Below, piece after piece: positions 1 through 64,000 of a stretch of DNA of 64,000 nt. This stretch comes from Vulcanimicrobiota bacterium. GTDB taxonomy: Bacteria; Vulcanimicrobiota; Vulcanimicrobiia; Vulcanimicrobiales; Vulcanimicrobiaceae. Numbering within the stretch: position 1 is the stretch's first letter; every line of letters begins with the position of its first letter. The notes below the pieces were generated by a model. That model worked only from the letters and a program-made list of their open reading frames with translations, had not been told where the DNA came from and ran no database searches. The stretch spans positions 1-64,000 of the forward strand of contig JAAXCW010000008.1 in NCBI GenBank assembly GCA_013036095.1, read 5' to 3'. Made by a program: the position numbers and the translations under genes.

Positions 1-130
1 TCGGAGGCCTCGTCGTGGCCGAGACGGAGTAGCGGAGGCGCTCCGTCCGCGCGAGGAGCGCGTCCACGAGCGTGTCCTTGCCGGCCCCCGATGGGCCGGA
101 GACCACGAAGAGCAGGCCCGGGCCCAACAC
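1..130 (-). CDS. gmk: Guanylate kinase, N-terminal fragment (cut by window edge)
   Basis: Phosphorylates GMP to GDP in purine nucleotide synthesis. Reading the minus strand from a GTG at 130 gives 43 residues with the P-loop SGPSGAGKDT and the GMP-binding SVSATTRPP, in the order expected for the guanylate kinase N-terminus. A purine-rich GAGAGGA lies 7 bases before the GTG and supports this start. The rest lies to the left of the window. It is divergent from rqcH, a pairing also known in Firmicutes, where the two genes are neighbours. Nearly every codon ends in G or C, more strongly than in the genes to the right. Identity is clear; the exact start is probable. Confidence 0.85.
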   Translation of the reverse strand, partial: MLGPGLLFVVSGPSGAGKDTLVDALLARTERLRYSVSATTRPP

Positions 131-287
131 GGCGGAGTTCCTCTCTGGCAAAGGGCCTAGTGTTCCTACCGGGCGGGTGGGTCCCCTCGTCACGAGAGCG
201 GCCCTGCCGGGCCCGGGCGAAGGACGTCCGGGAGCATAATGATGCCTCTGACCATGCATATGTTGTATCACAGAAGACGCCGGGCGG
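131..287. promoter_or_regulatory. Divergent gmk/rqcH intergenic region
   Basis: This 157-bp region must carry the promoters of both divergent genes. On the plus strand CATAAT near 236 is a possible -10 element, but I see no convincing -35 at the right distance. A GC-rich imperfect palindrome (GCCGGGCCCGGGC) lies near 208-220. No RNA gene or riboswitch is recognisable. Confidence 0.3.
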
Positions 288-1790
288 ATGCGGACTGACG
301 CTATCCTGATCGCGCGCCTAGCATGGGAGATCGCAGCGGAATTCGACGGCGCGCGCGTCCGCGACGTGGGGCAGCTCGAGGACGGACGTTTTGCGATGGC
401 GCTCTGGAAAAAGGGCCGCACGCAGCTGCTCTGCGCGGATGTTTTCGCGCCGACGCCGCTCATGACGGTTGAGGACGGCGAGTTGCCCATCGCGGCCGAA
501 CCGGGCTTCATTCGCGCCGCAGGCGCGGCACTGCGCGGAAAGACGCTTACTGCGGCTCGTGCGATCGAGGGCGAGCGCATCGTGAAACTGCAATTTGCCG
601 CGCAGTCGCGTTTCGGCGTTCCCGAATCCTACGACCTGATCTGCGAACTGGTGCCGCGCTTTGGAAATATCGTCCTTGCAAAAGGCGGCATAGTCGTGGC
701 GGCGCTCAAAGAATTCCGCCGCTCCGGAAAAGCCGCGCGATCGGTTCGCCCGGGAATAGCGTACGAGCCGCCGCCCGCGCGCGCTGGAAAAGCGCCCACG
801 CACTTCGCTCAGGAACCGTCCGCCGAAGCGGTCCGCGGTAACGATCTCTACGTGTATCGCGACGCCGCCGGTTTGCTACTGCAAGCGCATGTCGTCCCGT
901 TAAACGGATTCGATGACGCCACATGCGAGCGCGCGCCATCGCTGATCGATCTCTTGCCGGAGCTCCGCCCGGCGCCGGCGGCAGCCTCCGAATCCGGCGG
1001 CAGCGAAGACAAAGTTCGGGCGAACGCGCAACGCCTGCTCGAAGAGCGCGCGCGTAAACTGAATGTGGAACTCGCGCGCGTCGAGGCCGCGCTTGCGGTA
1101 TCGGCCGAGCGCGACGACTTGCGCGCCCGCGGCGACGCGATCTACAGCGGTCTGCACGAGGTTGCGCCGGCCGAACGGCAAGCCGCGAAAGACGAGGCCG
1201 CTGCTGTCTTCGCGCGTTACAAGAAAGCCGGCACCGCAGCCGCTCACCTCGCGCGCCGGCGTGCGGCCGTGCGTCAGAATTTGGACGAAGTCGAAGAGCT
1301 GCGCTGGGAGCTCGAACGCGCCGGACACGATCAAGTGCGCGAAATACTCGAACTGGTTAAACCACGCGCCGCCGCCGGGACGAAGAGCCGGCCGCGAAAG
1401 CGCGCACCCTTGCAGGGCGTGACTCCCGCGGGGACGCGCGTCTACGTCGGCCGATCTCCCTCTGAAAATGCCGAGCTCACGTTTCGCACAGCGAGGCCTA
1501 ACGATATCTGGTTCCACGCACGCGGGCAGCCGGGAGCGCATGTCATCCTGCAGCGGGACGATCGCGCCTTGCCGTCTGACGACGACATTCGCATCGCTGC
1601 CGAACTGGCGGCGCTGCACTCGAAAGGCCGCGACAGCACAAAGGTCACCGTGGACTACACGCAACGCAAGCACGTCCGCAAACGCCCGGGCGCCGCGCCG
1701 GGTCTGGTCTTTTACACGGAAGCCGCGTCGCTGGCCGTAGAACCGCGCGATTCGATAAACATCGCGTCTCCGAAAGAAAAAAAGCGGTAA
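288..1790 (+). CDS. rqcH: RqcH/NFACT-family ribosome quality control protein
   Basis: NFACT proteins bind obstructed 50S subunits carrying peptidyl-tRNA and direct C-terminal alanine tailing of the stalled peptide. The 500-aa product has an N-terminal NFACT-N region (about 4-240, including YDLICELVPRFGN), a basic, Ala/Glu/Arg-rich coiled-coil middle (about 245-370), and a C-terminal NFACT-R domain with the signature DIWFHARGQPGAHVIL near residue 405. It is shorter than the usual 550-590 aa, mostly through a compact middle. The start is the first ATG; the ribosome-binding site is weak. Its last 79 bp overlap the end of queA on the other strand. Confidence 0.9.
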   Translation: MRTDAILIARLAWEIAAEFDGARVRDVGQLEDGRFAMALWKKGRTQLLCADVFAPTPLMTVEDGELPIAAEPGFIRAAGAALRGKTLTAARAIEGERIVKLQFAAQSRFGVPESYDLICELVPRFGNIVLAKGGIVVAALKEFRRSGKAARSVRPGIAYEPPPARAGKAPTHFAQEPSAEAVRGNDLYVYRDAAGLLLQAHVVPLNGFDDATCERAPSLIDLLPELRPAPAAASESGGSEDKVRANAQRLLEERARKLNVELARVEAALAVSAERDDLRARGDAIYSGLHEVAPAERQAAKDEAAAVFARYKKAGTAAAHLARRRAAVRQNLDEVEELRWELERAGHDQVREILELVKPRAAAGTKSRPRKRAPLQGVTPAGTRVYVGRSPSENAELTFRTARPNDIWFHARGQPGAHVILQRDDRALPSDDDIRIAAELAALHSKGRDSTKVTVDYTQRKHVRKRPGAAPGLVFYTEAASLAVEPRDSINIASPKEKKR

Positions 1791-2818
1791 CGGTTCTCCA
1801 CCGCCTCGCCGTACGCACGAAAGATCCGGTCTCGCCCGGCAAACGCGCAGACCAGCATCAGCAGGGTCGACCGCGGCAAATGAAAATTCGTGAGCAGCGC
1901 GTCGACCACCCGAAACTTAAACCCCGGCTTGATGAAGAGATCGGTCTCGCCGGCGCCGGCCCGTATCTCGCCGCGATCGCCCGCGGACGCTTCCAACGCC
2001 CGCACGACGGTCGTTCCGGCCGCCACCACGCGCCGGCCTTCTTCTTTCGCACGCGTTATCGCGCGCGCCGTCTCTTGCGGGATCGAAAAGTACTCGGCGT
2101 GCATCACATGCTCTTCGATTCGCTCGGTTTGCAGCGGCCGGAACGTTCCGAGCCCTACGTCGAGCGAAAGCTTCGCAACCTCAACGTTCCGCCGTTTCAA
2201 TTCGTCGAAAACCGCTTCCGTAAAATGCAGCGACGCGGTCGGCGCGGCAACGCTCCCCGGGTCGCGCGCGAAGATCGTCTGATACCCGGCTTGCGCCTGT
2301 TCTGAATCCTCGGTCACGTATGGCGGCAGCGGCAGTTCGCCCGCGCGCGTGAGAAACTCCTCAAACCCGACGATGAGATGCAATTCGATTTCCCGTACGC
2401 CATCCACGCGCACGTCGATCACGATCGCTTGGCCGAACTCTCCAAACCCGACGCGCTCGCCGGCCCGCAAACGCCGCGCCGGCTTTGCGAGCACGAGCCA
2501 CCGCGACGAGTTCGGATCGTAGTGCGCTTCGGCCGCCGGACGCAAGAACAGCAGCTCGACTTCGCCGCCACTGGGAATGCGGCGCCCATGAACGCGCGCG
2601 CGAATAACGCGCGTTTCGTTCAGCACGAGCAAGTCGCCGGCGCGCAGCAACGACGGAAAATCCGTGAAGCGCAGATGTTCGATGGTGTCGCCGCGCACTG
2701 CCAGCAGCCGCGACGAATCGCGCGGCTCCGCGGGCCGCTGCGCGATCAGCTCTTTAGGGAGATCGTAATCGTAGGCGCTGGCGAAGGCGGAACCCGTGCC
2801 GGGCGAGCGATTAAACAT
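1712..2818 (-). CDS. queA: S-adenosylmethionine:tRNA ribosyltransferase-isomerase
   Basis: QueA transfers and isomerises the ribosyl moiety of SAM onto preQ1 in the tRNA wobble position, giving epoxyqueuosine. The 368-aa protein shows the family pattern throughout: YDYDLPKELIAQRPAEPRD near the N-terminus, LVLNETRVIRARVHGRR, PPYV, the core TASLHFTE, LDVGLGTFRPL, and TNFHLPRSTLLMLV with a terminal FFSFGDAMFI. About 15 extra residues precede the usual start and about 12 follow the usual end. It is the last gene of the long minus-strand run, next to the spoIID-like gene and the ruv genes, an order also known in Firmicutes. It converges on and overlaps rqcH. Confidence 0.95.
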   Translation of the reverse strand: MFNRSPGTGSAFASAYDYDLPKELIAQRPAEPRDSSRLLAVRGDTIEHLRFTDFPSLLRAGDLLVLNETRVIRARVHGRRIPSGGEVELLFLRPAAEAHYDPNSSRWLVLAKPARRLRAGERVGFGEFGQAIVIDVRVDGVREIELHLIVGFEEFLTRAGELPLPPYVTEDSEQAQAGYQTIFARDPGSVAAPTASLHFTEAVFDELKRRNVEVAKLSLDVGLGTFRPLQTERIEEHVMHAEYFSIPQETARAITRAKEEGRRVVAAGTTVVRALEASAGDRGEIRAGAGETDLFIKPGFKFRVVDALLTNFHLPRSTLLMLVCAFAGRDRIFRAYGEAVENRYRFFSFGDAMFIESRGSTASDAASV

Positions 2819-2865
2819 AGCTAAAGCGAGCCCGGCATGGGTTTCCCTACGTCAGCGCCACGTTC

Positions 2866-3864
2866 TTAGGTCGCGCCTATTGTCGTGCCGGGGAAGTAGA
2901 ACGCGAGAATCGCGGCAGCGTTCGCGCCGGTCTTGGCAAGTCCGCGCGCACCCCATTGACAGAAGCCGACGCCGTGTCCCAAGCCGGCGCCTTCAATGGT
3001 TGCAGTTTGTGCGGTCGAGTCGTAATCGGCTCTACGTACCAGCAAACTCGGGATGACGCGCGAGCCGATGGCGCGCCGGACGTCGGCGGCTTTAATGCGC
3101 GCCGAACCGCTGCTTCCGGTGAAGTTCCAGAACCGCGCGCGTCCGCTTCCGTCGGGAGAGTCGAGCGTGATGCTTTGCAGATCGCCGATTGTCGCAGATT
3201 GACCTCCGAGCGCCCTGCGAAGTGCGTCCGCGCCAACGGTTTGGGTCCAGCGGTACCATTGCGAATCTTTGCAGTAGTCGCACGCGACGCCTGAAAGATA
3301 CGGCAGCGGTTTGCCGCCCCATGCGTCGGCTGAAGATTCCGTGCGGCCGCCGCAGCACGATGAGTACGCGATCGAAGCGAAACTTGCGCCGAAGCGCAGC
3401 GCTTGTCCGTCGGTGGCGTCGACGGCCGCGTTCGTTTGCGGCGCCTCTGCGTCAACGCCGGTATAGACTTGGTCCGCCTCCGACGGAACCAAATCGTATG
3501 CGCGGTTGGGATTGCTGCGCTGCAGCACGTACGTGCGGGCGAGAATCGCCTGCGCCTGCAGCGACTCTGCCGGCCAACTGCGCGGCATCTCGCGCGAAAC
3601 GACGCTGTACAAATATTGCTCGACCGGAACGGTGCTAACGACTTGACCGGTGTCGGGCAAGATCGCCGCGGTGCCGCGGTAGCGTCTGCCTTGAAACAGA
3701 AAGGTTTGCGCGTCGACCGTCTGCACCGTCCCCTGACCCAGCAGTATGCGCAACGCTTGGACTTGTGACGAAACCGCCGGATCGTCTTGCGCGCGAGCGC
3801 GGACCGTTACCCGGCAACTTCCGGCCAGCGCCGCGGTTGCGGCAAGAAACGCGGAGCGTTTCAG
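2866..3864 (-). CDS. SpoIID/LytB-domain secreted cell-wall protein, probable CTG start
   Basis: SpoIID-family proteins are peptidoglycan lytic enzymes or amidase enhancers outside the membrane. The domain is clear: VPVEQYLYSVVSREMP, LQAQAILARTYVL, the Cys pair SSCCGG with DAWGG, and a C-terminal GHGVGFCQWGARGLA. The first ATG/GTG/TTG in frame is a TTG at 3753, which would remove the N-terminus. The frame stays open upstream and encodes a signal peptide (LKRSAFLAATAALAGS) beginning at CTG 3864. That CTG overlaps the ruvB stop as CTGA and follows AGGAG by 8 bases. No ATG, GTG or TTG lies between the upstream in-frame stop and this CTG, so I take CTG (332 aa). Sporulation is not implied; the family is widespread. 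Confidence 0.85.
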   Translation of the reverse strand: MKRSAFLAATAALAGSCRVTVRARAQDDPAVSSQVQALRILLGQGTVQTVDAQTFLFQGRRYRGTAAILPDTGQVVSTVPVEQYLYSVVSREMPRSWPAESLQAQAILARTYVLQRSNPNRAYDLVPSEADQVYTGVDAEAPQTNAAVDATDGQALRFGASFASIAYSSCCGGRTESSADAWGGKPLPYLSGVACDYCKDSQWYRWTQTVGADALRRALGGQSATIGDLQSITLDSPDGSGRARFWNFTGSSGSARIKAADVRRAIGSRVIPSLLVRRADYDSTAQTATIEGAGLGHGVGFCQWGARGLAKTGANAAAILAFYFPGTTIGAT

Positions 3865-4943
3865 AGCAGCCGCTCCTGTTGCGCGCGCTGCGCGCCTCCG
3901 GTTAAGCCCAGATGCGAGTACGCATCAGGCGTCGCTTTACGCCCGGCGGCCGTACGGGTGACGAAGCCGGCCTTCAAGAGATACGGTTCGACGACGTCTT
4001 CGAGCGTCTCGGCATCCTCGGTAAGCGTCGCCGCGATCGCGGCAATGCCGACCGGGCCGCCGCGATACTGTTCGATAATCGTTTTCAAGAAAGCGCGATC
4101 CAAACGGTCCAGTCCGAGCTCGTCGACGCCCTCGCGCGCAAGCGCTTCTTCCGCCACGGGCTTGGTGACGCGCCCGTCGGCGCGGACTTCGGCGAAGTCG
4201 CGCACGCGCCGCAGCAGACGGTTCGCGATGCGCGGCGTGCCGCGGCTGCGGCGCGCGATCGTCGCGGCGGCGTCATCGTCTATCGGGACGCCGAGCACGC
4301 CTGCCGAGCGCAGCACGATGCGCTTGAGTTCGCCTTCGTCGTAATAATCGAGATGGTGCATGATGCCGAAGCGCTCGCGAAGCGGGGCGGACAGCATTCC
4401 CGCGCGCGTCGTCGCGCCAACGAGCGTAAAGCGTTTGAGCGGCAGTTTCAGCGTCTTGGCGTAAGCGCCGCGATCGACGACGAAATCGATTTGGTACTCC
4501 TCCATCGCGGGATAGAGAAACTCTTCGACCACGCGGCCGAGGCGGTGTATCTCGTCGATGAAAAAGATGTCGCCGTCTTCGAGCGACGTCAGGATACCGA
4601 CGAGATCCTTGGGCTTCTCCAACGTCGGTCCGCTCGTGGGCCGGAGCGCGCTGCCGAGCTCTTTGGCAATGAGTGCGGCGAGCGTGGTCTTTCCGAGCCC
4701 GGGCGGACCGTAAAAGAGCACGTGTTCCAACGGCTCGCTGCGCTGTTTGGCCGCTTCGATCGCGATCTTGAGATTTTCGACGACCGTCGTTTGGCCGACG
4801 TATTCGTCGAACGAACGCGGGCGTAAACTTGCGCCGTAGACCTCGTCTTCGAGCGAGTCGACCGGATCGACGACGCGTTCGGGATCGCCCTCTCCCGGCG
4901 GCCCGTACAAACGCTTGAGCGCGTCGTCACTCATGGGCGGCAC
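3861..4943 (-). CDS. ruvB: Holliday junction branch migration ATPase RuvB
   Basis: RuvB is the hexameric AAA+ motor that drives branch migration with RuvA before RuvC cleavage. The 360-aa sequence has Walker A GPPGLGKTT (about 80), Walker B FFIDEIHRL, sensor 1 GATTRAG, the arginine-finger region LRERFG, and sensor 2 RGTPRIANRLLRR, followed by the winged-helix DNA-binding end. A second ATG at 4934 (MSDDALK) overlaps the ruvA stop by 8 bp and may be the true start; both give a normal length. It sits in a ruvC-ruvA-ruvB block with overlapping ends, so coupled translation is likely. Confidence 0.97.
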   Translation of the reverse strand: MPPMSDDALKRLYGPPGEGDPERVVDPVDSLEDEVYGASLRPRSFDEYVGQTTVVENLKIAIEAAKQRSEPLEHVLFYGPPGLGKTTLAALIAKELGSALRPTSGPTLEKPKDLVGILTSLEDGDIFFIDEIHRLGRVVEEFLYPAMEEYQIDFVVDRGAYAKTLKLPLKRFTLVGATTRAGMLSAPLRERFGIMHHLDYYDEGELKRIVLRSAGVLGVPIDDDAAATIARRSRGTPRIANRLLRRVRDFAEVRADGRVTKPVAEEALAREGVDELGLDRLDRAFLKTIIEQYRGGPVGIAAIAATLTEDAETLEDVVEPYLLKAGFVTRTAAGRKATPDAYSHLGLTGGAQRAQQERLL

Positions 4944-5547
4944 GCTGCCGGTAAATTTCGGCCAGCAAAGCTTCGGAATCGTTGATGCCGGGCGCGGCTT
5001 CGAGCGTCGAACGGATCATCTCTTCGGCTTCCGTGCGGCGGTACTCGAGCTGCAGTAAAACTGCCAGCGCCTCTTCCGCGAAATCCGGAATGCGCACGGG
5101 CGGCGCCGCTTCGGCTTCGCGGATCAGTAAGAATTTCGTCACCTTCCCTTGCAACTTCGCGACGATGTCGCGTGCCTTTTGCTGGCCGATGCCGGGCAGC
5201 GTTTTAAGAAACGCATGATCGCCCCGATCTATCGCACCGGCGATGCGGGACATGGGCTGGGAGAACGCCCGCGCCGCGGATCTCGGGCCTATGCTCGCTA
5301 CGCTCAGCAGCTTTTCGAAGAACTCGCGTTCGATCGCGTTGCTAAAGCCGTAAAACGTAAAATGGCCCGTGTTGCCCTCCATATTCATGACGGAATAGAT
5401 TTCGAGCGAGAGCTGCTCGCCGTTCTCGATCGCAACTTTCTCTTCAACGCACGGCGGCAAGATGATGTCGTACGATAATCCTCCGACGTCCAGCACGACG
5501 TTCCCCTCGCCGCGCTCGACCAGCGTGCCGGTAATCTTAGAGAACAT
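4927..5547 (-). CDS. ruvA: Holliday junction DNA-binding protein RuvA
   Basis: RuvA tetramers bind four-way junctions and load RuvB. The start is the ATG at 5547 (MFSKITGTLVERGEG), which gives the expected 206 aa. The frame is open further upstream, but that part has no homology and lies inside ruvC. Domain I is an OB fold (1-64), domain II carries the two helix-hairpin-helix motifs (LSVASIGPRSA and LKTLPGIGQQKARDIV), and the C-terminal domain III (FAEEALAVLLQLEYR) contacts RuvB. It overlaps ruvC by 11 bp and ruvB by 3-17 bp. Confidence 0.95.
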   Translation of the reverse strand: MFSKITGTLVERGEGNVVLDVGGLSYDIILPPCVEEKVAIENGEQLSLEIYSVMNMEGNTGHFTFYGFSNAIEREFFEKLLSVASIGPRSAARAFSQPMSRIAGAIDRGDHAFLKTLPGIGQQKARDIVAKLQGKVTKFLLIREAEAAPPVRIPDFAEEALAVLLQLEYRRTEAEEMIRSTLEAAPGINDSEALLAEIYRQRAAHE

Positions 5548-6055
5548 GCCGCAGCCGTTCGGGAAGGCGGCGGTCGTGTTCGCGCACGTTACAGTAAGCC
5601 AAGGCCAGCGCGAGCGCGTCCGAAACGTCGTCTGGCTCCAGCGGTTTTGCAAAGCCCAGCAGCTGCGCGACCATCCGGTTCACCTGCTCCTTACGGGCCG
5701 CACCGGATCCCGCCAGCGCGCGTTTCACGCGAGAATGTGCCAACGTCGCGACGGGAATGCCGGCTTGCGCGCCCGCCAGACAGAGGACGCCCCGCGCGTG
5801 ACCCATCATAATCGCCGTCATCGGATTGCGGTAGGTCGTATAGAGTTCTTCGATCACGATAACATCAGGGTGTGTCGTTGCGACGACCTTCTGGATTCCC
5901 GCGTGCAGTTCGCATAAGCGCGATTCGAGCGCGTCCGAAGCGCGGGGAGCAACGACGCCGGCTTCAATGACATGCGTTCTGCCGCCGGAATATTCGATGA
6001 CGCCGTAGCCCGTCACGCGCAGGCCCGGATCGATGCCGAGGATTCTTTCGGTCAC
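5537..6055 (-). CDS. ruvC: Crossover junction endodeoxyribonuclease RuvC
   Basis: RuvC resolves Holliday junctions by symmetric nicking. The 172-aa product has the four acidic catalytic positions of the RNase H-like fold: the Asp in ILGIDPG (residue 8), the Glu pair in VIEELY (about 69), and two acids in PDDVSDALALALAY. The basic ARKEQVNRMV segment is also typical. Translation starts at GTG 6055, which overlaps the pknB stop as GTGA, so the repair block follows the cell-wall kinase without a break. Confidence 0.95.
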   Translation of the reverse strand: MTERILGIDPGLRVTGYGVIEYSGGRTHVIEAGVVAPRASDALESRLCELHAGIQKVVATTHPDVIVIEELYTTYRNPMTAIMMGHARGVLCLAGAQAGIPVATLAHSRVKRALAGSGAARKEQVNRMVAQLLGFAKPLEPDDVSDALALALAYCNVREHDRRLPERLRHVL

Positions 6056-8115
6056 GGCGGATTGCTGTTGTTGACGTAGATGTTGACTGGCGATCCCGGC
6101 GCCAGCTTCGTACCGGCCTCGGGTTCGGTGCGCACGACTCTTCCGCTCGCGCCCTCGGTCGTCGGCGTCACGTTGCCGACGGTATAGCCGAAGCCGGCGA
6201 GCTGCGCCTTCGCCTGTTCGATCGTCATGCCGTTCGTATCCGGGACCTCGCCGGGCACGGAGAGGGTCATACGAACGGTCGAGCCTTTCTCGGCCGGCGT
6301 TCCGGGTTGCGGGTCGAGCGCGATCACTTGACCATTGTTCGGCGAGCCGGGCTCGACCAGGTAACCGATCGCCGCCGAGAAACCGGCTGAAGTCAGCTGG
6401 GATTGGGCGCTCGCCAAATCGCTGCCTATGAGATTGGGAACGTTCGTCAGTCCGCCGCCGCTGCTGACGACGACGTTGACCGTGGTGGAATGATCCGAAG
6501 GTACTTGCACTCCGGCCGGCACGTCTTGCGATTCGATGACGTTGGGTGGAATATTCGGAAAGGCGGCGCGTTCGCTGACGTTGATCGTGAAGCCGTCCTT
6601 AGCAGCGATCTGGCGCGCTTGATCGAGCGTTAAGCCCGCGAGGTGCGGCATCTTGATCGGCGCGGGCCCTTGCGAGACGACGAGCGTCACCTTCGCGTTC
6701 TGCCGCACTTTGGTGCCCGGCTTAGGACGTTCGTCGATGACGCTGTCCTTGGGTGACGGATCGAACTTCTGCACGACTGCGACGTTGAGTTTATCGCCGG
6801 TCAGATCTTTTTGCGCGTCATCGAGCGTATAGCCGACGACGTCGCGCAAACCGACGGTCGGCGGTCCGCTGCTGATGACCAACTGCACCGCCGCGCCGCG
6901 GGCGATCTTCGAACCGGCTGCGGGATCTTGACGGATCACGTGATTGGGAGCGACCGTGTCGCTGGTTTGGCGGGTGGCTTTGTATGTCAGTCCTGCGTTG
7001 ACGATGGCCTTTTGCGCTTGAGCGTCGGGCTGATTGACGTAATTGGCTACGGCGATTTGAGGCACCGGGGTGAACGGGTGCGCGGACATGACGTATCCAA
7101 CGGCTGCGGCACCGATGAGGACGAGGGCGAGGGCTGCGACCAGCCATGGGGAGAGTCCGCGACGCGGTTCTTCTTCTTCGAACGTGTCGACTCGCCGGTC
7201 GGGAAGCCGCGACCGGCGCGGCGGCGGCTGAACCGCGATCGTTCCGTAGCCCGGCGCGTCGTCGACCAAGGAATACGCGGCGAAGCTCGGACGCTCGCGC
7301 GCTTCGCGCAAGGCCGACGCAACCTCGCTTGCCGAGCCGAACCGGTTCTCGGGCTGTTTTTGCAGCAGCTTACTGACGATCGACGCGAGCGCGGGGCTTA
7401 CGCCGGCGGACGGATCGAGCGCAGGAGCCGGATCGGAAATGTGTTTGAGCGCTACGGTCACGGGAGACTCGCCCGTGAAAGGCAGCTTTCCTGTCAGCAT
7501 TTGATAGAGCACGATGCCGACGCTGTAAAGATCGGAGGCTTCGGTCAATTCCAAACCCTGCGCTTGCTCGGGCGAAAGATAGTAGACGCTGCCCATCACC
7601 ATGCCCGGACGCGTCATCGTCATGGTTTGCTGCGAGACCGCGCGCGCGATGCCGAAATCAGAGAGTTTGACCACGTCGTCTTTGGTGATTAGGATGTTCG
7701 CGGGCTTGATGTCGCGGTGCAGCAGCCCTTGCCGGTGCGCGTACGCCAATCCGTTGCAAACCTGGGCGGCGTAATCCAGCGCGACCGGTTCGGGAAGCCT
7801 GCCGTCGGCGGTGATGATCTCCGCGAGCGACGGGCCATCGACTAACTCCATGACGATGTAGTACGTGTTGCCTTCGCGGCCGACGTCGTACGTGTTGACA
7901 ATGTTCGGATGAGACAGCTTCGCAGCCGATTCGGCCTCTTGGTAAAAGCGGCGTACGAACTCTTGATCGGAGGCGTAGTCGGCGCGCAGCACTTTGATCG
8001 CTACACGGCGGCGCAGGAGCGTGTCGGTGCCGCAATACACCGTCGCCATACCGCCTTCGCCGAGCTTGTTGTCGAGCCGGTAGCGGTTATTGAAGACGTG
8101 TGCCGAGTCGATCAC
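6052..8115 (-). CDS. pknB: PASTA-domain serine/threonine protein kinase (PknB/PrkC type)
   Basis: This is a membrane receptor kinase linking peptidoglycan status to cell-wall growth. Of 687 residues, about 13-275 form a eukaryotic-type kinase: glycine loop GEGGMATVY, VAIKVL lysine, catalytic HRDIKPANILI, DFG, and an activation segment with several Thr residues (QQTMTMTRPG). A single membrane span follows near 324-345. The outer part (about 355-685) holds five consecutive PASTA repeats, recognisable by recurring DPxPGT-like turns. The gene overlaps the upstream PBP gene by 4 bp (GTGA). PBP plus PASTA kinase is the arrangement known from Actinobacteria and Firmicutes and suggests joint control of septal or side-wall synthesis. 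Confidence 0.96.
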   Translation of the reverse strand: MIDSAHVFNNRYRLDNKLGEGGMATVYCGTDTLLRRRVAIKVLRADYASDQEFVRRFYQEAESAAKLSHPNIVNTYDVGREGNTYYIVMELVDGPSLAEIITADGRLPEPVALDYAAQVCNGLAYAHRQGLLHRDIKPANILITKDDVVKLSDFGIARAVSQQTMTMTRPGMVMGSVYYLSPEQAQGLELTEASDLYSVGIVLYQMLTGKLPFTGESPVTVALKHISDPAPALDPSAGVSPALASIVSKLLQKQPENRFGSASEVASALREARERPSFAAYSLVDDAPGYGTIAVQPPPRRSRLPDRRVDTFEEEEPRRGLSPWLVAALALVLIGAAAVGYVMSAHPFTPVPQIAVANYVNQPDAQAQKAIVNAGLTYKATRQTSDTVAPNHVIRQDPAAGSKIARGAAVQLVISSGPPTVGLRDVVGYTLDDAQKDLTGDKLNVAVVQKFDPSPKDSVIDERPKPGTKVRQNAKVTLVVSQGPAPIKMPHLAGLTLDQARQIAAKDGFTINVSERAAFPNIPPNVIESQDVPAGVQVPSDHSTTVNVVVSSGGGLTNVPNLIGSDLASAQSQLTSAGFSAAIGYLVEPGSPNNGQVIALDPQPGTPAEKGSTVRMTLSVPGEVPDTNGMTIEQAKAQLAGFGYTVGNVTPTTEGASGRVVRTEPEAGTKLAPGSPVNIYVNNSNPP

Positions 8116-9506
8116 TTCAGAGCAGCCCGCAACACTTCCCTCGCAATCGGAGCGGCGACCTCCGCGCCGTAGCCTGCATTCTCAACCACGATCGCAACGA
8201 CGACGCGCGGATTTTCCGCGGGAGCAAAGCAAACGAACCACGAGTGCGCCGCGCCGAACGGGTTGGTTGCCGTTCCGGTTTTACCGGCAACGGTGACGCC
8301 GGGCAACTGCGCCGGCGTTCCGGTTCCGTGCTGCACGACGGCAATCATCATGTTCTTCACGTTCGCCGCCGTATCCGCCGATATCGGGTTGGCCAGCTCG
8401 GAAGCGCCGTAGCTTCCGCCCGCAACCCCTTGCCGGACGACCTGGCGAACCAGAAAGGGACGCGGCTCGGAGCCGCCGTTTGCGATGGTGGCCGCCAGCA
8501 GCGCCATGCGCAAGGGCGTCATAAGCAGGGCGCCTTGGCCAAAACCCATTTGCGCCAGCTCGCCCGGCACGATCGAATCTTGGGGCGGGACGCGGTCGGT
8601 GTTCGACGGGATTTGAAAATCCAGCGATTTTCCTATTCCCCAACGATCGATGTACTGATAGAACGATTGCGTCCCCATCTTTAAAGCGATCTGTCCGAAA
8701 TCAACGTTGCTCGAGAGCGCGAACGCTCCGGTGAGATCCTGTGTTCCGGTTGCTTCGAACTCGTTATCGTGTAGCGTGAAGTTTCCAATCGTAAAGTAGC
8801 CCGGATCGTAAAAGGTCGATTGCATGGTGACCGCTCCGGAGTCGAGGGCCGCCGACGCCGTGAATATTTTAAACGTCGAGCCGGGCGGATAGAGGCCATC
8901 GATCGCACGATTCAGGAGCGGGCTGTGCGGGTCGTGCAGCAGCGCCGCAAACTCCGTGGCGAGCGCGTTCGGATCGAAGCTTGGGACGCTGCCAAGCGCA
9001 AGAACCGCGCCGGTCCGCGGATCGAGCACGACGCCGCCCGCGCGCGCGTGCAACGCGAGCCGGGAGTAGAGCGCGTTCTGAATCGTTGGGACGATTGTTG
9101 TGACGACATCGGCCCCGCGCGCCGCTGCGCTTTGCCCGGTGAACGCTTCAACGATTTCGGCAATTTGCGCGCCGGCGTCGCCGGTAGTATCCGCGGGCGT
9201 GAGGGCGGCGTCGTAGGCGTCTTCCAGACCGCTGGTTCCATAACGCGTGGAAACGTAACCCACCGTTTGCGCGAGCGATGCACCGTAGGGGTACCGCCGC
9301 TCGCCTTGGGCTGTTTGCGCGAGCACGGTTCCGTCGCTTGCCAGGATGCGCCCGCGCCGGATGGTGAGCAGTGCGTGGCGCGGGTTGTAGGAAATCGCAG
9401 CGGTGCGCGGCCCGTCGATGACTTGCACGTAAGCTTGGCGGGCGGCCAACACGCCGAACAGGAGAGCGAAGAGTATCCCGAGTTTAACGGAGACTGAGGA
9501 TCTCAG
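8112..9506 (-). CDS. Class B penicillin-binding protein (FtsI/PbpA type), probable CTG start
   Basis: This is a membrane-anchored transpeptidase that cross-links peptidoglycan. The catalytic motifs are in order: SxxK as PPGSTFKIF, SxN as ALSSNVDFG, and KTG as VAGKTGTATN. At 464 aa it is short, resembling PbpA-type enzymes with a small pedestal. The first GTG in frame (9452) would start in the middle of the only membrane anchor. Upstream the frame gives SVSVKLGILFALLFGVLAA, a good anchor, and the only start-like codon before it near the carB stop is CTG 9506, overlapping that stop as CTGA. No ATG, GTG or TTG occurs between the upstream in-frame stop near 9631 and 9452. The function is certain; the start is inferred. 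Confidence 0.9.
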   Translation of the reverse strand: MRSSVSVKLGILFALLFGVLAARQAYVQVIDGPRTAAISYNPRHALLTIRRGRILASDGTVLAQTAQGERRYPYGASLAQTVGYVSTRYGTSGLEDAYDAALTPADTTGDAGAQIAEIVEAFTGQSAAARGADVVTTIVPTIQNALYSRLALHARAGGVVLDPRTGAVLALGSVPSFDPNALATEFAALLHDPHSPLLNRAIDGLYPPGSTFKIFTASAALDSGAVTMQSTFYDPGYFTIGNFTLHDNEFEATGTQDLTGAFALSSNVDFGQIALKMGTQSFYQYIDRWGIGKSLDFQIPSNTDRVPPQDSIVPGELAQMGFGQGALLMTPLRMALLAATIANGGSEPRPFLVRQVVRQGVAGGSYGASELANPISADTAANVKNMMIAVVQHGTGTPAQLPGVTVAGKTGTATNPFGAAHSWFVCFAPAENPRVVVAIVVENAGYGAEVAAPIAREVLRAALK

Positions 9507-12500
9507 GATGCTATCCGTATGTGAGAGCGGCGATACTCTTGCAGCGAACGCGGCGGTCCGGCGCTGCTTTCCAATGCGGCGGCGAGCGCGCGAGCGGTGT
9601 CGAGGCTGGTCAGGCAGGCGATATTCGCTTCAACCGCGGCGCGGCGGATCTTGTAGCCGTCGGATATCTCGCGCCCGCCCTGCGCATCGTTAATCACCAA
9701 ATCGACCGCGCGTTGACGGATCAGATCGAGGACGTGCGGCGAGCCGTCGGCGATTTTGTTGACCTCTTCGCAGTGGATCCCCGCGGTTTGGAGATGTTCG
9801 CGCGTACCGGGCGTCGCGACCAGCCGGTGACCGAGCGCGGCATACCGCCGCAAGATCGGGATCGCATCTTCTTTTTCACCGTCCGCAATCGAAACGAGAA
9901 TTCTTCCGCCGGTGCCGGGCAACTTGATCCCGGCGGCAAGGAATCCTTTGCGCAATGCGGCCGGAAAGGTCTCGTCGATGCCAAGCACTTCCCCGGTGGA
10001 CTTCATCTCGGGCCCGAGTATGGTTTCGACCCCGCGCATCTTTGCGAATGAAAACACGGGTATTTTCACCACGACGAACGGCGCGTTTGGCGCGAGGCCG
10101 CAGCCATACTCCATATCGCGCAACTTTTCTCCCAGGGCGATTCGCGTGGCCGCGGCGACGATGTTGAGGCCGGTCGCTTTTTGGATGATCGGCACGGTGC
10201 GGCTGGCGCGCGGATTAGCTTCGATGATGTAGAGCTCGCCTTCGTGAATGACGAATTGGATGTTGATCAGTCCTCGTATCTGCAACTCGCGCGCGATTGC
10301 GGCGGTGACTTCAACGATGCGTTTCTCCATGGCGGCGTCGATTGAAAGCGGCGGATAGACGCCGATAGAATCGCCTGAATGAATCCCCGCCCGCTCGATA
10401 TGTTCGAAGATGCCCGGGATCAAGATGTCGCTTCCGTCAAAAACCGCGTCAACTTCGAGTTCGAGGCCGCGCAGATATTTGTCGACCAAAAGCGGCGCAT
10501 CAGGCGCGATCGGCGGTGCCGACTCCACGTACGACGCGAGTTGGCCTTCATTATAAACCACTTCCATGCCGCGCCCGCCCAGAACGTAAGACGGGCGCAC
10601 GAGCACGGGAAAACCGAGCTCGCGAGCGATCGTGCGCGCTTGCCGGAAAGAGCGCGCCGCCTTCCCTTCAGGACGCGCGACGCCGATACGGTTGAGCGCG
10701 GCGTCGAACTTGGCGCGATCCTCGGCCATATCCAAACTCTCGCGCGCGCTTCCGACCAGCGGAACGCCGCGCTCGGCGAGTTGGCCCGCCAGATTGATCG
10801 CGGTTTGGCCGCCGAACGAGAGCATAACGCCGCGCGCGCCCGTGGCGCGGTACGCGGCTTCAACTTCGCCCGCGCCGGGCGGTTCGAAGACCAGCACGTC
10901 GGAGACGTCAAAATCGGTCGAAACGGTTTCGGGATTATTGTTGACGATGACCGACGCGCAGCCGGCCGCGTGCAAAGCCCACGCCGCGTGCACGCACGAG
11001 TAATCGAACTCGATGCCTTGGCCGATTCGGATCGGGCCGCTTCCCACCACGACGACGGCGTCTCGCGCGGGACTGCGCATCTCGTTTTGCTCGCCCCGCG
11101 AAATATAGTAGTAGGGCGATTTCGCGGGAAACTCCGCGGCCGCTGTATCGACCATCCGGAACGCGTACGCGCCTTCGGCTGGCAGCGCGCCGCGCGACTC
11201 GAGCGATACCAGTTCCGCGATCTCGTACAGAAAGAACGGATCGATTCCCGAGAGCGCTTGGATGTGCGACGGCTCCGCCCCGCGCCGCAGCATCTCCGCC
11301 ACGGCGAACAACCGCTCGTGATTCGGTTTAGCGACGACCGCTTCAAGTTCGGCGTCGCTCCATTCGGCAAGGGCTGTACCGGTCAGCGTTTCACGTTTGA
11401 GATCGAGTCCGCGCAGGGCCTTGAGCAGCGCATCGCCGAACGTGCGGCCGATGCCCATCGCCTCGCCGGTGGACTTCATCTGCGTGCCGAGCGCGGTGTC
11501 CGCCAGCGGAAACTTGTCGAACGGCCAGCGCGGGATCTTTACGACGACGTAATCGAGGGTCGGCTCGTAGGCGGCTTTCGTCACGCCGGTGACGGGATTG
11601 GGAATCTCGTCGAGGGTTTGTCCCAGGGCGATACGTGTGCTGATCTTCGCAATCGGATAGCCCGTCGCTTTGCTCGCGAGGGCGGAGCTGCGTGAAACGC
11701 GCGGGTTGACTTCGATGATCCGGTATTCGCTCGACGAAGCATGCAGCGCGAACTGGATATTGCAGCCTCCTTGCACCTTGAGCGCGCGGATCACGTTGAG
11801 ACTGGCGCTGCGCAGCATCTGATATTCAAGGTCTGAAAGCGTCATCGATGGCGCGATGACGATCGAATCACCGGTGTGCACGCCGACCGGATCGAAGTTC
11901 TCCATGTTGCAAACGACGATGCAGTTGTCGGCGGAATCGCGCAAAATCTCGTACTCGATTTCCTTCCAGCCAAGCAGCGACGTTTCGACCAACGCTTGAT
12001 GAATCAAACTGGCTTCGAGGCCCCCGCCGAGGATCTCGCGCAATTCCGTTTCGTCGTGCACGACGCCGCCGCCGGTGCCGCCGAGCGTATACGCCGGGCG
12101 AACGACCACCGGATAACCGAACTCTTGCGCGAAGGCAACGCCTTGCTCAATGTTCGTGACCACGGTGCTCTCGGGTACCGGCTCGCCGATCTCAATCATT
12201 TTCGCTTTGAAGAGCTCGCGATCTTCGGCCAGGCGGATCGTTTCGATCGGCGTGCCTAACAGCTCGACCCCATACCGTTCGAGTACGCCGGCTTCATGCA
12301 GTTCCACGGCGAGATTCAAACCGGTTTGGCCGCCCAAGGTCGGCAGCAGTGCGTCCGGACGTTCGCGTTCGACGATCGCTTCGATCGACGCGACCGTCAA
12401 CGGCTCGAGATAGACCGCGTCGGCGACTTCTGTATCGGTCATAATTGTTGCCGGATTCGAATTGACGAGGATGACGCGGTGGCCTTCCTCCCGTAACGCG

Positions 12501-12625
12501 CGACACGCCTGGACGCCAGCATAATCGAATTCGGCTGCTTGGCCGATCACGATGGGCCCGGAACCGATGACCATGACGCTGCGCACGTCCGACGGGTTCA
12601 CGGCTGCAGCCGCCTTTGCATCCAT
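9503..12625 (-). CDS. carB: Carbamoyl-phosphate synthase large subunit
   Basis: CarB makes carbamoyl phosphate from ammonia, bicarbonate and two ATP for pyrimidine and arginine synthesis. The 1040-aa protein has two homologous ATP-grasp halves, each beginning with a GSGPIxIGQxxEFDY motif (near 20 and 560) and containing conserved SRSSALASKATGYP and SRTVPIIQKATG segments, and a C-terminal MGS-like allosteric domain from about 930. The ATG at 12625 (MDAKAAAAV) is preceded by GGAG and gives the normal length; an upstream in-frame extension lies inside pdxH. It overlaps pdxH by 28 bp. Unusually, carA is five genes upstream rather than adjacent. Confidence 0.97.
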   Translation of the reverse strand: MDAKAAAAVNPSDVRSVMVIGSGPIVIGQAAEFDYAGVQACRALREEGHRVILVNSNPATIMTDTEVADAVYLEPLTVASIEAIVERERPDALLPTLGGQTGLNLAVELHEAGVLERYGVELLGTPIETIRLAEDRELFKAKMIEIGEPVPESTVVTNIEQGVAFAQEFGYPVVVRPAYTLGGTGGGVVHDETELREILGGGLEASLIHQALVETSLLGWKEIEYEILRDSADNCIVVCNMENFDPVGVHTGDSIVIAPSMTLSDLEYQMLRSASLNVIRALKVQGGCNIQFALHASSSEYRIIEVNPRVSRSSALASKATGYPIAKISTRIALGQTLDEIPNPVTGVTKAAYEPTLDYVVVKIPRWPFDKFPLADTALGTQMKSTGEAMGIGRTFGDALLKALRGLDLKRETLTGTALAEWSDAELEAVVAKPNHERLFAVAEMLRRGAEPSHIQALSGIDPFFLYEIAELVSLESRGALPAEGAYAFRMVDTAAAEFPAKSPYYYISRGEQNEMRSPARDAVVVVGSGPIRIGQGIEFDYSCVHAAWALHAAGCASVIVNNNPETVSTDFDVSDVLVFEPPGAGEVEAAYRATGARGVMLSFGGQTAINLAGQLAERGVPLVGSARESLDMAEDRAKFDAALNRIGVARPEGKAARSFRQARTIARELGFPVLVRPSYVLGGRGMEVVYNEGQLASYVESAPPIAPDAPLLVDKYLRGLELEVDAVFDGSDILIPGIFEHIERAGIHSGDSIGVYPPLSIDAAMEKRIVEVTAAIARELQIRGLINIQFVIHEGELYIIEANPRASRTVPIIQKATGLNIVAAATRIALGEKLRDMEYGCGLAPNAPFVVVKIPVFSFAKMRGVETILGPEMKSTGEVLGIDETFPAALRKGFLAAGIKLPGTGGRILVSIADGEKEDAIPILRRYAALGHRLVATPGTREHLQTAGIHCEEVNKIADGSPHVLDLIRQRAVDLVINDAQGGREISDGYKIRRAAVEANIACLTSLDTARALAAALESSAGPPRSLQEYRRSHIRIAS

Positions 12626-13236
12626 GCGGCTCCGTCGCGGCGCAATTCTATCCGGTCGTGTAAGCGGTTCGAGCGGCCCTGCCAAAACTCGAAGCGGTCG
12701 GGACGGAGCAAGAAACCTCCCCACGAGTGCGGCCGCGGAACCGAGACGGCTTCAAAGCGGTGCGTGAAATCGTCAAGGCGCTGCTCGAGCACGGCGCGGC
12801 TTTCCACTTCTTCACTTTGCTCCGACGCCCACGCGCTCAACTGGTGTCCGCGCGGACGGCTCGCAAAATACGCGTCTGATTCGACCTCGGGAAGCAGCTC
12901 GACGGGGCCCTCAACGCAGACTTGGCGATGGATCTCGGGCCAAAAAAAGAGCGCCGCGGCAAACGGATTGCGCGAAAGCTCGCGGCCCTTGCGGCTGAAA
13001 TAGCTCGTAAAGAAGATCAAACCACGGTCGTCCAGTCCGCGCAGCAGCACCATACGCGCGGCCGGGCGGCAGTTTTCCCCCGCGGTGCTGAGCGCCATAG
13101 CGTTTGCTTCGCGCGCTCCGGCGGCGTGCGCCGCTTCGATCCAGGCTTTTAAGTGAGTGACCGGATCGGCGCGCATGTCGAGCTCGTCCGGCTCGGCATA
13201 GGTGTGGCGCGTCGTGGAAATGTCCCAGCGGCTCAT
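12598..13236 (-). CDS. pdxH: Pyridoxamine 5'-phosphate oxidase
   Basis: This FMN enzyme oxidises PNP or PMP to pyridoxal 5'-phosphate. The 212-aa product matches the family closely: the FMN-binding RMVLLRGLDDRGLIFFTSY and SRKGRELSRNPFAAALFFW, the substrate-binding RPRGHQLSAWASEQS, and the C-terminal RPDRFEFWQGRSNRLHDR ending in RRLQP. The ATG at 13236 fits the normal start. It lies between the BatA-like gene and carB in the same transcription direction, with no obvious pathway link to either. Confidence 0.96.
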   Translation of the reverse strand: MSRWDISTTRHTYAEPDELDMRADPVTHLKAWIEAAHAAGAREANAMALSTAGENCRPAARMVLLRGLDDRGLIFFTSYFSRKGRELSRNPFAAALFFWPEIHRQVCVEGPVELLPEVESDAYFASRPRGHQLSAWASEQSEEVESRAVLEQRLDDFTHRFEAVSVPRPHSWGGFLLRPDRFEFWQGRSNRLHDRIELRRDGAAWMQRRLQP

Positions 13237-13251
13237 GCACCGCGGGTTCGC

Positions 13252-14127
13252 TCAGCGGCGACCCGCCCCCGCTGCTGCAAGCCAAGCGGCCGACCCGAGC
13301 GAAAACGCGGCGATAACGCACGCCACGGTACAATCGCGAGCCTTGCGTCCGAGAAAGCCGGCCGGCGCTAATCGCACCGTCTGCGCCCGAAGTTCGGCTG
13401 CGCTTCCCGCGCGCGAGAATACACCGCCTGTCCGCAATGCAAAGGAGCGCAGCCGTTGCGAAAACGGTGCATCGCCGATGACGATCGCATCGAGGCGAAT
13501 ATGCCACGCTTCCAACGTCCGTGCGGCGTCGCGCGGATCTGCGCCGTGATTGTTTGCGCCGTCAGTGATGAGGACGACTCTGCGCATGGCGGCATCCGGA
13601 AGCAAAGCCGCGGCGGCCAGCAATCCATCGCCGATCGCGGTTTGTCCGTTGGGTGCCGGAATGCGCGCAAGACCCGCGATAAGTGCGGCTCGTTCGGTCG
13701 TCAACGGGACGATCGCCTGCCCCTCTCCGGCGAATGATACGAGCCCAGCGCGGGTTCCCGGCGGCATGGCGCTCACGAACGCGCGGATGGCATTCGCCGC
13801 CGCCCGAGCTCGCGATGGAAAGATATCGCCCGCGTTCATGGAGCCGGACGTGTCGACGCAAAAAACCATCGCCGCCGGGACGGGCACGACCATCCAAAGA
13901 TGCGGTCCGGCGCAAGCCGCGATCAGTAGCGAAAACGACAAAGCGCCGGCGAGATCGAGCGCGGCATTCGGCCATCGCGGGCTCCTCAGCGCGGCGACCA
14001 TAAAACGCAGATCTGAATACGCATACGCATCGTGGCGGCGAATCTTCGACGAAATGCGCGGCCAAAAGAACGCCGCCGGCAAACTGAGCGCGGCCAGAAC
14101 CGCAAGGACCGGATGCGCGAACGTCAC
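13252..14127 (-). CDS. BatA-like von Willebrand A domain membrane protein
   Basis: BatA-like proteins are membrane-anchored VWA proteins usually found with MoxR ATPases and DUF58 proteins; their role (envelope stress, complex assembly) is not well defined. The 291-aa product has two N-terminal membrane segments (about 3-22 and 48-72), a VWA domain with an intact MIDAS (DTSGSMNAGD, plus Thr and the LITDGAN Asp) and a C-terminal membrane segment ending the protein. The GTG at 14127 overlaps the DUF58 stop as GTGA; a longer in-frame start lies inside that gene. With the two genes before it, it forms a complete MoxR-DUF58-VWA set. Confidence 0.88.
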   Translation of the reverse strand: MTFAHPVLAVLAALSLPAAFFWPRISSKIRRHDAYAYSDLRFMVAALRSPRWPNAALDLAGALSFSLLIAACAGPHLWMVVPVPAAMVFCVDTSGSMNAGDIFPSRARAAANAIRAFVSAMPPGTRAGLVSFAGEGQAIVPLTTERAALIAGLARIPAPNGQTAIGDGLLAAAALLPDAAMRRVVLITDGANNHGADPRDAARTLEAWHIRLDAIVIGDAPFSQRLRSFALRTGGVFSRAGSAAELRAQTVRLAPAGFLGRKARDCTVACVIAAFSLGSAAWLAAAGAGRR

Positions 14128-14831
14128 GACGCACCGAATGCGCGCAACACCGCGCGGGCGCCATCGCCTTCGCAAAACGTCGCAGCTCGCCAGCCGGCTT
14201 GACGTAATCGGGCCAGTGCCGCTCGTTCTCGCGCAGCCGCTTCTCGCTGAAACCGCATCCGTTGCCGCGCACCGATAAAGAGCCGCCGGACATCGCCTGT
14301 TTCGAGGTCGGCGACGGCGACAAAGCCGGCGAGCGGCAAATCATCGCGCCATGGGTCGCGAGCGACCAGCGCCGTGCAATCGAACCGCCGTGCGGCCGCG
14401 TACAGTAAAGCGCCGGGCACCGCCGGTAGATCGAAAAAATCGCCGGCCACCAGCAATGCGCTATGCGCGGGCAGAACCGCGATCGCGCGATCTAGCGCAC
14501 TGGAAAGATCGCGCTGTGCCGGCGAATCAACGTCGATCCAACTGTCGCCGGGCGCCGCGCATTCGCGCCAGAAGCCGGCCGCTTCTCGCGCAGCCTCCCG
14601 CAAACTGCGATCGCGTCCGGCCAGCATCGATCGTGAGGCGTCGACGATCGCTCCCCATGCGAGAGTGACGTGACCGCCGGCCCCACGAACCTGCGGCGCT
14701 CCCGCGCGAGCGGACGCGTGCCAGTCGATCGCCCGCGCTTCGTCACCCGTTTCATACGCGCGCAGTCCGCCGCTGCGACGGTCCTTGAACAGAAAAGCGC
14801 TCCTCAGTACGGCGCGCCGGATACGGTTCAC
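14124..14831 (-). CDS. DUF58 domain protein (MoxR-associated)
   Basis: DUF58 proteins carry a VWA-like fold and accompany MoxR ATPases. The signature is YETGDEARAIDWHASARAG near residue 30, followed by a degenerate VWA core (VDASRSML) in which the MIDAS is incomplete. The start at GTG 14831 overlaps the MoxR stop as GTGA and gives 235 aa; the longer open frame is an artefact inside moxR. The protein is about 60-150 residues shorter than many DUF58 proteins because the N-terminal membrane region is missing. It is probably cytoplasmic or docks on the BatA-like partner encoded next. Confidence 0.85.
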   Translation of the reverse strand: MNRIRRAVLRSAFLFKDRRSGGLRAYETGDEARAIDWHASARAGAPQVRGAGGHVTLAWGAIVDASRSMLAGRDRSLREAAREAAGFWRECAAPGDSWIDVDSPAQRDLSSALDRAIAVLPAHSALLVAGDFFDLPAVPGALLYAAARRFDCTALVARDPWRDDLPLAGFVAVADLETGDVRRLFIGARQRMRFQREAAARERAALARLRQAGWRAATFCEGDGARAVLRAFGAS

Positions 14832-16012
14832 AGGGGAGGGACGCGAGCGAGAATGTGCCGCAGCCTCTCTTCCCGTTCGGTGCGAGCGAGCAGATACGAA
14901 TGCGCGAACGTGACGCGGTGACGAAGCGCAGCAAGCGCAACGCTCCGCACATCGGCCGGCACGACATAATTTCGCCCCGCCAGAATCGCGCGAGCGCGCG
15001 CGGCGCGAAGAATCGCGAGCCCGGCGCGCGGGCCGGCGCCGTATTCGAGATCGCCACATTCGGCGGCGGCTCGTGTGACGCGTACGACGTCCGCGATGTA
15101 CCGCATGAGCCGCGGCGCGCAGTACATCGCGCGAGCGGCCACGTGCCACGCGCGCACGTTATCCAGCGAAGCAACGGGGCGTGCCGAAGCGGCGCGCGTT
15201 CCGCTTCGCTCGAGTATGGCGAGTTCTTCTTCGGCGGTGGGAAAGTCGAGGACGACTTTCAGCAAGAAGCGATCCAGTTGCGCAGCCGGAAGCGGGAAGA
15301 CTCCATCGGCCTCGCCTTCATTCATCGTCGCGAGCACGAAGAACGGATCGGGAAGCGCCCGCGTCTCCGTTGCGATGGTTACGCTGCGTTCTTCCATCGC
15401 TTCGAGCAAGGCAGCTTGGACGCGCGCCGGAGCGCGATTGATCTCGTCGGCCAGCACGACGTTTGCAAACACCGGACCCAGGCGAACTCCGAAGGACAGG
15501 TCGCGCTGGTCGAAAACCTCGCAGCCTACGACATCGGCCGGAGTGAGATCGGCGTTGCATTGAATACGCGAATACGTCGCGTCGATCGCCCTCGCCACGG
15601 TGCGGCAGGCCATCGTTTTTCCGGTTCCCGGAGCGCCTTCCAAGAGAATGTGGCCGCCCGCGATCAGCCCGAGCATCAGTGCTTCTACGGCAGCGGCTTG
15701 GCCGATCACGGCGCGCTCGAGCGTTGCGCGCACGTGGGAAACGTCGGGGACCGCTGGGTCTATGCCGCGCGGCGGCGCAAATTCCGCTTCGGGCGGCGCC
15801 GCAAGGAATCGTGGCGCCGCAATGCCGCTCGTCTCCGGTTCAGCGAGCTCTTGTTGCGGGTCCCGGCGCCGCAGAAGCCGCGCGGCTCCGGCGATTGCAG
15901 CGGCCAAAAGAAAAACGCGCCGCTCGATAAGCGCCGCGCAGATCAGGACTACGCCGAGACTATGAGTGTCGCACCAGATCCTGGAGCCAATGCGCGAAAA
16001 GACCTCGCGCAT
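14828..16012 (-). CDS. MoxR-family AAA+ ATPase
   Basis: MoxR ATPases act as chaperones that activate or assemble metalloproteins or envelope complexes together with VWA partners. The protein has Walker A GAPGTGKT, Walker B NVVLADEINRAPARVQAALLE, the MoxR signature MEERSVTI, and sensor residues in FVLATMNEGEADGVFPLPAAQLDRF. Before the ATPase domain is a hydrophobic segment (LGVVLICAAL ... RRVFLLAAAIAGA), unusual for MoxR, which suggests membrane attachment. The start is uncertain: ATG 16012 gives 394 aa but overlaps carA by 53 bp; no other ATG, GTG or TTG precedes the hydrophobic segment. A non-standard start just after the carA stop is possible. Confidence 0.85.
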   Translation of the reverse strand: MREVFSRIGSRIWCDTHSLGVVLICAALIERRVFLLAAAIAGAARLLRRRDPQQELAEPETSGIAAPRFLAAPPEAEFAPPRGIDPAVPDVSHVRATLERAVIGQAAAVEALMLGLIAGGHILLEGAPGTGKTMACRTVARAIDATYSRIQCNADLTPADVVGCEVFDQRDLSFGVRLGPVFANVVLADEINRAPARVQAALLEAMEERSVTIATETRALPDPFFVLATMNEGEADGVFPLPAAQLDRFLLKVVLDFPTAEEELAILERSGTRAASARPVASLDNVRAWHVAARAMYCAPRLMRYIADVVRVTRAAAECGDLEYGAGPRAGLAILRAARARAILAGRNYVVPADVRSVALAALRHRVTFAHSYLLARTEREERLRHILARVPPL

Positions 16013-17042
16013 CGAACGGTCCCGGAGAAGCTTCGGGATGAAACTGAACGGCCTCCACGGCGAAGTCGCGGTGACGGAACCCTTCGTTGGTGCCGTCGTT
16101 GAGGTTGACCATGGTTTGTTCGAGTGCGCTGGGGAGCGACTGGGCGTCGACGGCGTATCCATGATTGTGCGCGGTAACGATGACGTCTCCGCGTTGCAGA
16201 TTCTTTACCGGCTGATTGCCGCCGCGATGCCCGTAGGGTAATTTGAACGTTTTGGCGCCGCAGGCCAGCGCCAGGAGCTGGTGCCCCAAGCAGATTCCGT
16301 ACATCGGGCGCTTTCCCAGAAGCGCGCGCAGTGTCTCGATCGTTTGCGGGAGATCGGTAGGATCGCCCGGTCCCGGAGAGATCAAGATCGCTTGCGGGTC
16401 GTGGTGGAGTATTTGCTCCTCGGTGGCGTTATACGGAACGACGGTCACGGCCGCGCCCAAAGCCCCCAACTCTCGGATGATGGCGCGTTTGACGCCGCAA
16501 TCGATGAGCACGACGCGCGGGCCGTCCGCGGCGCCTTCGATCCGATCTTCGCGAGTTGCCACGCTCGGTACGAGATCTTTGGTGTTCGCGCCGCGCACGA
16601 ACTGCGCGAGTTTTTTCTCCGCTTCTTCCATGGCCGCATCGCCGACGGCTAGCGCGGCCCAAATTGTGCCGTGTTCGCGCAGGGTGATCGTGACGGCGCG
16701 CGTATCGGCATCGATCATCGTGGGAATCCGTTGTTCGTCCAGCCACGACGGCAGATCGATCTTCGAAGCGTGGTGCGACGGACGCCGCGCGATCCGTTTT
16801 ATAATCGCGCCCGCTATGCACGCGCGCGAATATTGCGCGGCGGAGCCGGAGATGCCGTAATTGCCAATCATGGGGAAGGTGAACGTCAAGATTTGGCCCG
16901 CGTAGGACGGATCGGTCAAGGCTTCTTCGTAGCCGGTCATGCCGGTGTAGAACACGGCTTCGCCGAGCGCCAGCCCTTCGTGTTCCAAGCCCGCGCCGTC
17001 GAAGCGCGTTCCGTCGGCCAGAAACAGTGAGGCCCGCTTCAC
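15960..17042 (-). CDS. carA: Carbamoyl-phosphate synthase small (glutaminase) subunit
   Basis: CarA releases ammonia from glutamine and channels it to CarB. The 360-aa protein shows the N-terminal small-subunit domain (ADGTRFDGAG, GEAVFYTGMTGYEEALTDPSYAGQI) and a class I glutaminase with the nucleophile Cys in YGICLGHQLL, and the His/Glu pair in QFHPEASPGP. The GTG at 17042 overlaps the pyrC stop as GTGA. It follows pyrR-pyrB-pyrC as in Firmicutes, but carB is separated from it by moxR, DUF58, the VWA gene and pdxH. Confidence 0.97.
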   Translation of the reverse strand: MKRASLFLADGTRFDGAGLEHEGLALGEAVFYTGMTGYEEALTDPSYAGQILTFTFPMIGNYGISGSAAQYSRACIAGAIIKRIARRPSHHASKIDLPSWLDEQRIPTMIDADTRAVTITLREHGTIWAALAVGDAAMEEAEKKLAQFVRGANTKDLVPSVATREDRIEGAADGPRVVLIDCGVKRAIIRELGALGAAVTVVPYNATEEQILHHDPQAILISPGPGDPTDLPQTIETLRALLGKRPMYGICLGHQLLALACGAKTFKLPYGHRGGNQPVKNLQRGDVIVTAHNHGYAVDAQSLPSALEQTMVNLNDGTNEGFRHRDFAVEAVQFHPEASPGPFDARGLFAHWLQDLVRHS

Positions 17043-18259
17043 TGCGCGCTCCGTGCGAAGACGCGGCCGTCTTGCATTACGACGGTCCCTCCCACGATTG
17101 TCCCGATCGCGCGGCGCGGAAGCTTCTTTCCGGCGAAAAGCGTGCGTTTGCCCTTCGAATGAAATGCGCCCGGATCGACCACCCAGTCGCGGTCTGCAAA
17201 AATCGTGACGTCGGCAGGCGAACCGACGGCCAGCGTTCCGCCCGGAATGCCGAGAATGCGCGCGGGGTTTGAGGAGAGCATCGCGACATAGCGGCGCACG
17301 GGCAGGTCCGGCAGCGCGTACGCGTAGGCCCCGGCTGCGATCTCTAAGCCGCTGAACCCGGGCGATACGTGGTCCGCATGCGGCGCATGATCGCTCGCAA
17401 ATGTGTCTATAGTTCCGCTGCGAACGGCGCGCCGCAGCGCAGCGACGTCTTGCGCGGATCGCAGCGGCGGGTGCACTTTGCTCGGAATTCCCAGCTCTGC
17501 CGCATCGTCGCGGGAGAACGCCAGATGATGAGGTGTCACCTCGGCCGAGCAGGCAACGTGCAATTCTTTAGCGGCCGCGATGGATTCGATTGCGCCCTGC
17601 GTTGAGACGTGCGCGATATGCCATGGAAGCGACGTGGCGCGCGCGATGGCAACGTCCCGTTCGACCGCCGTCGTTTCGGCCGCGCTGTCGAATTCGTCGT
17701 GCTCTTTGATCGCCGCGTTCTCGCAGTGCGTGATAAAAACTCGTCCGGATTCCCGCGCGCGCAGTGCCGCGCTCGTTTGCGCGATCGCGCTTTCGATCGT
17801 GCTGCCGTCATCGCTGAAAGCGACGGCGCCCGCGGCGGCAAGCGCGTTGTAATCGGCCGGCTCTTTTCCTTCGCGCCCGTGCGTTATCGCGGCGATCGGA
17901 TAGACGCGGGCCAAACCGGCGCGCCCGGCGGTCTCCTGTACCCAGCGCACGAGTTCAGGCGTGTCGAGCGCCGGATGGGTGTTCGGCATCGCCCCGACTG
18001 CCGTAAAGCCCCCGGCTACGGCCGCGGCGCATCCGCTGGCGATCGTCTCTTTTTCAGGATTGCCCGGCTCGCGCAGATGCACGTGCATGTCGATGAAGCC
18101 CGGCGCCACGTACGCATTGCGCGCATCGATAACGTCCTCGCCCTCCTCCGGCTTCAACAGCTCGCCGATCTCGGTCACCATGCCGTCGCGGATGCGAACA
18201 TCCAGCACCGCATCGATCCGCGCAACCGGATCGACGACTCGTCCTCCGGCGATGAGAAT
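17039..18259 (-). CDS. pyrC: Dihydroorotase, probable ATT start
   Basis: PyrC cyclises carbamoyl aspartate to dihydroorotate, the third step of pyrimidine synthesis. Zinc-ligand and catalytic motifs are present: FIDMHVHLREPG, THCENAA, HIAHVSTQGAIE and TFASDHAPH. The first ATG/GTG/TTG in frame (GTG 18208) would delete the first strand of the amidohydrolase beta-sandwich. The frame continues upstream as LIAGGRVVDPVARIDAV, a textbook dihydroorotase N-terminus, and ends at ATT 18259, one base after the pyrB TAA stop. Upstream of that I find no standard start for at least 80 bases. I therefore place the start at ATT (406 aa), as inference. Enzyme identity is certain. Confidence 0.93.
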   Translation of the reverse strand: MLIAGGRVVDPVARIDAVLDVRIRDGMVTEIGELLKPEEGEDVIDARNAYVAPGFIDMHVHLREPGNPEKETIASGCAAAVAGGFTAVGAMPNTHPALDTPELVRWVQETAGRAGLARVYPIAAITHGREGKEPADYNALAAAGAVAFSDDGSTIESAIAQTSAALRARESGRVFITHCENAAIKEHDEFDSAAETTAVERDVAIARATSLPWHIAHVSTQGAIESIAAAKELHVACSAEVTPHHLAFSRDDAAELGIPSKVHPPLRSAQDVAALRRAVRSGTIDTFASDHAPHADHVSPGFSGLEIAAGAYAYALPDLPVRRYVAMLSSNPARILGIPGGTLAVGSPADVTIFADRDWVVDPGAFHSKGKRTLFAGKKLPRRAIGTIVGGTVVMQDGRVFARSAQ

Positions 18260-18260
18260 G

Positions 18261-19175
18261 TTAGGCCACCAGCGCCCGGGCGCCGTTAACCAGAAAATCC
18301 AGGAGCGCCATGCGCACCGGCACGCCGTGCATCACTTGCTTGGCATACCGCCATCCGGCGAACTCGAGCACGCTGTCATCGAGCTCCATGCCGCGATGGT
18401 ACGGACCGGGATGCATGACGATCGCGTCTGCACGCATGCGTTTCAGCCTCTTGGAGTCCAGGCGATAGCGCGCGATATACTCTTCGTCGGAGAGCGGCAT
18501 GGCCTTAAAACGCTCGCGTTGGATGCGCAGCAGCATAACCGCATCGACCTCGGGCAAAATCGCATCGAGGTCGCGCACGACCTTGACGTGCGGCTGCATG
18601 TAGTCCTCGGGAAGAAATCCGGGCGGCCCGACGAGAATCACCTCCGCGCCGAAAGCCCGCAGCCCCGCGATGTTGGAATGCGCAACGCGGCTGTGCAAGA
18701 TGTCGCCCACGATCGCGATCCGGCGTCCCTGCAACTCGCCAAACTCTTGGCGGATCGTGTAGATGTCGAGCAAGGCCTGCGTCGGGTGCGCGTGCGTGCC
18801 GTCGCCCGCATTGATGACGTGACCGTCAAACGACAGCGCGACGCGGCGCGGATACCCGTCGTCGGGATGACGTATCACCAAAATGTTCACACCCATCGCC
18901 GCCAGCGTAATGGCCGTATCTTCGATCGTCTCGCCTTTTTGCAGGCTCGACTCTTTGGGCCAAAGGGTGATCACGTTGCCGCCCAAGCGCTGCTCCGCTA
19001 GGGTGAACGACGTCATCGTGCGCGTGCTGTTTTCGAAGAACATGTTCACGCAGGCGAGGCCATCCAGCAGCGCGCCGGGCTCTTCTTGCTCGAAATCTGC
19101 CGTACGCTCGAAGATGTAGATCATCTCCGCAGCCGTCAGGTCGTCGAGATCGATGAGGCTACGACGGGTCCGCAA
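18261..19175 (-). CDS. pyrB: Aspartate carbamoyltransferase catalytic subunit
   Basis: PyrB condenses aspartate with carbamoyl phosphate. The 304-aa product has the carbamoyl-phosphate loop FFENSTRTMTSF, KGETIEDT, the HPTQALLD motif, and MHPGPYHRGME. The start is TTG 19175, with GAGGTGA 6 bases upstream, a strong ribosome-binding site located inside the end of pyrR (17-bp overlap). No pyrI regulatory subunit is seen; control is more likely through PyrR or the position in the operon. Confidence 0.96.
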   Translation of the reverse strand: MRTRRSLIDLDDLTAAEMIYIFERTADFEQEEPGALLDGLACVNMFFENSTRTMTSFTLAEQRLGGNVITLWPKESSLQKGETIEDTAITLAAMGVNILVIRHPDDGYPRRVALSFDGHVINAGDGTHAHPTQALLDIYTIRQEFGELQGRRIAIVGDILHSRVAHSNIAGLRAFGAEVILVGPPGFLPEDYMQPHVKVVRDLDAILPEVDAVMLLRIQRERFKAMPLSDEEYIARYRLDSKRLKRMRADAIVMHPGPYHRGMELDDSVLEFAGWRYAKQVMHGVPVRMALLDFLVNGARALVA

Positions 19176-19722
19176 TGATCGTCACCTCGTCGGATTCCGA
19201 CGGCTCGCGCTGCAGGCTGACGTTGACGCGTTCCTTACGGCTCGTCGGTACGAATCTGCCGACGTAATCCGGCTGCACCGGCAGCTCGCGCAAGCCGCGG
19301 TCGACTAACACGCAGAGCCGGACGGCGGCAGGCCGGCCTAAATCGGTCACCGCGTCGAGCGCCGACCGGACGGTTCGGCCCGTGTAGAGGACGTCGTCGA
19401 CGATCACGACGGTCTTGCCGCTCAGGTCGCCCGGGATCTGCGATTCCGGCAACTCGTGCGACACGTCGTCGTCGCGGTAGAGATTGATGTTCAAAAAGCC
19501 GAGCTGCGGGCGCTTTCCGGAGACGCGTTCGATCTGCGCGGCGATGCGCTGCGCCAGCGCTTCGCCCCCGCGGCGAATGCCGATGATGTGCAGGCGCGCT
19601 TGCGGTCCTTCGGGCTCGAGGATTTGATGTGCCAGACGCGCCACGATGCGTTCGATCTCGTCCGCAGCGACGAGCACGCGCCGCTTGGACTCGGCGCCCA
19701 CCGGATGTGCCGAAGCCGTCAT
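19159..19722 (-). CDS. pyrR: Bifunctional pyr operon regulator / uracil phosphoribosyltransferase
   Basis: PyrR binds pyr mRNA in response to UMP/UTP to cause attenuation in Firmicutes and has uracil phosphoribosyltransferase activity. The 187-aa protein has GIRRGGEALAQRI, LGFLNINLYRDDD, and the PRPP-binding loop VVIVDDVLYTGRTVRSALD. It precedes pyrB directly and overlaps valS by 4 bp (ATGA). The leader space before it is coding DNA of valS, so no classical PyrR attenuator precedes pyrR; if it regulates, it may act on translation of the overlap or elsewhere in the genome. Confidence 0.95.
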   Translation of the reverse strand: MTASAHPVGAESKRRVLVAADEIERIVARLAHQILEPEGPQARLHIIGIRRGGEALAQRIAAQIERVSGKRPQLGFLNINLYRDDDVSHELPESQIPGDLSGKTVVIVDDVLYTGRTVRSALDAVTDLGRPAAVRLCVLVDRGLRELPVQPDYVGRFVPTSRKERVNVSLQREPSESDEVTIIADPS

Positions 19723-22343
19723 CCACCTTCACCGATTTCAGCCAGCATCTTCACGATACGCTCGAGTTCCCTCTGGTAGCCCGCCAACTTTTCGCGCTCT
19801 TTCGCCACGACCTCAGGCTTCGCATTTGCAACGAAGCGTTCATCGGCCAGCTTCCGCTCCAAGCGCTCGATCTCGCTCCGCAAGCGGGCCTCTTCCTTCT
19901 TATAGCGTTCGGAAAGAATGCCGGCAGGCGCTTGAGCTTCCGCCGCGGCGATGCCCTCCGCGATCGTGCGGCCCTGCTCGGGGATCGCGACGATGTCTGC
20001 GGTCGCCAGCGTTGCAAATAGCGACGCGGCGTCCGGCGGTACGTTCGACGGCACGTTGACGGTGAGCCGCTGCCGGGGAGGCAAACTGAGCTCGGCGCGC
20101 AGGTTGCGGATCTGCTCCACTTTTTTGCGCAGCGCTTCAAACGTCGCCGCAGCCTCCGCGTCGGCCGGAATTTCGGCGAGGTCGGGCCAGCTCGCCGTGA
20201 CGATCGTATCGCCGTCATGTGGAAGCGTCAGCCACACTTCCTCGGTGATAAACGGCTCGATGGGATGCAGCAGCCGCATGGCATGGTTGAGCACGAAGGA
20301 AAGAACCGCGCCTCGCGTTTCGCGCGCGCCGGCATCCTTGGTCGCTTCGAGATACCAGTCGCAAAACTCGTACCAGATGAACGACCATATCGTCTCCGCT
20401 GCAATTCCGAAGTCATAGCGGTCGAGCGCGGCGGTCAAGCCGGCCGCGGTTTGGTGCAGCCGCGTGAGTATCCACTTGTCGGCGAGCGTCAGTTTGTCGG
20501 AGGGCGGCAGCTGCATCGCCGGCGGCAGCGGATCCGGCAGTGCCAGCGTATAGCGCAGCGCGTTCCAAATCTTGTTGTTAAAATTGCGCGCTTCTTCGCA
20601 GCGTTTTTCGTTGAACCGGACCTCTTGGCTCTCGAGCCGCAGTTGGCGCAGCATCCCCATGCGGAAAGCGTCGGCGCCGAATTGGTCGATGATCGTCAGC
20701 GGATCGATCGCATTGCCGAGCGACTTGCTCATCTTGCGGCCTTGCGCGTCGAAGAGGAGCGGCGCGACGAAGACGTCCTTGAACGGAACCTTACCTGTGA
20801 AGCGCAAGCCGAGCATCACCATGCGCGCGACCCACAAGAAAATAATCTCCCAACCCGTCAGCAGCACTTGCGACGGGTACCAATGCGCGAGTTCCGGCGT
20901 TTGCTCCGGCCAGCCTAAAACTGAGAAGGGCCAAAGTGCGCTCGAGAACCACGTGTCGAGCGTATCGGGATCGCGGACGAGGTTGTCGCCACAAATCTTC
21001 CGCGCTTCTTCTTCGGTTTCGGCCACGACCACGCTGCCGTCCGGCGCGTACCACACGGGAAGTTGATGGCCCCACCAGATTTGCCGCGAGATGTTCCAGT
21101 CCCGAATATTTTCCAGCCACTGTTCGTACGTGCGTCCGTAACGCTCGGGAACGAAGCGAACGCGTCCGTCGCGGTACGCCTGCAGCGCGGGCTCGGCTAG
21201 TGGTTTCATCTTCACGAACCACTGCAACGAGAGCAGAGGTTCGATCACTTCGCCCGTGCGTTCACTGATAGCAATCGCGTAGCGGTAGGGTTTCTCTTCG
21301 ACCAAGAGTTTTTGATCCCGCAGGTCCGCGACGATCGCGGCACGGGCCGTTTTCCGATCCATCCCTGCGTACTTGCCGACACCGATATCAGCTGCGGTAA
21401 TCCGGGCGTCGAGATCCAGCACCGACGGCATCGGAAGCTCGTGCCGTAACCCTATCTCATAGTCAGTAGCGTCGTGAGCCGGCGTCACTTTCACGGCGCC
21501 CGTTCCAAATTCAGGATCGACGCTCGCATCGGCGATAACCGGTATCTGCCGGTCGAGCAGTGGCGGCACGAGCACGGAGTTGCCGATGAGTTCGCGATAG
21601 CGCTTGTCGTCCGGATGCACGGCGATCGCAACATCGCCGAGCATTGTTTCAGGACGCGTGGTTGCGACTACTATAAAATTGTCATGGTGAGCCTGTCGAA
21701 CCATGTCCGAGCTTGGCGAGGACGCGAGCGGGTAACGAATGAGCCACAAGGTGCCATCGCGCTCCTCATGCTCGACCTCTGCGTCGGAAATGGTCGTATG
21801 CGCCTTCGGATCCCAGTTCACCAGACGCTTCCCGCGATAGATCAGTCCGTCACGATAAAGCGCGACAAATACTTTTCTCACGGCTGCGGAGAGTTGCTCG
21901 TCCATCGTGAAGCGCGCGCGCTCCCAATCCGGTCCGAAGCCTAACTGCCGAAATTGCTCGAAGATCGTTCCGCCGGTTTGGGCCGACCATCGCCATGCCA
22001 TCTCAAGATACTTCTCGCGGCCAAGTGATTCGCGGGATTGACCTTTCGCGGCAAGTTCGCGCACCAGGACGGCTTCGGTTGCGATCGCGGCGTGATCGGT
22101 TCCGGGCAGCCAATCCGCATTCTCTCCCAGCATCCGGTGGTATCGAGTCAGCGCATCCATGAGTACGTACGTCGAACCGTGGCCGAGATGCGCGCGTGCC
22201 GTGACGTTGGGCGGCGGCATGCAAATGATGAAAGGCGGCCGCGAGGGATCGGGATCCTCGTGGAAATAGCCGGCGTCTTCCCAGCGCTTATAGAGCCGCG
22301 ATTCTACCGATTTCGGATCGTAATGTTTGGGAAGTTCGGTCAC
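19719..22343 (-). CDS. valS: Valyl-tRNA synthetase
   Basis: This class I synthetase charges tRNA-Val. The 874 aa include the HIGH-type motif HLGHG (about 50), the CP1 editing domain with VVATTRPETMLGD, the KMSKS loop GRKMSKSLGNAIDP (about 534), the anticodon-binding helical region, and the C-terminal coiled-coil arm (residues about 805-870, rich in Glu/Arg/Leu heptads). Between RYPL and IVVATTRPE, about residues 208-224, there is a Ser/His-rich insertion absent from typical ValS; its DNA contains the repeat at 21683-21705. The gene lies 32 bp after clpX. Confidence 0.96.
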   Translation of the reverse strand: MTELPKHYDPKSVESRLYKRWEDAGYFHEDPDPSRPPFIICMPPPNVTARAHLGHGSTYVLMDALTRYHRMLGENADWLPGTDHAAIATEAVLVRELAAKGQSRESLGREKYLEMAWRWSAQTGGTIFEQFRQLGFGPDWERARFTMDEQLSAAVRKVFVALYRDGLIYRGKRLVNWDPKAHTTISDAEVEHEERDGTLWLIRYPLASSPSSDMVRQAHHDNFIVVATTRPETMLGDVAIAVHPDDKRYRELIGNSVLVPPLLDRQIPVIADASVDPEFGTGAVKVTPAHDATDYEIGLRHELPMPSVLDLDARITAADIGVGKYAGMDRKTARAAIVADLRDQKLLVEEKPYRYAIAISERTGEVIEPLLSLQWFVKMKPLAEPALQAYRDGRVRFVPERYGRTYEQWLENIRDWNISRQIWWGHQLPVWYAPDGSVVVAETEEEARKICGDNLVRDPDTLDTWFSSALWPFSVLGWPEQTPELAHWYPSQVLLTGWEIIFLWVARMVMLGLRFTGKVPFKDVFVAPLLFDAQGRKMSKSLGNAIDPLTIIDQFGADAFRMGMLRQLRLESQEVRFNEKRCEEARNFNNKIWNALRYTLALPDPLPPAMQLPPSDKLTLADKWILTRLHQTAAGLTAALDRYDFGIAAETIWSFIWYEFCDWYLEATKDAGARETRGAVLSFVLNHAMRLLHPIEPFITEEVWLTLPHDGDTIVTASWPDLAEIPADAEAAATFEALRKKVEQIRNLRAELSLPPRQRLTVNVPSNVPPDAASLFATLATADIVAIPEQGRTIAEGIAAAEAQAPAGILSERYKKEEARLRSEIERLERKLADERFVANAKPEVVAKEREKLAGYQRELERIVKMLAEIGEGG
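21683..21705. repeat. Interspersed palindromic-type repeat inside valS
   Basis: A 23-bp unit that begins CATGGTGAGCC and ends TCGAACCATG has inverted ends (CATGGT/ACCATG). On the valS strand it encodes MVRQAHHD. From memory, this octapeptide and the sister-frame VSLSNHV are hallmarks of a short repeat scattered through many bacterial genomes, including inside genes. It lies exactly where ValS has extra residues, so the insertion is in frame and presumably tolerated. A degenerate relative (GTTCGACAGGCTTCACGC) occurs at about 29103-29120, next to tRNA-Lys. Confidence 0.65.
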
Positions 22344-22375
22344 CCGGCGCTTTTAGTCGCCGGAGTTGCTGCACC

Positions 22376-23635
<1,260 letters not shown>

Positions 23636-23645
23636 GCTGCCCCTT

Positions 23646-24260
23646 CTATGCCGGCGTCGCCAGCGAAGAGCGATTCTCGATGATCGTATCTATGATACCG
23701 TACTCCTTGGCCTCGATCGGCGTCATATAGTAATCCCGCTCGATATCCTTGAGAATCTGCTCCACATCTTTCTTGGTGGTCTCCTCGTAGATTCCCGCCA
23801 GCATGCGGCGGGTCGCGATGAGGTCCCGGGCGTGAATCTCGATATCGGTGGCTTGACCGCCGACCTGCGAGACCCAGGGCTGGTGGATCAAAATCTTTGA
23901 GTGGGGGAGCGACATACGCTTTCCGGCGGCCCCTCCGGTGAGCAGAATGGAGCCCATCGAGGCGGCCATGCCCGAACAGATCGTCGCGACGTCGGGCTTA
24001 ATAAAGCGCATCGTGTCGTAGATCGCTAATCCGGCCGTAACGCTGCCGCCCGGGCTATTGATGTACATATCGATATCTTTGTCGGGATCTTCTTTTTCAA
24101 GAAAGAGCAGCTGCGCAATCACCAGGTTGGCCAAATGATCGTCGACCGCCCCGCCCACGAAGACGATGCGATCTTTGAGTAAGCGGGAGTAGATATCGAA
24201 GGCGCGTTCGCCGCGAGCGCTTTGTTCGACGACCATGGGGACCAAGTGAGCCATTATCAT
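23646..24260 (-). CDS. clpP: ATP-dependent Clp protease proteolytic subunit ClpP
   Basis: ClpP forms the tetradecameric serine protease chamber. The 204-aa product has the catalytic Ser in [11 protein letters not shown], His in [12 protein letters not shown], and Asp in the [11 protein letters not shown] region; [19 protein letters not shown] is typical. The start at ATG 24260 has an alternative two codons on (ATG 24254, [11 protein letters not shown]), which matches family N-termini better. There is 11 bp to tig and 10 bp to clpX, so the three are one transcription unit. Confidence 0.97.
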
Positions 24261-24271
24261 ATGGCTCTCAA

Positions 24272-25576
24272 CTACGACGCAGGCGCCGGGGTTGCTTCCT
24301 CTATCTGCGCGTGCTCGACGAGAAAATCGACCGTTTTGGTTCGAACGATCCCTTCCATTAAAGGAAGGACGTTGTTTCCCAGGGCCTGACGCACCCTATC
24401 CACAGGTTGCCCGTATTGGCGGGCAAGGGATTGGAGCTCGTCCTTGATGTCGGCCGGCGTTGCGGAAATTTTCTCGGCCTTCCCGATCGCCTCGAGCACG
24501 AGTGTTGCTTTGACGCGCCGCTCGGCCTCGGGCCGGTACTCGTCGCGCAGCTGCTCTTCGGTTTTCTTCGCGGTCTTCAAATAGTCGTCAAGCGAGATTC
24601 CCATGCGCGCCGCCATCGAGGCGGTATCGCCGAGCATGTTTTCAATCTCGCGCTCGATCAAGATCGCGGGAAGCGGAAACTCGTGCACCTTTACCAGTTC
24701 CTCGACGGCTTGACCGCCGAGCTCGCGCTGAGCGCGCGCTTGAGCGACGGCTTCTAAGCGCTTGCGAATGTCGCCGCGCAGATCTTCCAAGGTTTGGTGA
24801 TCGGAGACGGCCTTGGCCAGCTCGCCGTCGATCGGAGGAAGCTCGAGCTCTTTGATTTCGTGCAGCGTGACCGTGAAGATTGCGGTTTTTCCGGCAAGCG
24901 TTTCTTGCTGATAGTTTTCCGGAAAAATAGCTTCGACATCTTTGGTTTCGCCCGCGCTCATGCCGGCGATCCCGCTTGCAAAGCCCGGAATGAAGCGGCC
25001 CTCGTTGAGTTCGGTCGTCTGTCCCTTGGCCGAACCGCCCTCGAACGGCGTGCCATCGATGCTCCCTTCGTAGTCTACCGTTACGATGTCGCCGAGTTTG
25101 GCCGCGCGTTCGACCGGAACGAGCGTCGCGCGCTCACGCGCTAAGCTCTGCAGGCTGCGCTCGATTTCGTCGTCGGTGACGACCGGAAGTCTCCGAGTGA
25201 GCTTCAGGCCCTTGTACTCCTGAAGTTCGATCGCGGGACGGACGTCGACGACCGCTTTCACGCGCGGGGGCGCACCCTCTTCACCCGGCAGCAATTCCAT
25301 GTGCGGACGATCGACCGGCTCGAGCTCATGTTCCCGCACGGCTTTTGCGTAGACAGTTGGCACGACGTCTTCCATCGCTTCGTGCGAAATCGTTTCCGCG
25401 CCGTAGGCTTGCTCGAAAATCTTGCGCGGAGCTTTGCCGGGACGAAAGCCCGGGAGTTTCGCTTTTTTCACCAGGCGGCGGAAGGCGCGATCTTCTGCAT
25501 CGCGCATCTCCTCGGGCGAGATCGCAATGAGCAATTCGACTTGCGTGGGAGAAAGTTTGTTGAGTGTTGCCGTCAT
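24272..25576 (-). CDS. tig: Trigger factor (ribosome-associated chaperone)
   Basis: Trigger factor binds ribosomal protein L23 and shelters nascent chains; it has peptidyl-prolyl isomerase activity. The 434-aa protein has the ribosome-binding signature [19 protein letters not shown] (near 40), a central FKBP-type PPIase ([20 protein letters not shown], about 165), and the helical C-terminal chaperone arms. The ATG at 25576 lies only 10 nt after the 3' end of tRNA-Gly and has no ribosome-binding site in that gap, so the message is probably leaderless or short-leadered after tRNA processing. Confidence 0.96.
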
Positions 25577-25586
25577 AAATACAATC

Positions 25587-25658
25587 AGCGGAAGACGAGA
25601 TTCGAACTCGCGACCCTCGCCTTGGCAAGGCGATGCTCTACCACTGAGCTACTTCCGC
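25587..25658 (-). tRNA. tRNA-Gly (anticodon GCC)
   Basis: The minus strand folds as a cloverleaf: acceptor GCGGAAG/CTTCCGC, D arm GCTCAGTGGTAGAGC, anticodon loop TTGCCAA giving GCC, and T arm with GTTCGAATC. The discriminator base is T, as usual for bacterial tRNA-Gly. The CCA end is not encoded. The trigger factor gene begins 10 nt downstream. Confidence 0.95.
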
Positions 25659-25781
25659 GCGACCCGCCCTATTCTTAACGTCCGCCCCGCGCGCCTTTTC
25701 CGGCACTTGCCTTCGTTTAATTCTAGCGAAGGTCGGGCTCATGCTGGCCGAGCGATTAGATTAAGCCCCTGTTAAGCGATA

Positions 25782-25834
25782 CCCGTGTCCGCCACGCTTT
25801 GTAAACATGCCCCCAAAGGCGTGGCGGACATGGG
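25782..25834. repeat. Long imperfect hairpin
   Basis: CCCGTGTCCGCCACGCTTT at 25782-25800 is complementary to AAAGGCGTGGCGGACATGGG at 25815-25834, with one mismatch and one bulge, around a 14-base loop. It lies just downstream of tRNA-Leu on the minus strand, so it may end that transcript, but no T-run follows. A repeat element is the alternative. Confidence 0.6.
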
Positions 25835-25841
25835 TTGAGCG

Positions 25842-25923
<82 letters not shown>

Positions 25924-25951
25924 CTAGGCCGCTTCTTTCGCTCTTGCGGCG

Positions 25952-26500
25952 CTAATCCGGTTGAATGGTTGAGTGCGGGTAGGATTGGCCGGTAACGTCC
26001 TGCGGTCGATCGGTCGAATGAAGCCGGACTACCCAGCACCGGTTGAGCAGCGAGCAATAGTATACATCGATCCGCACTCGCGCGTATGCGGCGGCCAGCC
26101 GCGCGCGGATGTTCGGTGCGCTGATCTTCACGACCGTCGCGGCTGCTCCCGGACGGATCACTTGCCCCGGTCCAACAGACCCCGCTATGTACGCAAACGC
26201 GGAGTGCCGCGCGCGAGACTTCGAAGCGAGCATCGGCAGGGCGCGCACGAGCGAGGGTTGAGCTTTTCCGTCAATCATCAGTTGCGCGCCGACGATGATC
26301 GCCGGGCCGGCGCCGTCGTTTTCCAGCGTCAACTCATAACTGGATGGCGTGGTCGTCGCGGTAAAGGAAAGGTAGGGCCAGACCGTCGCGCTCAGCTGAT
26401 CGGAAAAAACTTTGCTCTGGTAGAGCGCGGCCGACGCAGTCAGACCGCCGACGATAAGTGCGGCCAATGCGATCCACAGGTCGAGCTTCCAGGCCTTCAT
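25952..26500 (-). CDS. Membrane-anchored protein of unknown function, divergent from herA
   Basis: I do not recognise this family. From ATG 26500 it is 182 aa: a short basic start (MKAWK), one membrane segment at about 7-28, then an outer domain with alternating hydrophobic strands (YELTLENDGAGPAIIVGAQL) that resembles proteins with an outer beta-sandwich. There are two Cys near the C-terminus (YYCSLLNRCW). The longer open frame upstream lies inside the divergent herA start region and is unlikely. The gap to herA is 58 bp, so the two may share a control region. Confidence 0.65.
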   Translation of the reverse strand: MKAWKLDLWIALAALIVGGLTASAALYQSKVFSDQLSATVWPYLSFTATTTPSSYELTLENDGAGPAIIVGAQLMIDGKAQPSLVRALPMLASKSRARHSAFAYIAGSVGPGQVIRPGAAATVVKISAPNIRARLAAAYARVRIDVYYCSLLNRCWVVRLHSTDRPQDVTGQSYPHSTIQPD

Positions 26501-26558
26501 GGCCAGCTTCTGCGGGACGTTTCGAGGCGATGCCTGCAAACAAGCCGAAAACCGTAGT

Positions 26559-28148
26559 ATGAACGAGGTGCTTGGGCGCGTACTGACCGTGGACGGTTCG
26601 CAGATCACGGCAAGCTTGGATTCTGAACCCGGCGAATTGAGCTCGGTTCGCGTCGGGGCAATGGTCAGCATTAGCGGGCCCGTCGGTGAAGTGGTGGGCA
26701 CGGTTTCGGCGGTTCGTTTGGAGCCCGGCTCCCCTACCGGGCGCGTGCTGGTCGTCGACTTGCTGGGTGAAATTTTCCGCGCAGAATACGGCGGTTCTCA
26801 CTTTTTACGCGGTGTTTCAAATCATCCGGCGCCGGGCACGCCGGTCATCTGCGCGAGCAATGCGGATTTGGAGACGGTCTACATACCGCAGTCGCGCTCT
26901 AGCATTCAAGTCGGAACACTTTACAACGATTCAACTCAGCCGGCGTTCTTGATGGTGAACGAACTGCTGGCAAAGCATTTTGCGCTGCTCGGGGCAACCG
27001 GCGCGGGCAAATCATGTGCGCTGACATTGATTCTCTCCGCGATGCTCGACAAGCATCCGAACGCACACGTCATTCTGCTCGACCCGCACAACGAATATCC
27101 GCAAGCCTTTCCCGACATCGCCGAGAGCGTGAACTCCGACAACTTGCAGCTGCCGTTCTGGCTCTTCGATTTCGAAGAAGCTTGCCGCGTTTTGATTCGC
27201 GGCGGCACGAATCAAGAACAAGAGTCCCAAGCGATGATTCTGAAAGATGTGATCACCGCAGCGCGCATGGAGTACGCCAAGGGCCAGCAGTTGCCGTTCT
27301 CGATTACCGTGGACACGCCGATCCCGTATTTAACTGCGGATCTCATTAATATTCTGAATCAGCGCATGGGCAAGCTCGACAAGCCCGACAGCGCGGCGCC
27401 ATATCTTCGTCTTAAGACGCGATTCGAATCGCTGCGCAACGATCCGCGCTTTAAATTCATGTTCACCGACACGTTCGACGCACCCGACCGGCTTTCGGAA
27501 GTCGTAGGCCGCTTGCTGCGCATTCCCGTGCGCGGCAAACCGCTGACGATCGTTGACCTTTCGGGGATGCCCGGCGAGATCGTCGACGTCGTCGTGTCAT
27601 TGCTGTGCCGCGTATTGTTCGACTTCGCGGTCTGGTCGGAGCGCGATCGCATGCCGCCGGTGCTCTTGGTTTGTGAGGAAGCGCACCGCTATATCCCCGA
27701 GGACGAGCGCGTCGGTTTTTCCGCAACGCAGCGTGCCATTACGCGTCTGGCCAAAGAGGGGCGCAAGTACGGCGTTTCGCTCGCACTGATTTCGCAACGT
27801 CCATCGGAGCTCTCAGCGCATGCGCTTTCGCAGTGCGGCACGATCTTCGCGATGCGCATGGGCAACGAGCTCGATCAGGAGATCGTATCGAAGGTTATCC
27901 CGTTTGCCGCGCGCGGCATGTTGAACGCGCTTGCGGGCTTGCCGACGCAGCAGGCTATCGTCTCGGGCGAAGGCGTGCCTTTGACGATGCGCCTGCGCTT
28001 CTCCGACCTGCCCGAAGTGCGCCGGCCGCGCAGTCTCTCCGCCGAGTTTTCACAAGCCTGGCAGCGGGACTCGGTCGACGCGGAGTTCCGTGACGAAGCC
28101 GTCTGGCGTTGGCGTCTGCAAAGCCGCCAAGCGGAGCAGCCGCACTAG
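26559..28148 (+). CDS. HerA-type DNA-translocating ATPase (DUF87)
   Basis: HerA ATPases are FtsK-like hexameric DNA pumps, often working with the NurA nuclease in end resection or with other effectors. The 529-aa protein starts at ATG 26559 (MNEVLGRVLTVDG). It has an N-terminal beta-barrel (HAS-barrel, about 1-110), Walker A LLGATGAGKSCALT (about 152), Walker B VLLVCEEAHRYIP (about 370) and the sensor-like SLALISQRPSEL followed by the C-terminal GEGVPLTMRLRFS. No NurA-like gene is adjacent. The earlier in-frame codons from 26499 have no homology and overlap the divergent gene. Confidence 0.87.
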   Translation: MNEVLGRVLTVDGSQITASLDSEPGELSSVRVGAMVSISGPVGEVVGTVSAVRLEPGSPTGRVLVVDLLGEIFRAEYGGSHFLRGVSNHPAPGTPVICASNADLETVYIPQSRSSIQVGTLYNDSTQPAFLMVNELLAKHFALLGATGAGKSCALTLILSAMLDKHPNAHVILLDPHNEYPQAFPDIAESVNSDNLQLPFWLFDFEEACRVLIRGGTNQEQESQAMILKDVITAARMEYAKGQQLPFSITVDTPIPYLTADLINILNQRMGKLDKPDSAAPYLRLKTRFESLRNDPRFKFMFTDTFDAPDRLSEVVGRLLRIPVRGKPLTIVDLSGMPGEIVDVVVSLLCRVLFDFAVWSERDRMPPVLLVCEEAHRYIPEDERVGFSATQRAITRLAKEGRKYGVSLALISQRPSELSAHALSQCGTIFAMRMGNELDQEIVSKVIPFAARGMLNALAGLPTQQAIVSGEGVPLTMRLRFSDLPEVRRPRSLSAEFSQAWQRDSVDAEFRDEAVWRWRLQSRQAEQPH

Positions 28149-28204
28149 GCTGCTAGCGGCTGGCCGCTACGTTTAGTGCGTTGGGCTTGGGGTACGGAAA
28201 AGGC

Positions 28205-28417
28205 ATGGCAAACGAAATCAAACGCACCATCGAAGACATCGGCGACGCCGCAAAGGAAGGCATGCATCGCGGAGGCGCGGAGATCGAACATGAAAAGCGC
28301 GCTGCGTTCGGCGACTCAATGACGACCGGTGAAAAGGTCGGCTCCGTCGTGAACGAGACGAAAGAAAACGCGAAGGCCGACATCGACAAAGCCAAACGCG
28401 AGATTCGCGATCTCTGA
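28205..28417 (+). CDS. Small hydrophilic helical protein, stress-protein-like
   Basis: A 70-residue, highly charged protein with no hydrophobic core: repeated Lys/Glu/Asp/Ala blocks (IEDIGDAAKEG, VNETKENAKADIDKAKRE) suited to one or two amphipathic helices. It resembles CsbD- or LEA-like stress proteins in composition, but I cannot assign it to a family. The ATG at 28205 is preceded by GGAAAAGG, a good ribosome-binding site, whereas an earlier in-frame ATG at 28181 has none. A strong terminator follows, so it is probably a separate monocistronic gene. Confidence 0.75.
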   Translation: MANEIKRTIEDIGDAAKEGMHRGGAEIEHEKRAAFGDSMTTGEKVGSVVNETKENAKADIDKAKREIRDL

Positions 28418-28433
28418 AGAGTGCAGCAAAGTG

Positions 28434-28472
28434 AGAGGCCCGGAGCATATGCTCTCGGGCCTTTCTTTTTGC
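28434..28472 (+). terminator. Rho-independent terminator of the small hydrophilic gene
   Basis: AGGCCCGGAGCATATGC pairs with GCATATGCTCTCGGGCCT to form a nearly perfect GC-rich hairpin, followed by TTCTTTTT. It ends the plus-strand gene at 28417. The A-rich other flank means it may also serve the minus-strand gene ending at 28477. Confidence 0.85.
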
Positions 28473-28476
28473 ACGA

Positions 28477-28914
28477 TTACCGAGGTACCGATACCCGGTA
28501 GGGCGGCCCGGTAATCGACGAGCTCACCCGAGCCCGATGCGAAAATGCCTCATTTGGCATGATGCCCCTGTTGACGTTATCGTGATTCTCAGCCCGCCTT
28601 CCGGAACAAGCAGCGCTACGCATGATTTCGGCGCGCACCTTGATTTGGGCAGGAACCGGGGTGGGCAGCAACTGCGTGAAGGGAACGTTGAAAGTATATG
28701 CTCCGCCAGCGTGCACGAAACGTGGGCGGGCCTGGCCACCTTCTATGGTCCATGGTAGTCCGACGCGGCTTCCATAGATTGTAACCCAAGCGCATCTGTC
28801 CGACATGTTTCCGACGTGCACCTCAACTTGAAATCCCTTCGCCGCTTGCACTCTCCCGTTGTTACCGACGAGGCATACGAGTATTGCTCCAGCTAATAGA
28901 AGAGCTCTTCTCAT
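28477..28914 (-). CDS. Small secreted protein of unknown function
   Basis: From ATG 28914 the product is 145 aa with a clear signal peptide (MRRALLLAGAILVCLVG, cleavage near VQA-AK). The mature part has a strand-rich pattern (VEVHVGNMSDRCAWVTIYGS) and two Cys. An in-frame ATG 13 codons earlier would put charged residues before the signal and is less likely. No family is recognised. GC content is lower than in neighbouring housekeeping genes, consistent with an accessory gene. Confidence 0.65.
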   Translation of the reverse strand: MRRALLLAGAILVCLVGNNGRVQAAKGFQVEVHVGNMSDRCAWVTIYGSRVGLPWTIEGGQARPRFVHAGGAYTFNVPFTQLLPTPVPAQIKVRAEIMRSAACSGRRAENHDNVNRGIMPNEAFSHRARVSSSITGPPYRVSVPR

Positions 28915-28948
28915 GGGCTGAGCCCTCCAATTCGGGCTGTGATATTTT

Positions 28949-29020
<72 letters not shown>

Positions 29021-29027
29021 AAACCTT

Positions 29028-29100
29028 TGCGCCCCCCGGGACTCGAACCCGGGACCAACGGCTTAAAAGGCCGCTGCTCTACCGACTGAGCTAGAGGCGC
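29028..29100 (-). tRNA. tRNA-Lys (anticodon TTT)
   Basis: Acceptor GCGCCTC/GGGGCGC (one wobble pair), D arm GCTCAGTCGGTAGAGC, anticodon stem GCGGC/GCCGT with loop CTTTTAA giving TTT, T loop TTCGAGT, discriminator A. Together with the adjacent gene it supplies both lysine isoacceptors. Confidence 0.95.
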
Positions 29101-29147
29101 ACGTTCGACAGGCTTCACGCAAGCTCCACGTCGCAGTGTAGCGAGGT

Positions 29148-30812
29148 TTACCCGCTTTGACAAGGAGCTTGCGCACCGAAGGCGGCCGGATATGTCGCCG
29201 CGAGTTCCTCGGCCGTGCGCGGCCGCGAGAAAAGAAAGCCCTGCCCGTAGCGGCAGCCGGCCGCGAGCAGCGCGTGCCGCTGTCGTTCGGTTTCGATGCC
29301 TTCTGCAACGACGCGGACGTCGAAACCATCGGCCAGCGTCATCAACGCTCGAACGATCGGCTCGCTCGCGAGTTCTTCTCCGGGACCGCAAATGAACGAG
29401 CGGTCGATCTTCATGGCGTCGATGTGAAAACGCTGCAGATAGTGGAGCGACGAATACCCGGTGCCGAAGTCGTCGATGCACACGCCGAAACCGTGCTGCC
29501 GCAGGCGCTCGACCACTTGCGTGGCCTTCCCATCGGGGTTCAGCACGATGTTCTCCGTTATTTCAAGCATGAGTTGACTCGGCTTCACTTTGAACTCGCT
29601 CGTGACCGCGATGAGGCTCTGCTCGAATTCGGCTTCGAGCAAATCCGGCCAGGCGACGTTCACGTTCATGTGAATCTCGAGGCTGCGCTCGTCGCGCCAC
29701 GCCGCGATTTGCCGGCACGCGAGCCGCGCGACGAGGCGTCCGATCTGCGTGGAGAGCCCCAGCTGTTCGGCCAGCGGAATAAATTCGGTGGGCGAAATAA
29801 TGCCTTCGGTCGGATGCTTCCAGCGAAGCAGTGCCTCGCAGCCGGTGAACTCACCGGTTTCGAGATGGACGATCGGCTGGTAGAGCAGAAAAAATTCGCC
29901 GCGCTCCAGGCCCGCGCGCATATCGGACGACAATTGAAGGCGCTCTTCCGCGCGTTCGGCCATCTTCGCGTCGAAGATCGCGGTGCGGCTGCCGCCGCTG
30001 GCTTTGGCGTAACGCGTGGCGATCTGCGCGTCGCGCACCAAATCTTCCGCGCGCTGATATGCCGGCGACCCGAGCGCGACGCCGACGCTCGCTGAAACGT
30101 ACACGGTCCTCGCGCCAATCGTCAGCGGTTTCGCGAGCGCGCTGAACAGATGGCGCGTGGTTGTCTCGACGTGTTTCGGGTTTCCTTGAGAGCACGCGAG
30201 AATGGCAAATTGATCCGCCCCGATGCGCGCGATCAGATCGTGTGCTCCCATCGTGGCTGTCAGCCGCTGTCCGATTTGCGAGACGACGAACTCGCCGGCG
30301 TCATGACCGAAGCCTTCGTTTATTTCGCGGAAGTGATCGATGTCGAGCATCAGCACGCCGAATGACGTCGGCACTTCTGTCTGCAATGCGGCGAGCTGTT
30401 CGCGCAACTTCGATTCGAAGAGCAAACGGTTCGGCATGCCGGTGAGCGGATCGTGCGTCATGTCGTGGAGCATGCGCTGCTCGGTTTCCTTGACGTGCGT
30501 CACGTCGCGGAGGAGACAGATCGCGCCGCGGACGTTTCCGCGATCGTCCTTTAAGCGCGAGAGCGAGCACGCGGTCCACATGCCGTCGCCGCCCGCCGAG
30601 CGGACTTGCTGTTCGAATTCTAGATGAGGACGGTTCCCTTGGAGCAGCGACGCGAATTCCGCTTCATGATCGCGGAGCAGGTCGCCGGAGCTGTCGCCGT
30701 ATGCCTTGCGGAAGACGGCGTTTGAATCGCGTACCGCACCCTCGAGATCGAGGACCGCAATACCGAACGCCGCGCCTTCAAAAACCGTGGCCAGATTTGG
30801 GAGGCTGCTCAC
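29148..30812 (-). CDS. PAS-GGDEF(degenerate)-EAL cyclic-di-GMP phosphodiesterase
   Basis: The 554-aa protein has a PAS domain (about 1-115, VFEGAAFGIAVLDLEG), a GGDEF-type domain (about 120-280) and an EAL domain (about 295-545). The cyclase active site reads GADQF instead of GG(D/E)EF, so it is probably inactive or a GTP sensor. The EAL domain looks active: CEALLRW, MLEITEN, CIDDFGTGYSSL, MKIDRSFI and VAEGIET are intact. It should therefore degrade c-di-GMP in response to the PAS signal. There is no membrane segment, so it is cytoplasmic. The start is GTG 30812. It sits alone between tRNA genes. Confidence 0.93.
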   Translation of the reverse strand: MSSLPNLATVFEGAAFGIAVLDLEGAVRDSNAVFRKAYGDSSGDLLRDHEAEFASLLQGNRPHLEFEQQVRSAGGDGMWTACSLSRLKDDRGNVRGAICLLRDVTHVKETEQRMLHDMTHDPLTGMPNRLLFESKLREQLAALQTEVPTSFGVLMLDIDHFREINEGFGHDAGEFVVSQIGQRLTATMGAHDLIARIGADQFAILACSQGNPKHVETTTRHLFSALAKPLTIGARTVYVSASVGVALGSPAYQRAEDLVRDAQIATRYAKASGGSRTAIFDAKMAERAEERLQLSSDMRAGLERGEFFLLYQPIVHLETGEFTGCEALLRWKHPTEGIISPTEFIPLAEQLGLSTQIGRLVARLACRQIAAWRDERSLEIHMNVNVAWPDLLEAEFEQSLIAVTSEFKVKPSQLMLEITENIVLNPDGKATQVVERLRQHGFGVCIDDFGTGYSSLHYLQRFHIDAMKIDRSFICGPGEELASEPIVRALMTLADGFDVRVVAEGIETERQRHALLAAGCRYGQGFLFSRPRTAEELAATYPAAFGAQAPCQSG

Positions 30813-30862
30813 CTGGCGTACGTTCTGCCAAGCCGGGGCAGGCTACTTTTGCGGGGGATTGG

Positions 30863-30937
30863 GGTGACTGAGGGGCTACGATCCCCCGGCCTCCGGCTTC
30901 ACAGGCCGGCGCTCTAACCAGCTGAGCTACAGTCACC
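30863..30937 (-). tRNA. tRNA-His (anticodon GTG) with unusual T-loop
   Basis: Acceptor GTGACTG/CAGTCAC with the histidine-specific extra G(-1) facing C73, D arm GCTCAGCTGGTTAGAGC, and anticodon stem CCGGC/GCCGG with loop CTGTGAA giving GTG. The T-loop reads ATCGTAG instead of the near-universal TTCRANN, so positions 54 and 58 are A and T rather than T and A. Otherwise a normal cloverleaf. Confidence 0.93.
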
Positions 30938-30940
30938 ACA

Positions 30941-31013
<73 letters not shown>

Positions 31014-31038
31014 CTACTCCGAGCCTGAAATAGAATAC

Positions 31039-31072
31039 CACGGCCCGCAAGGTTGCTTGCCTGCGGGCCGTG
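31039..31072 (-). terminator. Hairpin between tRNA-Pro and tRNA-Arg, possible terminator
   Basis: CACGGCCCGCA and TGCGGGCCGTG form a perfect 11-bp stem with a 12-base loop. It lies 8 bp after the 3' end of tRNA-Pro on the minus strand. The following bases (GTATTCTATTTC) are only moderately T-rich, so termination is probable but not certain. Confidence 0.5.
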
Positions 31073-31080
31073 TCTGTTGG

Positions 31081-31155
31081 TCGGGGCGACATGATTCGAA
31101 CATGCGGCCTTTCGGTCCCAAACCGAACGCTCTAACCAAGCTGAGCTACGCCCCG
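31081..31155 (-). tRNA. tRNA-Pro (anticodon TGG)
   Basis: Acceptor CGGGGCG/CGCCCCG, D arm GCTCAGCTTGGTTAGAGC, anticodon stem TTCGG/CCGAA with loop TTTGGGA giving TGG, T loop TTCGAAT, discriminator A. Its first ten bases are shared with the 3' end of the HNH gene, whose TAG stop is the T8-A9-G10 of the tRNA. Confidence 0.95.
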
Positions 31156-31586
31156 GTCTGCTTACTAGACCATTGGAACTGCGCCGCGGTTTTCCTACGA
31201 TGGCAGTTTGCGCATCGAACTTCGCATTTTTCGATCTCGGCCCTAATCCGAGCTTCGGAGATTGCCGCACCTGCCATTTCACTTAGGTTGCCATGCTTGA
31301 CTCCGCGGACGTGATCGAACTCCAATACCCGAGGGTCCGCCTCCCCGCAATCGACACACGCATGCTCCGCAAGAAAACGGCGCACAATCTCTTTATTGCG
31401 AGCGCGATAACGAGCAGTATTTACCCGGTGATAGTTCGCGTACTGTTCGGTATGTTTCGCATAATGGTTCCGCGAGTATACCTTTTGACAATCCTGACAT
31501 CTTGATTGACGCCTGTCACGTTTCCGATCCTTAAAATGGAATCTGGTCAGAAGCAATATTTCCCTGCATTGACTACAACGCTTCAC
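31146..31586 (-). CDS. HNH-endonuclease-like zinc protein
   Basis: The 146-aa protein has two Cys pairs near the N-terminus (CSQCRE, CQDCQK), typical of a small zinc ribbon, then an HNH-like core: CVDCGEADPRVLEFDHVRG, a helix, and CANCHRRKT. The His of FDH and the CxxCH pair are the expected metal and catalytic positions. Such stand-alone HNH proteins are often mobile. GC content is clearly lower than in the flanks. Start GTG 31586 has GAGGTG 6 bases before it; further upstream is a TATAAT. The gene ends inside tRNA-Pro. Nuclease activity is inferred. Confidence 0.75.
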   Translation of the reverse strand: MKRCSQCREILLLTRFHFKDRKRDRRQSRCQDCQKVYSRNHYAKHTEQYANYHRVNTARYRARNKEIVRRFLAEHACVDCGEADPRVLEFDHVRGVKHGNLSEMAGAAISEARIRAEIEKCEVRCANCHRRKTAAQFQWSSKQTGA

Positions 31587-31603
31587 GATAACACCTCGCT
31601 TTG

Positions 31604-31617
31604 TACCTATTATACTA
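31604..31617 (-). promoter_or_regulatory. Candidate -10 element for the HNH gene
   Basis: On the minus strand AGTATAATAGGTA contains a perfect TATAAT about 20 bases before the GTG start. The best -35-like hexamer (TTGCAC) is only 12 bases away, too close, so only the -10 can be supported. Confidence 0.4.
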
Positions 31618-31639
31618 AAAGCGCGTGTGCAAGTTGTTG

Positions 31640-32500
31640 CTAAAACATTAACGAACCGCCTCCGATGTAACGAGTTAGATCAGAAATGTTATTGTCGCTT
31701 GCAAACACTTTCGTGCCGGTTATTCGCAAACGCGCTTTCATCGCTGCGCGCAATATCTTCGTATTAACTCCCGGCACCAGCAGCGTGCACCACTCCGCAT
31801 TATAACTAGCGCGTAGCGCCGCCAATGCATACGCCAGCATTTGCACCGAATAGTTATGCGAGACCGACGCCATCGGCCCAATCCGTCCGCTCGGCCAAAC
31901 ATACGCGTAGCCGGCGATCTCGGCTTCGCGCGTGAAGACAAACCCCTTCGCGTTATCGGCGAAATAGATATGGTCAGCCGGGCGCGCTGCGCCGCGAACC
32001 TCTCGATCCAACTGATTGAGCGCCGTCGCATGCGACATCGGATCGATCGGTACTGCGCCGAACCGGTGCTCGCCGGCTGCCATCTTCTCCAACTCGCTCG
32101 CCCGCGGCACTTCACCCGCAATCTCAAGCAACGGCACTTGCATCGGCACTGCAACGCGCGAATAAAACGCCAGCCCCTCAAGATGCGCCGGATCCAAAAC
32201 TCCGCTGCGGATAACCGCGCCGGCGCCTTCCGCGGCAGCCGTCAAAAGCTCCAGCCCTAGGCCGCGTCCGCGAAACGACGGCTCGACATACAGATCCGAG
32301 AGAAACCACTCATCCTCGAGCGCATGCGGCATCGCAACGCCGATTGCGGTTCCCTCGTCGCGCGCTACGAATACGCCGTTCGGCGCCACGTGCGCGAGAT
32401 CGACGTACAGCCGCGCGTCATGCTCGTTCGCCGTCCGCCTGCGCGCAAAATAGGCGACCTCGTCCGCAGTCGCTGGTCCGACGGCCTGCTCGTCAGCCAC
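31640..32500 (-). CDS. GNAT-family N-acetyltransferase
   Basis: The acetyl-CoA-binding motif A is clear in the first half (DLYVEPSFRGRGLGLELL, about residue 70). The second half (about 150-286) looks like another, degenerate GNAT-like fold with HNYSVQMLAYALAALR, so it is probably a two-domain member of the family. The substrate is unknown. The GTG at 32500 overlaps the rdgB stop by 8 bp, so it is translated with the nucleotide-pool cleanser, though a functional link is not evident. Confidence 0.8.
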   Translation of the reverse strand: MADEQAVGPATADEVAYFARRRTANEHDARLYVDLAHVAPNGVFVARDEGTAIGVAMPHALEDEWFLSDLYVEPSFRGRGLGLELLTAAAEGAGAVIRSGVLDPAHLEGLAFYSRVAVPMQVPLLEIAGEVPRASELEKMAAGEHRFGAVPIDPMSHATALNQLDREVRGAARPADHIYFADNAKGFVFTREAEIAGYAYVWPSGRIGPMASVSHNYSVQMLAYALAALRASYNAEWCTLLVPGVNTKILRAAMKARLRITGTKVFASDNNISDLTRYIGGGSLMF

Positions 32501-33089
32501 GAGTTCGCAGCGCGCTCAAGAGCGCACTAGCCGCGCGGCCGCGATGGCTCACGCGGTTTTTCGCGTCGTCGTCCATCTCCGCGAACGTCTTTCCGGCCGG
32601 CGGATAAAAGAACACCGGATCGTATCCGAAGCCGAACTTTCCGTGTTCCTCGTCGGCAATAACGCCGCGAACCTCGCCGTACCCCTTTACCTCGCCGCCA
32701 TCGGACAAGATCAAAAGGACCGCGCAACAGAATTTCGCGGCGCGCTTATCCGGCGGCACGCCCTTCAACTCTTGCAGTAATGCCTCGCGACGCGTGGGCC
32801 AGGTTGCATCCGGACCTTGGTAGCGCGAAGAGAGAACGCCCGGGCGCCCGTCGAGCGCCGCTACTTCGAGCCCTGAGTCATCCGATAGCACCGCGCCGGC
32901 CACGCCCGCCAGACGCAGCTGGTTGCGTAACGCGCGCGCCTTGATGGCAGCGTTTTCAACGTAACTTGTCTCTCCCTCAGCCGGTTCCGCATAGAGCGGA
33001 TAGGTATCGAGGTCGAGTTCCGTGCCCGCGAAGATCTCGCGCAGCTCCCCAAGCTTCCCGAGATTCTTGGTTGCGACGAACGTCTTCAC
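32493..33089 (-). CDS. rdgB: XTP/dITP diphosphatase (RdgB/HAM1)
   Basis: RdgB removes non-canonical purine triphosphates from the nucleotide pool. The 198-aa product has the family signatures: the N-terminal ATKNLGKLGELREIF, EGETSYVENAAIKARAL, VLSDDSGLEVAALDGRPGVLSSRY, FGFGYDPVFFYP and KNRVSHRGRA. Start GTG 33089 is 5 bp from the lepA stop. The lepA-rdgB-GNAT genes form one unit with yggT upstream. Confidence 0.96.
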   Translation of the reverse strand: MKTFVATKNLGKLGELREIFAGTELDLDTYPLYAEPAEGETSYVENAAIKARALRNQLRLAGVAGAVLSDDSGLEVAALDGRPGVLSSRYQGPDATWPTRREALLQELKGVPPDKRAAKFCCAVLLILSDGGEVKGYGEVRGVIADEEHGKFGFGYDPVFFYPPAGKTFAEMDDDAKNRVSHRGRAASALLSALRTRG

Positions 33090-33094
33090 GCGAT

Positions 33095-34912
33095 CTAGTC
33101 GCTACCCAACCGCAGCACGGCCATGAAGGCCTCTTGCGGCAGATCGACTTTGCCGACGCGCTTCATGCGCTCTTTGCCGACCTTCTGCTTCTCCAACAGT
33201 TTGCGTTTGCGTGTGATATCGCCGCCGTAGCACTTGGCAAGCACGTTCTTGCGCATCGCGCTCACCGTCTCGCGCGCCACGATCTTCCCGCCGATGGCCG
33301 CCTGAATCGGCACCTCGAACATCTGCCGCGGGATCAACTCTTTCAGCTTCTCCGCCAAAGCGCGGCCCCGAGCCGCGGCCCGCTCGCGCGAGATAATGAA
33401 CGACAGCGCGTCCACGACATCGCCGCCCAGCAATATCTCCAGCTTGACCAGATCGCCCTCGCGGTAGCCGATGATGTCGTAATCCAGCGATGCATAGCCC
33501 TTCGTGCGAGACTTCAACTGGTCGAAGTAATCGATAATAACTTCGATCAGCGGCATTTCATACGTCATGATGACGCGCCCGTCGTGGAGATACTCCATGT
33601 TGCCGAGCTCGCCGCGCCGCGCTTGCGTGATCTCCATGATCGCGCCGACGTACTCGGGCGGCGTAATGATCGTCGCTTTGACGTACGGCTCTTCGATCGT
33701 CGAAATAAGCGTCGTGGCCGGAAGTTTGCTTGGGTTGTCGATCATCTCTACCGTGCCGTCCGTCCGCGTGACGCGGAAGACGACCGAAGGCGACGTCGCA
33801 ATCAAGTCGAGCGCGTAGTCCCGCTCCAGCCGCTCCTGCACGATCTCCATGTGCAGCAGACCCAGAAAGCCGCAGCGGAAACCAAAGCCAAGCGCAACCG
33901 ACGTCTCCGGCTCGTACGTGAAAGCGGCATCGTTGAGCTTAAGCTTTTCCAGCGCATCGCGCAGCGCGCCATACTCGGCGCCCTCGTTCGGATACAATCC
34001 GCAATACACCATCGGAACCGCTTTACGGTAGCCAGTCAAAGGAACGTGCGCCGGATCACTCGCCCCGGTGATCGTATCGCCTACGTCGATCTCGCCGAGC
34101 GATTTGATGTTGCCGATCACGTATCCGACGCCGCCCATATCGAGCTTCGCCGTCGGCTGCATGTGCGGAGCGAAGATGCCGACCTCGGTACACTCGAAAA
34201 CGCGCTGATGCGCCATCGACATGAACTTTGTCCCGGCGTGCAGCTCGCCATCGGCGACGCGAACGTACGCAACCACGCCGCGATACGAATCGAACTGCGC
34301 GTTAAAGACCAAGCCGCGCAGGTGATCGCGATGCCCCTTGGGCGGCGGGATCCGGTGGACGATCGCTTCGAGAATCTCGTCGATGCCGACGCCGTTTTTT
34401 GCGCTTGCCAAAATGCACTCGCTACGTTCCATGATGAGCAGCTCTTCGACTTCGCTCATCACGCGTTCGGGATCGGCCGCCGGAAGATCGATCTTATTGA
34501 TAACCGGAATAATCGTGAGGTCGTGCTCGAGCGCGAGATGATAGTTGGCAAGCGTCTGCGCTTCGATGCCCTGCGCCGCGTCAATGATCAGAATGGCGCC
34601 TTCGCAAGCCGCCAACGACCGCGAGACTTCGTAAGAAAAATCGACGTGTCCGGGGGTGTCGATCAAATTCAGCTGGTAGGTCTTGCCATCGCGCGCCGGA
34701 TAACTCAGCGTCACCGGGTGCATGCGAATCGTGATCCCGCGCTCGCGTTCCAGGTCCATCGCGTCGAGCGCCTGATCTTCCATGTTGCGCAACTCGATCG
34801 TGCGCGTCGTCTCGAGCAGCCGGTCGGAGAGCGTGGTTTTTCCGTGGTCGATGTGGGCGATGATGCAAAAGTTGCGGACGCCTTCCGCAATTTCGCTACG
34901 GTGAGCGCTCAA
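33095..34912 (-). CDS. lepA: Elongation factor 4 (LepA)
   Basis: EF4 is a ribosomal GTPase that affects initiation and back-translocation under stress. The 605-aa protein has G1 AHIDHGKTT, the G2 region ERGITIRM, G3 DTPGHVDF, G4 NKIDLP, and the characteristic C-terminal domain with [15 protein letters not shown]. The start is TTG 34912, overlapping the yggT stop as TTGA. The full length is normal. Gene context with yggT and an M23 peptidase suggests an envelope-linked unit, but that is inference. Confidence 0.97.
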
Positions 34913-35184
34913 TAGCAGGCAAACGCGTTAGGCCGGATCAGGAGATTGTCCAGCAGCCACAGCAAGAAGATCACGATCATGAACGACCAGTCTATGCCGG
35001 CCGTTGGCGGCACCAGACGGCGCACTGGGGCCAAGACAGGCTCGACCAGCATATCGACCCAGCGGCTCCATGAGCCGCGCAAATCCGGCACGAACGAAAG
35101 CACCGCGTAGACGAGCATAACGATCGTATACAGCCAGATCACTTTGTCCAGCACAAAAAAGACCTGGCAAGACAAAGCGCTCAT
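34909..35184 (-). CDS. YggT family membrane protein
   Basis: A 91-aa integral membrane protein with two hydrophobic segments (about 9-30 and 68-85) separated by the conserved [20 protein letters not shown]. YggT proteins are widespread, often near cell-division or envelope genes, with no settled function. The stop overlaps the lepA start by 4 bp and the gene begins 12 bp after the M23 peptidase gene. Confidence 0.88.
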
Positions 35185-35196
35185 GGCTTAGCGGTT

Positions 35197-36120
35197 CTAG
35201 GGAAGAGAGGCTAAAACTTTTGGCGGGACGCCGCTCAGGTAGGGCGCGGGATCCACGGCCGTGCCGTTGAGCATGACCTGATAGTGCAGGTGCGGCCCGG
35301 TCGAAAAGCCGGTGTCCCCGACCTGGCCGATCAGCTCGCCCTTGTGGACATATTGCCCGGCCGCGACGTCAAAGCGCGAGAGGTGCGCGTACCAGGTGTG
35401 GTACCCGTTGCCGTGATCGATATCGATCTTCATGCCGTAGCCGCCGTCCCAACCCGCGCTGGCAACGGTTCCCGCAGCGGCAGCGTGAATGGCGTCCCCG
35501 TAATTCGCGCCCAGATCGACGCCCGGATGAAACTCCACATCGGGAGCCGAGCGGTAACAGAAGCAGCCGACAATAGCCGCGCCTTCCACGGGGTCGATCG
35601 AAGGAATCGCGGCGAGAAGCCGGGCGCGGGCCATCTGCGCCAGATGATGCATATTTAAAACGTGCAGCGTAAGGCGGCGCAAATCGTCGGCCTGGCGGAG
35701 CGTTGCATTTGAATCTTGCGCGAGCTGGTCGACGTGCCGCGCGAGCTGCATGACCCCAGGCTTGCCGCTCGAGGGTACCCACGACGTCTTCTGCACGCCG
35801 CCGCCGCGCGGTCGCGGCTTCGAACCGACGCCGATCAGTTGCTGAATCTCTTGATTTTGTTTCTGAACTTGTTGCAGCTGTGACCGGATGGCGGTCGCTT
35901 TTTTATCCAAAGTCTGCAACTGCTCGTGCTGCGACTGAAGCGCCGCTTGCTGGGCGTGTACGCGGAAGACTTGGAAACCCGCCCCCGCCAATACCAACAA
36001 CAAAACCGCCGCCACTCCGAGGGAGCCGGAAACGATATGTTTGCGTGTCACTTCAAAGCGATGAACGACATCGCCCCGCTGCGGCACGATCTTAATGAAG
36101 TAGCGTTCTTTTATGCTCAA
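35197..36120 (-). CDS. M23-family peptidase with membrane anchor and coiled coil
   Basis: This is a likely peptidoglycan endopeptidase or an LytM-type regulator of amidases. A basic N-terminus leads to one membrane segment (about 33-55), then a Gln-rich coiled coil (about 58-95, LQSQHEQLQTLDKK), and a C-terminal LytM domain. Zinc ligands are intact: FHPGVDLG, TWYAHLS and GPHLHYQV, so it should be catalytic. The start is taken at TTG 36120 (LSIKERYF, 307 aa); an in-frame TTG at 36210, just after the SRP RNA, would add 30 unrelated residues. Confidence 0.9.
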   Translation of the reverse strand: MSIKERYFIKIVPQRGDVVHRFEVTRKHIVSGSLGVAAVLLLVLAGAGFQVFRVHAQQAALQSQHEQLQTLDKKATAIRSQLQQVQKQNQEIQQLIGVGSKPRPRGGGVQKTSWVPSSGKPGVMQLARHVDQLAQDSNATLRQADDLRRLTLHVLNMHHLAQMARARLLAAIPSIDPVEGAAIVGCFCYRSAPDVEFHPGVDLGANYGDAIHAAAAGTVASAGWDGGYGMKIDIDHGNGYHTWYAHLSRFDVAAGQYVHKGELIGQVGDTGFSTGPHLHYQVMLNGTAVDPAPYLSGVPPKVLASLP

Positions 36121-36212
36121 AAAAAGCTCAACCGGCGTACGGTAAGCCGGGACGAGGCAGGTTCGCGCCTGGGCGACCCTGCCCTGCCCAGAAAGAGTTC
36201 GTAACCACAACG

Positions 36213-36316
36213 GGAGTCAGGTGGCTCGCGGCACCCGTAAGGGCTCGCTTACCGTTGCTCCCTTCCGGTCCTGGCGGGGTTCACGAGGTTACGCTGCGCG
36301 AGGCCCGGCCCCCGTC
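36213..36316 (-). ncRNA. ffs: Signal recognition particle RNA, small bacterial type
   Basis: The minus strand carries the conserved SRP RNA apical loop, AGGACCGGAAGGGAGCAACGG, containing the GGAA tetraloop and symmetric/asymmetric internal loops that bind Ffh. It is flanked by the matching arms CCTCGTGAACCCCGCC and GGTAAGCGAGCC. CCTCGCG and CGCGAGCC close the lower stem. The ends are approximate. It is preceded by a -35/-10 promoter, as expected for a stable RNA, and lies between the M23 peptidase and the divergent M3 peptidase gene. Confidence 0.88.
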
Positions 36317-36328
36317 ATGGCGACATGC

Positions 36329-36355
36329 ATCATAGCACAAAGGGGCGATTTCCAA
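36329..36355 (-). promoter_or_regulatory. Sigma-70-type promoter of the SRP RNA
   Basis: On the minus strand TTGGAA (36355-36350) and TATGAT (36334-36329) are separated by 15 bp and placed about 8-10 bases before the expected 5' end of the SRP RNA. The spacer is slightly short, but both hexamers match the consensus at 4-5 positions. Confidence 0.6.
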
Positions 36356-36390
36356 CGTTTCCAAAAACGATACCCTACCGGAGGTACACC

Positions 36391-38433
36391 TTGAAGCGTA
36401 TTGCCATCGCCGCTCTGTTGCTTGCTTGCCCGCTCCCCGCCGCCGCGGCGACCGGCCCAACCCCGGTCAACTGGAATCTGACCAAAGACCACATTGCTTC
36501 GTCTTGCAAAGCCTCGATCGCGCAGGCGCAGGGGCGCCTGAAAACCATTCTCGCCCAGCGCGGATCGCGTACGTTTGCCAACACGGTGCTGCGGCTGGAA
36601 GATCTGTCGTCGGATCTGAACGACACGACGCTCGCCGATCAATTTCTTTTTAACGTAACCAGCGATCCCGACGTCCAGCAGGCCTCGCTGAACTGCAACA
36701 ACGACGAATCATCGTTCTTCACCGATTTGAGCGCGAGCCCGCAACTGTACGCGGCGGTCGCTGCCGCGATCAAAGGCAATACGGCGAAAGACGTTTACCA
36801 GCGCAAGCTTGCGTCGCTTTGGCTCGATACGCTGAAGCGAAGCGGAGCCGGACTGGCTTCCGCGCAGCGCTTAGAATTCGTGCGTCTGAGCAAAGAGCTC
36901 ACGGATTTGCAAAACACGTTCGCGCAAAATCTTGGGAATGACGCGACGACGATTACCATCACGCAGGCCCAAGCCGCGGTATTGCCGGCGGGTTTAACCT
37001 CCGGCCTCAAGTCTGCTCCCGGCGGCGGCTTCATCGTTCCCGTGAACGAGAGCACCGTCACGCCATTCCTGCAGAACGAGTCCGACGAATCTGCGCGCCA
37101 AGCGTATTATCTCGCCTACAACAATCGTGAAGCTGCCGCGAACACGCCGCTGCTCGAGCGTGCCATCGCCGTGCGCGACCGGCTTGCTCATCTACTCGGA
37201 TACGAAACCTGGGCGGCCTATCAAGTCTCCGACCGCACGGCAAAGACGCCCCAGCGCATCGACGCGTTTCTCAGCGGCCTGGATAAGACGCTGTTGCCCA
37301 AAGCGCGATCCGACGTCGCTACACTCGCCGCACTCAAGGCTTCCGACACTCGCAATCCCGCTGCGGTGCTGCACCCTTGGGACTTCACGTATTACGACAA
37401 CATGCTCCAGAAAACGCAGTATGCGGTCGATTCAAACGAGATAAAGCAGTACTTTCCGGTGCAACATACGATCGACGCGGTGCTCGAAGTCTACCACCGC
37501 CTGCTCGGCGTCACGTTCAAGCAGATCACCCCTACCGACGCGTGGAATCCCGACGTCCTCGAGTATTCGGTGAGCGATTCGGCAACCGGCCGTTTCATCG
37601 GAACGACCTACTTCGATCTCTATCCGCGGCCGCATAAATATGGACACTTCGCGAATTTCCCGATCTTGCCGGTGCGCAGGCTTTCCAACGGGACGTACCG
37701 GCCCCCGTTTGCGGCGATTCTGGGTAACTGGCCGCGGCCCGGACCGGGACAGCCTGCGCTCTTGAGCCACGACGACGTCGTGACGTTCTTTCACGAGTTC
37801 GGCCACAATATGGCGGCACTGCTGGCAACGGCACCCTACGAGTCGCTCTCTAACGGCTTCGTTTGGGATTTCGTGGAAGCGCCCTCACAGATGCTCGAAA
37901 ATTTCGTTTGGCAGCCTTCTATACTCAAACAAATCAGTTCCAACTGGCAGACGGGCCAGCCCATGCCGGACGATCTGATAAACAGTCTGATCAAGTCGCG
38001 CTACGTTGACTACGCCTACGCGACGACCCGGCAAATCATGTACGCGCAGATCGACATGGCCTATCACACCAGCGGCCCGCACGTCGACACAACGGCCGTG
38101 TGGGATCGTTTGGCCGCCGCGCTTACGCCGATGCCGGCCGTGCCGGAGACCCATCCTCAAGCGTCTTTCGGACATCTGATGGGCGGGTACGACGCCGGAT
38201 ACTACGGCTATTTGTGGTCGAAGGTCTATGCCCAAGACATGTTCACGGCATTTCTGAACGGCGGCCTTGAGAATCCGTCGGTCGGAATGCGGTACCGGCG
38301 TGACATCTTGCAGCCGGCGCGGACCTACGATCCCGACGTGGAGGTCAAAAACTTTCTCGGACGCCCGATGAACCCGAACGCGTTCTATGCGGAGTTCAAC
38401 AGTCCGCAGCCGCCGGGCGTCACGAAACCGTGA
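36391..38433 (+). CDS. Secreted M3-family oligopeptidase
   Basis: A zinc metallopeptidase of the thimet oligopeptidase/PepF type that cleaves short peptides. The HEFGH zinc motif (VVTFFHEFGHNMAAL, about 465) and the third ligand Glu in DFVEAPSQMLENFVW are present, along with the C-terminal GGYDAGYYGYLWSKVYAQDMF. The start is TTG 36391, preceded by CCGGAGG at a 7-base spacing, and begins a signal peptide (LKRIAIAALLLACPLPAAAA), so the 680-aa enzyme is exported. An ATG at 36325 lies within the SRP promoter region and lacks a binding site. Confidence 0.94.
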   Translation: MKRIAIAALLLACPLPAAAATGPTPVNWNLTKDHIASSCKASIAQAQGRLKTILAQRGSRTFANTVLRLEDLSSDLNDTTLADQFLFNVTSDPDVQQASLNCNNDESSFFTDLSASPQLYAAVAAAIKGNTAKDVYQRKLASLWLDTLKRSGAGLASAQRLEFVRLSKELTDLQNTFAQNLGNDATTITITQAQAAVLPAGLTSGLKSAPGGGFIVPVNESTVTPFLQNESDESARQAYYLAYNNREAAANTPLLERAIAVRDRLAHLLGYETWAAYQVSDRTAKTPQRIDAFLSGLDKTLLPKARSDVATLAALKASDTRNPAAVLHPWDFTYYDNMLQKTQYAVDSNEIKQYFPVQHTIDAVLEVYHRLLGVTFKQITPTDAWNPDVLEYSVSDSATGRFIGTTYFDLYPRPHKYGHFANFPILPVRRLSNGTYRPPFAAILGNWPRPGPGQPALLSHDDVVTFFHEFGHNMAALLATAPYESLSNGFVWDFVEAPSQMLENFVWQPSILKQISSNWQTGQPMPDDLINSLIKSRYVDYAYATTRQIMYAQIDMAYHTSGPHVDTTAVWDRLAAALTPMPAVPETHPQASFGHLMGGYDAGYYGYLWSKVYAQDMFTAFLNGGLENPSVGMRYRRDILQPARTYDPDVEVKNFLGRPMNPNAFYAEFNSPQPPGVTKP

Positions 38434-38897
38434 TGCTCATCGCGGCGGCGTTCGCGTTGGCGTCGTACACGTTCAAGCCCAATACGACGCTTCCGTTCAC
38501 GGCCGTGTACGACAAGTGCGGCGGGGGCAACGTTTCGCCGGAGCTGCACTGGTCCAACGCACCGCGCGGAACGCGCAGTTTCGCGCTGATTCTCTACGAC
38601 CCCGATGCGACGGGCGGTTGGTACCACTGGGTTGCCTACAACATTCCGGCGTCCGTCAACGAGCTGCGTGCGGGCATTAGGCTGCAGCTGGCCGAGATCG
38701 GCGCAACGTCGTTCGGGCAGCTGCGCTACGGCGGCCCATGCCCGCCGCCCGGGAAAGTCCATCACTACATCTTTACGCTCTACGCGCTCGACTCGAGGCG
38801 CATAGGTCCGACGGGAATGACCGGGCCGCACGCGCAGGCTTCGATGCGCAAGCATGTTCTAGGTACCGCGACGGTTACCGGACTCTATAAACGTTAA
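38430..38897 (+). CDS. PEBP/YbhB-like phosphatidylethanolamine-binding protein
   Basis: A 155-aa protein of the Raf-kinase-inhibitor-like (PEBP) family, with the short N-terminus MMLIAAAFALA that may be a weak signal. The family core is VSPELHWSNAPRGTRSFALILYDPDA and GGWYHWVAYNIP, followed by GGPCPPPGKVHHYIFTLYALD. The ligand is unknown in bacteria. The GTG at 38430 overlaps the peptidase stop as GTGA and the stop overlaps hmgA by one base, so the genes are translationally coupled. Confidence 0.9.
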   Translation: MMLIAAAFALASYTFKPNTTLPFTAVYDKCGGGNVSPELHWSNAPRGTRSFALILYDPDATGGWYHWVAYNIPASVNELRAGIRLQLAEIGATSFGQLRYGGPCPPPGKVHHYIFTLYALDSRRIGPTGMTGPHAQASMRKHVLGTATVTGLYKR

Positions 38898-40048
38898 TGC
38901 CGTCCTACGTGCGCGCGGGCGAACTTCCGCCGAAACGCCATATTCAGTTCCGCCGCCCCGACGGCGAGCTGTACGCCGAGGAACTCTTTTCGACCAAGGG
39001 TTTTGAGAGCGCGTACTCGCTGCTCTACCATCTGCGTCCGCCAACGGCGACGCTTGACGTGAAACCCTGGAAACGCGCCGCGGTCGAACTGCTTCCCAAC
39101 GAACCGCTGCGCAACCGTCATTTCAAGACGGCGGAGATTGCCGCGGGCAAAGATGCGATCGAAGCGCGCACGCCGGTGCTTGCGAACTCCGACGTGCTGA
39201 TGAGTGTCTCCGAAACGGCCGATCCGATGGACTACTTCTACCGCAACGTCGGCGGCGACGAGCTGCTCTTCATCCACCGCGGAAAAGGAACGATTCAAAC
39301 GCCCTTCGGCAACCTCGACTACCGGGCGCGAGACTACGTACTGCTTCCGACTGGGACGACGTACAAGGTCTTGCCGGAATCGCCGACCCGCATGCTCGTC
39401 TACGAGAGCAGCGGGATGATTACTATTCCACGCAAGTTTCGCAACGACTTCGGACAACTCGAGGAACACGCGCCGTACTACGAGCGCGATTTTCGGGCTC
39501 CCGAGCTTCGCGCTCCGATCGCAAAGACGGGCGAATACGAAGTCCGGGTCACCAACGCCGGACGAAATGCTGTTTACACCGTTCAAAATCATCCGTGCGA
39601 CGTGATTGGATGGGACGGCTATTGTTATCCTTATGCCTTCAACCTCGACGAATACGCGCCGGTCACCGGAAAGCTTCATCAGCCGCCGCCCTCCCACGCA
39701 ACTTTTGAAGCACCCGGCGCCGCGTTTTGCGCGTTCGTTCCGCGCATGTTCGATTATCATCCGCTCGCGATTCCGATCCCCTATAATCACTCGAGCGTAG
39801 ATTGCGACGAAGTGCTCTACTACGTGAGCGGTAATTTCATGAGCCGGCGCGGCGTTGAGGAAGGCTCCATCACCCTGCACGCGGCCGGCGCGCCGCACGG
39901 GCCACAGCCTGGAGCCGTAGAAGCGAGCCTTGGAAAAACGTCGACCGACGAAATCGCGGTCATGGTCGACACGTTCGCGCCGCTGCAAATCGCCAAACCG
40001 GCGCTGAAAGTGGAAGACGACGAATACTACCGTTCATGGGTGTCATAG
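38897..40048 (+). CDS. hmgA: Homogentisate 1,2-dioxygenase
   Basis: Opens the ring of homogentisate to maleylacetoacetate in tyrosine/phenylalanine degradation. The 383-aa cupin has the iron-binding region near the C-terminus: NHSSVDCDEVLYYVSGNF and TLHAAGAPHGPQPGA. DVIGWDGYCYPYAFN and FVPRMFDYHPLAIPIPY are also family-specific. It is shorter than the 430-450 aa proteobacterial forms and resembles the shorter type. It is the first of a homogentisate pathway cluster with FAH and hpd nearby on either strand. Confidence 0.93.
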   Translation: MPSYVRAGELPPKRHIQFRRPDGELYAEELFSTKGFESAYSLLYHLRPPTATLDVKPWKRAAVELLPNEPLRNRHFKTAEIAAGKDAIEARTPVLANSDVLMSVSETADPMDYFYRNVGGDELLFIHRGKGTIQTPFGNLDYRARDYVLLPTGTTYKVLPESPTRMLVYESSGMITIPRKFRNDFGQLEEHAPYYERDFRAPELRAPIAKTGEYEVRVTNAGRNAVYTVQNHPCDVIGWDGYCYPYAFNLDEYAPVTGKLHQPPPSHATFEAPGAAFCAFVPRMFDYHPLAIPIPYNHSSVDCDEVLYYVSGNFMSRRGVEEGSITLHAAGAPHGPQPGAVEASLGKTSTDEIAVMVDTFAPLQIAKPALKVEDDEYYRSWVS

Positions 40049-40434
40049 CGGCGATGCTTCCAACGCCGGCGCCTTCGCCCACGATTGACCCGTGCAATCA
40101 TCCGCCGGCGATCATCGCCAAGGCGCCTCTCTTAGGGTACGAGATAACTCCGCAAATGCGCCGCGGGGCGGTAGTTCACGGCGCGAGCGATCCATTCGGC
40201 GCCGCTTCGATAAACGGTGTGCCGCCGACGTACCTCGCAGTCTCCATCGACGTTACGATCCGGCTCAACGGGTCCACGGCGTCGGCCCGGGTTGTAGAGC
40301 CTAGCGGCGACATGAGTTTCGATCGAGCTTCGATTGAGGCTGCTTTGCGTTCGACGTACTCTCCCGCGACGATAAAATGCACGGTGGTATTGGGCCACTA
40401 CACGTTCACGGAAACACTTCAGCCGAATTATTAG
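40036..40434 (+). CDS. Small TonB-like C-terminal domain protein
   Basis: A 132-aa protein starting at ATG 40036 (MGVIAAMLPTPAPSP), overlapping hmgA by 13 bp. After a Pro-rich start, the C-terminal part (LAVSIDVTIRLNGSTASARVVEPSGDM then SFDRASIEAALRS) has the alternating strand pattern of a TonB C-terminal domain, here without a clear membrane anchor. Its role next to aromatic catabolism is unknown. It converges with FAH, sharing a few bases of the stop codons. Confidence 0.6.
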   Translation: MGVIAAMLPTPAPSPTIDPCNHPPAIIAKAPLLGYEITPQMRRGAVVHGASDPFGAASINGVPPTYLAVSIDVTIRLNGSTASARVVEPSGDMSFDRASIEAALRSTYSPATIKCTVVLGHYTFTETLQPNY

Positions 40435-41696
40435 CCGCTGCGAGGGCGCTCCACTGGCATAATGGCACCGCGGACGCTGCCAAAGCCGATCTTCGGCTTT
40501 CCGGGCGCTTCGCAGTCTCCGCTCAACGTCACTTCATCCCCGTCCTCTAAAAAGCGCCGCTCTTCACCCGCGGCAAGTTTCAACGGTTTCGTGCCGCGCC
40601 ATGTAAGCTCGATCAAACTTCCATAAGAGTCCGGCGCCGCACCCGAGATCGTTCCCGAGGCAAACAGATCGCCCGCGGATACCGTCGCGCCGTTAGAGGT
40701 CGCGTGCGCGAGTTGCTGGACCATGGTCCAGTAGAGATACTTGAAGTTCGAGCGCGAGATGATCTCGGCCGATGCATTTTCCGTTCGCATCTTCTTCGTT
40801 CGAAGCGCGACCTCTAACGCGATGTCGTAATTCCAATCTTGCGCAGCGTGCAGGTATGCGAGCGGCGCAGGATCCTGTTTGGGCGGCGCCGTCCGGTACG
40901 GCTCGAGCGCATCGAGCGTCACCACCCATGGAGAAATCGACGTCGCAAAGGATTTTCCGAGAAACGGCCCGAGCGGCTGATATTCCCAGGCTTGGATATC
41001 GCGCGCGCTCCAATCGTTGACGAGCACGAGGCCGAAAATATGTTCTCGCGCGCGATCGATCGGAATCGGTTCACCGAGCACGTTGCCGCGGCCGGTAACG
41101 AATCCAACTTCGAGCTCGATATCGAGCATCGCGGTCGGCGCGAACTGGGGCTCGCCGCTTCCCTGTTTGATCTGTCCGCGCGGCCTGACGATTGGCGTTC
41201 CATCGACGACAACGGTTCCCGCGCGCCCGTGATAACCGACCGGCAGCCGCCGCCAATTCGGGAGCAGCGGTTCGGTTCCGGGCCGCATGATCTTTCCGAG
41301 ATTCGTGGCGTGCTCGAGCGAGGAATAGAAATCCACGTAATCGCGCACTTCAAAGGGCATGATCACGCGCGCCGAAGCGCGTGGAACGATAAAGTTTGCG
41401 CGATCCTCAGGCGCGATCGGAGATGAACTGCCCAGCAGGTGTTGCAGGCGGCTGCGCAGATCGGTCCATGCTTCACGGCCCAGTCCGAGTAACTCGTTCA
41501 ACGAAGCGGCGCGCAGCGCGGCACTCAAGAACGAATCGGGAAAAAGGCCGGCGCGCGAAGCCGCATGCGCGTCAAATATCGAATCGCCGATCGCCACGCC
41601 GATATGCGCTCCATCCGGCCGGCTCATAACCCCATACGGCAGATTTTCGAGCGGAAATCCGGAACCGGCCGGAACCGGCACCCAGCTCGCAGCCAC
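40431..41696 (-). CDS. fahA: Fumarylacetoacetase (fumarylacetoacetate hydrolase)
   Basis: Hydrolyses fumarylacetoacetate to fumarate and acetoacetate, the last step of the homogentisate pathway. The 421-aa product has the FAH metal site: DFYSSLEHATNLGKIMRPG, the acidic IELEVGFVTG, and LVLVNDWSARDIQAWEYQPLGPFLGKSFATS. YWTMVQQLAHATSNGA and the C-terminal GSLIELTWRG complete the fold. The start is GTG 41696, sharing one base with the preceding gene's TAG. The longer open frame upstream has no homology. Confidence 0.94.
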   Translation of the reverse strand: MAASWVPVPAGSGFPLENLPYGVMSRPDGAHIGVAIGDSIFDAHAASRAGLFPDSFLSAALRAASLNELLGLGREAWTDLRSRLQHLLGSSSPIAPEDRANFIVPRASARVIMPFEVRDYVDFYSSLEHATNLGKIMRPGTEPLLPNWRRLPVGYHGRAGTVVVDGTPIVRPRGQIKQGSGEPQFAPTAMLDIELEVGFVTGRGNVLGEPIPIDRAREHIFGLVLVNDWSARDIQAWEYQPLGPFLGKSFATSISPWVVTLDALEPYRTAPPKQDPAPLAYLHAAQDWNYDIALEVALRTKKMRTENASAEIISRSNFKYLYWTMVQQLAHATSNGATVSAGDLFASGTISGAAPDSYGSLIELTWRGTKPLKLAAGEERRFLEDGDEVTLSGDCEAPGKPKIGFGSVRGAIMPVERPRSG

Positions 41697-42628
41697 TATG
41701 CTATCAATCCTAGCGCAATAAGATCGTCGACAGGTTCGCTGAAACTGCAGCTTCCGTAAGATTGAAAGCCGGCTGCGCGCGTATCGCGTACGACATCCGC
41801 GCTGACGGCGGCGTCCCGCCAACGCAAACTTTCGCGCTCGAAAATGAAGTGACCGGCATCTTCATCTTCCAGCGAAGCGATGACGGTATCTTCATCAACG
41901 CTCTGCCGCACGAGTGCGGCCGCCGTCAGCACGTTGAGAAATCCGTGCATCACGAAACCGCTCTCTTCGTTGTATCCGCGGATTGGATGATGCAGCCCGG
42001 CTGTTGCCTTAAACGCAACGCCCTCTTCGGCCGCGGCGCGTAAAAAGGTTGCGACGTCCCCAACCGGCGGGATCGACGAAGCGGTGAGGCCTCCGCAACG
42101 CACCTTCGCGAGCAGCCCGTGCCGTTTCATTGACGCCAGGGCACCGGGAAGCAGTGTGTTGCGCCGTTCGTGCTGCGGCAGTTCTATATATGAAGGAACG
42201 TGGCTCAAGCCGCTCTGCGCCATGGCAGCCGAGTATTGCCCGATGGCGGCGTCGTACGTTTCGCGTTGTGAAAGTGGACGCGGCAGAAGCACCTCGAGCG
42301 CTTCGATCGCAACACCCGACGCTTTGCGCGCCGCAATCCGCTCAATCGAAGCTTGTACGGCCGCAAACCACGACCGCGAATCATCTGCCGTTCCGGCAAT
42401 AACGCTCAATGGAACCGCCGCCGGATCGCACTGTAACAGCTCGTCAAGCCGTGATTCCGGCACAATGAATCGCGCCAGCATCCACGCATGCGGTCCGCTG
42501 CGAGCGCCGGCATACTCGGCAAGCGCCGCCTCCATTCCCAGTTGCGCCGGAGGAAAGAGCCCGGCATAGTCGACCAACCCGGCAAACGCGGCGCGGACTG
42601 CAGCCGAAGACGTCGCGGAGGTCGCCAT
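41696..42628 (-). CDS. Conserved protein of unknown function in the homogentisate cluster (possible TIM barrel)
   Basis: I do not recognise this family. From ATG 42628 the protein has 310 aa: VDYAGLFPPAQ near residue 19, ARFIVP near 52, SYIELP at 146-151, AKVRCGG at 174-180 and GVAFKATAGLHHPIRG at 203-218. Strands ending in Glu, Lys, Arg and His side chains are suggestive of a (beta/alpha)8 barrel. Its stop overlaps the FAH start by one base and it is divergent from hpd by 42 bp, so it almost certainly works in this pathway. The glutathione-dependent maleylacetoacetate isomerase expected between HmgA and FAH is missing here; this protein could do that step, by inference only. A longer frame to 43663 is the antisense of hpd. 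Confidence 0.8.
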   Translation of the reverse strand: MATSATSSAAVRAAFAGLVDYAGLFPPAQLGMEAALAEYAGARSGPHAWMLARFIVPESRLDELLQCDPAAVPLSVIAGTADDSRSWFAAVQASIERIAARKASGVAIEALEVLLPRPLSQRETYDAAIGQYSAAMAQSGLSHVPSYIELPQHERRNTLLPGALASMKRHGLLAKVRCGGLTASSIPPVGDVATFLRAAAEEGVAFKATAGLHHPIRGYNEESGFVMHGFLNVLTAAALVRQSVDEDTVIASLEDEDAGHFIFERESLRWRDAAVSADVVRDTRAAGFQSYGSCSFSEPVDDLIALGLIA

Positions 42629-42670
42629 ATACAGGGCCGCTTCGGTCGGCTCGCTAAGTGCCCTTCTGCG

Positions 42671-43786
42671 ATGTCCGCGCTCACTTCCCCAAAAACGCAT
42701 CCGCTCGCGAAGATCGACTGGGACTATGTCGAGTTCTATACCGGCAATGCCAAACAGTCGGCGCATTACTATTGTTCCGCGTTCGGATTCGATCACATCG
42801 CGTACGCCGGCCCGGAAACAGGCGTGAAAGATCGTGCATCGTACCTGCTCGCGCAAAACAATCTCCGTTTCGTCCTTACCTCGAGCTTGCTGCCGGATGA
42901 TGACGTCACGCGGCACGTTGCGCTGCACGGCGACGGCGTGAAAGATATCGCGATTCTGGTCGAAGATTGCCGCGCGGCGTTCGATGCAGCCGTCACCGGC
43001 GGCGCCGCCGTCGTTTCCGAACCCGCCGAGTTCTCCGATCAGGACGGCTCGATCGTGAAGGCCACTATTGCGACCTACGGCGACACGGTGCACAGTTTTA
43101 TCGAGCGCAAGAACTACCGCGGAATATTTATGCCGGGTTTCGTTTCGCAGCCCAAGTCGCTGCCGCACGTGAGTAAGCCGAGACTTTTGGCTATCGACCA
43201 TTGCGTCGGCAATGTCGGCTGGGGCGAGATGGATAGGTGGGGCGATTTTTACGCGCGCGTTTTTGGTTTCTCGCAGCTGGTCTCGTTCGACGACAAAGAT
43301 ATTTCGACCGAATATACGGCGTTGCGATCCAAGGTGATGACCGACGCTGAGCACCGCGTAAAATTTCCCATCAACGAACCGGCGCATGGAAAGAAAAAAT
43401 CGCAGATCGAGGAGTATCTGGACTTCTACCGCGGCGCCGGCGTTCAGCATATCGCGATCCGCACCGACGACATCATCGCGACCATTCGCGCGCTCAAGGA
43501 AAACGGGGTCGAATTCCTCGACACGCCCGATACGTACTATGACGATCTCGAGGCGCGGGTCGGAAGAATCGACGAAGCGACGCAGATCCTGCGCGACCTG
43601 CGGATACTGGTCGACCGCGACGACCGCGGATATATGCTCCAGATATTTACCAAGCCGCTGCAAGACAGGCCGACCGTCTTCTTCGAGATCATCCAGCGCA
43701 AAGGCAGCCTGAGCTTCGGTAAGGGAAACTTCAAAGCGCTTTTCGTCTCGATCGAAAAAGAGCAGGAACGCCGGGGAACGTTGTGA
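42671..43786 (+). CDS. hpd: 4-hydroxyphenylpyruvate dioxygenase
   Basis: Converts 4-hydroxyphenylpyruvate, from tyrosine transamination, to homogentisate with an Fe(II) centre. The 371-aa product has two VOC-type halves; the iron ligands lie in IDHCVGNV, VQHIAIRTDD and FFEIIQRKG. It ends in the usual FGKGNFKALFVSIEKEQ. The start is ATG 42671 (MSALTSPKTH); an open frame from 42488 overlaps the divergent gene and has no homology. It supplies the substrate for hmgA. Confidence 0.96.
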   Translation: MSALTSPKTHPLAKIDWDYVEFYTGNAKQSAHYYCSAFGFDHIAYAGPETGVKDRASYLLAQNNLRFVLTSSLLPDDDVTRHVALHGDGVKDIAILVEDCRAAFDAAVTGGAAVVSEPAEFSDQDGSIVKATIATYGDTVHSFIERKNYRGIFMPGFVSQPKSLPHVSKPRLLAIDHCVGNVGWGEMDRWGDFYARVFGFSQLVSFDDKDISTEYTALRSKVMTDAEHRVKFPINEPAHGKKKSQIEEYLDFYRGAGVQHIAIRTDDIIATIRALKENGVEFLDTPDTYYDDLEARVGRIDEATQILRDLRILVDRDDRGYMLQIFTKPLQDRPTVFFEIIQRKGSLSFGKGNFKALFVSIEKEQERRGTL

Positions 43787-44661
43787 GCGTCACCGTCGAC
43801 GCGGTCATGCTCGAAGCGCGCGCCGGTTCGCTGGCGAAGCGTTCGATCAAAACGACCGCCAAGGTAGCCGGAATTCGGTTAGCGATCGGCTGCATGGATC
43901 TCACAACGCTCGAGGGCAAAGATTCGCACGGCCGCATCCGGTCGCTCTGCGCGAAAGCGCTTCACCCCGCGCCGCATTTGCCCGACGTGCCGAGCGTGGC
44001 CGCGGTTTGCGTCTATCCCAATCTCGTGCCGGCTGCCAAGGAAGCGCTGCGCGGAAGCAGCGTAAAGGTAGCGTCGGTCGCGACGGCTTTTCCAAGCGGC
44101 CAGTCCTCAATGGAAGTGAAGCTCGCCGACACGGCTGAAGCAATCGCCGCGGGCGCGGACGAAATCGATATGGTCATCGATCGCGGCGCATTTCTGTCGG
44201 GTTACTATCGCGCCGTGTACGACGAAATCGTCGCGATAAAGGCTGCCTGCGGCCCGGTTCATCTCAAGGTCATCCTCGAAACCGGCGAGCTGGGCAGTTA
44301 CGATGCGATTCGCCGGGCGAGCGATCTCGCGCTTGAAGCCGGGGCCGATTTCATCAAGACTTCGACCGGTAAAGTGGGGACAAACGCGACATTCCCTGTC
44401 GCGGTGACGATGTGCGAAGCGATTCGCGATTACGCGCGGCGAACCGGCCGGCGCGCGGGCCTGAAGGTCGCGGGCGGCGTTCGCAATACGAAACAAGCGA
44501 TGACCTACCTGGTCATTATAAAGGAAACGCTCGGCGAATCGTGGCTGACGCCCGACCTCTTCCGGATAGGCGCGAGCTCGCTGCTCGACGATCTCCTCAT
44601 GCAGTACGAAAAGCAGTTGACCGGGCACTACGCCGGACGCGACTACTTCCCGATGGATTGA
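43783..44661 (+). CDS. deoC: Deoxyribose-phosphate aldolase
   Basis: Cleaves 2-deoxyribose 5-phosphate to glyceraldehyde 3-phosphate and acetaldehyde. The 292-aa protein has the Schiff-base lysine in GADFIKTSTGK and the second conserved lysine in GLKVAGGVR, with IDMVIDRGAF earlier. It starts at GTG 43783, overlapping the hpd stop as GTGA, and is directly followed by an aldehyde dehydrogenase, which could oxidise the acetaldehyde product. Confidence 0.95.
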   Translation: MSVTVDAVMLEARAGSLAKRSIKTTAKVAGIRLAIGCMDLTTLEGKDSHGRIRSLCAKALHPAPHLPDVPSVAAVCVYPNLVPAAKEALRGSSVKVASVATAFPSGQSSMEVKLADTAEAIAAGADEIDMVIDRGAFLSGYYRAVYDEIVAIKAACGPVHLKVILETGELGSYDAIRRASDLALEAGADFIKTSTGKVGTNATFPVAVTMCEAIRDYARRTGRRAGLKVAGGVRNTKQAMTYLVIIKETLGESWLTPDLFRIGASSLLDDLLMQYEKQLTGHYAGRDYFPMD

Positions 44662-44664
44662 TGC

Positions 44665-46101
44665 ATGGCGATTTTTGAATACGCGCCCGCACCCGAAACC
44701 GTCAAAGCTCCGATTCGCGAGCAGTACGGACTCTTTATCGACGGCAAGTGGACCGCGCCGCGCAGCGGACAGTATTTTGACACCGTCAATCCCGCCACCG
44801 AAGAAACGCTGGCGCGGGTCGCTCACGCCAGCGACGAGGACGTCGACCGTGCCGTCCGCGCCGCGCGTAAAGCCTACGACAAATACTGGCGCAAAATGCG
44901 TCCCGCGGATCGCGCCAAGTATATCTACCGCATAGCGCGCGCAATCACCGAACGCTCGCGCGAACTCGCGGTGCTCGAAACGATGGACGGCGGCAAGCCG
45001 ATCAAAGAGTCGCGCGATTTCGACATCCCGCTCTCGGCCGCGCACTTCTTCTACTACGCCGGCTGGGCCGACAAGCTCGAATGGGCGATGCGCGCGGGCC
45101 AAGAGCCTCGGCCGATCGGCGTCGCCGGACAGATCGTGCCGTGGAACTTCCCGCTACTCATGGCTGCGTGGAAAGTCGCGCCGGCGCTGGCTTGCGGCAA
45201 CACGATTGTTTTAAAACCGGCCGAGACGACGCCGCTGACCGCGCTCGCGCTCGCGCAAATCGCCGCCGAAGCCGATCTGCCTCCGGGCGTGCTCAATGTC
45301 ATTACCGGCGACGGAACGACGGGAGCCGCACTCGTGGGGCATCCCGATGTCGACAAGATTGCGTTCACCGGATCGACCGAAGTCGGCAAAGCCATCCAGC
45401 GCTCGACCGCGGGCAGCGGAAAACGCCTGACGCTCGAACTCGGCGGAAAAGCGGCGCACATCGTCTTCGCCGACGCGCCGATGGATCAAGCCATCGAAGG
45501 CATCGTTAACGGAATCTACTTCAATCAAGGTCACGTCTGCTGCGCCGGTTCGCGCCTGCTCGTGGAGGAAAGCGTTCACGAGCAAATCGTCGTGCGCTTG
45601 ACCGATCGCATTCAAACGCTACGCTTGGGAGATCCGCTCGACAAGAACACGGATGTCGGCGCGATTAATTCCAAGATGCAGTTGGATAAAATCAAGGAAC
45701 TGGTCGGAAGCGGCATCGACGAAGGCGCCGTTCTCGTTCAGCAGTCCTGCGAGTTACCGGAAAAGGGGTATTTCTTTCCCGCCTCCTTCTTCACGAACGT
45801 CCAGCAATCGCACCGGATCGCGCGTGAGGAAATTTTCGGCCCGGTTCTCTCCATCCTCACTTTTCGAACGCCCGAAGAAGCCGTAGAGAAAGCAAACAAC
45901 ACGCCGTACGGTCTTTCCGCAGGCATCTGGACCGACAAAGGAAGCAAGAACATGTACATCGCGCAGTATTTGCGCGCAGGCGTGGTGTGGTGCAACACGT
46001 TCAACCAATTCGATCCGAGCTCGCCATTCGGCGGATTCCGCGAGTCCGGATTTGGGCGCGAGGGTGGCGTCCACGGCTTACGTGAGTACCTGGCCCACTG
46101 A
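44665..46101 (+). CDS. NAD(P)-dependent aldehyde dehydrogenase
   Basis: A full-length, 478-aa ALDH: PWNFPLLMAAWKVAPALACGN, the cofactor loop FTGSTEVGK, the general base Glu in LELGGKAAHIVF and the catalytic Cys in QGHVCCAGSRL. REEIFGPVLSI and NNTPYGLSAGIW close the active site. It is 3 bp after deoC, so acetaldehyde from DeoC is the likely substrate, though this is inference. A half-length ALDH-like gene lies 9.6 kb away at 55688. Confidence 0.93.
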   Translation: MAIFEYAPAPETVKAPIREQYGLFIDGKWTAPRSGQYFDTVNPATEETLARVAHASDEDVDRAVRAARKAYDKYWRKMRPADRAKYIYRIARAITERSRELAVLETMDGGKPIKESRDFDIPLSAAHFFYYAGWADKLEWAMRAGQEPRPIGVAGQIVPWNFPLLMAAWKVAPALACGNTIVLKPAETTPLTALALAQIAAEADLPPGVLNVITGDGTTGAALVGHPDVDKIAFTGSTEVGKAIQRSTAGSGKRLTLELGGKAAHIVFADAPMDQAIEGIVNGIYFNQGHVCCAGSRLLVEESVHEQIVVRLTDRIQTLRLGDPLDKNTDVGAINSKMQLDKIKELVGSGIDEGAVLVQQSCELPEKGYFFPASFFTNVQQSHRIAREEIFGPVLSILTFRTPEEAVEKANNTPYGLSAGIWTDKGSKNMYIAQYLRAGVVWCNTFNQFDPSSPFGGFRESGFGREGGVHGLREYLAH

Positions 46102-47761
46102 TCCCCGCGCTTTCGAGTCACTGTTCGAGGCCACGCCCAGCGCGATCTTCGCGCTGGATCGCGCCGGACGCATCGTCGGAGCGAACGCAGCCGCCTCGGT
46201 CCTGACCGGATATTCCCGTGACGAGCTCACCGCGCTCGATATCTCGCAGCTCGCGTTAGAATCCGTTGCATTCGTCACCGAAGCGCTAGCGGCGGCGGAA
46301 AAGCGCGAAGCCAGCGCCGCCGAAATGGATTTTCAGCGCAAAGATTCGTCGCTGGTGCCGGTGCAGGTGACGACGATCCCGATTGTCGACGGAAAACACG
46401 CCGGCGGCGTTTTCTTTCGCGTCGAAGAGGCGCAGTATCTCACCGAGATGCGCCGTACCCGCGCGCACATGCGCACGCTCGCCTATTACGATTCGCTGAC
46501 CGGTCTCCCCAACCGCATTTTCTTCCAAGAACGGTTGCGCGACGCGTTGGAGCATGCGCCGGGACAACTGCCCTGTGTCGCTCTGCTTTTCCTCGACGTG
46601 GATCGCTTCAAAGATATTAACGATACGCTCGGGCACGCGCTCGGCGATCGCTTTTTGCAGCTGATCGGGGAACGGCTGGTGCTGCTCGTCAAGAATCGCG
46701 GCATCGTCGCGCGCCTAGGCGGCGATGAGTTCGTCGTGCTCGCTCCCTGCGCCGGCGACGGCGAGGTGCACGAGCTGGCCGAAGAGCTGCTGGCTACGGC
46801 CGACCAACCGTACCGCATCGAAGGCTACGAACAATTCATCACCACCAGCATCGGCATCTCGGTCTATCCCGATCACGGACGCAACGATCAAGCGCTGATC
46901 AAGAATGCCGACATCGCGATGTACCACGCAAAGGAACAAGGCCGCAACGCTTATTTCTTTTATGACGAAGCGCTCGAAGCGCCCATCCGCAGCCGCCTGG
47001 CGCAAGAGAAGCAGCTCAGGCTCGCGCTCAAACGCGACGAGTTCGTTCTGCAATATCAGCCGATCGTGCAGATTGCCGACGGCAACCCGATCGTCGCACT
47101 GGAAGCGCTGGTGCGGTGGAACCATCCGTCTGAAGGCATGCTCGGACCCGACGCCTTCATTCCGGCGGCCGAAGCTAGCGGTCTGATCGTTCCCCTCGGA
47201 GAGTGGGTACAAAAGACGGGCGCCGTGCAAATGCGCGAATGGCAAAAGCGCTTCGGATTTCTCGTGCTGGCGATCAATATTTCGGCGCGGCAATTTCACC
47301 AGCGCGATCTCTGTGAGCGGTTGGTCGAGATCGTCAACAGCGCCGGCTTGCCTCCCCAGGCAATTGAAGTGGAGATCACCGAGAGTATGGCGCTCTTCGA
47401 CGCAGAGCACGCGATCGAAACCATTCACGGCTTGAAGCGGATCGGTGCTCAGATTGCGATCGATGATTTCGGCACGGGTCATTCCTCGCTGAATTATCTG
47501 CGCAGATTCGATGCGGATCACATCAAGATCGACCGCTCGTTCGTCGCCGGCATAGGGGGCCCCGGCAGCGACGACGGCATCGTGAAGGCCATCATCGCGA
47601 TGGGTCACAGTTTGGGACTGAAGATCATCGCCGAGGGCGTAGAGATGCCCGAGCAGTACGAGTTCCTGCGCACACAGGGGTGCGATTTGGTCCAAGGGAA
47701 CCTCTTTGCTCCGCCCATGGATCCTTTACAACTCGAGAAGCTGCTGGCGGCAAGAGCGTGA
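46082..47761 (+). CDS. PAS-GGDEF-EAL protein
   Basis: A cytoplasmic c-di-GMP enzyme of about 559 aa. The N-terminal PAS domain (about 10-115, LFEATPSAIFALDRAGRI) is followed by a GGDEF domain with intact RLGGDEFVVL, so it can be an active cyclase, and an EAL domain with LEALVRWNHP, VEITESMALF, IAIDDFGTGHSSLNYL and IKIDRSFVAG, so the phosphodiesterase is also probably active. The start is uncertain: GTG 46082, overlapping ALDH by 20 bp, or TTG 46052. It lies in the same direction as deoC-ALDH. Confidence 0.93.
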   Translation: MSTWPTDPRAFESLFEATPSAIFALDRAGRIVGANAAASVLTGYSRDELTALDISQLALESVAFVTEALAAAEKREASAAEMDFQRKDSSLVPVQVTTIPIVDGKHAGGVFFRVEEAQYLTEMRRTRAHMRTLAYYDSLTGLPNRIFFQERLRDALEHAPGQLPCVALLFLDVDRFKDINDTLGHALGDRFLQLIGERLVLLVKNRGIVARLGGDEFVVLAPCAGDGEVHELAEELLATADQPYRIEGYEQFITTSIGISVYPDHGRNDQALIKNADIAMYHAKEQGRNAYFFYDEALEAPIRSRLAQEKQLRLALKRDEFVLQYQPIVQIADGNPIVALEALVRWNHPSEGMLGPDAFIPAAEASGLIVPLGEWVQKTGAVQMREWQKRFGFLVLAINISARQFHQRDLCERLVEIVNSAGLPPQAIEVEITESMALFDAEHAIETIHGLKRIGAQIAIDDFGTGHSSLNYLRRFDADHIKIDRSFVAGIGGPGSDDGIVKAIIAMGHSLGLKIIAEGVEMPEQYEFLRTQGCDLVQGNLFAPPMDPLQLEKLLAARA

Positions 47762-47765
47762 TCTT

Positions 47766-49034
47766 GTGCTCACCCATACCGAAGGAATAGACCGCCAAGC
47801 CCTAGCCGATTGGTACCGGCGCAACCGTCAGCGCTCGGCGCGGCTTTTCGCGCTGATCGCGCCCGAGGCGTACTACGATCGCCCAATTCCGCTGCGTCAT
47901 CCGTTCGCGTTTTACGAGGGTCATTTACCGGCGTTCAGTTTTTTGGTCGTTGACGAACGCGCTTTGGGCGAGCCGCCGGTCGACGCGAGGCTTGAGAAAA
48001 TCTTTGAACGCGGAATCGATCCCGCGACGGTGCGCGACGCGGACGGTCACACCCGTTCCGATTGGCCATCCAAAACGGAGATCGAAGCGTTTGGGCGCGC
48101 GTGCGATGCGCGCATCTTGGCTGCGATCGCGCGAGCCAGACTCGACAATCCCGGCGTGCCGCGACTCGTGCGCGCGCAAGGCGTCTACACGGCTTTGGAA
48201 CACGAGCCGATGCATCACGAGACGCTCGTCTACCTTCTTCACCAGCTCTCGAACGATAAGAAACGCCCCGTTCAACAAAAGCACCGCGATACGGCGCCCC
48301 CAGAAAACGATTTCGTGGAGATCGCCGCCGGAACCGCAACGCTCGGCGCGCGCCGCGACGCGATACCGTTCGGCTGGGACAACGAGTTTGACGAGCACCG
48401 CGTCTCCGTCGGCCAATTTGCGATTCAACGCTTCCCGGTGACCAACGCCGATTACCGCGAGTTCGTGAAAGCGGGCGGCCCCGTTCCGCCGTTTTGGATC
48501 GAACGCGACGGCGAGTTCCGGCTGCGCGGCGTTTTCGAGGAGCTTCCGCTTCCGCTTTCGTGGCCGGTCTATGCGCGACACGACGACGTGCAGGCCTACG
48601 CGGATTGGAAAGGCGCGCGGCTGCCGACCGAACCGGAATACCACCGCGCCGCGTTCGGCGCACCCTCCGGCGGCGAAAGAGCTTTCCCGTGGGGCGCGCA
48701 TCCGCCGAGCTCCGAGTTTGGGAACTTCGGTTTCGCGCGCTACGATCCGGAACCGGTCGATGCGCATCCGTCCGGCGCCAGCGCGTGGGGCGTTCACGAT
48801 TTGATCGGCAACGGTTGGGAATGGACGAGCACGGTTTTTGCGCCTTTTCCGGGGTTCGAGCCGATGGCCAGTTATCCGCAGTACAGCGCGGATTTCTTCG
48901 ACGGAAAGCACTACGTGATGAAAGGAGCTTCGCCCGTGACCGCTCTCGAGCTCATCCGGCGGAGTTTCCGCAATTGGTTCTACGGAGACTATCCTTATAT
49001 GTACGCGAAGTTCAGGCTCGTGCTCGACCGGTGA
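47766..49034 (+). CDS. EgtB-like sulfoxide-synthase family protein
   Basis: EgtB-type enzymes are non-haem iron proteins forming C-S bonds in ergothioneine or related thiol metabolite synthesis. The 422-aa protein has a DinB-like helical domain with the motif HEPMHHE (HX3HXE, near 138) and GHLPAF earlier, giving the three-His iron site, and a C-terminal FGE/sulfatase-modifying fold (about 175-420; RFPVTNADYREFVKAGG, GARLPTEPEYHRAAFG, NGWEWTSTVF). The start is GTG 47766. No egtD, egtC or egtE homologue is adjacent, so the product is uncertain; related ovothiol- or selenoneine-type enzymes are alternatives. Confidence 0.85.
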   Translation: MLTHTEGIDRQALADWYRRNRQRSARLFALIAPEAYYDRPIPLRHPFAFYEGHLPAFSFLVVDERALGEPPVDARLEKIFERGIDPATVRDADGHTRSDWPSKTEIEAFGRACDARILAAIARARLDNPGVPRLVRAQGVYTALEHEPMHHETLVYLLHQLSNDKKRPVQQKHRDTAPPENDFVEIAAGTATLGARRDAIPFGWDNEFDEHRVSVGQFAIQRFPVTNADYREFVKAGGPVPPFWIERDGEFRLRGVFEELPLPLSWPVYARHDDVQAYADWKGARLPTEPEYHRAAFGAPSGGERAFPWGAHPPSSEFGNFGFARYDPEPVDAHPSGASAWGVHDLIGNGWEWTSTVFAPFPGFEPMASYPQYSADFFDGKHYVMKGASPVTALELIRRSFRNWFYGDYPYMYAKFRLVLDR

Positions 49035-50644
49035 GACGCCTTGTCGCACTAACGCTTGCCGTTGCTTTCGCCGCAACCGGCTGCGCAAAACAAAGCAACG
49101 GCGCTTCTTCTACCGGCGGCAGCATCTTACGGGTTGCGATCTTTGCGGAGCCGTCCTCGCTCAATCCGCTTTTGGGAACGACTACGGCGGAGAATTCGCT
49201 CTCAAGTTTGATCTTCGATTTGCTCGTGACGCTCGACGACCGGGGTAACGACATCCCGGACCTTGCAGCCACCGTTCCGACCCTTGAAAACGGCGGCATC
49301 AGCCGCGACGGCCGCACCATCACGTACAAGCTGCGTCATGGCGTCAAATGGCAGGATGGAAAACCCTTTACCAGCGCAGATGTTAAATTCAGCTGGCAGA
49401 CCGTCATGAATCCGAATAACAACGTCGTCGAACGTACCGGCTATGATAAGGTGACGTCGGTTGACACTCCGGATGCGTACACCGTCGTCTTTCACTTGAA
49501 AGCGCCATTTGCGCCGTTCGTAGATACGGTTTTCGGCGAGAGCGACCAGCCGTTCCGTATCGTCCCCCAACATGTGCTTAGCGGATATGCAAATATCAAC
49601 CGCGTTCCGTTCAACCAGCAGCCCATCGGCACGGGTCCGTTTCGGGTCGTGCGCTGGTACCACGGGGATCACGTTGAGTTGGCCGCAAACCCGTTTTATT
49701 TTCGTGGCGTGCCGAAGCTGAAAAAGATTCTCGTCTACACCGTCCCGGACGGCAACACCTCGGCGGCGGAGCTGCAGTCGCACGGGATCGATCTGATCCT
49801 CGCCGTCACTTCGGCGAATTTTCGTAATCTGCGCAGTATATCGAGCGTTCGAACAATGCTCGTGAAGCAGCCATCCTATGCCGCTGCAGTTTTCAACACG
49901 AAGCATCCGCCGCTCGATGACGTCCGCGTGCGCCAAGCAATCGCCTATGCCATTAACGAAAAGCGGATAGTAGACAATCTCACCTACGGGACGGCGACCC
50001 TCGCCACGGCCGATCTTTCGGACTATTATTGGGCGCACGATTCTACGCTGGCCGGATACGCTTACGATCCCGCAAAAGCGAACGCCTTACTTGACCAGGC
50101 CGGCTGGCGGCGCGGGCCATCGGGAACGCGCGCGAAGAACGGGAAGACACTTACCCTGCAGCTGACCATAGGCGCAGGCAGCCAAACGGCGACCCAAATT
50201 GCGGTCGAACTGCAGTCCGATTTACGTCAAGCCGGAATTGATTTGGCCATCAAGACGTACAGCTACTCGCTGTTGTATGCAACCGCAGCGATGGGCGGAA
50301 TTCAACAGACAGGCAAGTTCGACATGACGCTGCAGGTTTGGGTCTCCGGCGCCGACCCGGACGATTCGTCGCAATGGACGTGCGGACAGGCTCCGCCGGC
50401 CGGCAACAACATCTCACGCTACTGCAGCACTGCATTTGACAACGCGGAGACGACCGCGCTGACGCACTTCGACCGCGCTACGCGAACGCGCGCCTACGCG
50501 CTGACGCAGCGGCTGTTGGTGAAGGATGCTCCGGCAGCTTTCGAATATTACCCGCGGGGCCGGTACGCCGTGAACCCCGCCCTGCAAAACTTTTCACCTA
50601 ACGGCATCAGCGAAGGATGGAACGCTTACCTGTGGTCACTCTGA
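49031..50644 (+). CDS. Peptide/nickel ABC transporter substrate-binding lipoprotein (family 5)
   Basis: An extracellular solute-binding protein of 537 aa. The start is GTG 49031, overlapping the EgtB-like stop as GTGA, and gives a signal peptide with a lipobox-like end (VALTLAVAFAATGC), so it is probably lipid-anchored. Family 5 features include FAEPSSLNPLLGTTTAENS, DGRTITYKLRHGVKWQDGKPFTS and VRQAIAYAINEKRIV. No permease or ATPase genes follow; the transporter must be encoded elsewhere. The longer frame upstream is inside the EgtB-like gene. Confidence 0.9.
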   Translation: MRRLVALTLAVAFAATGCAKQSNGASSTGGSILRVAIFAEPSSLNPLLGTTTAENSLSSLIFDLLVTLDDRGNDIPDLAATVPTLENGGISRDGRTITYKLRHGVKWQDGKPFTSADVKFSWQTVMNPNNNVVERTGYDKVTSVDTPDAYTVVFHLKAPFAPFVDTVFGESDQPFRIVPQHVLSGYANINRVPFNQQPIGTGPFRVVRWYHGDHVELAANPFYFRGVPKLKKILVYTVPDGNTSAAELQSHGIDLILAVTSANFRNLRSISSVRTMLVKQPSYAAAVFNTKHPPLDDVRVRQAIAYAINEKRIVDNLTYGTATLATADLSDYYWAHDSTLAGYAYDPAKANALLDQAGWRRGPSGTRAKNGKTLTLQLTIGAGSQTATQIAVELQSDLRQAGIDLAIKTYSYSLLYATAAMGGIQQTGKFDMTLQVWVSGADPDDSSQWTCGQAPPAGNNISRYCSTAFDNAETTALTHFDRATRTRAYALTQRLLVKDAPAAFEYYPRGRYAVNPALQNFSPNGISEGWNAYLWSL

Positions 50645-52086
50645 CTGCCAAGAAAACGCCGATCACCGTAGCGTATGGCGACGGCATCGGTCCGGAAATC
50701 ATGGATGCGACGCTGCGCATCATCACCGAAGCCGGCGCGCAGCTCGACATGGAGCGGATCGAAATTGGTGAGAGCATCTACTCTCGCGGCATCACCAACG
50801 GCATCGAGGACAGTTCCTGGGATTCGCTGCGCCGCACCAAAGTGTTCCTGAAGGCTCCGATTACGACCCCGCAGGGCGGCGGCTTCAAATCGCTCAACGT
50901 CACGGTGAGAAAAACGCTCGGGATGTACGCGAACGTCCGGCCGTGCGCATCGCTCCATCCGTACGTCTCGACAAAACATCCGAAGATGAACCTGGTGATC
51001 GTACGCGAGAACGAGGAAGACGTCTACGGCGGCATCGAGCACCGTCAGACGCAGCAGGTCACGCAGTGCCTCAAGCTGATTTCCCGTCCGGGCAGCGAGC
51101 GGATCGTGCGCTACGCCTTCGAGTACGCGCGCGCGAACAAGCGCAAAAAAGTCACTTGCTTTACCAAAGACAACATTATGAAATTGACCGACGGTCTGTT
51201 TCACAAAGTCTTTGATGAAATTGCCAAAGAATATCCCGACATCGAAAACGAGCATTGGATCGTCGACATCGGCGCGGCCAAAATGGCCGACACGCCCGAA
51301 GCGTTCGACGTGCTCGTGATGCCGAATCTGTACGGCGACGTGCTTTCCGACGTGGCTGCACAGATTACCGGCTCCGTCGGCCTAGCTGGCTCGGCAAACA
51401 TCGGCGATCATTGTTCCATGTTCGAAGCGATTCACGGATCCGCGCCAAGGCGCGCCGGTCAAAATCTTGCGAACCCTTCCGGCCTCTTCCACGGCGCACT
51501 GCTCATGCTCTCGCATATCGGCCAAGGCGAAGTCGCCGAGCGCGCGCACAACGCGTGGCTGCGCACGATCGAAGACGGCATTCACACCTACGATATTTAT
51601 AAGGAAGGCGTCAGCAAGGAAAAAGTCGGCACGAAAGAGTTCGCCTCGGCCGTCATCGAGCGGCTCGGACAGGTGCCGCAACATCTCGCACCGGTCGAGT
51701 ATGCGAAGGACGCGCAGATGAACGTCTCCGTTCGCGCCGCCGGAGCATCAGCCGAAAAGAAGCACGTCGGCGTTGACGTCTTCATCGATCTGCCCAACGG
51801 CGATCCGGATGACATCGCTAAGCGTATCAACGCGCTGCCGCTCGAAGGCGCAAAACTGACCGTCATCAGCAACCGCGGCACGAAAGTCTGGCCCAACGGC
51901 AATCCGGATACATTCTGGAGCGACCACTGGTCGTGCCGGCTCGAATCGAACGGCGGCGAGTTTTCAGGAAAAACCGTCGTGCAAATCCTGGCGGCCTTCT
52001 GCATGGGCGGCTTCGACGTCGTGAAAACTGAGGGACTCTACACGTTTGATGGCGCGCGCGCCTATTCGCTCGCCCAAGGCGAGTAG
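50617..52086 (+). CDS. icd: Isocitrate dehydrogenase, Thermus-type with C-terminal extension
   Basis: Oxidatively decarboxylates isocitrate to 2-oxoglutarate. The 489-aa protein has the isocitrate-binding SLNVTVRKTLGMYANVRP, the metal/substrate motif ENEEDVYGGIEHRQT, and MPNLYGDVLSDVAAQITGSVGLAGSANIGD. The catalytic core (about 1-340) is followed by an extra domain of about 140 residues as in Thermus IDH. I cannot decide NAD versus NADP specificity by eye. The start at ATG 50617 overlaps the preceding gene by 28 bp; GTG 50632 is an alternative. Confidence 0.92.
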   Translation: MERLPVVTLTAKKTPITVAYGDGIGPEIMDATLRIITEAGAQLDMERIEIGESIYSRGITNGIEDSSWDSLRRTKVFLKAPITTPQGGGFKSLNVTVRKTLGMYANVRPCASLHPYVSTKHPKMNLVIVRENEEDVYGGIEHRQTQQVTQCLKLISRPGSERIVRYAFEYARANKRKKVTCFTKDNIMKLTDGLFHKVFDEIAKEYPDIENEHWIVDIGAAKMADTPEAFDVLVMPNLYGDVLSDVAAQITGSVGLAGSANIGDHCSMFEAIHGSAPRRAGQNLANPSGLFHGALLMLSHIGQGEVAERAHNAWLRTIEDGIHTYDIYKEGVSKEKVGTKEFASAVIERLGQVPQHLAPVEYAKDAQMNVSVRAAGASAEKKHVGVDVFIDLPNGDPDDIAKRINALPLEGAKLTVISNRGTKVWPNGNPDTFWSDHWSCRLESNGGEFSGKTVVQILAAFCMGGFDVVKTEGLYTFDGARAYSLAQGE

Positions 52087-53703
52087 CTAGCTCACCTTTC
52101 GCTTCTTGAAGGCGGCCCAGACCGTCCTTAGGCTAAAGACAAAGACGATCGCGACAACCGACCAGAACGCGTAGCCGATCCACCGTCCCCAACCCGATGG
52201 ATGGTACATGAGCATAACGATCGCGAGTCCGACGATACTGGCGGAAGCGAGGAGCGTAGCGTTGGTGGTTTCAACGGCGCGCTCGAATCGCGCCATCGTG
52301 CGCTCCATATCTTCGACGCGCGTCCAGACGCGCAAATTGCCGCGCTCGACCTCCGAGAGCACGCGATCCGCGCGCCGCGGCAGATCGATGCTGAGTTCGG
52401 CGGCATCCAAGGCAGCGTTTCGAATGTTGCCGGGCAAATCCTGACCTGCGATCCGCTGATAGAGAATCTTTTCCGAAAGCGTCGAGATGAACGCGCTCAT
52501 GTTTAATTCGGGACTGATCTGCTCGATTAAACCTTCACACATGACCAGCGCTTTGAAGAGCAGCGCGATAGGGCCCGGAAGGCGCAGCTTGTAACGCCGG
52601 ATCGTGTCGAGCATGTCGGTGAGCGCCTCGCCAAAGTGCACACCTTTCAGGTCCGGCGCGAGGTGCCGCTCCATCGTGCGCGATATTTCGCCGCCGAGCA
52701 TGGCGCGATCGATCGGATGTTTTGGGGCCGCGATCTGCATCAGCCGGTCGGTCACGCGTTCGGGATCGCGTCGATCAAAGGCCATGAAGATGTCGGCCAC
52801 GCGCCTGCGAGCCTGCGGCGCGAGCCGCCCCGTCATTCCGAAATCGAGCACGCCGACGGCTCCGCCGGGTTCGACGATGAAATTCCCGTTGTGCGGATCG
52901 GCGTAAAAAAGACCCTCACCGAAGGCGGGCTCCAAAACGAACCGCGCGATCCGTTCGGCGGTCGTTTCGCGTTTACGCTTGGCGCGGTCGGTCAGGTCGC
53001 AGGGCTTTTGCCCGTCAATCCGTTCCAGCGTGATGACGCGCTTAGTCGAGAGCTCGTACATCACGTCGGGAATTTTTATGCCGCGTTCGTCTTCGAAAAA
53101 CGTGCGGAAGAACTCTATGTTCGCGGCTTCGCGCGTGTAATCGAGCTCGGCGCGTAACGTATCGCTGAACTCTTCGACTAAATCGACAGCGCCGTAGTCG
53201 TCCAGAATCGGCCACCGGTCCGAAGCCTGCTTCGCGAGATCTTCGATGATCTGTAAGTCGATATCGACGAGATCTTCCACGCCCGGCTTGATGATCTTCA
53301 CGACCACTTCGCGGCCGTCGTGCAGTTTGGCGCCGTGCACTTGTCCAATCGACGCCGAGCCCAACGGTTCGCGGTCAAACCGCGCGAAAAGCTTGCCGGG
53401 CGACGCGCCCAGTTCGTCGCGGAGAATCTGCGCGACCGCTTCATAGGGAACGCCCGGCACCTCATCGGTCAGTTTGCGCAGTTCCAAGCGGTACGACTCG
53501 GGCAGCAGATCGGCGCGCGTGGAGAGGGTCTGCCCCAGCTTGATGAAGGTCGTCCCGAGTTCTTCACAAGCCAAACGCAGCTGCTCGGCCGCCGGATGCC
53601 CCGTGGCCGCACTGAGCCCGTGCTTTCCCAGAGTCGCGATGATTTCGCGATAACGCTCACCCTTCGTAGGGGCGTGAGTGGGGACGGTTGCCTGCTGCTC
53701 CAT
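52087..53703 (-). CDS. ABC1/UbiB-family atypical kinase
   Basis: UbiB/ABC1 proteins are membrane-associated atypical kinases/ATPases that support quinone synthesis or lipid homeostasis. The 538-aa protein has the KxGQ motif (FIKLGQTLSTRADLLP), the Ala-rich loop PLGSASIGQVH, the invariant VVVKIIKPG, the catalytic ADPHNGNF and the DFGMTGRL metal motif. Two C-terminal membrane segments (about 485-503 and 510-530) anchor it. It ends where icd ends, without spacing, on the opposite strand. Confidence 0.94.
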   Translation of the reverse strand: MEQQATVPTHAPTKGERYREIIATLGKHGLSAATGHPAAEQLRLACEELGTTFIKLGQTLSTRADLLPESYRLELRKLTDEVPGVPYEAVAQILRDELGASPGKLFARFDREPLGSASIGQVHGAKLHDGREVVVKIIKPGVEDLVDIDLQIIEDLAKQASDRWPILDDYGAVDLVEEFSDTLRAELDYTREAANIEFFRTFFEDERGIKIPDVMYELSTKRVITLERIDGQKPCDLTDRAKRKRETTAERIARFVLEPAFGEGLFYADPHNGNFIVEPGGAVGVLDFGMTGRLAPQARRRVADIFMAFDRRDPERVTDRLMQIAAPKHPIDRAMLGGEISRTMERHLAPDLKGVHFGEALTDMLDTIRRYKLRLPGPIALLFKALVMCEGLIEQISPELNMSAFISTLSEKILYQRIAGQDLPGNIRNAALDAAELSIDLPRRADRVLSEVERGNLRVWTRVEDMERTMARFERAVETTNATLLASASIVGLAIVMLMYHPSGWGRWIGYAFWSVVAIVFVFSLRTVWAAFKKRKVS

Positions 53704-53744
53704 CGCCGCAGGTTATTCCCACACCGCGATGGATTGAAGTGCCC

Positions 53745-54611
53745 GTGAGGGTCGTGAGCTTGCTTCCAAGCGCAACCGAGACGCTTTTCGCCGTCGGCGC
53801 CGGCCCCGAAGTGGTCGGCGTGACGCATGAATGCGACTATCCGCCAGACGCGCTGGCGCTGCCGCGCCTCACGGCCTCGAGCTTGCCCTCAGGCGAATCG
53901 TCTGCCGCCATTGACCGGCACGTCCGCCGCGCGCTGCACGCCGGTTCGAGCCTCTACACCCTCGATGCCGATCTTCTCGAGAGCCTCCGGCCCGATCTCA
54001 TCGTCACGCAAGAACTTTGCGAAGTCTGCGCGGTCTCTTACAGCATCGTGGACGGTGCCGCGCGACGCCTGACCTCGGATCCGCGCATCATTTCCCTGGA
54101 ACCATCGTCGCTCGAGGATGTCTTCTCCAACATTCAAACGCTTGGAAATCTCACGAACCGTGAAAGCGCTGCCCGCGGGTTGATTGCGTCGCTGCGAAAG
54201 CGCCGCGAGGCCGTGCGCGGACAATCGAACAGCGCGGCGCCGAGTGTGCTCGTTTTGGAATGGACCGATCCGCCGATGGGCGCCGGGCATTGGACTCCAG
54301 GGTTAGTAGAGGACGCCGGCGGCGTTCCGGTTCTCGGCGCGGCCGGCGGAAATTCGCAGCGTCTGAGTTGGGATGCTATTGCCGCAGCCGATCCCGACGT
54401 CGTCATCGTCGCCCCGTGCGGCTATTCGCTGCAAAAAACGCACGAAGCCGTGAACGAATTGCGGACGAAGCCGGAGTGGAACGCGCTTCGCGCAGTGCGT
54501 GAAGGACGCGTCTATCCGGTCGACGGAAACGCTTACGTGAACCGCCCCGGTCCGCGGCTCATCGACACAATCGAAATCTTCGCTTCTATCCTTCGCTCGG
54601 AGGCAGCATGA
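53745..54611 (+). CDS. BtuF-like cobalamin-binding protein without a signal peptide
   Basis: This is a class III substrate-binding fold (PF01497-type) of 288 aa: RVVSLLPSATETLFAVGAG, GVTHECDYPPD, LDADLLESLRPDLIVTQELC, and WDAIAAADPDVVIVAP. Members of this type bind cobalamin or other chelates, but this one has no export signal or lipobox, unlike BtuF. The start at GTG 53745 gives the typical MRVVSLLP-like N-terminus; an earlier TTG at 53688 would overlap the divergent UbiB gene. It may be a cytoplasmic variant; the window also has the B12-dependent NrdJ. Confidence 0.8.
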   Translation: MRVVSLLPSATETLFAVGAGPEVVGVTHECDYPPDALALPRLTASSLPSGESSAAIDRHVRRALHAGSSLYTLDADLLESLRPDLIVTQELCEVCAVSYSIVDGAARRLTSDPRIISLEPSSLEDVFSNIQTLGNLTNRESAARGLIASLRKRREAVRGQSNSAAPSVLVLEWTDPPMGAGHWTPGLVEDAGGVPVLGAAGGNSQRLSWDAIAAADPDVVIVAPCGYSLQKTHEAVNELRTKPEWNALRAVREGRVYPVDGNAYVNRPGPRLIDTIEIFASILRSEAA

Positions 54612-55093
54612 TCGCACCGTTGCTCTTAGCCGTGGACTTTATGAATTTTACCTACGCCAAGAATCCGTGCGAGAAGAACGTCCCCGTCCCGGTGGCGATG
54701 CGTAAGGGAAGTTTCTCTTATTTTGATGACAAGATGGGTGCAGGCTTCGACTTGAGCGTGCATTCCGTCACCGAGGGTAGCCTCGCGAAAGGCACGCGGC
54801 AGGCAGTCGTGGTGCTGGCCTGCGATTATCCGTCCGACGGCGGCACGGCTGCAGCATATGCTTTTGACGAGCGCCAAAGCGCCACGGTCTTACTCTCAGA
54901 GGTTGGCGAGGCGAATTGGGGCAGTGACTGGGGGGCGGGCCCCCAGTCGATTCATATGCGCTTCGCGAAGCAATTCTTATACATCGACGCGTGCAAAGAC
55001 GACGACTGCACGACGAACGTCGTCACGACTTACGCCCTAAAGAACGGCAGACTGCTCAAAGTGTACGAGCAAACGCACAAGCGCAAGAACTAG
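54608..55093 (+). CDS. Hypothetical secreted protein
   Basis: A 161-aa protein whose ATG at 54608 overlaps the BtuF-like stop as ATGA. It has a short hydrophobic N-terminus (MIAPLLLAVDF), a strand-rich middle (RQAVVVLACDYPSDGG) and a Cys pair in YIDACKDDDCTT. I do not recognise a family. The translational coupling suggests it is co-produced with the BtuF-like protein. Confidence 0.65.
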   Translation: MIAPLLLAVDFMNFTYAKNPCEKNVPVPVAMRKGSFSYFDDKMGAGFDLSVHSVTEGSLAKGTRQAVVVLACDYPSDGGTAAAYAFDERQSATVLLSEVGEANWGSDWGAGPQSIHMRFAKQFLYIDACKDDDCTTNVVTTYALKNGRLLKVYEQTHKRKN

Positions 55094-55635
55094 CCTTTTC
55101 CGTGCTGCTCGAGTAGATCCACCATGTCGTTGGCGTGCTCTTCTTCTACGGCCAAGATCTCTTCGAGCATTCGGCGCGTCGTCGGATCGTTCTCGCCGAA
55201 AAAACGAACCATCTCGCGGTAGGACTCAATCGCGACGCGCTCGGCGACGAGATTTTCCTTAATCATGTCAACGAGATTGTCGCCTTCCTTATATTCCGAG
55301 TGGCTGCGGGTCGCCAAGCCTTCGGGATTAAAGTCGGGGTCGCCGCCGAGCTGCGTGATGCGTTCGGCGATCATATCGGCGTGCTGTTGCTCTTCGTTGG
55401 CGTGCTGTAAGAATTCGCCGGCCACCGAATCTTTGGCAATGCCTTTCGCCGTGTAGTAATGCCGCTTGTAGCGCAAGATACACACGATCTCGGTTGCCAG
55501 CGCCGCATTCAATACATCCACGGCTTGGTCGATGTCGCCTTTGTAGTCACTGGTGACCGACCCGCGCATCATGTTCTCGCGAGCCCGGCGGCGCAATTCT
55601 TTTATATCTGACAAAAATGGTTTTGCAGTGCTCAT
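55090..55635 (-). CDS. Ferritin-like (bacterioferritin-type) protein
   Basis: A 181-aa four-helix protein with the diiron pattern of the ferritin-like superfamily: ALATEIVCILRYKRHYY, FLQHANEEQQHADMIAERI, ENLVAERVAIESYREM, and LAVEEEHANDM, each giving Glu/His ligands at the expected spacing. It probably stores iron or detoxifies peroxide. The start at ATG 55635 (MSTAKPFLSD) is preferred to GTG/ATG six codons earlier. It converges with the preceding gene: a single CTAG serves as both stop codons. Confidence 0.85.
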   Translation of the reverse strand: MSTAKPFLSDIKELRRRARENMMRGSVTSDYKGDIDQAVDVLNAALATEIVCILRYKRHYYTAKGIAKDSVAGEFLQHANEEQQHADMIAERITQLGGDPDFNPEGLATRSHSEYKEGDNLVDMIKENLVAERVAIESYREMVRFFGENDPTTRRMLEEILAVEEEHANDMVDLLEQHGKG

Positions 55636-55687
55636 TTCTAGGCCGTACCTCATAGGGTCCCGGCTCCCCTGCGTCGTAGCTCGCTAC

Positions 55688-56566
55688 ATGGCCAAATACG
55701 ATCAGCCGCGGCTCGCCGTTCGCAAAATGTACAAACTGTTCATCAATGGTGCGTTCGTGCGTTCCGAATCCGGGCGCAGCGACCCGTTATGGGATGGCTC
55801 GGAGTTCGGCGCCAACATCGCGCGCGGATCGCGTAAGGATGTCCGGGACGCGGTCGTCGCAGCGCGTACCGCGCAGCCGAAATGGTTGGCAACGGCTCCG
55901 GGCACGCGCGGCCTGATCCTTTACCGGTTGGCCGAAATGATGGAAGCGCGCCACGAAGAGCTGGTGGATCGCGTGAGCGAAGGCGGCGGTCTTTCGGCAG
56001 CGGCCGCGGAGACCGAAGTGGTCGCGGCGATCGATCGCGTTATCTGGTACGCCGGCTGGTGCGATAAGTATAACGCCCTGCTTTCAACGCGAAACCCCGT
56101 CGCAGGTCCGCATTTCAACTTTTCGACCGCCGAGCCGACCGGCGTTGTCGGGATCCTCGCGCCCGACGAGCCCGCGCTGCTGGGTTTAGTTTCGGTGCTG
56201 ATGCCGGCGCTTGTTTCGGCAAATGCGGTTGTGTTGGTCGCGTCGGAAAAGGATCCGCGTACCGCGATCGTTTTCGCCGAAGCGTTAGCGACCAGCGATC
56301 TTCCGGCCGGCGTCGCGAACATCATCACCGGTTTCCGCTCTGAACTTGGGCCTATTCTCGCAAAGCACATGGACGTAAATGCCATTGCTTTTCCCGACGG
56401 CCCACTCACCGAAGAGTTGCAGCGGCATGCGTCGGACAATGTGAAACGCACGCATCCATTTCATCGCAAGAGCCGCGACGAATGGTTCGCTCCGGCCGCA
56501 CAAAGTTTGGATGCCGTCGCCGCTTACAGCGAAATCAAAACGATCTGGCACCCGGCGGGAATATAA
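55688..56566 (+). CDS. Half-length aldehyde dehydrogenase-like protein lacking the catalytic domain
   Basis: A 292-aa protein starting at ATG 55688 that matches the first half of ALDH: YKLFINGAFVRSESGRS, a Rossmann-like NAD-binding region with PTGVVGILAPDEPALLGLVSVLMPAL and DLPAGVANIITG. It ends where the catalytic domain would begin and has no Cys nucleophile; the usual FTGSTEVG loop is also altered (NAIAFPDGPL). It may be a pseudoenzyme or a partner for the full-length ALDH. The end at 56566 is not a frameshift: no continuing ALDH sequence is seen downstream. Confidence 0.8.
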   Translation: MAKYDQPRLAVRKMYKLFINGAFVRSESGRSDPLWDGSEFGANIARGSRKDVRDAVVAARTAQPKWLATAPGTRGLILYRLAEMMEARHEELVDRVSEGGGLSAAAAETEVVAAIDRVIWYAGWCDKYNALLSTRNPVAGPHFNFSTAEPTGVVGILAPDEPALLGLVSVLMPALVSANAVVLVASEKDPRTAIVFAEALATSDLPAGVANIITGFRSELGPILAKHMDVNAIAFPDGPLTEELQRHASDNVKRTHPFHRKSRDEWFAPAAQSLDAVAAYSEIKTIWHPAGI

Positions 56567-56598
56567 CGCGTTGTAATTACGACTGAAAGTTTTTGGGG

Positions 56599-56694
56599 GC
56601 CCCGCGGGCTTTGCCCGTGGGGGGCGCGCCGCAACTTGTTGCGGAGCGCCGTTTAAACCGAAAGGGGTCCCCGAAATGCTCCGCATTTTGGGGA
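56599..56694. repeat. Three consecutive hairpins before tRNA-Ser
   Basis: Three inverted repeats lie in a row: 56599-56625 (GCCCCGCGGGC/GCCCGTGGGGGGC), 56626-56649 (GCGCCGCAAC/GTTGCGGAGCGC) and 56668-56694 (TCCCCGAAATG/CATTTTGGGGA, reaching the tRNA 5' end). They could terminate the upstream ALDH-like gene, or be a small repeat or structured leader. No T-run follows the first two. Confidence 0.6.
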
Positions 56695-56778
56695 GAGGTG
56701 GCAGAGTGGTCGAATGCACTCGCTTGGAAAGCGAGCAGACGTGAAAGCGTCTCGGGAGTTCGAATCTCCCCCTCTCCG
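56692..56778 (+). tRNA. tRNA-Ser (anticodon GGA)
   Basis: Acceptor GGAGAGG/CCTCTCC, anticodon stem CTCGC/GCGAG with loop TTGGAAA giving GGA, a long class II variable arm (CAGACGTGAAAGCGTCTC), T loop TTCGAAT and discriminator G. CCA is not encoded. Confidence 0.95.
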
Positions 56779-56789
56779 AATTTAGGTCG

Positions 56790-57530
56790 CTACAATATCT
56801 CTTCGGCCTGCTCTTGCGCGTGTGCGAGCCAAAAATCAAACGATGCGCGCGCCTGCGCTTCGAGCATGAGATCGCCAGGCACAACTTCGCGCAATAGCAA
56901 CCGCTCGATGTTCGAGCGCGATCCGTAATTCGTATCCATCACGACCTCGGCTTTTCTTACTTGTTCGAGGATGTGCTTGGGTAATTCGGTGCCCGGCGGC
57001 AGCGTCGCGATCACGATTTCCGGCGAACTCTCCGGCCACTGTTGCGCTTCAAATCGATCGCACAGCGCAAGCACTTTGTCGTGGTCGCGCCCCCAAACGT
57101 ACGTATAAGCATCGGTTTCGTGGAGCTGCGCAAGAATCGCGCGAGCCGTCGCGCCGGTTCCCAGAATACCGATACGCTCCAACGCGACGGGTTGCCCCAA
57201 GATCGTTTCGAGTGCTTTGCGCGCGCCGACGCCATCGGTATTGCTTCCGAGAATCTTACCGCCGAAGAAAATCGTATTCACGGCTTCCGACATCCGCGCG
57301 TCTTCATCTAGCGTTTCGCAAACCGCTAACACTTCTTCTTTGAGCGGCGTGGTGACATTGAGTCCTGTGTAGCCTTCTTCGCGCAAACGCCGAACGGCAT
57401 TAGCGCCGCCGCCTTTGGGCACGCGGATAGCAGCGTAAGTCCCTTCGATGCCGGCTTCTTCCAAGAATTGACCATGCAGCTCGGGACTGCGGCTGTGCGC
57501 CACCGGATCGCCGATCAACCCAAGCTTCAC
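56790..57530 (-). CDS. aroE: Shikimate dehydrogenase
   Basis: Reduces 3-dehydroshikimate to shikimate with NADPH. The 246-aa enzyme has AHSRSPELHG (shikimate site), the catalytic Lys in NVTTPLKEEV, NTDGVGARKAL and the dinucleotide-binding GILGTGATARA. It is shorter than the usual 270-285 aa. Start GTG 57530 overlaps the YqeG-type gene as GTGA. The pair YqeG-AroE matches the Bacillus yqeG-yqeH-aroE neighbourhood without yqeH. Confidence 0.93.
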   Translation of the reverse strand: MKLGLIGDPVAHSRSPELHGQFLEEAGIEGTYAAIRVPKGGGANAVRRLREEGYTGLNVTTPLKEEVLAVCETLDEDARMSEAVNTIFFGGKILGSNTDGVGARKALETILGQPVALERIGILGTGATARAILAQLHETDAYTYVWGRDHDKVLALCDRFEAQQWPESSPEIVIATLPPGTELPKHILEQVRKAEVVMDTNYGSRSNIERLLLREVVPGDLMLEAQARASFDFWLAHAQEQAEEIL

Positions 57531-58012
57531 CGGCGGCGCTCCGGGAGAACCATGCGCTCGAGAAACCGGAACATGCGCGTAATCGCGAAGTCGTGCGTTT
57601 GGATCGGTTCGGTCAAAATCGTGTAGAGGTTGCCGCAGAGCTTCGCACCGAGCACGTCGGTAAAAAGCTGATCGCCGACGACCGCGACCTGACTACGCGG
57701 AAGTCCCAAATGTTTGAGGGCGCGCATGAAGCCAAACGGCAATGGCTTTAGCGCGTTTGGCACACATCCGATCTTCAGCTGGCCGGCGATCGTGCGCGCG
57801 CGCTCGCTGAAGTTATTGGAAACCATGCAGATGACAAAGCCGCGGTCGTGCGCCTCGGCGATCCAAGCGACGTGCTCGGCGGCCAACTCGGTTTCACGGA
57901 AACCCAAAAGGGTGTTATCAAGGTCAATAATCAGGCCGCGGATCCCCGCACCGGCGAGCTCGGCCAGTGAGACGTCGTGGAGCCGGGGGGCAAAGCGGTT
58001 GGGACCGAGCAT
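57527..58012 (-). CDS. YqeG-type HAD phosphatase
   Basis: A 161-aa HAD hydrolase of the YqeG/GEP4 type, probably acting on phosphatidylglycerophosphate. Motif I is IIDLDNTLLGF, motif II MVSNNFSE, motif III Lys in NALKPLP, and motif IV VVGDQLFTDVLGA. The ATG at 58012 gives the family length; an ATG far upstream lies in the intergenic region with no homology. It is divergent from nrdJ. Confidence 0.9.
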   Translation of the reverse strand: MLGPNRFAPRLHDVSLAELAGAGIRGLIIDLDNTLLGFRETELAAEHVAWIAEAHDRGFVICMVSNNFSERARTIAGQLKIGCVPNALKPLPFGFMRALKHLGLPRSQVAVVGDQLFTDVLGAKLCGNLYTILTEPIQTHDFAITRMFRFLERMVLPERRR

Positions 58013-58155
58013 TCGCGAGCGCTTTGGGCCATTTGTCCTCGCTATCCTCGGAAGTTTCCACAGCCCCCTCACCGCGGGGCGCTTTGTCCACCAGTTCAGG
58101 CGAGCGACTACACAGATTTTTGACGTTCTGAACAGCTCGCGCACAAGGACCCGAA
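58013..58155. other. Non-coding part of the yqeG/nrdJ divergent region
   Basis: These 143 bp lie between the YqeG-type gene and the NrdR-like boxes. I see no gene with credible coding signals and no known RNA; the region should carry the yqeG promoter. Confidence 0.4.
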
Positions 58156-58203
58156 GTACTATATCTTGTATCCGGATTGTCTGGGTAGTACAATTTATGG
58201 GCA
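58156..58203 (+). promoter_or_regulatory. Two tandem NrdR-like boxes upstream of nrdJ
   Basis: The NrdR repressor binds pairs of 16-bp boxes (core CwAtATaTwG) in ribonucleotide reductase promoters. Here box 1 has core CTATATCTTG at 58159-58168 (9 of 10 to consensus) and box 2 CAATTTATGG at 58191-58200 (8 of 10). The cores are exactly 32 bp apart, the known spacing of paired boxes. nrdJ begins about 100 bp downstream. Regulation by NrdR is thus well supported although no nrdR gene lies in the window. Confidence 0.8.
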
Positions 58204-58270
58204 CGCCTGACGGTTCTCGTCCGTTGTGACCGAACAGGTGTTCGATTTTCAAGCATAGTAGTAAACGAGT

Positions 58271-58292
58271 CCTCCCGCTCGGGAGGAAGGAG
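58271..58292 (+). promoter_or_regulatory. Hairpin beside the nrdJ ribosome-binding site
   Basis: CCTCCC at 58271-58276 pairs with GGGAGG at 58281-58286, leaving AAGGAG (58287-58292) as a Shine-Dalgarno 5 bases before the ATG. The stem takes up part of the purine-rich region and may tune translation. Confidence 0.5.
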
Positions 58293-58297
58293 CCTCG

Positions 58298-61200
58298 ATG
58301 AAGTTCCGCCGCGTCTATTCGGCCCCCGGCGACCCCTACGCCGGCCTCACATTCGAACCCAGAACCTCGCGCATCGTCAATCCCGACGGCTCGGTGATTT
58401 TCGAGGCGAAAGACGTCATGGTTCCGACCGGCTGGAGCCAGGTCGCGACCGACGTGCTTTCCCAGAAGTACTGCCGTAAGGCGGGGGTTCCCAAGGCACT
58501 AAAACGAGTCGCCGAAGAGGGCGTGCCGGAGTGGCTCTGGCGTTCTGAGCCAGCCGACGACTCACGCTTCGGCCCGGAGTCCGACTCGCGCGAGGTCTTC
58601 AACAGGCTGGCGGGCTGCTGGACCTACTGGGGTTTCAAGCACGGGTATTTCGACAGCGAAGACGACGCGCATATCTACTATGACGAGATGTGCGCCATGC
58701 TCGCGCGTCAGATTGGCGCGCCGAATTCGCCGCAGTGGTTTAACACCGGCTTGCACTGGGCGTACGGCATTTCGGGTCCGGCGCAGGGCCACTACTTCGT
58801 CGATCCGGTGGATCAGCAAGTAAAGCGCTCGACCAGCACCTATGAGCATCCGCAAGTATCAGCGTGCTACATTCTTTCAATCGAAGACGACCTTGTGAAC
58901 GAGGGCGGCATCTTCGACGGCGTCGTGCGCGAAGCGCGCATCTTTAAGGGCGGCAGCGGCTCGGGCGCTAACTTTTCCAAGCTCCGGGCGGCGGGCGAAA
59001 AACTGACCGGCGGCGGTACGAGCTCCGGGTTGATGTCTTTCCTAAAAGTCTTCGATCGCGCGGCCGGCGCGATTAAATCGGGCGGCACCACCCGCCGCGC
59101 AGCCAAGATGGTCGTGCTGAACGCCGACCATCCCGACATCGAACAGTTTGTGAACTGGAAGGTTCGCGAAGAGCAGAAAGTTTCGGATCTCGTGGCCGGT
59201 TCGATCGCATGCGAAAAGCACCTCAATGCGATTATGAAAGCGGCGCACGACCAAACGCTGCCGGAGGGTGCGCGTCTCGATCCGGCGCTCAACCCGTCGC
59301 TGAAACTTGCCATGAAATCGGCGCTGGCCGCGGGCATTCCGCAAGCGAACATCCAGTACGCATTAGATTTTGCCAAACAAGGTTACCAGCATCTGGATAT
59401 CGCGACCTACGACACCGGCTGGGATTCAGAAGCGTACAGCACCGTCTCCGGACAGAACTCCAACAACTCCGTCCGGCTGACGAACGCGTTTTTTGAAACG
59501 CTTGATGCTGACGAGGAGTGGCATCTCACCGCGCGCACGACGGGCGCTGTGGTAAAGACGATCAAAGCATCTTCACTCTGGGAACAGATCGCGCTCGCGG
59601 CATGGCAGTGCGCCGATCCCGGCATTCAATACGACGATACGCTGCAAGAGTGGCATACGTGCGCGAACGACGATCGCATCAATGCGACCAATCCGTGCAG
59701 CGAATACTGCTTCATCGATGACACGGCGTGCAATCTCGCAAGCTTAAATCTGGTCAAGTTCCTGAAGGACGACGGCACGTTTGATGCGGCCGTCTTTGCC
59801 GATGCTTCGCGCACGTGGACGACGACGCTCGAGATCTCGGTAACGATGGGCCAGATGCCTTCGCAAGCAATCGCCGAAAAAAATCACGGCTACCGCACGC
59901 TCGGGCTCGGTTACGCCAACCTCGGCACCCTGCTCATGCGTATGGGCCTGCCTTATGATTCCGAAGAAGCTTTCGGCTGGTGCGCCGCGATCAGCGCGCT
60001 GATGACCGGCAGCGCTTACCGCGCGTCGGCGGAAATGGCCCGCGAAATAGGGCCGTTCGCGCGCTTCGAGGCAAACGCCGAATCTATGCTGCGCGTGATT
60101 CGCAATCACCGCCGCGCCGCCTACGACGAACCCGGCGCTGCCTACGAAGGGCTCAGCGTCAAGCCGGTCACGCATTCGCCGACGCTCTTCACCCAAGAGA
60201 CATGGGTGCTGGCGCGGAAAATGTGGGACGACGCGCTCACGATGGGCGAAGTCACCGGCTTCCGCAACGCGCAGACCGTCGTCATCGCGCCGACGGGCAC
60301 GATCGCGCTGGTCATGGACTGCGACACCACGGGCATCGAGCCCGACTTCGCATTGGTTAAGTTCAAGAAATTAGCCGGCGGCGGGTATTTCAAGATCGTC
60401 AATCAATCGGTTGAGGCCGCACTACGCAAACTCGGCTACAGCGAACAGCAGATTCACGAGATCGAGCTCTTTGCCAAAGGCACCGGATCGCTCGAGGGAG
60501 CGCCGCACATCAATGCGGCGACGCTGCGCGCGAAAGGTTTCGACGACGACATGCTGGCCCGCATCGAAGCGGCGCTGCCGTCGGCCTTCGAGTTGGAGTT
60601 TGCCTTCAATAAGTTCGTGCTCGGTGAAGAGTTCTGCACGCAAACGCTGGGATTACCAGCCGAGAAACTCGATCTGTGGAACTTCTCCATCCTGCGCGAC
60701 GGGCTCGGATTCACGCAAAGACAGATCGACGAAGCCTCCGATGTTATCTGCGGCCGCATGACCCTCGAAGGCGCGCCGCACCTCAAAGACGAGCATCTGT
60801 TTGTCTTCGATTGCGCTAACCCGTGCGGAAAACACGGACTGCGCTTCATCCGCCCGCTTGCGCACATCGACATGATGGCAGCGGCTCAACCGTTCGTGAG
60901 CGGCGCGATTAGCAAGACGATTAACTTCCCACAAACGGCCACGATCGACGACGTGAAAGAAGCGTACCGTTACGCTTGGGAGCGCATGATTAAAGCGGTC
61001 GCGCTCTATCGCGATGGTTCCAAACTCTCTCAGCCGTTGGCGTCCACGTCAGATCTCGGCGGCGAAGTGACCGAGGAAGATGCGCCGCCGCCGGCCTTCC
61101 AGCATCCGCTACAAATCGCCGAGCGCATCGTCTACCGCTACATCGCCAAACGCCGGCGTATGCCGGAGCGCCGCAGCGGCTACACGCAAAAAGCGATCGT

Positions 61201-61894
61201 GGGCGGACATAAAGTCTATCTCCGCACCGGTGAATACGAAGGCGGACAGCTCGGCGAGATCTTCATCGACATGCACAAGGAGGGCGCCGCCTTTCGCTCG
61301 CTGATGAACAACTTCGCGATTGCGGTATCGCTGGGCTTACAGCACGGCGTCCCGCTCGAGGAGTTCGTCGACGCGTTTACCTTCACGCGCTTCGAGCCCA
61401 ACGGACCGGTGGTCGGCCACGATCACATCAAGATGGCCACATCGATTCTCGACTACATCTTCCGCGAACTCGCCGTGAGCTATCTCGGCCGCTACGAGCT
61501 CGCGCACGTGCAGCCCGACATGGACATGGACTCGATGGGACCCGTTCGCGAGGAAGATTACTTCGGCGAGGAAGCCGGCGAAGTGCAGTACGTCACCGCA
61601 GGCGTCAGCGAGAAAATGCACCCGACGAGCACGCATCTACGTCCGAACGGATCGGTTCCGCACGCGCGAAAGCTCGACGTGGTCGATCGCGTGATCGAAA
61701 GCGCCGGCAACGCTCCGTCAATGGCGACGGCGGGTACCGCGACAGCAGTAGCGGTGAAATCCGCGCAGATCACTGCGGCCAAGGCGAAGGGCTACACCGG
61801 CAACGCCTGTTCCGACTGCGGACAACTCACGATGGTCCGTAACGGCTCTTGTGAAAAATGCGACTCTTGCGGAGCGACGAGCGGCTGTAGCTAA
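58298..61894 (+). CDS. nrdJ: Adenosylcobalamin-dependent (class II) ribonucleotide reductase
   Basis: Reduces ribonucleotides to deoxyribonucleotides using coenzyme B12 rather than a tyrosyl radical. The 1198-aa protein has the substrate-binding [23 protein letters not shown], the active-site [11 protein letters not shown] with the Cys/Glu pair, [23 protein letters not shown], and a long C-terminal part ending in a zinc-ribbon-like CSDCG ... CEKCDSCG. This C-terminal Cys set probably relays electrons to the active site. The size and layout match the large vitamin B12-dependent NrdJ of many bacteria. AAGGAG precedes the ATG, and tandem NrdR-like boxes lie upstream. Confidence 0.96.
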
Positions 61895-62049
61895 AAACAC
61901 CAATTATTCATCACATGTAACCTGACTGCTGGCACGTGATTTGTTTCGCAGATCGCCCGCTGGCGCTGGGGTCTTTTGCACATAGTTCAAACCTCCGCCT
62001 TAGGAATCCAAGGGTGAAACTTCTCGCCGGGACAAGGCGTAGAAAATAC

Positions 62050-62913
62050 ATGCTACCTCCAATAATGAGCATGTGGCATAAAATTCCGCTTCCGCTGCGT
62101 GCGATAGCGTTAGGTCTTATCGTTTCATTGGCCGGAACTACGCCATGGGCAGTCCTCGTCACACTCAATGCACGGCATCTCTCCTCGGTCCCATGGGCTG
62201 TTGTACCCACTGCCATCTATTTGTGGCTGTTCTGGCGTTATGTGCGCGGCGAAGGCTGGCCGCGCTCGACGGCTGATGCGCGGCGGATAAATTGTCGAGC
62301 GAATCCGCTTTCCTCAGAGGTTTGGAGCGTTGCGCTCATCGCCGGCATTTTGGGTCTCGCCGCGTTCGTTATATTTATGCGCGTGTATAGCCGCATCGTC
62401 AGCATTCCATCAGACAGTGTCGGTAGCGTTTCCCATCTCTCCGGTATCACGATAGCGGGCTGGGTTGTCATGAGCGCTTTCGTAGCGGGTTTCGGTGAAG
62501 AGGCTGGCTTTCGAGGCTACATGCAAGGGCCGATAGAGCGGCGTTATGGCCCGGTCGCCGCAATTCTTGTAACTGGACTCGCGTTCGGATTTGCTCACTT
62601 TTCTCACCCGCAAGTCACATTTACGATGTTGCCGTACTACATGGCGGCCGCCACGGTATATGGCGGTCTAGCCTATGCGACAAACTCAATATGGCCAAGT
62701 ATCGCTCTTCACGCGGGTGGCAACTTGTTGTCGGCCATGACGCTCCTGATGCAAGGCGCCCCACTCGCACGGACCGCACCGCCGGGGCTCGTTTGGCAAA
62801 CAGGTCCCGACGCATCGTTCTTCACAAGTTGCGTTCTCTTACTAATCGTAGTCGCAGCCGCCTCGTGGGCCTATTACGCACTTGCTCGCACGGCGCGGCG
62901 CCAATCGGCTTAG
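62050..62913 (+). CDS. CPBP-family intramembrane metalloprotease
   Basis: A polytopic membrane protein of about 287 aa with the CPBP/Abi motifs: AGFGEEAGFRGYM (EExxxR), FGFAHFSHP and IALHAGGNLL, which line the zinc site of CAAX-type proteases. Seven or so hydrophobic segments are visible. Bacterial members take part in peptide processing or bacteriocin self-immunity; the substrate is unknown. The start at ATG 62050 is uncertain; ATG 62065 or 62071 are alternatives. GC content is lower than in the neighbourhood, suggesting accessory origin. Confidence 0.85.
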   Translation: MLPPIMSMWHKIPLPLRAIALGLIVSLAGTTPWAVLVTLNARHLSSVPWAVVPTAIYLWLFWRYVRGEGWPRSTADARRINCRANPLSSEVWSVALIAGILGLAAFVIFMRVYSRIVSIPSDSVGSVSHLSGITIAGWVVMSAFVAGFGEEAGFRGYMQGPIERRYGPVAAILVTGLAFGFAHFSHPQVTFTMLPYYMAAATVYGGLAYATNSIWPSIALHAGGNLLSAMTLLMQGAPLARTAPPGLVWQTGPDASFFTSCVLLLIVVAAASWAYYALARTARRQSA

Positions 62914-62959
62914 GAATACGCCCCGGTTAGAATATGTGCACCTTACCAGTAAACCACTC

Positions 62960-63340
62960 ATGCTGGATGAATCCTGCATTCCGGTCGTTCCGAGCGCAGA
63001 CCCCGAGAAAAGTCTGCGCCTGTGGGTCGATGGTCTGGGATTCTCGGTGAGTTCCGAGATGCGAAAAGATAATAAGCTGACTTCTTGCATGCTTCGGAAG
63101 GGCGATATATTTTTTATGCTCAACCGGCGCGCGGGTGTCCCTGAAAAGCCGAAAGACTACGAGGGCATCCGACTCTACTGGGCGCCCAAGAATATACATG
63201 AAACTAGAGAGCGCTTGAAGAGCCTCGGGTATGAAGTTTCAGAACTTAGACAACGAGACTACGGGCAAACCGAGTTCTTCATGGCGGACCATGATGGCTA
63301 TTCGCATTGCTTCGGCGTCCCAACCTCGCCGGTAAAATGA
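62960..63340 (+). CDS. VOC (glyoxalase/bleomycin resistance) family protein
   Basis: A 126-aa single VOC module: IPVVPSADPEKSLRLWVDGLGFSV, SCMLRKGDIFFMLNRR, RERLKSLGYEVSEL, and FFMADHDGYSHCFG with the usual His/Glu-like ligand positions partly kept. Such proteins bind small hydrophobic ligands or act as lyases. ATG 62960 is the natural start; the longer frame overlaps the CPBP gene. As with its neighbour, lower GC content points to an accessory origin. Confidence 0.82.
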   Translation: MLDESCIPVVPSADPEKSLRLWVDGLGFSVSSEMRKDNKLTSCMLRKGDIFFMLNRRAGVPEKPKDYEGIRLYWAPKNIHETRERLKSLGYEVSELRQRDYGQTEFFMADHDGYSHCFGVPTSPVK

Positions 63341-63349
63341 AGCGGGGCT

Positions 63350-64000
63350 TTACCCCAAATATATCCGGCGGCCGCCGCGCAACGCGAACCGAACGCCGGC
63401 GAGCGCATTGATGTTCGCCGGCGGCTCGCCGCCCAATACGGTGATGTCCGCTTCGCAACCCGGCGCGATCCGCCCAAGGCGATCCGCGTCTCCGAAAAGC
63501 GTCGCCGGGATCGATGTCACGGACGCCAGGATCTGAGCGAAGCTCATCCCGGCGGCTTGCATGAGCGCATACTCTTCCGATGGGTCAGGGTGCACGGCGC
63601 CGAGATCGGTTCCAAAAAGGACGGAGCCACCGGTTGCAATCCAGGCGCGCAATTGCTCTTGAGCGGCGTTTACTATCTGTTCCTGAACCGACACGCGATC
63701 GTGGCGCGCGAAATACTTCCATAATGTTAGTGTTGGAGTTAACGCAACGTGCCGCTCGCGCAGGGTTTCGAAAATCGCATCGCTCCACGGCCCGGAATGC
63801 GGAGTCGTATGCGCAATAACATCCACGCCGCCGCGAAGCGCCGTCAGGACATCGTCGCCCGTTCCGGGGTGCGCGAAGACGAGCTTTCCGGCGCGATGCG
63901 CTTCTTCTGCAACTGCCGAAACGATTTCCACTGAAAACGCCGGAGCGCCGGTGGCCGCAGCTTGCACGAACAGTTTGATCGCGTCGGCGCCCTTCTCCAA
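63350..64000 (-). CDS. Amidohydrolase, C-terminal part (cut by window edge)
   Basis: The last 216 residues of an amidohydrolase-superfamily enzyme, 5' end outside the window. It shows the metal-site strands FAHPGTGDDV and VIAHTTPHSGPW, the catalytic Asp in VLFGTDLGAVH, and the C-terminal composite domain with LGRIAPGCEADITVLGGEP. It resembles imidazolonepropionase-like or prolidase-like amidohydrolases. The substrate cannot be told from this portion. Confidence 0.85.
   Translation of the reverse strand: MEKGADAIKLFVQAAATGAPAFSVEIVSAVAEEAHRAGKLVFAHPGTGDDVLTALRGGVDVIAHTTPHSGPWSDAIFETLRERHVALTPTLTLWKYFARHDRVSVQEQIVNAAQEQLRAWIATGGSVLFGTDLGAVHPDPSEEYALMQAAGMSFAQILASVTSIPATLFGDADRLGRIAPGCEADITVLGGEPPANINALAGVRFALRGGRRIYLG

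Follow-up and report, generated by a model that had tools for sequence, protein, structure and literature searches.

An unrecognised protein encoded directly upstream of fumarylacetoacetase as a candidate replacement for maleylacetoacetate isomerase

Introduction

In the breakdown of homogentisate, the product of homogentisate 1,2-dioxygenase (HmgA) is cis-maleylacetoacetate, while the substrate of fumarylacetoacetase (FAH, encoded by fahA) is trans-fumarylacetoacetate. The described enzyme at this place in the pathway is MaiA/GSTZ1 (TIGR01262), which belongs to the glutathione S-transferases and is about 210 aa long. The gentisate pathway has an analogous cis-trans step, and there a non-GST answer is known: maleylpyruvate isomerases that depend on mycothiol or cysteine and have the DinB fold, a four-helix bundle.

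In Bacillus the gene for maleylacetoacetate isomerase is said not to be identifiable (PMC4457819, PMC6193087), and the figure legend describing a homogentisate cluster of Rhodococcus ruber names hmgA and hmgB and, within that legend, no isomerase (PMC6498646). Among open-licence papers we found nothing relevant on thiol- or glutathione-independent maleylacetoacetate isomerases, nor any description of the protein family reported here.

We analysed a 64,000-nucleotide stretch of a Vulcanimicrobiota genome (contig JAAXCW010000008.1, positions 1 to 64,000; the window) that carries the genes for HmgA, FAH and 4-hydroxyphenylpyruvate dioxygenase (Hpd), together with a protein of unrecognised family, which we call X. 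The position that we propose for X in the pathway is that of MaiA, after homogentisate dioxygenase and before fumarylacetoacetase. X probably catalyses the missing step, since its gene lies directly before fahA in many bacteria that are without the glutathione-dependent isomerase.

Results

The X gene and its neighbours

The gene for X, the proposed maleylacetoacetate isomerase, lies on the minus strand (41696..42628) and encodes 310 aa, running from an ATG at 42628 to a TAG stop at 41698-41696. The gene downstream on the same strand, fahA (40431..41696), matches TIGR01266 with 517 bits, above the cut-off. As its GTG start occupies 41696-41694, one base is common to the X stop and the fahA start. 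On the other side hpd (42671..43786, plus strand; TIGR01263, 456 bits, above the cut-off) is divergent from X, with 42 bp between the two starts. Conservation of the X reading frame across 60 sequences, with identity falling to about 28%, indicates that X is a real gene. The hmgA gene (38897..40048, plus strand) encodes a short, divergent homogentisate 1,2-dioxygenase of 383 aa. It exceeds the cut-off of Pfam HgmA_N (PF20510) and scores only 59.5 bits against TIGR01015, where the cut-off is 510.75; the NCBI hmgA equivalog model thus misses this short form, which is the one found in most genomes with X. After hpd come deoC and an aldehyde dehydrogenase gene (43783-46101), an order kept in five close relatives (L002-L006).

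A preliminary description of this DNA had reported hmgA, FAH and hpd, a 310-aa open reading frame of unknown family overlapping FAH by one base and separated from hpd by 42 bp, and no MaiA-like GST gene in the window. The coordinates and the profile scores agree with this, and none of the 46 window ORFs that we scanned is a GST gene. When the whole genome, which is 97% complete, was searched for MaiA, there was no TIGR01262 match at E<=1.

Searches for known relatives

X has no Pfam or NCBIfam match, and its only sequence match in the PDB is at chance level. The same searches with 38 relatives gave chance matches only. Neither X nor its relatives matched TIGR01262 or any GST-type model in NCBIfam or Pfam, and, unlike the DinB-fold maleylpyruvate isomerases, none of the 39 sequences has an MDMPI_N or DinB_2 domain in Pfam. 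The unknown family of the preliminary description therefore stands, the profile searches having assigned X to no known family with an unrelated reaction. Members of the family are annotated merely as 'hypothetical protein' and adjoin fahA in at least four phyla. A search of viral contigs found no relatives.

Distribution and gene order

We surveyed X by a profile search of 245 genomes, the first search having used a single X protein. Most of the set comes from the window's own family, and the named relatives are Candidatus Eremiobacterota. X was found in 96 genomes, FAH (TIGR01266) in 102 and HmgA in 106. X and FAH occur together in 94 genomes, X alone in two, FAH alone in eight and neither in 141, a co-occurrence with a Fisher p of 2e-55 (n=245) when relatedness is ignored, so that genomes count as independent.

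Of the 98 places where X was found, 90 have fahA as the next gene downstream in the same orientation, usually within 60 bp and often overlapping or nearly so. At two of the other eight (in G038 and G039) a canonical hmgA stands between X and fahA; for the remaining six, no FAH match lies on the contig in the orientation of X, and several of these contigs are small or fragmentary. The order X-canonical hmgA-fahA in G038 (L084) involves a second copy of X, the other X-fahA pair of that genome being on a different contig (L085). X accompanies the canonical HmgA as well as the short one, and this makes it unlikely that X belongs to the short HmgA as a subunit.

Four genomes of the set lie outside the window's phylum and have X (G152, G155, G173 and G199), with FAH immediately downstream in each. 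X is also present on plasmids or replicons listed as plasmids in Streptomyces, Rhodococcus, Tsukamurella, Pseudonocardia, Nonomuraea, Priestia and Kovacikia. At all 11 plasmid loci inspected, from Actinomycetota, Bacillota and Cyanobacteriota, X directly precedes fahA. The order is often hmgA-X-fahA and otherwise X-fahA, and several of these loci are without hpd, which ties X to the interval from HmgA to FAH rather than to hpd. The minimal conserved unit is X-fahA, and at some loci hmgA does not adjoin it. A few kb away from X, two of the Streptomyces plasmid loci encode a DinB protein annotated with a 'maleylpyruvate isomerase N-terminal domain', which counts against reading X as an isomerase.

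X and MaiA

MaiA scored above the cut-off in two of the 245 genomes, neither of which has X. In the phylum of G176, which is rich in MaiA and for which the counts cover MaiA and X, it did so in 125 of 195 genomes. X was found in none of these 195 genomes, using a profile that has no positive control in this phylum, though it does match genomes of several other phyla. X and MaiA thus never occur in one genome in either set. As the two are partitioned by phylum, there may be only a few independent evolutionary events behind this mutual exclusion.

Genomes without X

Four genomes (G157, G164, G181 and G210; loci L118, L120, L121 and L122) have the short HmgA and Hpd and no X. Near hmgA and hpd they encode an FAA hydrolase that is short and divergent, with 27-29% identity to FAH. 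These short proteins are candidate maleylacetoacetate hydrolases, comparable with the maleylacetoacetate hydrolase activity reported in some Bacillus (PMC4457819). Direct hydrolysis of maleylacetoacetate would need no isomerase.

Among the eight genomes with FAH and no X, six have full-length FAH and HmgA with neither X nor MaiA above the cut-off. All six are drafts (G013, G021, G025, G029, G034 and G074; L068-L073). The isomerisation is apparently met in some other way in these genomes, or is spontaneous.

Conserved residues and predicted fold

In an alignment of 60 X sequences, Glu112, Glu149, Lys175, Arg177, Gly179, Lys207, Thr209, Gly211, Leu212, His213, Gly292, Cys294, Ser295 and Pro299 are invariant. 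Asp20 is present in 59 of the 60, His214 in 56 and Cys178 in 49. The preliminary description had picked out Glu149, Lys175, Arg177, Cys178, Lys207 and His213/214. The glutamate, the two lysines, the arginine and His213 hold up; Cys178 and His214 do not, and the invariant Cys294 had been missed. As Cys178 is replaced by threonine in 10 of the 60 sequences, we rejected it as a catalytic residue.

Two AlphaFold2 models were made, each from six close sequences, the second using the same rows with a different ortholog as query. They have pTM values of 0.71 and 0.75 and a pLDDT of about 70, and they show alternating strands and helices. Glu112, Glu149, Lys175 and Lys207 are placed on consecutive strands. 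Confidence is low around Asp20, His213 and Cys294, the last of which is modelled in the loop following the final strand. The models are barrel-like and not thioredoxin-like, so that X, at about 310 aa, is predicted to differ in fold as well as length from MaiA/GSTZ1. The barrel-like pattern noticed earlier thus gains the support of two models, both of low to moderate confidence.

In Foldseek searches the best PDB matches of both models were class I aldolases, with weak E values of 2e-4 to 1e-2 and TM scores of about 0.3-0.6. The first model matched sulfohexulose-phosphate and tagatose-bisphosphate (LacD) aldolases (E 2e-4 to 1e-3), followed by deoxyribose-phosphate aldolase (DERA, DeoC); the second matched DERA (E 6.5e-3). 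These shallow models suggest that X may have a TIM-like barrel similar to that of class I aldolases, above all DERA. Matched by eye, Asp20, Glu112, Glu149, Lys175 and Lys207 of X follow the same order, and have roughly the same spacing, as Asp39, Asp129, Lys162, Lys192 and Lys228 of the DeoC encoded in the window. The predicted strand positions and invariance of Lys175 and Lys207 make them candidates for a Schiff-base lysine. X differs from the class I aldolases in having Glu149 where DeoC has a lysine, in its invariant Cys294 in the last loop and in its gene context. At the sequence level, comparison of X with two DERA alignments by hhalign was not significant (probability 0.1-0.3%, E 0.14-0.63), and neither X nor its relatives match Pfam DeoC. 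We do not claim homology to DERA, because the profile comparison gave no significant score, and X was not filed as a member of that family.

Discussion

The co-occurrence with FAH, the adjacency to fahA and the exclusion of MaiA suggest that X tracks the need for the trans substrate of FAH. We propose that X is a non-orthologous replacement, with a different fold, of the GST-family maleylacetoacetate isomerase, and put the probability of this at roughly two in three; the pathway role is well supported, though by indirect evidence, and the chemistry is deduced. X would turn the cis-maleylacetoacetate made by HmgA into trans-fumarylacetoacetate for the FAH encoded directly downstream.

A thiol-independent isomerase, or an enzyme of another pathway step, was the reading put forward in the preliminary description, which had proposed a survey of co-occurrence with hpd/hmgA/FAH and of anticorrelation with maiA; our survey found FAH in 94 of the 96 genomes with X and no genome with both X and maiA. 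It had set against its own reading a maiA elsewhere in the genome together with wide occurrence of the family without hmgA/FAH. The genome gave no TIGR01262 match, and the family is scarcely seen away from FAH. That reading is partly borne out: co-occurrence, adjacency and exclusion of MaiA support the isomerase step, while the list of residues changes, with Cys178 out and Cys294 in.

X might instead catalyse another reaction of the pathway, either aldolase-like or in the repair or removal of a side-product such as succinylacetoacetate, with the isomerisation spontaneous or carried out by a thiol-dependent DinB or GST protein encoded elsewhere. The best structural neighbours of X are aldolases, and there are the genomes that have HmgA and FAH without either X or MaiA. 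A mycothiol-dependent maleylpyruvate isomerase has also been named for the Rhodococcus gentisate cluster (PMC6498646). We nevertheless think this unlikely, as an enzyme acting on a side-product would not be predicted to sit between HmgA and FAH and never to accompany MaiA.

The tightness of the X-fahA unit, whose genes often overlap or nearly do and which hmgA does not always adjoin, would also fit a protein that partners the long-type FAH, acts as its chaperone or helps to assemble it. This seems a poor prospect. The invariant charged residues and the cysteine, at the predicted ends of barrel strands, look catalytic; a few FAH genes do occur without X, and the genomes with MaiA are without it.

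That X is a maleylacetoacetate hydrolase, splitting the cis compound in parallel to FAH, is very improbable despite the hydrolase activity of some Bacillus (PMC4457819), as the full-length FAH almost always present with X would then be redundant and the short FAA hydrolases of genomes without X are better candidates for a hydrolytic route.

If X is the isomerase, its conserved residues offer a possible mechanism. Maleylacetoacetate is a conjugated enone, and with an iminium at its ketone a nucleophile would more readily add in a reversible way, to be eliminated after rotation. One of the invariant lysines of X may form an iminium with the substrate ketone, which would make the conjugated double bond electrophilic. 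A nucleophile of the protein, for which Cys294 is the best candidate, might then add reversibly, allowing the bond to rotate before the nucleophile departs. X would in this way supply from its own chain what MaiA obtains from glutathione. The Foldseek matches include engineered DERA variants that carry out iminium-based Michael additions (7p75, 7p76), which shows that a scaffold of this type can support such chemistry, although it says nothing direct about X. More tentatively than the pathway role, then, we suggest that an aldolase-like barrel may have been recruited to homogentisate breakdown as a cis-trans isomerase that needs neither cofactor nor thiol and acts covalently through its own lysine and cysteine. 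It would serve in several phyla, among them Actinomycetota and Bacillota, groups known for thiols other than glutathione.

If the proposal is right, annotation databases could close the gap in tyrosine catabolism for many genomes, and X would represent a new fold for cis-trans isomerisation. For bacteria other than Bacillus, Streptomyces, Rhodococcus and Priestia among them, it offers a concrete and easily tested candidate for the isomerase.

The window has a single DinB domain among the ORFs scanned, in a fusion of DinB_2 with FGE-sulfatase at 47706-49034. EgtB, an enzyme of ergothioneine synthesis, combines these domains, and the fusion possibly belongs to that pathway.
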